DNA of 34,241 nucleotides from Candidatus Altimarinota bacterium (GTDB lineage Bacteria > Patescibacteriota > Gracilibacteria > BD1-5 > UBA6164): NCBI GenBank assembly GCA_030683605.1, contig JAUXPL010000016.1:1-34241 (forward strand), read 5' to 3'. The translations under genes were made by a program, and so were the position numbers. Position 1 is the stretch's first letter. Each line of letters opens with the position of its first letter. Under the pieces are notes generated by a model that was not told where the DNA came from, did no database searches, and saw nothing but the letters and a program-made list of their open reading frames with translations. Shown here piece by piece: positions 1 to 34,241 of the stretch.

Positions 1-1002
1 TAATCTATCAAAATCAGATTCATATAATTTATCTTGAATAATTCTATATTTTTCAAACTCACTTTCAGCAAAAGATTTAGCTATTTCAGAAGTTACTTTT
101 CAGTTTCATTCTAATATATCTCTTTCATTAAATTGTAAAAAAGTATCTAGCTTATTATTCCAATCTTGCATTGACATAGTGATTCATCTTTTTGCCTGAA
201 GTTCTGCATAATCTAAATACATAACTACAATTCTATTTAAAAAATCTAATTCATTTTCGTTTAAATAATTTTTTGCTACTATTACATCTGACTTAATTAT
301 TAATCAATCTGGACTATTTTTCCAATTAGTAAGTCATATATTATTTTTTTTATAACTTACCCTAGAATAAATTATTTCAGCTGCTGTTTTTCAAGTGATT
401 GCAAAATGAAGTTTATTTTGAACATTTGCAAAGAATTTTTTTGTTATATTAGAATTTGTATCATAATCTATACTACACAGTGAATATATATCTGTTATTT
501 TTTGATAAAATCTCCTTTCACTACTTCTAATATTTCTAATTCTCTCTAATTGTTCTTCAAAATAGTCTTTACCAAAATAAATAGTAGGATCTTTCAATCT
601 ATCATCATTCATGGCAAATCATTTTATAATATATTCCTTTAATATATTATTTGCCCATATTCTAAAATTGGTAGCTTGTTTTGAGTTTACTCTATATCAA
701 ATTGCTATAATCATATCAAGATTATAATATATAGTTTTATAATTCTTTCAATCATTGGCAGTTGTTTCCAAAATGGAAATAACTCAATTTTCTTGAAGTT
801 CTCATTCATTAAAAATATTTTTTATATGTTTTGAAATAGCAGGAGTATTAACTCAAAATAATTCTGCAATTTTCTTTTGAGGCAACCATAAATCTTCATC
901 AATTAATAGAACATCTACTTTTATTTTAGAATTATTTGTTTTATATATCAGAAATTCAGCTGTAGAATTTCTTATTTGTAAATCACTTTTTCAATCATTC
1001 AT
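1..1002 (-). CDS. RhuM-family protein, 3' end outside window
   Basis: RhuM-family (virulence RhuM, PF13310) protein, about 334 residues visible; the stop codon lies beyond the left edge. The N-terminal part has a winged-helix-like stretch (DLWLPQKKIAELFGVNTPAI, about residues 38-57), followed by the family's conserved blocks GYRVNSKQATNFRIWA, ERIRNIRSSERRFYQKI and FANVQNKLHFAITGKTAAEI, and then KNYLNENELDFLNRIVVMYLDYAE. Seven or more in-frame TGA codons fall at glycines of the family. The start ATG at 1002 is the first possible one and is preceded by a clear promoter. Proteins of this family lie in accessory islands and some are linked to toxin-like or phage-related functions, but the molecular activity is not established. 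It is divergent from the PemK gene at 1320 and shares an inverted-repeat control region with it. Family call is firm; function is unknown. Confidence 0.88.
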
Positions 1003-1028
1003 ATATTTAAATTAATATTATTTATTTT

Positions 1029-1080
1029 ATTATAACAATTATATAATATTTGCAAATCTTTTATATACTTATTATATACA
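1029..1080 (-). promoter_or_regulatory. RhuM promoter with upstream operator-like repeat (copy 1 of 3)
   Basis: On the minus strand a TTGCAA box (1055-1050) is followed after 15 bases by TATAAT (1034-1029). Immediately upstream lies TGTATATAATAAGTATATA (1080-1062). The same arrangement recurs at 2655-2706 and 3517-3569 before two other minus-strand genes, so it looks like a shared promoter and possible binding site. Seen in sequence; regulator unknown. Confidence 0.65.
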
Positions 1081-1242
1081 TTAATTTTATTGTAGAATAT
1101 AGGCCTAGGCTTTTAGGTTTTTACACAAGACAATCTACCAGCTTTCAGCCACCCCTTAATATGGGGAAATTTATTTATATATCACTTTTTGTAAATATAA
1201 TCCCCCTATATTTCCCCCTTTTAAAAGGAGGGAGGCTACATA
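1054..1242. repeat. Repeat A, copy 1 (direct repeat, about 189 bp)
   Basis: This block is repeated at 3543-3731 with about three mismatches and no gaps. It carries the operator-like sequence and -35 box of the minus-strand gene at one end and a GC-rich palindromic element (about 1138-1240, with CAGCCACCCC at one side and GGAGGGAGGCT at the other) at the other end. It lies directly upstream of the PemK gene here, and upstream of a PemK remnant in copy 2, so both are parts of a larger segmental duplication. No protein is evident in it. Confidence 0.85.
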
Positions 1243-1265
1243 ATATAAATAATATGTATTTTTTC

Positions 1266-1302
1266 TTTACAATCAATTCATTTTGTATATAATAAGTATA
1301 TA
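1266..1302 (+). promoter_or_regulatory. Promoter of PemK gene with inverted operator-like repeat
   Basis: TTTACA (1266-1271), 16-base spacer, TATAAT (1288-1293), 26 bases before the ATG. The -10 box is embedded in TGTATATAATAAGTATATA (1284-1302), the exact reverse complement of the 19 bases at 1062-1080 beside the RhuM promoter. The two divergent genes are therefore flanked by matching inverted sites, which suggests joint control by one regulator (inference). Confidence 0.65.
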
Positions 1303-1319
1303 CAATTAAATAATTCAAT

Positions 1320-1811
1320 ATGTACAAGACGAAATTAAACAGAATACTGAATCTAATAGAGAATATAAAAAATGATATTAATTTACCTATTATTTCAGAC
1401 TTTTTAGAATGGTTTTTTGAAAAAATAGATATTCATTTTAATAATAGTGAAAATAATTTAATAATAAATAAATGAGAAATTTACTATGCTAAATTATGAA
1501 GAAACATTTGAAAAGAGTTAAATAAAACAAGACCTTGTTTAGTTTATAGTACAAAAATATACAATAGATGAGATACAATATTAGTTATTCCACTAAAAAG
1601 TTATAAATGAAAAATTAATACAATATTAAATACTTTTATTAAATCATGAAATAATAATTTAACTCTAGATTCTATTAGTGATTTGTGTGCATTAAAGCAA
1701 ATATCAAAAAAAAGATTACTTAATAAAATATGAAATTTAAGTGAAAATGACTTGATAAAAATTGATAGAAAAATTGTAAATATATTATGAATTATAAAAG
1801 AGAAGATTTAA
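1320..1811 (+). CDS. PemK/MazF-family toxin-like protein
   Basis: 163-residue protein of the PemK/MazF (CcdB-fold endoribonuclease) family. The core motif GEIYYAKLGRNIGKELNKTR is at about residues 51-70, followed by PCLVYSTKIYNRGDTILVIP, matching the family's GDIxxxxxGxNxGxExxKxRPxxVxS pattern. A 50-residue helical N-terminal extension precedes the core, and the C-terminus contains the conserved DLCALKQISKKRL helix. MazF enzymes cleave mRNA; the Arg and Thr/Ser positions expected in the active site are present. Glycines in the core motif are TGA. No antitoxin gene is recognisable directly upstream, where a repeat and promoter lie; the divergent RhuM gene is the closest neighbour. A degraded second copy of the C-terminal part lies at 3771-3907. 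The stop codon sits inside a terminator hairpin. Confidence 0.85.
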
Positions 1812-1827
1812 TTAAATCTTCTCTTTT
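1796..1827 (+). terminator. Intrinsic terminator overlapping the PemK stop codon
   Basis: A 32-base perfect palindrome: AAAAGAGAAGATTTAA followed by its exact complement, ending in TTTT. It overlaps the last codons and the TAA of the preceding gene. Confidence 0.85.
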
Positions 1828-1863
1828 ATTAGTGCTCTATTACTTATTAGTAATAGTCCAAAT

Positions 1864-2110
1864 GAGTCTCATTTGACTCCAGTAAATACATTATATCAAA
1901 TAATTGAGAAATTACAAAACTTTTTCTCTCATTTCCTTTTCACTTTTCATAAAAAATGATTATAATTTATTTATAAATTATAATCATTTTTTGTAAATAT
2001 ATGATAAAAAGAGTTAAATCGTTTTTATCCCTAAACAAGACGGATAAGCAGACTATTATGAAGAATACTTTTTGGGTGTTATTGGTAGAAGTAAATTATT
2101 TAAAATAATT
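1864..2110 (+). repeat. Repeat B, copy 1 (longest copy)
   Basis: First of three copies of a sequence also at 3962-4171 and 4735-4930. It starts at GAGTCTCATTTGACTCC, contains a 34-base near-perfect palindrome (1955-1988) with TATAAT boxes on each arm, and then the 5' end of a coding sequence beginning at the ATG at 2001. Copies 1 and 3 share the 3' part through TTATTTAAAATAATT; copies 1 and 2 share the longer 5' part. The mosaic shared ends indicate repeated duplication followed by decay. Confidence 0.85.
2001..2108 (+). pseudogene. 5' fragment of a flippase-like membrane protein gene
   Basis: A 35-codon reading frame starting MIKRVKSFLSLNKTDKQTIM and continuing KNTFWVLLVE, then quickly a stop. 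The phrase KNTFWxLxxE resembles the extreme N-terminus of Wzx-type polysaccharide/O-antigen flippases, which run KNTFWLLFGEI before the first membrane helices. The body of such a gene is absent here. In the two other copies of repeat B the same frame carries early stops (TAA after nine codons in copy 2, TAG after ten in copy 3). I read this as a relic of a gene start that was duplicated together with its promoter. It could instead be an expressed leader peptide; the nonsense codons in the other copies argue against that. Confidence 0.5.
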
Positions 2111-2115
2111 ATTTT

Positions 2116-2385
2116 CTATCAGTACAGTTGACTGTGACTTCATATATCTAATAAATGTATGATTTTATTTTGATTATCTATATCAAAAATAATTCTAAAG
2201 TCTCATGTTAAATTTATAGAATAATATTTATTATATTTTCAATTTAAAATATGTACATTATATTTCTTTTCAAATGGTGGTCACTTTTCAATTCTTTCTA
2301 AAATTGGAAAAAATTTTTGAAATATTTTATCATCTATTTTTAATAACTTTTTTCTAAAAATTTTAGTTTCTTTTAAAATATACAT
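2116..2385 (-). CDS. RelE/YafQ-type mRNA interferase-like toxin
   Basis: 89-residue RelE/ParE-superfamily protein. The C-terminal half has the family's fold signature: YNVHILNGKYNKYYSINLTG (strand-rich core), DFRIIFDIDNQNKIIHLLDI, and the ending GSHSQLYG, very close to the D-I-G-T-H-S-x-L-Y tail typical of YafQ/YoeB-like toxins whose His takes part in mRNA cleavage. All glycines are TGA. It starts three bases after the stop of the 72-residue gene upstream, the usual antitoxin-toxin order. Confident in family; target specificity is not predictable from sequence. Confidence 0.88.
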
Positions 2386-2388
2386 AAA

Positions 2389-2607
2389 CTATTTTCTTAA
2401 ATTCATATAATATTTTTTCATTTCTTCAATGCTTGAAAAAGAATCCTCACAAATATCTAGTTTTCAATTTTTGTACCATTTTTCTTCTATTTCAGAGTTT
2501 ATATTTGGATATCAAAAAGTCTCATAAATAAAAACTTTTAGCTCGTTTATATTAATAAAATTAGTTTTTTGTAATTTTACATTATCTTTTAATGTTATTG
2601 TAGTCAT
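2389..2607 (-). CDS. Putative antitoxin of the RelE/YafQ-type pair
   Basis: 72-residue protein MTTITLKDNVKLQKTNFINI... with no family I can name. Its position directly upstream of, and nearly touching, the RelE-like toxin gene, its size, and the dedicated promoter make it the likely antitoxin. The N-terminal 25 residues look like a short strand followed by a helix, as in small ribbon-helix-helix or AbrB/Phd-like antitoxins; the acidic C-terminal part (NSEIEEKWYKNGKLDICEDS) would be the toxin-binding tail. Start ATG at 2607 is the only one giving this frame. Role is inferred from context. Confidence 0.7.
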
Positions 2608-2654
2608 TTTTTAAAAAATTAAATTTTAAAATCATTATTAATATTATATTTTTT

Positions 2655-2706
2655 ATTATATATATTTATATTTTAATTGCAAATCTTTTATATACTTATT
2701 ATATAC
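2655..2706 (-). promoter_or_regulatory. Promoter of RelE-type pair (copy 2 of shared promoter)
   Basis: Minus strand: TTGCAA (2682-2677), 16-base spacer, TATAAT (2660-2655), with GTATATAATAAGTATATA (2706-2689) just upstream of the -35 box. The 25 bases from the operator to the -35 match those in front of the RhuM gene, while the DNA around them is not repeat A, so the promoter block itself is the conserved unit. Confidence 0.65.
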
Positions 2707-2789
2707 TTATGTTAAATCATAAAACTTTTTAGTTTATTTTTATATTTAATTTTACAAAAAATGTGTATAATAAATGGAAATAGTGGGCT

Positions 2790-2845
2790 TTGGTTAGAAC
2801 CCCCTCCCCCTTTGGGGACTCCCCTTGGTAAGGGAAGAAAGATTG
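2790..2845. repeat. GC-rich palindromic element (intergenic)
   Basis: A short GC-rich stretch, GAACCCCCTCCCCCTTTGGG followed by GACTCCCCTTGGTAAGGGAAG, against an AT-rich background. It is related in sequence to the elements at 11237-11384 and 34140-34234 (blocks CCCC-T-GGGGACT and AAGGGAAGAAA). The rest of the 2620-2895 interval holds only the promoter described above and AT-rich DNA. Confidence 0.6.
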
Positions 2846-2895
2846 ATAAATATATAATAAACAATAATGAAAGAAAAAATAGAGAAATTATAAAA

Positions 2896-3474
2896 TTAAT
2901 TTAATAATTCTAATTCTCTTTCTATTTCCTCTAAAGTAGGAAGTAATCATTTTAAATCTTCATTATTGTTCAAATCTGGTAAAGTATCTTTAAAATTATT
3001 TTGTTTCAAAATCCACTTTTCAAAGACTTGAAAATCTAATTGTTTTTCTAAATCTCTTTTACTCCAATTTTCTTTTATAGACATTTTTATATAAAACTCT
3101 TTTCTTAAATCATCTTTTCAATCTCAAAAACTTGTTTTATCTAATATAAAAATATGATGACTCCATGATATTTGTGCAACCAGTGGTTGCATTTTTAAAT
3201 TATCATTATAAGTAAGAAAAAATTTTTTCATATATAAGAGATTTCTTTTAGAAAATCCTCTTCAAAAATCTTGTTCTAAATCTATACTTAGATTTGTAAC
3301 TATATTATCTCACCATTTTGATTTTTCTTGTTTTTCAACGATAGATTTTCATATATTCCAATAAAGATTTATAAGTTCCTTGTTTACTGATTTCAAAGCA
3401 TTATTTCTAGCTTTTAAAATCTCATGTTTTATTTCTATAAAAAAATTCTTATATTCATCATTTGATAATATCAT
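2896..3474 (-). CDS. YhcG-like DUF1016 N-terminal domain protein
   Basis: 192-residue protein matching the N-terminal domain (PF17761) of YhcG/DUF1016 proteins: ARNNALKSVNKELINLYWNI, GKSIVEKQEKSKWGDNIV, DFGRGFSKRNLLYMKKFF, then QPLVAQISWSHHIFILD and EFYIKMSIKENWSKRDLEKQ. Complete YhcG proteins are about 330-370 residues with a C-terminal PD-(D/E)XK nuclease-like domain; here the protein stops after the N-terminal domain and a short acidic tail ending ELELLN. There is no nuclease remnant downstream, so it is either a natural stand-alone domain or a long-established truncation. The GC-rich element at 2790-2845 lies just past the stop. It is the third gene driven by the shared TTGCAA-type promoter. 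Confidence 0.82.
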
Positions 3475-3516
3475 TATCGGTATTTCTTAACAAAGTAAAA
3501 TATTAATATTAGTCAT

Positions 3517-3569
3517 ATTATATTAATAAATGTATTTATTGTAAATCTTTTATATACTTATTATATACA
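3517..3569 (-). promoter_or_regulatory. Promoter of YhcG-like gene (copy 3 of shared promoter)
   Basis: Minus strand: TTACAA (3544-3539, one base different from the other copies), 16-base spacer, TATAAT (3522-3517), with TGTATATAATAAGTATATA at 3569-3551 upstream. It overlaps the start of repeat A copy 2. Confidence 0.6.
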
Positions 3570-3731
3570 TTAATTTTATTGTAGAATATAGGCCTAGACT
3601 TTTAGGTTTTTACACAAGACAATCTACCAGCTTTCAGCCACCCCTTAATATGGGGAAATTTATTTATATATCACTTTTTGTAAATATAATCCCACCATAT
3701 TTCCCCCTTTTAAAAGGAGGGAGGCTACATA
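3543..3731. repeat. Repeat A, copy 2
   Basis: Nearly identical to 1054-1242 (about three substitutions, for example CCTAGACTT against CCTAGGCTT). It includes the same GC-rich palindromic element at its right end (about 3627-3729). It is followed by the PemK remnant and repeat B copy 2, in the same order as copy 1. Confidence 0.85.
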
Positions 3732-3770
3732 AAATATTTTTATAAATAAAAATAATGTTACTTGATTACA

Positions 3771-3907
3771 TAAAGATTCTATAATTGATTTAATGTCATT
3801 GAGGCAAATATCAAAAAAGAGAATATGAAAATTAATTTGAAAACTGGATAAACAATTATTAATTAAGATTGATAATAAGTTAATTAAAATTTTGAATATA
3901 AAAAAAA
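3771..3907 (+). pseudogene. Remnant of PemK/MazF gene (C-terminal part only)
   Basis: Reading GATTCTATAATTGATTTAAT onward gives DSIIDLMSLRQISKKRIGKL and then LLIKIDNKLIKILNIKKIEK, clearly parallel to the C-terminus of the intact PemK-like protein at 1320-1811 (DSISDLCALKQISKKRLLNK, NDLIKIDRKIVNILGIIKEK). The catalytic N-terminal core is missing: the 40 bases between repeat A and this fragment do not encode it. It sits at the same relative place between repeat A and repeat B as the intact gene, so it is the decayed partner of a segmental duplication. Confidence 0.75.
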
Positions 3908-3933
3908 TAGAGAAAGTACTTTCTCTATTTTTT
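3902..3933 (+). terminator. Intrinsic terminator after the PemK remnant
   Basis: Perfect 32-base palindrome AAAAAATAGAGAAAGT plus its complement, ending in a run of T. Same position as the terminator of the intact copy, though the stem sequence differs. Confidence 0.8.
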
Positions 3934-3961
3934 AGTTCCACCTTTAAATTAAAGGTCATAC

Positions 3962-4171
3962 GAGTCTAATTTGACTCCAGTAAATACATTATATCAAATA
4001 ATTGAGAAATTACAAAACTTTTTCTCTCATTTGCTTTTCACTTTTCATGAAAAATGATTATAATTTATTTATAAATTATAATCATTTTTTGTAAATATAT
4101 GATAAAAAGAGATAAATCGTTTCTATAATAAGCAAGACGGATAAGCAGACTATGGCGAAGAATACTTTTTG
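3962..4171 (+). repeat. Repeat B, copy 2
   Basis: Matches copy 1 from GAGTCT to GAAGAATACTTTTTG with scattered substitutions. The 34-base palindrome is at 4053-4086. The flippase-like start ATGATAAAAAGAGATAAATC is followed by a stop after nine codons, so this copy cannot encode the same peptide. Confidence 0.82.
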
Positions 4172-4201
4172 AATATCAATATATATATTGTATATAACTA
4201 T

Positions 4202-4229
4202 TTGCAATATATTTTTTATTTATTATAAT
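4202..4229 (+). promoter_or_regulatory. Promoter of small two-gene unit
   Basis: TTGCAA (4202-4207), 16-base spacer, TATAAT (4224-4229), 28 bases before the ATG at 4258. Same box sequences as the minus-strand shared promoter but without the operator-like repeat. Confidence 0.65.
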
Positions 4230-4257
4230 TTGTACATTAGTAATTAATACTGAAAAT

Positions 4258-4407
4258 ATGTGAAAAAATATAAATTGAAAAATTTATTATGATTCTGATT
4301 CTTTATCTAATAAATTAGATAAGGTTATTGAAAATGAATGAAATATTTTAAAACAAAATTTAATAAAGAAAAGATATAATAATTCTTCACTAGTTACTCA
4401 TGTATAA
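4258..4407 (+). CDS. Small protein, possible antitoxin
   Basis: 49-residue protein starting MGKNINGKIYYDSDSLSNKL, then DKVIENEGNILKQNLIKKRY and ending SLVTHV. Glycines are TGA. I do not recognise a family. It has its own promoter and its stop overlaps the start of the next gene by eight bases (ATGTATAA), the tight coupling typical of antitoxin-toxin pairs. The sequence shows a basic C-terminal half and an acidic middle. Antitoxin role is inference from size, order and the surrounding toxin-rich island. Confidence 0.6.
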
Positions 4408-4723
4408 AGTTTTTTATGAAGAATGAGTAATGGATTATTTATCTTTATATTTCAAAATATATAGACAATATTTTGAGGAACTTTATGAAGATAGTTGAAT
4501 TTGGTCAGAAGATATTATTGTAAATTCATATATTCAAGAATCTAAACAAAGAAAAAAAGAGATAATTGAATTGATTAAAAAAATATTATCACAAAAAATA
4601 GTATATTGAAAAACATATAATAATACAGTAGTATTAAAATGGAAAACTAAATATATATTTATAGACTTTAAAGAAAATATTACAATAAAAGAAAGATATG
4701 TGATAAAAATAGAAATAAGATAA
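4400..4723 (+). CDS. Unrecognised 107-residue protein, possible toxin
   Basis: 107 residues: MYKVFYEEGVMDYLSLYFKI, YRQYFEELYEDSGIWSEDII, a Lys/Glu-rich helix (QESKQRKKEIIELIKKILSQ), then a strand-rich end (YNNTVVLKWKTKYIFIDFKE, NITIKERYVIKIEIR). A helix pair followed by several beta strands resembles the general RelE/ParE layout, but I see no diagnostic active-site motif, so I only call it a candidate toxin. It is translationally coupled to the 49-residue gene before it. Repeat B copy 3 begins just after the stop. Confidence 0.6.
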
Positions 4724-4734
4724 AATTTTATATA

Positions 4735-4930
4735 TCTCTTTTTCTCTCATTTCCTTTTCACTTTTCATGAAAAATGATTATAATTTATTTATAAATTATA
4801 ATCATTTTTTGTAAATATATGATAAAAAGAGTTAAATCATTTCTATCCTAGAACAATCGTTATAAGCATACTATTATGAAGAATACTATTTGGGTGTTAT
4901 TGGTAGAAGTAAATTATTTAAAATAATTAA
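4735..4930 (+). repeat. Repeat B, copy 3
   Basis: Shares with copy 1 the stretch from CTCTTTTTCTCTCATTTCC to TTATTTAAAATAATT, including the palindrome (4773-4806) and the flippase-like start, but not the first 60 bases. A TAG stops the frame after ten codons. It lies between the possible toxin gene and the DUF3800 gene. The remaining bases to 5060 are AT-rich with a weak TATAAT box near 4997. Confidence 0.82.
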
Positions 4931-5060
4931 AATAAATAAATCAGAATACAACAATTTCAAAATAATTTTTAATGTTTACTTTTTAAATAAATACCTATAA
5001 TAAAGCAATAAATGAGAGAATTAGTAATAATAAGTATACTAAATAATAACAAATTTTAAT

Positions 5061-5669
5061 ATGATAATATATTTAGATGAATCTAAAAGACTTTCAAAAT
5101 GAGAAATTGTTTTTTGATGATTTATAACAAAACATAGTGTATCTTATATAAATAAATATATAGAAAATAAAAAAGTAAAATACTGATTTAAAGATTATTC
5201 TAAAGAATTAAAAAGTATTAAAAGTTCTTGAAAATTATTTTATGACAGAATGATAAAAGATTGAAATTTTGATATAATATCAAATAATATAATTTGAGTA
5301 AGCATAAATTGATATTATACTGATAATAAAGATAAATATATTGAAATTTTATCTATATTAATTTGAAAATTTTATCAATGATTAAAAAATTATAATAAAG
5401 ATATTACAATAATATCTGATATACTAGCTTTTGGAAAAGATAATTGAAAAGTAGAAAAAGAAATAATGAATATAATAAATAAGAGATATACTTTATACAA
5501 ATGATATAAATTTAAATTTGTAAACTCAAAAAGTTATGCTTGAATACAGATAGCAGATTTAATAGCTTATGAATTAAGACAAGTTAATATGAATAAATCT
5601 AAAAAATTTGATGATTTTATACTTGAAAATACATTTAATATTGATTTATCAGAGATAATTCAAATTTAA
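5061..5669 (+). CDS. DUF3800 domain protein
   Basis: 202-residue protein with both hallmarks of the DUF3800 family (PF12686, RNase H-like fold): MIIYLDES at the N-terminus, with the acidic pair D6/E7, and GIQIADLIAYEL near the C-terminus, where the Asp belongs to the proposed active site. A third acidic position lies in TIISDILAFGKDN, in the middle. Most of its glycines are TGA (for example FGGFIT). The family is common in mobile and defence-associated regions and is presumed to act on nucleic acid, but the substrate is unknown. It stands alone between repeat B copy 3 and the IS66 element. Confidence 0.85.
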
Positions 5670-5799
5670 ACAAAAAAAAATTTAGTCACTCTATATTTCA
5701 ATGGATATGACCGTATTGTCTGAATACCCTCCATATAGATTTCTAAACTTTCTTATACATATATTATCATTTTATTTTGATTTGTCAAAAAAATTGATA
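5670..5799. other. Intergenic stretch before the insertion sequence
   Basis: 130 bases with no gene that I can support. It contains ordinary AT-rich sequence and a slightly more GC-balanced run (GGATATGACCGTATTGTCTG). The base immediately left of 5800 is the insertion boundary of the IS66 element. Confidence 0.5.
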
Positions 5800-5930
5800 G
5801 TAATCGCTCACACTAATAAAAGAAAATAAAATTTTGGCTTGACAGAATATTGTTAAAAATAAAAAGTATTGTTTAAATAAAGCCAAATAAACGATAATAA
5901 TGAATAGGATTTAACTTTCAAAAATACATT

Positions 5931-5967
5931 AAAAGAGTACTAAAAACATTAGTTTTTTAGTACTCTT
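5931..5967 (+). terminator. Terminator inside the IS, upstream of the transposase
   Basis: Stem AAAAGAGTACTAAAAA / TTTTTTAGTACTCTTTT with a six-base loop and a T-rich tail. Placed between the left inverted repeat and the transposase ATG, it would stop transcription entering from outside, a known protective feature of insertion sequences. A TTGACA box lies just left of it, near 5839. Confidence 0.75.
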
Positions 5968-6112
5968 TTTCTTTTTTAAAGTATATTCTTAATATTTGAA
6001 AATATCATATTGTATAATATAGTTATGGCTATTTTTAGCTATTTACATATATTATTTTTCAATATAATAATATATAAGAAATACTTAATTTTAGCTAAAA
6101 TATAATAAAAAA

Positions 6113-7651
6113 ATGTCTGAAATTTCAAAATTAAATCAAAGAATAAGAAATCTAGAAGTAACATATAATAATCAAAAAAATAGAGCACTAAAATTTGAAA
6201 AATTATATAAAGAAGAAAAACAATCTAATCTAGAAAAAAATGAAATAATAAAAAAATTAAAACAAGAAGTAGAAACTAATAAACATACAATCGAAGAATA
6301 TCAAAGAATGATTTTTCATAAAAAATCTAAAATTTTAGATAATAATACTGAACACAAAAGTATTTTTAATGAGGCAAAAAATATTAAAAGAACTAATGAA
6401 TCATATAAAAAAGCTATTCCAAAAAAAGAAGAAATAAGTCTTAGTTTTGAATATAATATTTCAAAATGTCCTGATTGTTGAAATATATTAACTAATAAAA
6501 AACAATATAAAAAATATATTGAAGATATTGATTCTTCTTTTGCTAGCCAGAAAGCAAACAAAACTATTATTGAAGAAATAATAGAGTCTTGATATTGTAA
6601 TAAATGTATGAAATATAAAAGTACTCAAAGTATTCCTAAATCACCAATAATATTTGGTGAAAATATCCGTATGTTTATAAATTTTCAATCAACAATACTT
6701 AGAATAAGTTATTCTATGATTCAAAATTTCTTTAAAATAGTACATTCTATAGAAATATCAGAAGGTGAAATTAGAAATATTCTTGCAAAAGAAGCTGAAA
6801 TAATTAGACCTGAATATGAAAGAATTCGTAAAGTAATAACATCTCAAAAATGAGTTCATTTTGATGAAACATGATGGTTAGTACAACAAGAAGAAGATTG
6901 AAACTATGCTTGGTGTATGACATGAACAGAAACGGAGGATGTTCTTTATGATATATGAATTAGTAGATGATGATGAGCAGTAAAAATGTTAGCTCAAAAT
7001 ATAAAAGAGAATGAAGATGATAGAAAAGATAGAAAAACAGAAGAAAAAATAGTAGAATTTGTTTGAATTTCTGACTGATATTGATGATATACTAATAAGT
7101 TTGAAAATCATCAATTATGTTGGGCTCATCCAGATAGAAAACTTAGAGAGTTAAGTGAATCTAAAAGTTTGGATAAAGAAAAACTTGAAAGATGTAAAAT
7201 AACTAGTAATGAATTTTCAAAACTTTACAAAGCAGTAAGAGATGAAATTAAAAAAGAGGATTTATTAGTTAAAAATAATAATCCTTCACCTGATGAACAA
7301 AGAATGGAGTTAAAAAATAGATTGATGAAAAAGTTTGAAAAGATAGTTACTATTAATAAAAATGACCCTAAAAAACTTGTAACCTACAAGAATACTTTAT
7401 CAAAATATAGAGAAAAATATTTTGTATGTATTTTGATGACTTGAATTCCTAGTGATAATAATAAAGCTGAAAGGAATTTAAGACATTTAGTTTTAAAAAG
7501 AAAGTTATGTAATTGATCTATAACTAAAAAATCTGCTAGTTATATGAGTATTAATTATTCTGTTTTACTTTCTCTTTATTGGAAAAATCCTGCTCAATTT
7601 TTTAGTAGATACAAATTAATTCGTGATCAATTTTTAAAAAATAGAAACTAA
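6113..7651 (+). CDS. tnpC: IS66-family transposase (TnpC)
   Basis: 512-residue DDE transposase. An N-terminal coiled coil (residues about 1-75) precedes a zinc-finger-like region with CPDCGNIL and GYCNKC, then the catalytic domain: HFDETGW (D251), SDGYGGYTN (D321) followed by LCWAHPDRKLREL, and PSDNNKAERNLRHL (E453) followed by KRKLCNGS, the IS66 signature order. It ends with a helical C-terminal part. Length matches stand-alone IS66 TnpC proteins (about 500). TGA-encoded glycines occur in conserved motifs, including the glycine after ET in the first motif. With both inverted repeats intact and no TAA/TAG interruption, the gene may still be active. Confidence 0.95.
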
Positions 7652-7696
7652 TTTTAGTTTCTATTTTGATTAGTGTGAGCGATTACTACAAATGTA

Positions 7697-7725
7697 TTTC
7701 AATAAATTACAATTTATAGTATAAT
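7697..7725 (+). promoter_or_regulatory. Promoter of dioxygenase-like gene
   Basis: TTTCAA (7697-7702), 17-base spacer, TATAAT (7720-7725), 28 bases before the ATG at 7754. It starts only 11 bases after the IS right end, so the insertion sits just outside it. Confidence 0.5.
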
Positions 7726-7753
7726 ATATTAATAATATATAACAAATAAACTT

Positions 7754-8518
7754 ATGTCACTTACACCATTAATATATGTAGATCATTGAAGTCCTATTAG
7801 GATTTTGGAAGATGATCCGATGAATGAGAAATTAGAGAAATTATGATTAGAATTAAAGGGGAATATTAAATCAGTTTTGATTGTATCTGCACATTTTATG
7901 AGAAATGGAAATTATGTAACTATTTTAGATAAACAAAAAACTATTTATGATTTTTATTGATTTCCTGATGAATTGTATGAAATAAAATATGAGCCAAAAG
8001 TTGATAAATTATTAGTAGATAACATATCAAATATTTTGTGAGATGTAGTAGAAACTACAGATTGGTGACTAGATCATTGAGCTTGGTCAGTATTAAAAAA
8101 ACTATTTCCAGAAGCTGATATCCCTGTTGTAGAACTAAGTATTAATACAAGAATTTGACTTCTTGATTATTATGAAATATGAAAAAAATTGTCGAAATTG
8201 AGACAAGACTGAGTATTAATAATTTGAAGTGGAAGTATAGTTCATAATCTAAGAGAAATAGATTATAATAAAAATATAGTTTATAAATGGGCACTAGATT
8301 TCGATAATTGTGTAAAAGAATATATTATGAAATGAGAATATGAAAAACTAATAAATTATCATCTGCTTCCAAATAATGATAGAGCATTTTATACTTCTGA
8401 ACATTATATTCCATTACTTTATGTACTCTGAGCCTCACAATCTTGAGAAAAACCTACTTATCTAAATAGCTGAATAACTAATTGATCACTTAGTAATAAT
8501 TTGATTGTTATAAAATAA
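7754..8518 (+). CDS. Extradiol dioxygenase-like protein (YgiD/LigB family)
   Basis: 254-residue class III extradiol dioxygenase-family protein, closest to E. coli YgiD (4,5-DOPA dioxygenase) and DODA. Metal-site motifs are in place: DHGSP (His at about residue 12), VSAHF (His about 53), DHGAWSVL (His about 113), and YTSEHYIPLL (His about 217). The length fits the family (about 260). Substrate cannot be told from sequence; in bacteria these enzymes open catechol rings, and a role in a reduced-genome organism is unclear. It is a single-gene transcription unit between the IS66 element and a terminator. Confidence 0.88.
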
Positions 8519-8551
8519 AAAAACAAAATTTAACATAATTTTGTTTTTTTT
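8518..8551 (+). terminator. Intrinsic terminator of the dioxygenase gene
   Basis: AAAACAAAATT stem, short loop, AATTTTGTTTT and a run of eight T. It overlaps the last base of the stop codon. Confidence 0.85.
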
Positions 8552-8618
8552 CTTAACTTTTTCTTACTTTTAGTTAATATAGTAAATGAAAACATTTTAA
8601 TATTTAAACTATAATGTA

Positions 8619-9650
8619 ATGAACAAAATCTCTAAAATTATAGTATCACAAATACTATTTTTTTTGTGCTTATCTAATATTTATGCATTTGATGCTAATT
8701 TGCAGATAGATAAAAAAGATATTGACATAAATGATTCAGTTAATTTAAGGATAGAAGTGAGTAGTGAGCAGTGATGACAAATATGAGTAAAAGAGATAAA
8801 ATGACTAGAAAATTTTGAAATTATTAATCAATCTCAATCACAATCAAGTGCTAGTAATGTTGTAATAGTGAACTGAAAAACTGAAACAAAAACTGAGAGT
8901 AAAATAAATCTAGATTTGTCTCTGAAAGCAAAAGTGAAATGAGATTTTGAAATATGACCTGCAATATTGAGTGATGGAAGTATGGAAGTAACTACAAATA
9001 CTGTAAAAGTAAATGTGACAGGTGATAATCTATATGTAAATAATAATCATATAAATATTAATAATAATCAAGCAAACACAAATAATGCAAATAACTGAAA
9101 TATAAATAATTCTAAACAAGATAAAGATTATATTTGAGACTATGAAAAAGTAGATAAAAAGAATTTCAATGATAATGCTAGTTTATATTTATTAATAGGA
9201 GTTATATTAATTATTACTATAATTATATATCTATCTTTAAAGAAAAATCCTGAATTAATTGATAAGTTAATAAATAAAAATGATGAAAATGAAGAATTAA
9301 GAAATACTGAAAAAAGTAATAAAAATAAAATAATAACTGAAACTCAGGAAAATAAAGTCGAAGAAAAAATAGTAGATAAAGAAAAAATACAAAACATAAC
9401 AAATATAGATTATCCTGAAAATATAGCCGAAAATTTCATCTCAAATATAAATAATATTTTCAAGCAAAAACTATCTCAAAAATATAATATTTGAAATATA
9501 GAAAATAAAACTTTTGAAGAAATATTATGATATGTAAATGATGAGAATATGGAGAATATTCAAGAAGTAATAAGTTTATTAAACAAAGCAAAATATTCTA
9601 ATATGTCAGCAGATAATGAAAAAATATTAGAATTAGTAAAAAAAATTTAA
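8619..9650 (+). CDS. batD: BatD-like membrane protein
   Basis: 343-residue BatD (oxygen tolerance, PF13584) type protein. A signal peptide (residues about 1-23, ending SNIYA-FD) is followed by an extracytoplasmic beta-rich domain with the BatD pattern: NDSVNLRIEVSS, VKEIKGLENFEIINQSQSQS, LKAKVKGDFEIGPAILSDGS. After an Asn-rich linker (about 145-170) comes one membrane helix (SLYLLIGVILIITIIIYLSL) and a charged cytoplasmic tail. In Bat operons BatD works with the VWA proteins BatA/BatB and a MoxR ATPase, probably in envelope assembly or stress tolerance. Here it leads the cluster rather than standing near the end, and is about half the length of large BatD proteins. A GC-rich palindrome separates it from moxR. 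Confidence 0.8.
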
Positions 9651-9751
9651 ACCCCTCTCAATTCTCCCCTTGTCAGGGGAGATGAAGAACATTTTAAATA
9701 AAATTATCCTCCCCTGACAAGGGGGAGGTGGCTGAAAGCCGGAGGGGTTAT
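9651..9751. repeat. GC-rich palindromic element between batD and moxR
   Basis: ACCCCTCTCAATTCTCCCCT... to ...GGTGGCTGAAAGCCGGAGGGGTT. Nested inverted arms: CTCCCCTTGTCAGGGGAG at the left, CTCCCCTGACAAGGGGGAGG at the right, with outer arms CCCCTC/GAGGGG. GGCTGAAAGCC also occurs inverted at the ends of repeat A (GGCTTTCAGCC-like), linking the families. Confidence 0.85.
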
Positions 9752-9771
9752 TTAACAACTAACAAATAAAA

Positions 9772-10761
9772 ATGGAAAATATAAAAAATATAGAAGACAA
9801 AGTAAAAATAGCATCAGAAAAATTGAATGAAGTAATAACAGAAGTACACAAAAAAATAGTGTGACAAGATGATTTGATAAAAAGTTTGCTTATATGATTA
9901 TTAGCAAAATGACATATTTTGATAGAGTGAGTACCTGGTTTGGCTAAGACTTTGACGGTTGATACATTATCTAAAACACTTGATTTATGATTTAATAGGA
10001 TTCAATTTACTCCTGATTTATTACCTAGTGATTTAATATGAACTGAAATATTTAACCAAAAAACATGAGAATTTTTGATAAAAAAATGACCAATATTTAA
10101 TAATTTCATATTAGCGGATGAGATAAATAGAGCACCATCAAAAGTACAATCTGCACTACTTGAAGCTATGGCTGAAAAGCATATAACTATTTGAAATGAT
10201 ACTTTTTGACTAGATACACCATTTATAGTGTTAGCTACTCAAAATCCTATAGAGCAATCAGGTACATACAGATTACCAGAAGCACAATTGGATAGATTTA
10301 TGTTAAAAATAGATGTGAATTATCCAACAAAAAATCAAGAAATAGATATGTATAAGAAATTGAATAATAATTTCGATGATATCAAATTGAACAGAGTATT
10401 AAACAAAAAAGAAATACTTGAAATGCAAAAATTATTAGAAGAAATACATGTTTCTGATAATATTTATGAATATGTAAGTGATTTGATTGAAGCTACAAGA
10501 AATCCAAATAATTATTGATTATCAGAATTAAGTAAATATTTGAGTTACTGAATCTCACCTAGATGAGGATTATCTCTAATATCTTGAGCAAAAGTATTGG
10601 CACTAATGGATGCTAGAGCATATGTGATACCAGAAGATATTAAAAAAATAGCAAAAAATGTACTATGACATAGATTGGTATTGAATTATGAAGCAGTTGC
10701 AAACGATGTAAAAGTAGATGATGTAGTAAAAATAATAATGGATTGAATAAAGGTAATATAA
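9772..10761 (+). CDS. moxR: MoxR-family AAA+ ATPase
   Basis: 329-residue MoxR ATPase. Walker A GVPGLAKT is at residues 53-60, where both glycines flanking the loop are needed (the first is TGA), Walker [11 protein letters not shown] at about 113-122 (D116, E117), sensor-1 region [20 protein letters not shown] at about 155, and the MoxR-typical [10 protein letters not shown] after it. The lid domain contains [19 protein letters not shown] with sensor-2 arginine. Length is normal for the family. MoxR proteins act as chaperone-like partners of VWA proteins; the DUF58 and two VWA genes follow directly. The only upstream gap in the cluster is filled by a palindromic element. Confidence 0.96.
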
Positions 10762-10768
10762 ATTAACT

Positions 10769-11782
10769 ATGGAAATAAATAAAAAAATAAAAACTCTAGA
10801 ATTGAAATTATCAAAAGTATTAAATTGATGATTATTTTGAGCATACAAAAGTAAATTTCATTGAAGTGGAATGGAATTTGCAGAGCATAGGGAATATGTA
10901 TTTTGAGATTCTCTTAGAAGTATTGATTGGAAAACTTATAATAAAACAGATACATTATATATAAAAAAATATGAAGAAGAAAGAGATCTAAATGTACTTT
11001 TTATTTTAGATAATTCTAAAAGTATGCTTTTTTGAAGCCAAGAGTATACAAAAAAAGAGATTCTCGAAGAAGTGTTTTATTCTCTTGCTATGTCTGCATA
11101 TCTAAATAATGATAATATATGAGCTATAATTTTTGATGAACAAAATATTGATTATATAGAACATAAAAAATCTAAAGAAAATATATATAGAATATTTCAA
11201 AAATTGGAGGAAAATAATGCTAAATCATGAAAAAATTTAACCCATCCCCCTACGGGGACTTCCCTTAAGAAGGGAAGAAAATTATTACAATGAAATGAAA
11301 ATAATATTAATTTCTCCCTTTTCCAAAGGGAGCGCCCCGAAGGAAGTACTCTTGGGGTATACCCAGATAGGGGGGTGGGATTAAATAATTCAAAAATAGA
11401 AAATATATTAAATCATATATTTAAAAGAAATATAAAGAATAATTTAATATTTATATTAACTGATGATAGTGAGATAAAAAATGAAAAAATATTGAAATTA
11501 CTTTGAAGAGAAAATGAAATTATTTATATTAATATTTTAGATGATTTTGAAAATAAATTGTCAGATTTGTGATGATTGTTTTCATTTAATTCTTGAAAAG
11601 AATTTATAAATATTGATTTATCTAACTCTAAAAAAATAGATGAATATAAATCAAAAATAACTCATAAATTCAAATATTTAAATGAGTTATTTAGAAAAAA
11701 TAAAGTGTGATATATTAATTTGAATACAAATAGTGATATATTTAGGGAATTATTACTATATTTTTATAAAGTAAGACAATAA
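10769..11782 (+). CDS. DUF58 (VWA-like) protein with in-frame palindromic insertion
   Basis: 337-residue DUF58 protein. The family hallmark is clear: GSGMEFAEHREYVFGDSLRS followed by IDWKTYNKTDTLYIKKYEEE, then a VWA-like LNVLFILDNSKSMLFG (D and S of a MIDAS-like site). Residues about 157-205 (bases 11237-11384) are encoded by a GC-rich palindromic element: the peptide there reads LTHPPTGTSLKKGRK ... FSLFQRERPEGSTLG ... DRGVGLNN, rich in Pro, Gly and Arg and unlike the surrounding Lys/Asn/Ile-rich protein. The frame is kept and no TAA/TAG occurs. The insertion falls between predicted helices of the VWA-like domain, before ILTDDSEIKNE. Cotranscribed with moxR (seven bases apart). Confidence 0.92.
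11237..11384. repeat. GC-rich palindromic element inside the DUF58 gene
   Basis: Outer arms TTAACCCATCCCCCTA and its imperfect complement TAGGGGGGTGGGATTAA, inner blocks GGGACTTCCCTTAAGAAGGG and TCTCCCTTTTCCAAAGGGAG. It closely resembles the element at 34140-34234 (CCATCCCC..., TTTCTCCCTTTTCCAAAGGG). About 148 bp; read through by the host gene. Confidence 0.88.
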
Positions 11783-11783
11783 A

Positions 11784-12254
11784 ATGAACGATATTTATGA
11801 TATAAAATCTACATTTCTATGATTACCAATAAACATTACAAATACTTTAATATTTCTATTATTTATAATTATTCTATATTATTTATTGAAATTATTAAAT
11901 AAAAAAGAAGAAAAAATAGAAATAAAACCAGTAATAATAGAGGAAAAAGTAGTTACTAAGAATTATGTTGATATACTAAATGAATTTGAAAAAAAATATA
12001 TAGATTCACTAAAAGATATATTTTATTCTAAATTAATAGAAATATTAAAAGAAATTATACAGGAAAAAATAACTAAAGATATTTCAAAAATGACTTTTGA
12101 AGAGATAAATAAATTGGATATAGATGACTTAATTAAAAATCTCATAAAAGATATTTATTTCAAAGAATATATGGAATATGTAATTCAAGATAATTATGAA
12201 TATAGGAAAGAGTTGATAGATAAGGTTAGAGATTATTTAATTATAAAAAATTAA
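11784..12254 (+). CDS. Small membrane protein in the Bat cluster
   Basis: 156-residue protein with one N-terminal membrane helix (NTLIFLLFIIILYYLLKLL, about residues 17-35) and a charged cytoplasmic domain rich in Lys, Glu and Ile. It occupies the slot between DUF58 and the first VWA protein where many MoxR clusters carry a DUF4381-type single-pass protein, and the size and topology agree; sequence identity to that family cannot be judged by eye. It starts two bases after the DUF58 stop and ends two before the batA ATG, so it is cotranslated with the cluster. The only TGA codon is in the N-terminus (FLGLPINI). Confidence 0.8.
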
Positions 12255-12256
12255 TT

Positions 12257-13333
12257 ATGTATTTTACCGATATAGAATTTTTAAACAAATCATATTTTTT
12301 ATTGCTTATTTTATTGCCTTTTTTAGCATACTTTTTTTATAAAAAACAATCTAGGTGATTCGATTTTATATTTTTTAAAGATCTAAAAAGTACATTCAAA
12401 AATAACAATTATTCTTTTTATTTAAAAAATATACTTCTAGTTTTGATTATAATTAATTTTGTATTAATCTTAGCTAATCCAAACAAAACTAATGTATCAG
12501 AAAAAATAGAAAAAAATGGTATTGATATCGTAATAGCTTTAGATATATCTTGAAGTATGGAAGCAGATGATCTGAGTCCAAATCGTATAGAAGCAGCAAA
12601 ATGAGTAATTTCAAAATTTATAAAAAAACTACAAACAGATAGATTATGATTGGTAGTATTTGCTTGAAAACCATTTACAAGTATTCCACTAACATTTGAT
12701 TACAATATATTAGATGAAACAATCACTAATTTGTGAACTAATAATATTGACCAACAGCAAAGATGACTATGATGAACTGCAGTATGAGATGCTATTTTGA
12801 TGGCAAAAACATTGTTTAAAGCACCAAAATGAATAGAAGAAAAAGATTATGAAAATAGGGAAAAAGTGATTATATTATTGACTGATTGAGATGCAAATGT
12901 ATGAGTTGAGCCTACATTAGCATGATTATCAGCAAAAGAAATTTGAATAAAAATATATACAATATGAATATGAAGTAAAGAGTGATGATATATTACTTAT
13001 AATAATTGACCATTTAAACAGCAACAAAAAGTAGCACCATTAAATGAAAAAACTCTCAGACAAATAGCTAGTGACACAAATGGTGAATTTTTTAGAGCAG
13101 ATAATAATAATACTTTTGAATCAATATTTCAAGAATTAAGTAAGTTACAAAAAAATGATATAAATATTGAAATAAAGAAACAATATAGCGAATATTATAC
13201 ATATTTTTTATATAGTTTAGTAATACTTTTATGACTATTTACATACCTAATGGTCTGTAAAGTGGAATACAAGACCTCACCCTACCCCTCTCCTACAGGA
13301 GAGGGGATAAAATGAAAATATGTAATTGTATAG
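12257..13333 (+). CDS. batA: BatA-like VWA membrane protein
   Basis: 358-residue BatA-type protein. Two N-terminal membrane helices (about residues 13-28 and 58-75) precede a VWA domain with an intact MIDAS: DISGSM (D96, S98, S100), the Thr loop in RGLGGTAVGDAI, and LLTDGDANVG. A C-terminal membrane helix (YTYFLYSLVILLGLFTYLMV) follows. The last 19 residues (TSPYPSPTGEGIKGKYVIV) are encoded by a GC-rich palindromic element, as in the BatB gene downstream; the natural end is likely just after the helix. VWA proteins of this kind bind metal-dependent partners at the membrane and work with MoxR. Confidence 0.93.
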
Positions 13334-13446
13334 AAGTCTCCCTCTCCTGTAGGAGAGGGAATTCAAGGGTGAGGTTGTTTTATTATTTAAAGTTTTATTC
13401 CATTTATCTCCTGTAGGAGAGGGAATTCAAGGGTGAGGTTGGTCCT
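13265..13446. repeat. GC-rich palindromic element array at the end of batA
   Basis: Three related arms: ACCTCACCCTACCCCTCTCC-TACAGGAGAGGGG (13274-13306), TCTCCCTCTCCTGTAGGAGAGGGAATTCAAGGGTGAGGTTG (about 13337-13380) and a second ATCTCCTGTAGGAGAGGGAATTCAAGGGTGAGGTTGG (about 13406-13442). The last two are direct copies of each other, suggesting duplication of half an element. The first arm is translated as the BatA tail. The rest up to 13515 is non-coding. Confidence 0.85.
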
Positions 13447-13515
13447 GTGGAAAAGGTGAGCTTGTTTTAGTAGATATAAAAATAAAATTCAAAAAATTAT
13501 AAATAATAAAATAAA

Positions 13516-14520
13516 ATGCAAATAACAAATTTAAATATAATTACTTTTCTGATATTTTTATCAGTCTTTTGATTTATATCTTATATTTGATATAAAACTT
13601 TTCATAAACAAAAACTATTTAATAAAAATTTTAAATTATTATCTAGCTCTAAAAGTTTTTATATTAAATATATATTTTTAATATTGTCATTTTTTATAAT
13701 TTTACTATCTATATTTTGAATTAAAGCATGAGATAAAGTATCAAAAAATGCGAATAATTGAATAGATATGACTTTTGTAGTAGATGTAAGTAAATCAATG
13801 AATGTAGCAGATATAAATGATTCAGAATATGCTTATACTAGGTTGGATGTAGTAAAAGATGCTATTGCAAAATATATAAGTTCACATACTCAAAATAGAT
13901 ATTGACTCATAATTTTTGCTTGAGATGCTATTTCTACAGTTCCTTTAACAACAGATCTTGATTTATTTTTAACATTTTTGGATAATGTAGATTATAGAAA
14001 TCTTACAAAACAATGATCAGATTTCGAAAAGGCATTAAGTTTATGAGTAGATAGATTTAATTATTCTGAAGATAGATCAAAGGCTATGATATTTATATCA
14101 GATTGATGAGATCCAGAAGATAGTATAAATAGAGATAATATAAAAAATATTTCAAAAAAAGTAAAATCGATTAATTATTTTGTGGCAGGAGTATGAACAA
14201 ATAAATGATGATATATAATTAATGGTAGAGATATTTTTGGTAGATATGATTATCAAAAATTTAATTGAGAATATGTTGTTAGCAAGATAAATAAATCAAA
14301 CCTAAAAGATATAGCAAGTGCTTTATGATGAGAATATTTAGAAGTGAATAAAGTATCAGATTTATCAAAATTGAATAAATCAATAGATAAGCTTGAAAAA
14401 AATGTTATTAATACAGATGTTAATTGAGCAAAATCAGATTTTTGAAGAGTTTTAGCAATGATTAGTTTTGTATTTTTTATGGTATTTTTAGGAATGTATT
14501 TAAAACACCCCTCACCCTAG
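13516..14520 (+). CDS. batB: BatB-like VWA membrane protein
   Basis: 334-residue VWA protein. N-terminal membrane helices lie at about residues 5-24 and 54-73, the VWA domain has VDVSKSM (D90, S92, S94), LTKQGSDFEKAL (MIDAS Thr position may be the T or S in this loop), and FISDGGDPEDS, and a C-terminal helix (VLAMISFVFFMVFLGMYL) follows. The stop TAG and the last residues HPSP are provided by the palindromic element CACCCCTCACCCTAG at 14506-14520. The canonical BatB TPR tail is absent, but the next gene encodes a separate TPR protein, so the functions are split. Sister of batA with low similarity outside the VWA core. Confidence 0.92.
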
Positions 14521-14632
14521 CCCTCTCCCAAAGGGAGAGGGGGACAGACCAATTAACTGTAGCTTCTTCTCTCCCTTTGGGAGAGACTGAGTGAGGGCAT
14601 TTATTGGGAGAGGTTAAGTGAGGGTATTTTGA
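14506..14632. repeat. GC-rich palindromic element at the end of batB
   Basis: CCCCTCACCCTAGCCCTCTC-CCAAAGGGAGAGGG, then ACCAATTAACTGTAGCTTCT and TCTCCCTTTGGGAGAGACTG-AGTGAGGGCATTTATTGG. About 100 bp of it is nearly identical to the element inside the ABC transporter gene (about 18103-18202), followed here by an extra arm GGGAGAGGTTAAGTGAGGGTA. It provides the batB stop codon. Confidence 0.9.
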
Positions 14633-14661
14633 CTTATTGCATTCTAATCTTAAATTTAAAA

Positions 14662-15540
14662 ATGAATAAAAATAGTATTTTAACAATTATAATTTTATGA
14701 ATATTTTTAGTAAATATATTTGCATTAAAAGCATTTTCTTTTAATGTTTTTTGAGATTATTTATATGAAAAAAATGATTATATAAATGCTATAAAATATT
14801 TTAATTATGCATGAAATAGAGAATCAGTATATAATAAGGCAAATGCTTATTATAAGCAGAAAAAATATGAAGATAGCATAAAAGAATATATTAGTATATT
14901 GTGAAATGATTCAAGTCAGATTGATTTCAGTCTAAATCATAATATAGCAAATAATTTTTATAGATTATGAGAAAGTAAAAATGATATTGAACAAAAAATA
15001 AAAAGTCGGGAAAAATCAGTAGATTATTATAGAAATGCACTTAATATAAATTATGATGAAGAAACAAAGAAAAATCTAGAATTTGTACTTAAAAAACTAG
15101 AAGAAGAAAAAAAGAAACAAGAAAATAAGCAAAACGAAGAAAAAAAAGATAATCAAAATAATGAGGAAAAATCATGAACATGAAGTCAAGATAATACAGA
15201 AGAAAAAAAATGACAAAATGCAAATAAATCAGATAATGAAAAATGATCAAAAGAAAGTCAACAATGAGAAAAATCAGATGAAAAAAATTGACAAACAGAT
15301 AATAAATGATTATCTGAAAAATCAAGTGATAAACAAGAAAACAAGCTAACAAAAGAGCAATCTCAGGCATTAGAACAATATGAACAAGCATTAAAACAAG
15401 AGCAAAAAAATAATTCAGAAGGATTTAATAAAGTATACCAACCAAAATATAATTCTAATGATATCTTTGACATATTTAACAATGATCCATTTTTTAATAA
15501 CGATTTATTAAACTGAAATAATTGAGAAAAAGATTGGTAA
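14662..15540 (+). CDS. TPR-repeat membrane protein of the Bat cluster (BatC-like)
   Basis: 292-residue protein. An N-terminal membrane helix or signal anchor (SILTIIILGIFLVNIFALKA) is followed by TPR-like helices: DYLYEKNDYINAIKYFNYAG, NKANAYYKQKKYEDSIKEYI, NHNIANNFYRLGESKNDIEQ, KSVDYYRNALNINYDEETKK (residues about 35-140). Then comes a low-complexity stretch of about 90 residues made of Lys, Glu, Asn, Gln and Gly, where every glycine is TGA, and a conserved-looking C-terminal tail with FDIFNNDPFFNNDLLNGN. The layout matches BatC/BatB-tail TPR proteins that close Bat operons and are probably periplasmic or membrane-associated scaffolds. A terminator follows immediately. Confidence 0.82.
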
Positions 15541-15573
15541 AAAAAAGTTTCAATTTATATTGAAACTTTTTTA
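15541..15573. terminator. Bidirectional terminator between TPR gene and minus-strand gene
   Basis: AAAAAAGTTTCAAT, loop, ATTGAAACTTTTTT. It has A-run and T-run on both sides and ends the convergent genes at 14662-15540 (plus) and 15555-15944 (minus); the minus gene's stop lies inside the hairpin. Confidence 0.85.
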
Positions 15574-15944
15574 AGATGTTTTTCTAAAGTATTTATAATT
15601 AATCAATTATGAGTAATTGAGTTTAAATGTTTTTCTTCAAAATCCTTATTATACATATATAATAAGTTTTTGTGGTAAACTCTTCTTTTTCTTATTTCTT
15701 TTTTTAGTTCTACTTTATTAATAATTGTATTTTCAGTATTTTTGGATTTATTATCATTGTTAATATCATTATTATTTTCATTCTCATTCTCATATTTATT
15801 ATGTTTTAAATATTTAGAATTATTTTGTATTTTTATTATTTTGTTTATTTTTAAAGCTTCTGGTTTTAATTCTAATGCACTTGTACTGTTTATAGAAACC
15901 AAGTATATAAATAAAAATATTACAATTTTACTTCTCATAATCAT
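15555..15944 (-). CDS. Small secreted or anchored protein of unknown function
   Basis: 129-residue protein, MIMRSKIVIFLFIYLVSINS followed by TSALELKPEA: a clear signal peptide, probably cut after STSA at about residue 23 (the second Met, at 15938, is an alternative start). The mature part is hydrophilic: an Asn/Glu/Asp-rich central stretch (KYENENENNNDINNDNKSKN) and a basic end with KKEIRKRRVYHKNLLYMYNK. Reading past the TGA at 15605-15603 as glycine extends it by 16 residues to the TAA in the terminator. I recognise no domain. It is divergent from the pirin gene; the intergenic 15945-16041 is AT-rich and must hold both promoters. Confidence 0.65.
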
Positions 15945-16041
15945 TTAATAATTATTAATTAAATTTGTATATTAATAATATATAGTTAAATTAAGAACAA
16001 AGTAAGATTTGATATTTATTATAAAATATATAAATAAAATT

Positions 16042-16740
16042 ATGAAAAACAGAATAATAAAATCTATATATAGATTTGCAGCAGATCATGGATGGTTGAA
16101 ATCATGGCATATTTTTTCTTTTGCAGATTATTATGATCCTAGCAATATGCATTTTGGGAATATGAGAGTATTTAATGATGATTTTATAGAATGAAAATCA
16201 GGATTTTGAATGCATGCTCATTCAAATATGGAAATATTAACAATTATGCTTGAATGAGAAATAACTCATACAGATAATATGTGAAACAAAGCAACAATAA
16301 AAAAATGACAAATCCAAACAATGAGTGCCTGAACATGAATTCGTCATAGTGAAGAAAATCGTTCTGATAAATTGGTACATCTATATCAAATCTGGTTTTT
16401 ACCTACTCATAATTGAAATACACCTGAATATAAAGATATAGATATAAAAATAGAAAATAATAAATTAAATTTACTTGCATCAAATATAGAACAAGAATGA
16501 TTATGATATTTGGATAGTGATGTAAAAGTATATTATTGAAAATATTATAAATATGAGGCATTTGAATATACTTTAGAAAAAAATAGATGATTATTTTTGT
16601 ATATGTATAAATGAGAATTGATAATAAATAAAACTGTTTTAAAAGAATGAGATCAATTAAGATTTGAGCTTGAATGAATATATGATTTCATATCTAATTC
16701 AATTGATTGTGAATTTGTATTGATAGATGTAAAATTATAG
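16042..16740 (+). CDS. Pirin-family protein
   Basis: 232-residue bicupin. The N-terminal pirin signature is present ([40 protein letters not shown]), followed by the metal-binding residues at standard spacing: H58 and H60 in [11 protein letters not shown]102 and E104 in IRHSEEN. The C-terminal cupin ends [23 protein letters not shown]. The length matches bacterial pirins such as YhaK (about 230). Some pirins have quercetin 2,3-dioxygenase activity, others are redox-sensing regulators; the sequence does not decide. It ends three bases before the ABC transporter ATG and is likely cotranscribed with it. Confidence 0.93.
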
Positions 16741-16743
16741 ATT

Positions 16744-18630
16744 ATGAAAAACAAAGAATTTAATAGAAGTTTTATTGAAGTTGCAAAGAGATTTTTAGCA
16801 CCAATATTAATAGACCCATATTTATATGTCAGAGCTTTTATTATATATACTTTATGGTCAATTACTCCAATTGTTCATGTTATTTTTTTAGAAAAAATAA
16901 TATCATATTTAAACATATGAAACAAAATTTTATTTGAAAATGTACTAATTAATTATGTTATATTTATTCTAATTATTGAAATACTAGAATGGCTATTTAG
17001 GAATTGGTGATGGACTGAATTAACACCTCTTACTCAAAAAAATATACATAGATATTATATTAAAAAGTATGTAAAATTGGATAATACTTCTACTGAAAAA
17101 GTATGAACTTGAAAAATTGTATCTATACTAGAAACATGATTAAAAGAATGGGGAAGACTTATAGATATGACTTTTGAAATGTGATTAAGAGTGTTCTATA
17201 CATTTTTGTTCACTATTTACATGATTTCTAGAGTTGATATTTTTTATGGATTATTATTTGTAATAATATATATTTTGTTACATGTTTTTGCTATGTATAT
17301 GAATACTTTTATCATAAAACATAGAAATCAAAGAATAGAGGAAAAGCATAATTATACTAAACAATTGGTAAAAATAATTATGTCAAAGTTTGAAGTATTA
17401 CAGAATTGAAAAGTAGATAATGAGGTTGATTTATTAGATGATAGGGCATTGTGAATGTTGAAAGCAAACAAAAAAATGGTTCCATATTTGCATGTATTTT
17501 TTAGATTACCTATTTTTTTTATTTTTTTAGTAAGAATACTTGTATTTATAATTTTATGATATCAAGTAATAGAAAATAAATTATCTATATCAGTATTAGT
17601 ATGATTATCTGGTTCATTAATATTGATGAATAAATGAATAGAAGATTCTATTAGATTTGTAAAAGATATAACTAAAGAATTTTCTTCTATTACGAAATTG
17701 TGGGATTTTTTTGATTCTACTTCTGAAATTCAATGATATGAAACATGAAAAGAATTTATCTATAAATCCTGAATCATAGAACTAAATAAAATATCGTTTT
17801 GATATAATAATGAGAAAAAGGTATTAAGTGATTTTAGTTTAAATATAAAGTGATGAAAAATAACTGCACTCGTTTGAAATAGTGGAGGTTGAAAAACTAC
17901 ACTAGTAAAAATAATATCACAATTTATCAGACAAGATAAATGAAAATTAATAATAGATTGACAAGATATATCAAAAGTATCACTTAAAAGTTATTATAAT
18001 AATATATGATATTTGACTCAAGAACCAAGTGTATTTGATTGAAGTATTATTGATAATTTGACATATGCAATTGATGAAACTTCATATAACCAAACACAAT
18101 CAAGCCCTCACCCTAGCCCTCTCCCAATGGGAGAGGGAATAGACCAATTAATTGTAGATTCTTCTCTCCCTTTGGGAGAGACTGAGTGAGGGCATTTATT
18201 GGTAGATACTGATTGAGAACTAAATAATAAGATTCATGAAATAATAAAACTTTCAAAGTGTGAATTCATATATGATTTCAAAGATTGACTAGATACTCAA
18301 ATATGAGAAAGATGAGTCAAATTGAGTTGATGACAAAAACAGAGATTGGCAATTGCAAAAATCATGCTAAAAAATCCAAAGATTATAATATTGGATGAGC
18401 CAACGAGTGCACTAGATAGTTTTTCTGAAGAATTGATAACTAAAGCTATGAATAATTTGTTTAAATGAAGAACAGTTATAGTAATAGCTCATAGATTGCA
18501 AACTGTAAAACATGCTGATGATATAATAGTAATAGAAAACTGACTTATAGCTGAAAGATGAACTCATAAAGAATTGATTTCAAATAAATGAATATATAAT
18601 AGAATGCTAGAATTGCAGAGTGGATTTTAA
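16744..18630 (+). CDS. ABC exporter (permease-ATPase) with in-frame palindromic insertion
   Basis: 628-residue half-size ABC exporter: six-helix membrane domain (about residues 1-330) fused to an ATPase domain. Walker A GNSGGGKT is at 378-385, the Q-loop Gln at 426, signature LSGGQ at 527-531, Walker B ILDEP with D551/E552, and switch His583. Compared with E. coli MsbA (Q424, LSGGQ from 481, D505, H537) everything up to the Q-loop aligns, but everything after it is shifted by 44-46 residues. That excess coincides with a GC-rich palindromic element at about 18103-18204, translated as [20 protein letters not shown] then [16 protein letters not shown]. The insertion lies in the helical subdomain between Q-loop and signature. 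All catalytic motifs remain, so the protein may still work. Substrate unknown. Confidence 0.95.
18103..18204. repeat. GC-rich palindromic element inside the ABC exporter gene
   Basis: GCCCTCACCCTAGCCCTCTC-CCAATGGGAGAGGG, a central GACCAATTAATTGTAGATTC, then TCTCCCTTTGGGAGAGACTG-AGTGAGGGCATTTATTGG. Nearly identical to 14508-14606 at the end of batB. The CCCTAG in it is read as CCT-AGC here, so the reading frame avoids the stop that terminates batB. Confidence 0.92.
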
Positions 18631-18646
18631 TTTCTAATTGTAGAAT

Positions 18647-19393
18647 ATGAAAGAATTACCAAATGTTTGATTGTTTTGAACATGAGAAAAAGAATATTGA
18701 AAATGATGAAGTGGGATTGAAAAAATATTAGAAGCATTTTGATTATTAGAAATAAAAGATACAGTAAAAGTAATAGTAAGTAATAATTGGAATGGATGAG
18801 TTAAACAAAAAGCATATGAAAATTGAATACCATTTAAAGCAATGACAAAATTACCAAATAGTGAAAGTGATGGTACTTATTCAGAATTAGCAAAAGAGCA
18901 AATGGCAAATAGATATTTATGAATAGTGCAAGACTATAATTTGGATTATGTTTTTTTATCTGGTTGGTTTGTATATGTTATATGATTAGAGCCAAATAAA
19001 ACGGTTAATATACATCCAGGACCAACACACGAACCATATTGATGAAAATGAATGTATTGAATAAAAGTCCATGAAAAAATATTTCAAGATTATATTGATT
19101 GAAAAATAAATCAGACATGTATTACTATGCATTATGTAACAGATAAATATGATGATTGACCAATTATCGCACAAGTACCTGTATCTATTTCTTGATGTAA
19201 AAATGTAAAAGAGTTACAAAATAGAGTGAATGAAATAGAAAAAATATTTCAATGGAAAATTACACTTATGGTAATGACTTGAGAAATATTTTGGTCTTGA
19301 ATTAAATGAGAACCAGTAGTCTTTCCCAATGATTTTATATGGTGAAAAGAAATAGATTTAACAGAATGAATTCCTTATGATAAAAAAACATAA
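18647..19393 (+). CDS. purN: Phosphoribosylglycinamide formyltransferase-like protein
   Basis: 248-residue formyltransferase-fold protein resembling PurN, which transfers a formyl group from 10-formyl-THF to GAR in purine synthesis. Expected landmarks in order: the N-terminal loop LFGTGEKEYGKGGSGIEKIL in place of the SGxGSNL loop, VIVSNNWNGGVKQKAYENGI, DYVFLSGWFVYVIG, catalytic NIHPGP (N121, H123), and VTDKYDDGPIIAQVPV with the catalytic Asp at about 169. It is about 35 residues longer than E. coli PurN, mainly at the C-terminus (EIFWSGIKGEPVVF). No other purine gene is near, so either the pathway is scattered or the enzyme acts in another formyl transfer. Sixteen bases separate it from the ABC gene, suggesting one operon. 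Confidence 0.85.
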
Positions 19394-19408
19394 ATTTTAT
19401 GTTTTTTT
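19382..19408 (+). terminator. Intrinsic terminator of purN-like gene
   Basis: AAAAAAACATAAA / TTATGTTTTTTT hairpin overlapping the TAA stop codon. Confidence 0.82.
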
Positions 19409-19483
19409 ATTTTTGCTTTTTTTGTCACACTTTTTCATTATAATCGTTTATGTATTTGTAAAGTTTTAAAATTTACAATCCTA

Positions 19484-19530
19484 ATACACCCTAAATTTTC
19501 TCCCTAATATTAGAGAGGGAGGCTACATTT
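19484..19530. repeat. Short GC-rich palindromic element before sigma factor gene
   Basis: ACACCCTAAATTTTCTCCCT-AATATTAGAGAGGGAGGCTAC; inverted arms CTCCCT/AGGGAG. The end GGGAGGCTACAT is shared with repeat A. It lies in the leader region of the sigma factor gene; the rest of 19409-19550 is AT-rich with no gene. Confidence 0.65.
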
Positions 19531-19550
19531 TTAGAATCTAATGAAAATCT

Positions 19551-20105
19551 ATGGATGAAATAGGACTTATAAATCTCTGTAAATCATGAGATAGTCAAGC
19601 ATTTTGAATTATATATGATAGATATATAGATAAAGTCTATGATTTCATATATTTCAAAACATATGATAAATTTATCGCTGAAGATATTACAAGTGATACA
19701 TTTTTTAAAGTGCTTAAATGACTGAACAAATTTGATACACAGAAAGAAAATTTTAGCCTAAAATCTTGGATATTAAAAATAGCATATAATAATGTAGTAG
19801 ATTATTACAGAAGCAAAAAAGAAGAAGTATGATTGGATGATATTATTGAAAAATGAATTGAGAATAATATCTGAGATGAGATAGATAATAAAGCTAAATT
19901 AAAAGAAGTCCTAGATTATTTGAAATGATTAGAACAATCTCATAGGGAAATACTTATAATGAGAATATGGGAAAATCTATCATATGCTGAGATCTCTGAA
20001 ATAACATGAAAAACGCAAGATAATTGTAAAAAAATAGTATCAAGAACTCTAGTAAAAGTAAATAGTAATGTAACATTGTTATTACTTTTATTGTTGAATA
20101 TGTAA
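19551..20105 (+). CDS. ECF-type RNA polymerase sigma factor
   Basis: 184-residue sigma-70 family (ECF) protein. Region 2: DSQAFGIIYDRYIDKVYDFI, AEDITSDTFFKVLKGLNKFD, then SWILKIAYNNVVDYYRSKKE (promoter melting and -10 recognition, residues about 15-90). Region 4: LEQSHREILIMRIWENLSYA followed by EISEITGKTQDNCKKIVSRT (helix-turn-helix for the -35). An unusual run of leucines ends the protein (TLLLLLLLNM). It directs RNA polymerase to a specific regulon; the next gene, encoding a single-pass membrane protein, is the likely anti-sigma factor. ATG at 19551 is chosen because the upstream ATG at 19541 is in another frame. Confidence 0.93.
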
Positions 20106-20107
20106 AA

Positions 20108-20218
20108 TGAGGCTATTCCTATCCTGAATCCTTTCCTTTACATAAAGGAAAGGGGCTCAATAAATTAACTGTAGCCTCCTTCCTTTTTTGTAAAAGGAAG
20201 GAATTCAAGGAAGGAATA
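20108..20218. repeat. GC-rich palindromic element between sigma and anti-sigma genes
   Basis: CCTATCCTGAATCCTTTCCTTTACATAAAGGAAAGGGGCT, central AATTAACTGTAGCCTCCTTC, then CTTTTTTGTAAAAGGAAGGAATTCAAGGAAGGAATA. Related to 34027-34095 at its left arm and to the 14506 and 18103 elements through the TTAACTGTAG centre. Confidence 0.85.
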
Positions 20219-20247
20219 AGATAATATACTTTCTAAATATAAAAAAT

Positions 20248-21906
20248 ATGAAACCTGAAATAAATGAAATACTGAATGAACTGTATGAAAATGATAAGTC
20301 ATTGAAGAATAAAGAAAAAGAATTGATAAATGTGATATCAAAAATGATGGAATCAAAACCTAATTCTAAAATTGATAATGATTTCAAAAATGATTTAAAA
20401 ATCAAAATTTTAAAACAAATAAATAATAAGAATACTATATTTTTTAATTTTAGTTCTTTGAAATATTTATTAACTTTTGTTTCTTGAATAGCTGTATTAT
20501 GATTATTTTTGAATATATATCCAAATTTATTTAAAAAAGGAAGTGATTTATTAATTCCAAATACAAATGATAAATCTATAAATTTATCATTTGCTCCAAA
20601 AATAGAAAAATTGGAAGAAGAAAATGCTTTTTGAGATTTAAAAATAGCTAATACAGATAATCAAATAACAAATAGAGAATTATCAGCAAAAGCTGTAGAT
20701 GCATGAGTGCCTCCAGAATCTATATCTAGTAGAAAGTTATGATGATCAATTAGCTCAGTAGGTCCAATGGTTTCTGAACCAAATATTTGATCTGCCCAAG
20801 TAATGTCTGAACCAACTTCTGATTCTAAAATTGCTATAATGCCTTATCCTGACTATAAACCAAAAACATATGTATATAATTTAAAATCATGAGAGTCTAT
20901 TCCTAAAATTCCATCTAATATGTATGTATATAAAAATAAAAATACAGATATAAAAACTAATAGTTCTAATCTAAGTAATATATTAAAAACTGATATTATA
21001 GATTTTAGTAAATTAAATAACTTATGATTATCATACCTAAGTATTTATGAAGATGAAAAAAATTGATATCAATTAGATGTTTCATTAATAGAAGGAAGTA
21101 TAAATATTTATAGAAATTATAGAAAATGGGATGAATTAGATTATGCTAATCAAAAACAGTTAACTATAAATGATATCCCTAGTGATGATAAAGTAATTAA
21201 AATAGTAAATGATTTCACTAAAAAATACTCTATAAATCTAGATTCATATTCTAAGCCAGTTGTAAATAATTCATGGAAAAAATACTATGAAATGTCTACA
21301 GATAAACAAAATTATTATATTCCAGATGTAGTAAGTGTTATTTATCAATTCAATGTAGATGGTATCTGAGTGTATGAAAGTTATGGTAATCCAATATGAC
21401 TAGAAACTACTGTAAATGTAAGAGATATGAAAGTGAATTCACTTTGACCTATTCAAAAAATGGATTTAAAATGAAGTAAATATGATTTGATAACTTCATC
21501 ATGAGAGATACTAGATATAGCTAAAAAATGACAAAATAATAATGTTTACATGGATGCAACAGTAAAAAATGAAGCATGAGTAAGTGAATGAAGTAGTGGA
21601 AGTGAATGAATAGTTGTTACTTGAGCTACATTAGATGCACCATCTAGCATGCCAGCACAAGCTCCAGTAGAACCTGAAGAAATAAATGTAGAAATCTGAA
21701 ATCCTCAAATAGTATATCTAAGACAATATATTTACAATGAACAAACACAAACATCTGAACAATATTTTGTACCTGGTATGAAATTCGATGTATTAACTCC
21801 AAGTGATGATACAAAAATGATTTATCCAGGAGAAACAGTGACAGTTCCATTAGTAAAAGATTTCTTGAATACTAATACAAATATAGTTTCGCCTATGGTT
21901 AGGTAA
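20248..21906 (+). CDS. Single-pass membrane protein, probable anti-sigma factor
   Basis: 552-residue protein. A short cytoplasmic N-terminal segment (about 70 residues, helical, charged) is followed by one membrane helix (SLKYLLTFVSGIAVLGLFLN, about residues 70-92) and a large extracytoplasmic part. The N-terminus lacks the HxxxCxxC zinc anti-sigma motif. The outer part contains two conserved-looking blocks (SYLSIYEDEKNGYQLDVSLI; YYIPDVVSVIYQFNVDGIGV) and a Gly/Ser/Glu low-complexity segment (NEAGVSEGSSGSEGIVVTGA) before a C-terminal domain with VYLRQYIYNEQTQTSEQYFV. Position just after an ECF sigma gene and the topology suggest sigma sequestration and signal sensing; this is inference. A palindromic element separates the pair. 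Confidence 0.75.
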
Positions 21907-21910
21907 GAAT

Positions 21911-21938
21911 AAAAAAAGAGTAAATACTCTTTTTTTTG
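21911..21938 (+). terminator. Intrinsic terminator after anti-sigma-like gene
   Basis: AAAAAAAGAGTA, loop AA, TACTCTTTTTTTT. A stem of the same sequence ends the helicase operon at 27378-27404. Confidence 0.88.
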
Positions 21939-22021
21939 TGGATTTTAAGAATAAATTTGCTTAATATTATAAATGTATTATACTATATTTGATTTTATTC
22001 CATAAATGGTATATTATTTAT

Positions 22022-22438
22022 ATGATAATTAAATATAACAATGATGAGGAAGTAGAAAATAAATTATTAAAATTATTTGAATATGTATGAGAAAAAGAAC
22101 ATCAATTACATATTTTACAAGTAATAGAACATATATTAAATAATAATTGAGCACCAAATCCTCCTAATGCTAAGCCGTTGAAATGACATGAATTATTTGA
22201 AATAAGAATTAAGTTTTGAAATGATTTGTATAGAATAAATTATTTTTTAGATGCACAAAATGATTTTATGGTTATATTAAATTGGTACAATAAACCTGAT
22301 TGAAGAAATGAATCATGATGATACAATAAATCAAAAAAGAAAAAATTGGATCAACAAATTCAGATGTATATTAGAGAAGCATTAGAATTAAGAGAAAAAT
22401 ATTTGTTAAATAAATGAAATTATGAGCTTTTCAATTAA
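22022..22438 (+). CDS. HigB-like toxin (RelE superfamily, Gp49-like)
   Basis: 138-residue protein of the phage Gp49-like/HigB family (PF05973). The core is AKPLKGHELFEIRIKFGNDL, then YRINYFLDAQNDFMVILNWY and NKPDGR..., matching the family's K-x-L-x-G-x-x-L-x-E-x-R-x-x-x-x-x-x-x-R-x-x-Y-x pattern, followed by a helical end (LDQQIQMYIREALELREKYL). Such toxins are ribosome-associated mRNA endonucleases. It comes before its antitoxin (higBA order), and the antitoxin start lies 17 bases inside it. It opens a five-gene operon. Glycines are mostly TGA, so the gene is adapted to this code. Confidence 0.9.
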
Positions 22439-23108
22439 TGATTTAAATAATCTGAAAATATCAGATGAATATAAAAACTATAAAGAAAATAATTATAGGT
22501 TTTTATTATTATGAGAAAAAATATATTCTAGAAGAAAAGATTTATGATTAACCCAAAATGAATTAAGAAAATTAGCTAGAATACCACAAAACAAAATCAG
22601 TGAATTAGAAAAATGAATATATTGAGAACCAAAGTATGAGCTGTTAACTAGATTATCAAATGCGTTGAATATGCCAATTGAGTATTTTTTGTTAGACAGT
22701 ATAAATAGAAAAACAGTTGAATTATATAATTATATATTTTCAAAACTAAAATGAGTTCCAAATATAATGCAATATATGAAACTACCTTTTTTTATTGATT
22801 TTGAAAAATATAAAGAAATTTGAAAAAAAATATCAAATCTAGAATATATTAGATGGCACTATTGACCTTTTGATCAAAAGGTATATGATTATCAAAAATT
22901 GTTTTCAGTTAATTTTGAATTATGATTTGATAATTTAACATATGTTTATCTTACTGAAGAAGAAAGATTGTTTATTGATAAAATTTTAAATAAATTACCA
23001 ATAAATGATTGAGATAAATTAAAAAAACTTTCATATGAAACAGAAATTATGCAAAAATTATGAGTTACATTATGAGACAATAAAAAAATGGGGGAATTTT
23101 TATTTTAG
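22422..23108 (+). CDS. HTH-Panacea domain antitoxin
   Basis: 228-residue protein with two parts. Residues about 30-90 form an XRE helix-turn-helix: GEKIYSRRKDLGLTQNELRK, LARIPQNKISELEKGIYGEP, LSNALNMPIEYFL. Residues about 100-228 match the Panacea (SocA-like, DUF4065, PF13274) domain: LYNYIFSKLKGVPNIMQYMK, LPFFIDFEKYKEIGKKISNL, EYIRWHYGPFDQKVYDYQKL. Panacea domains are known antitoxin modules that pair with many unrelated toxins; XRE-Panacea fusions also repress their own promoter. Overlap with the HigB-like toxin gene makes them a pair. Only 15 bases separate it from the first helicase gene. Confidence 0.88.
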
Positions 23109-23123
23109 TATTAATAACAAAAA

Positions 23124-24272
23124 ATGGCTATATTTAAATTTAACTATATATCATATGATAAAATATTAGAATCAGCAAAATGAAAAGATATGATTGATGC
23201 TATAGAACAACCATCTGATGAAAATTTGCTAGTAAATTGATTACCATGATGTTGAAAAAGTACTATAGCTGTTCATAGATTAGATAAGTTTAAAAATAAG
23301 AAATGAGGGTTGTTAACTTATTGAAAATTATTGACAGCTTATATCAAACTTTCACTTGAAAATGATTTATCTAAAAGTAAAGTTTTTTGATTTTGGAATT
23401 GGTTTTTTTTATATAGAAAAAAATATTGATTTGAAAAAAAAGATATAAAGGATATTAGTTGAGAAGATTTTAGAATTACTTTTCAAAGGATGTTAACTGA
23501 ACAATGAAAGTATGATTTTTTATTTGTTGATGAATGACAAGATTTACCAAAAGATTTATATATGCATTTATGATTAATAGCAAATCATATTTCTGTTTTT
23601 GCTGATGATGCTCAACAATTATATTGAGATAAAAATGCAAAGGTTGAAAATATTATAAATTGAATAGATCCTATTCAATATGAACTTAATGTTAATAGAA
23701 GAAATCCTAGATGATTATATGAATTTGCCTTAGCATTTAATCCTAATCATGTAGAAAAATGAAATTTAAAATTAATGACAAATAAAAGTGATCCTGTTGA
23801 GGTATATAAATGTATTAATTTTGTAAAAGAATATGATAAAATATTAAGTTTGATAGAAGAATTCGACTGAAAAAATATTGCTGTTTTATTTACAAAGATA
23901 GAAGCAGTTAATAAATTTTCATATTTATTAAATGAAGATAATGTTTTACATAGTGTTTATCATAATGAAATAAGTGATAATGAATTATATAATTTAAATA
24001 GTCCTATTGTTACAACCTTTCATTCTGTTAAATGATTAGAATTTGATATTGTAATTATTCCTTGATTATACCCAGATATAAGAAATTTACATATTACAGG
24101 AACTCATTACTATGTAGCGGCTACTAGAGCATCTGAAAAACTCATTATAACTCATCATAATTCAAATTCAGAAATAGAAGAAAAAATAAATAATATTGAT
24201 AAAAAATTATTTGAAGAATATGATTTAACAGAAGAAAATGATGATATTAATACAAATGATATACCTTTTTAA
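23124..24272 (+). CDS. Compact SF1 (UvrD/Rep-like) helicase, first of two
   Basis: 382-residue superfamily 1 helicase core without the usual 1B/2B insertions. Motif I GLPGCGKST is at 39-47 (three of the glycines are TGA), motif II LFVDEGQD at about 134-141 (DEGQ instead of DEAQ), motif III ISVFADDAQQLYG, motif IV-like ELNVNRRNP with an arginine, motif V TTFHSVKGLEFDIVIIPGL at 297, motif VI YVAATRASEKLII at 330. UvrD-like enzymes are normally 650-750 residues, so this is a minimal translocase. Gene order (after a HigB-Panacea pair, before a SAP protein and a second helicase) suggests a nucleic-acid-processing complex, probably in defence. Confidence 0.9.
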
Positions 24273-24291
24273 ATAATTATAAAAATATAAT

Positions 24292-25884
24292 ATGAAAAAC
24301 TATCAAGCAATGACAATTCAAGAGTTAAAGAATATTTGCGATTCTAAATGATTAAATTATAAAAAATCAATAAAAAAATTAGAAATTATAAATTTAATAG
24401 AAATGTCAGAATTAAAAAATAATGAAAAATTTAAAAAATATATTCAAATTTCTGAAAGAAATTTTAAATATTTTTTTACTAAATGATTTATTTTTCCTTT
24501 AAGATTGGTTGAAAATATTGAAGGTTTATGAGATGATATTTTTAAATTTTATTTGGATTATATACCTATTGTTTTAAAAAATATAGAATGAATAAACAAT
24601 GATATATTCATTGAACTTAAAGAAGACTTAGAAGAAAAATATTTTGAATTTAAGGAATGAATACTTTTATACAATTGATTAATCACATTATCAAAAATAA
24701 AATTCATATATATTTCAGATAAAGAAATATATGAGTCAGTTATTAATTCAAATTTTTCAACATTATATATACCAAAAGATATAATATATAATAAAAAAAT
24801 AGATTTAGAAAACACTCATATTAGTAAATGAGAATATATAAAAAATGATAAATTAGCATTAATTGAAGATGATTTTCATAAAAGAAATATTGAATTGTGA
24901 TGAAAACAGATGTTGAAACTAATAGATATAAATTTATATAATGATTTTATTTTCTCAAAAGATGTTGAAGAACTAAATTTGTTATATAATTATGAAGATG
25001 AAGTAAAAAATGAGAAGAATTATAATGATTATTTATTAATAGATTTTATAAAGAAAAATATTAGAGATAAGATTAGTTTCGATTGAAAGGAATCATTAAA
25101 CTCATTTTATGATTTTTTTTGAAAAACTATTAAAAACTTAATTGATCAATGAATATTAGATGTTAATTCTGAATGAATTGAAAAACTTAGATTTAAAGCA
25201 AAAAAAATAAAAGATACAATTGATAAAAGGATTACAATAAAAGAGTTATTAAATGAATTAAATGAAACAGAAGATTATTGAATTATAATATATTTATTAT
25301 TAAATAAATATTGAAAAATAGAAGAGTTAGCAAGTTTTATAGAATTGTGAATAAATTTTTTAAAGGACATAAAAATAAAGTTGTTATTATCATATTTATA
25401 TTGAGAAATAGTTTGATACAATTCATTATTTGTGGAAAAGGAAATATGATGAAGAAATATAAAATTTAAACTAGATATTACAGACGAATTAGATAATGAT
25501 ATTTATGAAAATAAAGCTGATAAAGATAAAATAATTAAATTACCAAAAATAATTAAATTAGATGAGTATTTTCAATTTGTTAATAATTTACTATATTGAA
25601 ATTCTAATTCTATAATATGAAATGAAGTTATTGTACCATATATTAAAAAAAATAATATTCAATGATATGGTGATTTAGAAAATGAAGTAAATAATTTAAA
25701 GAATGAAATTATTGAATTAAATAAGTTATTTAATTTAAAAAATAATGAACTTGAAGAAAAAAATAACTTAATTAAAGAATTAAAAAATAACTCTAAAAAG
25801 TTAGAACAAATTAAAACAATAATTAATGAAAATAATGAATTTAACTTATGAACAAAATGAAATAATCAATTGCAATTTTGATAA
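24292..25884 (+). CDS. SAP-like and coiled-coil protein of the helicase operon
   Basis: 530-residue protein I cannot assign as a whole. The N-terminus MKNYQAMTIQELKNICDSKG, then LNYKKSIKKLEIINLI, looks like a SAP/Rho-N type helix-extended-helix DNA- or RNA-binding motif (residues about 6-36). The centre is helical with no motif that I recognise (FFTKGFIFPLRLVENIEGLG; KGEYIKNDKLALIEDDFHKR). The C-terminal part (about 461-515) is a strong coiled coil: DLENEVNNLKNEIIELNKLF, NLKNNELEEKNNLIKELKNN. It ends GNNQLQFG. It is flanked by the two helicases, and the second helicase starts 50 bases inside its end, so translation is coupled. Likely the DNA-recognition or scaffolding part of the system (inference). 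Confidence 0.75.
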
Positions 25885-27370
25885 TATTTTACTTATAAAT
25901 GCATTTGCTGGAACTTGAAAAACAACAACTTTAGTAGAGTTTTGTAAGGCAAGACCTAATGATAAAATATTATATTTATGTTATAATAGATGATTAAAGG
26001 AAGAAGCTATAGAAAAATTTAAAGATTTAAATAATGTAAAAGTTTCAACAATACATTCAATTGCATATAACTCAATATGATTTAATTTTAAACAGAGACT
26101 TTGAAATTTAAGACCATATGATTTATCGATATATTATCAAAATAGTGCTATAAAATATTACTATGGATTTTATAGTTTATTAATTTTACATGATTTTTTA
26201 AATTCAAGTGATAATTTTAATTATTATATAAATGAATATTTACCTAAAAATATAGATAATTTATTAAAAGGTTACCCAAATAGAAATAATAATTTACTTA
26301 TAAATTGATTTAAAAAAATTTGGAATGATATTTTAAATTCAGAATCTATAAAGGTTGAACATGATGTGTATTTAAAGTTGTTTCAATTGAATAATCCCGA
26401 TTTGAATATTTACGACTATATATTAGTTGATGAAGCACAAGATGTAAATTTATGTATGCTAGATATTGTATTAAAACAAAAAACAAAAAAAGTATTTATT
26501 GGTGATTCTTTCCAACAAATTTATCAATGGAGATGAAGTAAAAATACTTTTAAATTATTAGAATCGGAGAAAGATAAAATTAATTTATCATTAACATGAA
26601 GTTTTAGATGTGCAAAAAATATAACTGATATTGCAAACAATTATTTAAAAGTATTGTGAGCTGATACAGTAATTGAATGATTAAATAAAAAAAGAACTAA
26701 TTTAGATAATGTAACAATAATATGAAGAACAAATGCTAGTATTATGAGATACACTATTGAGAATAAGTGAAGTATTTATTATGTATGATGATTTGATTCA
26801 TATAGTTATTGATTATTACTAGATATTAATTATTTATACTATAATGAAATTAATAAAATAAGTAATAGTTTTATTAAATTATTTACAAATCATAATGAAT
26901 TAGTTAAATATTCTACTGAATGAAGTGATATAGAAATAAAAAATATAATTAAATTATTTGAAGATATAATTTCTTGAAAAATAAATATAAATACTTATAG
27001 ATGAGTGGACGATATAGAACAATTAGTAAAATTACTAAAAAAAGAAGCGTCAATAGATTACTTATATTCTGATTATGCAATTACTACAGCTCATAAATCA
27101 AAATGATTAGAATGGCAAAATATTGTTTTATTAGATGATTTTATAAATGTTTCTTTTATGGATACAAATGATTTATTTTTATGTTTTAAGTTTATTTTTA
27201 ATAAAAATGATGTTAAAATTAAATTAAATTATTTAGAAGAATTATATCAAGAATTAAATATTTTATATGTAGCATCTACTAGAGCAAAACAAAAAATAAT
27301 TATAAATGATAAATATATTTTGAATCAACAATGTTTAAATTATATTTTGGAAAATATTATAACACTATAA
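25835..27370 (+). CDS. SF1 (UvrD-like) helicase, second of two
   Basis: 511-residue UvrD/Fbh1-like helicase. Q motif LTYEQNEII at residues 3-11, motif I NAFAGTGKTT at 22-31, Ia VSTIHSIAYNSI, motif II ILVDEAQDVN (D199, E200), motif III VFIGDSFQQIYQWRGS, motif IV LTGSFRCAKNI, motif V ITTAHKSKGLEWQNIVLLDD from 416, motif VI LYVASTRAKQKII (about 477). Start ATG at 25835 is chosen because it gives the Q motif at once; the next in-frame Met would remove it. The protein is a complete ATPase core with a moderate 1B/2B region. It is clearly different from the first helicase, so the two are not a recent duplication. Confidence 0.92.
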
Positions 27371-27377
27371 TATGTGT

Positions 27378-27404
27378 AAAAAAAGAGTAAGTACTCTTTT
27401 TTTT
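27378..27404 (+). terminator. Terminator of the helicase operon
   Basis: AAAAAAAGAGTA, loop AG, TACTCTTTTTTTT, eight bases after the stop codon. With the matching hairpin at 21911-21938, it brackets the five-gene block 22022-27370 between near-identical terminator stems. Confidence 0.88.
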
Positions 27405-27459
27405 GCTTTAAGTTTTTTTCTAAATATTATACAAGTATTAATTCACTAAATAAATAAAA

Positions 27460-28434
27460 ATGAATAAATCATTCTACAAACCTAATATTATTATTTCTAA
27501 ATGTTTGAATTTTGATCATTGTAGATTTAATGGTGATATGATAAATGATAATTTTTTGAAAAAACTTTGAGATTATGTGAATTATATTCCTGTTTGTCCA
27601 GAAGTTGCTATATGATTATGAACACCTAGAATGCCACTTCGTTTGGTAAATGTTGATAATGAAACTAGATTATTTCAACCGAGTAGTAAAACAGATTTAA
27701 CTGATGAGATGGATTATTTTTCTGAAAATTTTTTAAAAACTCAGAAGGAAATAGATTGATTTATAATGAAAAATCGTAGTCCTAGCTGTGGGATAAAGGA
27801 TGTAAAAGTCTATGATAAAGTAGATTCTTATAGTATTAATAATAAATATTCTAGTTGAATATTTGGAAATAAAATATATGAAATGTTTCCGAATATACCG
27901 ACAGAAGATGAATGAAGACTGAAAAATTTCAAACTTAGAGAAGAATTTTTGACTAAAATATTTTGTCTAGCAGAATTTAGAGAGATAAATAAGACAAAAA
28001 AAATATCAGATTTATCAGATTTCCAAGCGAAAAATAAATATTTATTTATGTTTTATTCACCATCGATTCAAGTATTGTTATGACAAATAGTTGCAAGTTA
28101 TAATAAAGAAAATTCTGCGGAAATATACAATTATTATTCTAAAGAACTAATTAAATTATTTAATACTACTACAAATATATGAAAAATGGTTAATACTCTA
28201 ACTCATATATTTTGATATTTTAAAGATACTTGTTCTAGTGAAGAAAAGGAGTTTTTCTTGGAAACAATAGATGTATATAGAGAGTGAAGAATCCCTACAA
28301 GCTCAGTAATAAGTATTATGAAAACATGGGCACTCAGAGATAAAAAAGAATACATATTAAAACAATCTATACTTAATCCATTTCCTAAAGAATTAGTAGA
28401 ACTAAGTTATAGTTGAAGGATTTTAGAATTATAA
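27460..28434 (+). CDS. DUF523-DUF1722 fusion protein (YbgA/TudS-like)
   Basis: 324-residue fusion. The N-terminal DUF523 domain has three conserved cysteines expected to hold an iron-sulphur cluster: C15 (IISKCL), C46 (YIPVCPEVAIGLGTPRMPLR) and C110 (KNRSPSCGIKDVKVYD). This domain is related to TudS thiouracil desulfurases. The C-terminal DUF1722 (YbgA) domain follows from about residue 190: FQAKNKYLFMFYSPSIQVLL ... KEEFFLETID ... YREGRIPTSSVISIMKTWAL ... LNPFPKELVEL. In E. coli, ybgA sits beside the photolyase gene phrB; the same adjacency holds here (eight bases apart), so a shared role around pyrimidine or DNA damage chemistry is plausible. Confidence 0.92.
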
Positions 28435-28442
28435 ATAATGTG

Positions 28443-29798
28443 ATGAATAAAAAATCGATTTTTTGGTTTAGGCAAGACTTAAGGACTTTTGATAATAATT
28501 GATTTATTAAATCAATAGAAAATAGTGATAGTATTTTCCCTATATTTATATTGGATAAAAATATTATTCCATGATTTTTATGATTGTCTGATAAAAAGTT
28601 TTTATTTCTAAAAGAAGCACTAATAAATCTAGATAATCAGCTAAAAAAACTATGATGAAAATTGACTATTTTTCATGATTATCCTGAAAATATAATTCCA
28701 GAAATATGTAAAAAATATGATATAAATACAATTTATGCAAATAAATCATATAGTAGATATGGTAAATCTAGAGATGAAAAAATAGAGAATTATTGTATGG
28801 AAAACAATATTACATTTATATTAGAAAATGATTATTTATTAAATGAGCCAAATGAAATAGAGCAAAGAAAAGTATTTACTCCTTATTTTAAACTCTGGAA
28901 AAAACAATTAATAGGTAAAGAAATAGTATTACAAGAAGCTAAACAATTTAATCAAATCAATAACCCCCATCCTAAGCTTCCCCCTTATCAAGGGGAAGGA
29001 ATAGAACATTTGTTAGATAAATTAATAAAATGATATAGACATCCATATTTTACTATAGATTTTTGAAAAGATAGACTTGAAAAATTTGATTTCAAGCATT
29101 ATGAATCATTTAGAAATGATCTGGATTTGGATGGTACTTCTAGATTATCTGTTTATTTGAGATTTGGTATTTTTTCTGTTAGGGAAGTCTATTTAAAGGT
29201 AAAAGATGAATCAGAAACATTTATAAGTGAACTTGCTTGGAGAGAATTTTGGCAGCATATTGATTATTATTTTCCATTTACTAAAAAATATGAATTTCAA
29301 GAAAATAAGAGACATATAAAATGGAAAAGCGATACAGAATTGTTTCAAAAATGGTGTGAATGAAAAACAGGTTATCCAGTAGTGGATGCTGCTATGAAGC
29401 AATTGTTAGAGACAAACTGGATGCATGGTAGAGCTCGTATGATTGTAGCTTCATTTCTCACTAAAGATTTGCTTATTGACTGGAGATTGTGAGAAGAATT
29501 TTTCAAAAAACATTTACTTGATTATGATGAAAATGTTAATTTTTGAAATTGGCAATGGTCAGCATCTGTTTGAGCTGATCCTAAACCACTTAGGATATTT
29601 AATCCATGTTTGCAATCAGAAAAATTTGATAAAAAAGCAAAATTTATTAGGAAATATTTGCCAGTTTTAGAAACAGCTGATATTAAAGCAATTCATAATC
29701 CCATAGATAATAAACTCGATTATATTGATATGATAGTAAATCATAATGAAGCTCAAAAAATTGCTCGTGAAATGTATAAAAATAAAACAGAAAACTAA
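28443..29798 (+). CDS. DNA photolyase/cryptochrome-family protein with small in-frame insertion
   Basis: 451-residue photolyase. The N-terminal alpha/beta domain begins [20 protein letters not shown]; the FAD-binding domain has [74 protein letters not shown] and [20 protein letters not shown], all class I CPD photolyase-type blocks with the Trp residues of the electron-transfer path. Residues about 174-188 ([20 protein letters not shown] region) come from a short GC-rich palindrome placed in frame in the linker between domains. Length is otherwise normal. Light-driven repair of UV pyrimidine dimers is the expected role. GTG at 28440 directly before the ATG is an alternative start. Confidence 0.95.
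28960..29001. repeat. Short GC-rich palindromic element inside the photolyase gene
   Basis: AATAACCCCCATCCTAAGCT-TCCCCCTTATCAAGGGGAAGG. The inner arms CCCCTTATCAAGGGG form a stem. It is half an element compared with the others and is read in frame without a stop. Confidence 0.75.
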
Positions 29799-29815
29799 TT
29801 AGTTTTCTGTTTTTT
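29785..29815 (+). terminator. Terminator of photolyase gene
   Basis: CAGAAAACTAATTAGTTTTCTG, perfect palindrome spanning the TAA stop, followed by TTTTT. Confidence 0.88.
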
Positions 29816-29867
29816 GTTAGAAATTATATGCCATAGCAAAGTATTTTGCAATAGAAATATATAGATA

Positions 29868-29895
29868 AAAGAGATAGGAATTATCCTATCTCTTT
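29868..29895 (-). terminator. Terminator-like hairpin between convergent genes
   Basis: AAAGAGATAGGA, loop ATTA, TCCTATCTCTTT. It lies downstream of the minus-strand lipoprotein gene and beyond the photolyase terminator, so it probably serves the minus strand. A second, weaker inverted repeat (AAAAGTTATTATTGATAACTTTT) is at 29934-29956, touching that gene's stop. Confidence 0.65.
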
Positions 29896-29954
29896 ATATA
29901 ATTATCAATAAGCAAAATATTCACAATTATGTGAAAAGTTATTATTGATAACTT

Positions 29955-30299
29955 TTACCAATTATTTCTATTACGACGATTACGACGATTATTATCGCAT
30001 CCAAAAATGCAAATTCTTACTGCATTTCTACCTTGTCGATAATATGGTACACTATTATTGTATCTGTTGTTATAGCCACCGTAATATCTTTGTTGATACT
30101 TTTCGGCTGGTTCAAGCAGCCTTCTTTCTTCTATTACTTCTTTTTTTTGACTTCTTCCTTGTTCATCTGTTATTATTTCAGTCCTTTTGAAATTTTCCGT
30201 AGTTGGTAAATCCATACGGTATGGCTGATAAGCACATCCAGTAGACATAATCACTATACCAAATAACAACATCAATTTTATTATTAATTTTGTTTTCAT
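29955..30299 (-). CDS. Small lipoprotein lacking UGA-glycine codons
   Basis: 114-residue predicted lipoprotein. The signal peptide MKTKLIIKLMLLFGIVIMST ends in a lipobox-like STGC, with the lipid-carrying Cys at residue 22. The mature part holds a charged stretch (TEIITDEQGRSQKKEVIEER) and an Asn/Arg/Tyr-rich end (RYYGGYNNRYNN, CDNNRRNRRNRNNW). All its glycines use GGN (GGA, GGT, GGC) and none uses TGA; arginine is often CGT or CGA rather than AGA; and the ATG is preceded at the right distance by AGGAGA, a Shine-Dalgarno sequence that other genes here lack. This is consistent with recent transfer from a bacterium using the standard code. Function unknown; I recognise no domain. Confidence 0.8.
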   Translation of the reverse strand: MKTKLIIKLMLLFGIVIMSTGCAYQPYRMDLPTTENFKRTEIITDEQGRSQKKEVIEERRLLEPAEKYQQRYYGGYNNRYNNSVPYYRQGRNAVRICIFGCDNNRRNRRNRNNW

Positions 30300-30395
30300 G
30301 TGGTTCTCCTAATGAGAAAATTTGTTTTTGTTTAATTTTTGAGATTTATTTTGTATCTCTTGAGAAAATAATACATAAAAAACATTAAAAGTCAA
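30300..30395 (-). promoter_or_regulatory. Promoter and strong ribosome-binding site of the lipoprotein gene
   Basis: Minus strand: TTGACT (30395-30390), 16-base spacer, TATTAT (30373-30368), a 60-base leader and AGGAGA eight bases before the ATG. Such a clear Shine-Dalgarno box is unusual in this window, where starts are preceded by A/T-only runs such as AATAAAAAT. Confidence 0.7.
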
Positions 30396-30426
30396 TAGTA
30401 TTTTAAAAATAATATTTTAAATAAAC

Positions 30427-30454
30427 AAAAAAACTGTTTTAGAAAACAGTTTTT
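30427..30454 (-). terminator. Terminator of TrmB-like gene
   Basis: AAAAAACTGTTTT, loop AG, AAAACAGTTTTT; it overlaps the stop codon of the minus-strand gene at 30453-31202. Confidence 0.85.
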
Positions 30455-31202
30455 ACTTGTTATCACCGATTTGTGACCACATATAATTGAATATTAATCT
30501 AAAATTATTTGCTATATTTTCATCAGTAATAGATATTGCTACAGAATTATTTTCTATGAAAGACATTATATTTACTTTGTCTCAGCATATTTTTATATCT
30601 CATGAAAATGGAAAAAATTTCTCATCTATGGTTTTTACTGTTCTCAAATCTTCAATAGATTCTACATTTATAGTATTTTTAGAGGGGCATATTACTCTAT
30701 TGTATATTTTTTTTCTTTTTCTCTCACTTATAAAAAAATCTACACATTCTGGTATTGCACTAACCATTTCTCAATTATCTTCTATAGAATCAATAGGTTT
30801 ATTTATTTCAAGTATCTTTGCATAAAGCTTTTCTAATCATTCTTTTCATTGATAAAATGTTACTTCAGGTAGAGAAGTTCTCTTGTTTTTTATATTTTCA
30901 AAATATGAGATTGTTTTTTCTATATTATCCTCTTTTTCTTTTAATTTTCTTTTATCTTCTTTTAATAGAGTGTATAATCTATTCGGAGATTCTGGACTAT
31001 AAATAAATGTAGTATCTTTTTTGATAGAAAAAATCAATCATTTTTTTACTAATCATTGGCATATGTATCTAACCGTACTCTTATTTATCTTTGTTCTAGC
31101 TGCTATAGTAGATGCTGCTGATGATCAAATAGTTAATAATTCTGAATAAACTGTAATTTCACCTTCATTTAATCAGATTGCTTTTAATGCTTTTTCAATC
31201 AT
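30453..31202 (-). CDS. TrmB-family transcriptional regulator
   Basis: 249-residue protein. The N-terminal winged helix is of TrmB type: MIEKALKAIGLNEGEITVYS, ELLTIGSSAASTIAARTKIN, KSTVRYICQGLVKKGLI (residues 1-60). A coiled-coil segment follows (LYTLLKEDKRKLKEKEDNIE, about 78-100), then an effector-type domain with VTFYQGKEGLEKLYAKILEI and VNIMSFIENNSVAISITDEN. Candidate-phylum bacteria carry many TrmB-like regulators whose ligands are unknown. It lies 118 bases downstream of the amidotransferase-methyltransferase gene on the same strand, with a palindromic element between, so the two may share a transcript. Confidence 0.87.
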
Positions 31203-31237
31203 TTTTTATAATTTTTATAAAATATTATTTTCCTATG

Positions 31238-31276
31238 ATTCACCCTCCTTACTAAGGAGGGGGTTAGGGGGTGGTT
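31238..31276. repeat. GC-rich palindromic element between TrmB-like and fusion genes
   Basis: ATTCACCCTCCTTACTAAGG-AGGGGGTTAGGGGGTGG: stem CCTCCTTACTAAGGAGG with an additional GGGTTAGGGGG tail. The other bases of 31203-31319 are AT-rich and without a gene. Confidence 0.75.
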
Positions 31277-31319
31277 TTATATTTCTTTTATCTTACATAA
31301 AATTAAATAAATTCAAAAT

Positions 31320-33941
31320 TTAATTTTTTCTTTCAAATACAGTATTAAACCAACTTGGATTTTCTATTTTTCAATTTGTAAATAATTCTTTTATATCTTC
31401 ATTTACTTTTGAAAGATAAAATTCAAAATCTTTCTCATTAATTTCAGTATAATTTTCACTATATTCCTTATTTATATCTATTATTAGACTATTTATTTTA
31501 TTTATTATTATTAATTTTATACTTTCTATATCCAGATTCTCTATTTCAACTGATAATTCTTTTAAAAAATCCATTATTTCCTTGTTTTTATCATGGTTGA
31601 ATTGCAAATTTTTAAATGTAAAAATCATTAATTCTCTGAAAAATCTCTCTATTTTCAAAAAGCTACAACTATTTATTTCCTCTGTTGTTAATAATTTATA
31701 TCAATCCTTTAAAAAATCTTGTATTGCTTTTTTTTCTACAAAAGGTTCTTTTAATATCACTGCTGATGTTATATAACTAGTATTTGTATCATATATGAAA
31801 TATATTTTTATATTATTGTTATTTCTTTCTAAATTTGAAAATTCTTTTATTCTAGGTACTCAACTATATGATCTAACTACTCAATTATCTATATATATAG
31901 ATCAAGGTTTTGATGATATTTTTAAGTAATCTTCTAATGTTTTTTCTAAATATTTTCATTCAACATGTGATGTAGATCTTATAGCTATTTGAAAATCAAT
32001 ATTTTTTATAATATTATCTGGTATATAAAGGGAATTGAAATCAGAAATCAGTACATTATCAAAATATCAAATAATCATATCATAGAAATTATTATTTATA
32101 AATAATTTTAATTCATCTATTTTATTATTATTTTTTTCTAGATAATCTTTGTCTTCTTGAGTTATTTCTTCTAAATTATCACTGAATCTATAAGTTTTAT
32201 CAGTAAACATTGAAGAAACTTTGTATGTTGTTTCTTTCATTTCTATTTTGTTTATTGATTTCTTTACTCTATCAAAAACTGTTCAATTTTTTAATGTCTT
32301 ATAGTTACCTATCAATTCTTGAACAAATATTTTAAGTAAATTTCTAGGAATATCTTTGAAATTATCCAGATTTATTAATGCTTCATAAATATCAAAATAT
32401 GCGAAATCCGATACTCAATATGCATTTAATCATGTTTTTTTAATAATATCATCTACCAATTTTCAGTTTCATGATCACCAATCCCTAATTACATAATTTC
32501 ATGATGATTTATCGTGATGATAATTAATTAAATCTTCTAAATTAATTCAAAGAATTTCATTTGCTTCATTCATTCATCTATTTACTTTCCAATCAAATAG
32601 AGTAGATAATCTCAAAAATCAAGATTTATCTAGATTTTTTAATAATTCTTCTTTATTCATATAATTAAATCAGATATTTTCTGATTCACTATTATATAAT
32701 TTTTCTGTTTCTTTATCATTTCAAAAATTTAATTGTGCTATTAATTCTCTTACATCATATTGAGATTGTATTTTTTTATTAATTTTATTCTCATCTTTAT
32801 TATTTCAAAAGAATTCTTTTTTCTTTAGAATTGAATCACTAAATGATAATAAACTTGTAGAATAAAACGATTGAGCAGTATATGGATCTATTGTATTATT
32901 TCTATCTATATTGTACCAAATATTTTCAGCTTCTTTTCAATAGGTATCTTGTAAAATAGGTATTAAAGTATTTATTTGATTTCATAATATTAATTTATCT
33001 CTATCATAATTTATTTCAAAGTGAGCTTGATTTCATAGTATATTACCATTTCTAGTTCACCAAATAATAGGGCTTCAAGTTATTGAATCCTTTAAAAATG
33101 TTATAGTAGAATCCGAGCTAAGTTGATAAGAATCTAGTAAGTTGAAATCTACGTGTCCTGTTCTAGTAAGCGGGTATTGGATTTTGTTTAATGTTCAGTT
33201 ATTTGTAATAGAATTTAATATTTCTTGATATACAAATGGTACTTGATTGATACTAGTAACCAATTCTCAAGGCATTATACCAAATTGAGCAACACCTCTA
33301 TATGTACTAGTTATTTTTTCAGAGAAATATTCATCAAATCCGATAATACTACTAATCAATTGTTGTCACCAACAAATTCATATTAGTTTGCTATTTATCT
33401 TGTTATTATGTACTTTTTTTATAAAATTTGCCAAATTTGATTCAAATAATTCTTCAGGTACATCATCTAAATCAGAAAAACTTCATCATAAAATAACTAT
33501 AGAATTTTCATATAATTTTTCTCAAATATGTTCATTTTTTGACATATCTTGATAACAAATATCTACCACATCTACATAATCATCAAATTCAGTATCCAAA
33601 ATGTTACGAAGCTCAATGATAAATAAATCATTTGTAAAACAAGAATCTCATAAAAACACAATAGGTTTTTTTCATCCTAATGTTTCTTTTAATTCTTTTA
33701 AATTATTTTTTAAGAGTATTTTATTTTTTTCTAGTGAGTACAAATCCATTACATTTACTGGAATATTATTTCATTTCAAGTACTCAGGATTTATTCTTCT
33801 AGATTTATCATCCAGTACTTTCTCTACCTTACTTTTTAGTGTAGGAAAGTAGTTACTTAAAATGTAATCAATAGATGGATTATGAGCTACTTTATCTTTT
33901 GGATATGGAAAAGCTTGGATTTTGTTCGCTTTTGAGTTCAT
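31320..33941 (-). CDS. Class I glutamine amidotransferase-methyltransferase fusion protein
   Basis: 873-residue protein. Residues about 90-320 look like a class I glutamine amidotransferase: KKPIVFLGDSCFTNDLFI, SIVILGGSFSDLDDVPEELF, the nucleophile elbow LIGICWGQQLI (C190), FGIMPGELV, and GTRNGNILGNQAHFEINYDR with H307 and E309, completing the Cys-His-Glu triad. Around residue 487 is DWGSGNGKLVDDIIKKTGLN followed by AYGVSDFAYFDIYEAL, a SAM-binding glycine-rich loop of a methyltransferase; a C-terminal helical region completes it (LSVEIENLDIESIKLIIINK). The middle and end match no family that I know. A substrate whose amidation and methylation are coupled is possible, but nothing in the neighbourhood names it. 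Strong promoter upstream. Confidence 0.78.
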
Positions 33942-33972
33942 TTATCTATAATGAAAATATAAATACTGTATT

Positions 33973-34001
33973 ATTATACATTAATAAAATATAAAAGTCA
34001 A
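33973..34001 (-). promoter_or_regulatory. Promoter of the amidotransferase-methyltransferase gene
   Basis: Minus strand: TTGACT (34001-33996), 17-base spacer, TATAAT (33978-33973), 31 bases before the ATG. One of the best sigma-70-type promoters in the window. Confidence 0.75.
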
Positions 34002-34026
34002 TAAAATGACTTTTACTTATTTTCAT

Positions 34027-34095
34027 AACTCTATCCTGAATGTTTTCTCTTACTTAAGAGAAAGGGGCTACAATTTAAATGAGCCTCTCCAGCTT
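34027..34095. repeat. GC-rich palindromic element (right end, first)
   Basis: AACTCTATCCTGAATGTTTT-CTCTTACTTAAGAGAAAGGGGCT, then CAATTTAAATGAGCCTCTCC. Left arm matches the element at 20108-20218 (CTATCCTGAAT...AAGGGGCT). Confidence 0.7.
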
Positions 34096-34137
34096 TAGCT
34101 CAATACCATTAAGTTAAGGAAAAAATGTGGTATATTT

Positions 34138-34234
34138 TTCTAATCCATCCCCTCGTACCTCGGTACTTCCTTTGGAAAAGGAAGAAATTTCTCCCTTTTC
34201 CAAAGGGAGTCCCCGCAGGGGGAGGGATTAGAAC
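34138..34234. repeat. GC-rich palindromic element (right end, second)
   Basis: Outer arms CTAATCCATCCCCTCG / GGGGGAGGGATTAG, inner arms TTCCTTTGGAAAAGGAA and CTCCCTTTTCCAAAGGGAG. Very close to the copy translated inside the DUF58 gene. No gene is visible from 34002 to the window end. Confidence 0.85.
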
Positions 34235-34241
34235 CTAAGTA

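What the first reader, a model, noticed from the sequence alone, without database searches (positions are those of the whole stretch)
22022..27370. Candidate new defence operon: HigB-Panacea pair plus two SF1 helicases and a SAP/coiled-coil protein
Five same-strand genes are packed with overlaps or short gaps (HigB/Panacea overlap 17 bases, then 15, 19 and a 50-base overlap) and closed by a terminator. A toxin with a Panacea antitoxin is coupled to two dissimilar UvrD-like helicases that flank a protein with a SAP-like N-terminus and long C-terminal coiled coil. I know no named system with this set: Gabija has one UvrD-like helicase with an OLD nuclease. No nuclease domain is visible, so the toxin may be the effector and the helicase-SAP complex the sensor of foreign or damaged DNA. 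Tight coupling and the near-identical terminator stems either side suggest it moves as a unit.
Basis: partly seen in the sequence, partly recalled or inferred. Interest (0 to 1): 0.85.

Follow-up and report, generated by a model that had tools for sequence, protein, structure and literature searches.

The report
Mobile helicase–ADP-ribosyltransferase gene cassette
Five linked genes in an uncultured tiny bacterium, a toxin–antitoxin pair plus two DNA helicases flanking a protein with an ADP-ribosyltransferase-like domain, were shown to have moved into the chromosome as one block; they look like a new kind of anti-virus module, although no function has been tested.

Summary
The five genes are real, intact under genetic code 25, and at the stated coordinates. 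The 'SAP/coiled-coil' protein is misread. Its N-terminal 40 residues are only weakly SAP/HeH-like and are missing in one homolog. Its conserved part (residues ~49-165) is an ADP-ribosyltransferase (ART) fold domain: Pfam 2CompART matches all three homologs (best 4.6e-9), and every solved structure listed for its AlphaFold model is an ART (Tpt1, DarT and others). Helicase 2 is FBH1-like; helicase 1 is a small UvrD-like protein.

The helicase–ART–helicase trio occurs in three genera of one Gracilibacteria family and nowhere else searched, with HigB–Panacea in two genomes and without it in one. HigB–Panacea also occurs without the trio. Empty sites in relatives show that the five genes entered two genomes as one unit, at unrelated transcription terminators. 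A 28-29 bp or 75 bp terminator-bearing stretch flanks the block as a direct repeat; no recombinase is present.

UvrD-like helicase–DarT–ADP-ribosylglycohydrolase triads in four other places show that helicase–ART coupling recurs. Best reading: a mobile anti-invader module in which helicases deliver an ART to foreign nucleic acid. Catalysis and defence are untested.

The parts
21910..21938 (.). Left copy of the flanking direct repeat: terminator hairpin of the upstream gene (the target site)
   Evidence: Present once at the empty site in same-genus genome G406; sequence
22022..22438 (+). HigB/Gp49-type (RelE-superfamily) toxin, 138 aa
   Evidence: PF05973 E=1.3e-5; 87% identical in G391, dN/dS 0.13
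22422..23108 (+). HTH + SocA/Panacea antitoxin, 228 aa
   Evidence: PF13274 E=5e-11 and HTH_3 E=2e-9; 81% identical in G391
23124..24272 (+). Helicase 1: small SF1 UvrD-like helicase, 382 aa, motifs intact (GLPGCGKST, DEGQD, TTFHSVKGLE, VAATRASEK)
   Evidence: UvrD_C E=5e-12; 72% and 48% identical in G391 and G409
24292..25884 (+). ART-domain protein, 530 aa: weak SAP/HeH-like N-terminus (1-40), ART fold (~49-165), helical middle, C-terminal coiled coil (~459-514)
   Evidence: PF22546 2CompART in all three homologs, best E 1.2e-7 whole protein and 4.6e-9 domain; AF2 domain model and structure search; full-length model low confidence
24436..24786 (+). The ART-fold domain itself (residues ~49-165)
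   Evidence: Pfam domain 27.5 bits against a cut-off of 27; VIA Z 7.1 to Tpt1 (7yw4), 6.5 and 6.4 to DarT
25835..27370 (+). Helicase 2: FBH1-like SF1 helicase, 511 aa (ORF opens at 25826)
   Evidence: UvrD-helicase E=6e-15; F-box DNA helicase 1 (9xzj) E=6e-52; start by homology
27377..27405 (.). Right copy of the flanking direct repeat (terminator), one mismatch to the left copy
21939..27376 (.). Inserted block: about 5.44 kb, exactly the five genes, absent from the empty site of G406
   Evidence: Window 20803-21938 and 27378-29869 align at ~90% to L036 (reverse strand) 5789-6921 and 6894-9360, overlapping by 28 bp

Best explanation
The block is a mobile conflict (anti-invader) module carried by Gracilibacteria. 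Its core is a complex or pathway of two SF1 helicases and an ART-fold protein. Helicase 1 and the FBH1-like helicase 2 load on foreign, replicating or damaged DNA and expose single strands; the middle protein, held there by its coiled coil and sometimes by an N-terminal HeH/SAP-like motif, transfers ADP-ribose (or does related NAD-dependent chemistry) onto that nucleic acid or a bound protein and stops replication. HigB-Panacea is a separable addiction or back-up toxin pair at the head of the operon that helps keep the block. Shown: gene content, conserved linkage, ART fold, intact helicase motifs, separability of HigB-Panacea, and insertion as one unit. Inferred: catalysis, nucleic-acid target, physical complex, defence role.
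For: ART domain by two independent routes: PF22546 and structure (every row is an ART-superfamily protein, by my knowledge of those families). The trio is in identical order with a conserved ~50-bp ART/helicase 2 overlap in three genera, and the ART domain occurs in the class only there (3 of 353 genomes). A relative of helicase 1 elsewhere sits directly before a DarT ART and an ADP-ribosylglycohydrolase in an IMG/VR contig, and the same triad is in Shinella, Streptomyces and Rhodococcus plasmids. The block inserted as a unit in two lineages. HigB-Panacea pairs with type I restriction genes elsewhere in the family. ART toxins in phage defence are established (CmdTAC, PMC11618068; DarTG, PMC11543638 abstract). 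Panacea antitoxins pair with many toxins (PMC8832971).
Against: No catalytic residues could be mapped; the canonical ART glutamate is not obvious in the three sequences, so the domain may be Tpt1-like, a sensor or inactive. No ADP-ribose eraser or antitoxin for the ART is in the block, unlike DarTG and the DarT triads. No sequence-profile similarity to DarT was detectable. The trio is rare (three genomes), and its loci show no neighbouring known defence genes. FBH1- and UvrD-type helicases also serve repair and plasmid functions: helicase 2 homologs are common on conjugative plasmids, and the two read showed none of the other genes.
Confidence: 0.45

Rival explanations
1. A mobile DNA or RNA repair module: FBH1-like helicase 2 clears RecA filaments, helicase 1 unwinds, and the ART-fold protein acts as a Tpt1/KptA-like end-processing enzyme or an NAD/ADP-ribose sensor; HigB-Panacea only stabilises the block.
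For: Best structural match is tRNA 2'-phosphotransferase Tpt1; helicase 2 is closest to FBH1; a photolyase gene lies just downstream (28413-29798).
Against: The photolyase and TudS genes are also present at the empty site, so they are not part of the block. Mobility and toxin-antitoxin linkage fit conflict systems better. The comparable helicase-ART triads elsewhere carry DarT toxins with a glycohydrolase.
Confidence: 0.2
2. A selfish addiction cassette: HigB-Panacea enforces retention and the trio serves replication or transfer of the element itself.
For: Precise insertion as a unit; helicase 2 relatives are common on conjugative plasmids; HigB-Panacea present in both proven insertions.
Against: No recombinase, relaxase or replication gene in the block. 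G409 keeps the trio without HigB-Panacea. Purifying selection on all genes.
Confidence: 0.15
3. HigB is the effector and the helicase/ART trio is a DNA-damage or foreign-DNA sensor that relieves Panacea.
For: Tight five-gene operon with HigB-Panacea first in two genomes.
Against: G409 keeps the trio without HigB-Panacea. HigB-Panacea occurs without the trio in G367, G369 and G403, and Panacea without an adjacent HigB in G406. The trio contains its own candidate effector.
Confidence: 0.1

Closest known systems
UvrD-like helicase – DarT – ADP-ribosylglycohydrolase triads (plasmids of Streptomyces, Rhodococcus, Shinella; IMG/VR contig L040)
   Same: A UvrD-like helicase directly upstream of, and overlapping, an ART gene; the helicase in L040 is a distant relative of helicase 1 (27% identity, E=2e-13)
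   Different: The ART is DarT (PF14487), not 2CompART; the third gene is an ADP-ribosylglycohydrolase, not a second helicase; no coiled coil; no HigB-Panacea head
DarTG toxin-antitoxin / phage defence
   Same: ART fold; DarT is among the closest solved structures (Z about 6.5)
   Different: No DarG macro domain; no sequence-profile similarity to DarT; large protein with coiled coil and two helicases
Gabija (GajA/GajB)
   Same: Both helicases hit GajB profiles as generic UvrD-like relatives
   Different: No OLD/TOPRIM nuclease GajA; two helicases plus an ART protein
PanAT toxin-antitoxin systems (Panacea antitoxins)
   Same: HTH plus Panacea antitoxin adjacent to a toxin gene
   Different: Coupled to variable cargo (ART trio or type I restriction)

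Membership tests
ADP-ribosyltransferase superfamily (PF22546 2CompART) | Profile match above the curated cut-off | tested here: met
   Domain alone 27.5 bits against 27; best homolog 4.6e-9; full-length window protein just below (22.9 bits)
ADP-ribosyltransferase superfamily (PF22546 2CompART) | ART fold | tested here: met
   AF2 domain model (pLDDT 66, pTM 0.64) matches Tpt1, DarT, Scabin, pierisin and others; no non-ART row among those listed at Z of 2 or more; Z is 7.1 at best, so moderate
ADP-ribosyltransferase superfamily (PF22546 2CompART) | Catalytic NAD-binding residues | not tested
   No coordinates were at hand for superposition; three sequences give conserved residues only
DarTG | DarT (PF14487) homology | tested here: not met
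   No Pfam DarT match; hhalign to DarT sequences null
DarTG | DarG macro-domain antitoxin beside it | tested here: not met
   No macro domain among the neighbours scanned
Gabija | GajA OLD/TOPRIM nuclease beside GajB | tested here: not met
   No such gene; the middle protein has no nuclease match
HigB-Panacea type II toxin-antitoxin | RelE-superfamily toxin gene overlapping an HTH/Panacea antitoxin gene | tested here: met
   conserved pair in G391, G367, G369, G403
HigB-Panacea type II toxin-antitoxin | Toxicity and neutralisation | not testable with these tools
   Needs expression assay
FBH1-like helicase (helicase 2) | Full-length helicase homology to FBH1 with intact SF1 motifs | tested here: met
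   9xzj_F E=6e-52 over 2-482; motifs

The most novel reading that the evidence does not exclude
A new anti-invader system in which two SF1 helicases (one FBH1-like) guide an ADP-ribosyltransferase onto foreign nucleic acid, carried by a transposase-free cassette that inserts at host transcription terminators and leaves a copy of the terminator at each end.
Probability: 0.3. Interest if true: 0.85.

Novelty: new variant of a known kind. Interest (0 to 1): 0.62.

Why it matters
It adds a candidate helicase-coupled ADP-ribosylation module, beside the helicase-DarT-glycohydrolase triads, and so suggests that coupling an ART to a DNA-unwinding engine is a general design. It also documents, with clean empty sites, movement of a five-gene block into ultra-small bacteria at unrelated terminators without any recombinase in the block, which raises a testable question about how such cassettes move.

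Tried and rejected
PADLOC gives only generic UvrD/HTH cross-hits. Homologs of the ART protein were not found in phages, plasmids, IMG/VR or GTDB species beyond G391 and G409. PF22546 in 287 phylum genomes gave only sub-threshold hits, not pursued. The AF2 model of the whole ART protein was unusable (pLDDT 48.5). hhalign of the ART domain to DarT was null. The literature library held no paper describing 2CompART or this set, and two papers from memory that may define the family are not held. I considered SAP/coiled-coil sensor as the main identity and dropped it because the SAP region is weak and absent in G409. I considered that the repeated terminator was a chance likeness and rejected it on the empty sites. 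I considered a transposon-type target duplication; the two lengths (28-29 and 75 bp) argue against a transposase. A Gp49-like domain at the N-terminus of a UvrD-like protein in L041 was only E=0.11 and is not claimed.

Full report
OBSERVATION. The window is contig C42 of a 1.54-Mb Gracilibacteria-type genome that reads TGA as glycine. The start of helicase 2 is best placed at 25835 from its homologs, which gives the 50-base overlap. All genes evolve under purifying selection between the window and the relative G391 (dN/dS 0.13-0.49), and most TGA codons align to glycine.

WHAT THE GENES ARE. Gene 1 is a HigB/Gp49 toxin and gene 2 an HTH-Panacea antitoxin. Gene 3 is a small UvrD-like SF1 helicase and gene 5 a second, different one whose best solved relative is F-box DNA helicase 1 (FBH1; E=6e-52 over its length). 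Gene 4 is the surprise. Its SAP-like start is weak (E=0.08; HeH-like phage tails 3e-4) and is replaced in homolog G409. Residues ~50-165 match Pfam 2CompART, an ADP-ribosyltransferase domain: E=1e-4 in the window protein, 1.2e-7 in the best whole homolog, and 4.6e-9 for the best domain alone; all three homologs match. An AlphaFold2 model of that domain (pLDDT 66, pTM 0.64) matches tRNA 2'-phosphotransferase Tpt1 (Z 7.1), DarT from several species (Z about 6-6.5) and other ART toxins; no row listed at Z of 2 or more is a non-ART protein. Z below 8 is only moderate, and the catalytic residues were not mapped, so fold is supported and activity is not shown.

DISTRIBUTION. The whole five-gene set occurs in G391, another genus of the same family, split across two contigs at helicase 1. 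The trio alone, in the same order, occurs in G409, a third genus. Profiles of the ART domain find nothing else in 353 genomes of the class, and searches of the phylum, GTDB species, IMG/VR, phages and plasmids add none. The HigB-Panacea pair is separable. Panacea relatives lie in four other genomes of the family: behind type I restriction genes in G367 (HsdM-HsdS-x-HigB-Panacea) and G406 (HsdR-Panacea, without adjacent HigB), beside a MazF-like toxin and an NYN gene in G369, and with HigB in G403. The genes have different histories: helicase 2 of G391 is 83% identical to G409 but 67% to the window, while helicase 1 and the ART protein of G391 are nearer the window.

MOBILITY. In G406, same genus and ~90% identical flanks, the site is empty: window 20803-21938 and 27378-29869 align to adjoining sequence that overlaps by 28 bp, the terminator hairpin of the upstream gene. 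In the window that hairpin stands on both sides of the block. In G391 the block sits at an unrelated place, and a 75-bp stretch (the end of the upstream gene plus its terminator) is repeated on both sides, fused in frame to the end of helicase 2; congeners G392, G390 and G389 have the empty site with one copy. So the five genes entered two genomes as one unit, at different terminators, each time leaving a copy of a terminator-bearing stretch at both ends. No recombinase is in the block. The unequal repeat lengths speak against a transposase; insertion at a staggered break or by recombination of a circle are possibilities I could not test.

COMPARISON. A search with helicase 1 led to an IMG/VR contig in which a relative (27% identity, E=2e-13) overlaps a DarT gene (PF14487 E=7e-22) followed by an ADP-ribosylglycohydrolase (E=1e-40). 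The same triad stands in Shinella, Streptomyces and Rhodococcus plasmids. This is a parallel, not homology of the ARTs: profile comparison of the two ART domains was null. It makes a helicase-ART partnership a recurring design. Gabija is excluded by the lack of GajA, and DarTG by the lack of DarT homology and DarG.

MECHANISM AND VERDICT. Most likely the helicases open and travel along invading or stressed DNA and the ART protein acts there, with HigB-Panacea as an addiction or back-up pair (confidence 0.45). The absence of an ADP-ribose eraser, the rarity of the trio and the unmapped active site are the main weaknesses. I rate it a new variant of a known kind: ART-based conflict modules are known; this helicase-ART-helicase set and its terminator-duplicating insertion appear undescribed in the sources I could search.

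Noticed in passing
L040:7350-11216, L044:4598-8426, L045:4640-8450, L046:2521-6421: A recurring three-gene cassette, UvrD-like helicase – DarT – ADP-ribosylglycohydrolase, in an IMG/VR contig and three plasmids of different bacteria; in L040 it lies among restriction genes.
   Followed up: partly
L020, L021 (G391) against L022 (G409) and window: The block is mosaic: helicase 2 of G391 is 83% identical to G409 while its helicase 1 and ART protein are 44-48% identical to G409.
   Followed up: partly
L020:12397-12477 (G391 C104 end): Helicase 1 of G391 carries an in-frame TAA close to a contig end where the assembly breaks; a sequencing or assembly fault or a strain with a broken gene.
   Followed up: no
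L069, L068 (G367, G406): The HigB-Panacea pair, or Panacea alone, stands at the end of type I restriction operons, as if it were an addiction tag for defence genes in this family.
   Followed up: partly
L023:603-4096 (G404), L024, L025 (G312, G326): Other small UvrD-like helicases in Gracilibacteria sit in different uncharacterised operons, one with a phosphoribosyltransferase-like protein (sub-threshold match) and a SLOG-like (by eye) protein.
   Followed up: no
L011:972-7029 (Streptomyces fungicidicus p1): A relative of helicase 1 follows a helicase-related protein and a DrmB-family protein, suggesting a DISARM-like locus with an extra small helicase.
   Followed up: no
L075 (G412 C4:29388-34702): A ~1.6 kb gene of the thiamine-diphosphate enzyme type (by eye) is present twice in tandem with identical scores.
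   Followed up: no
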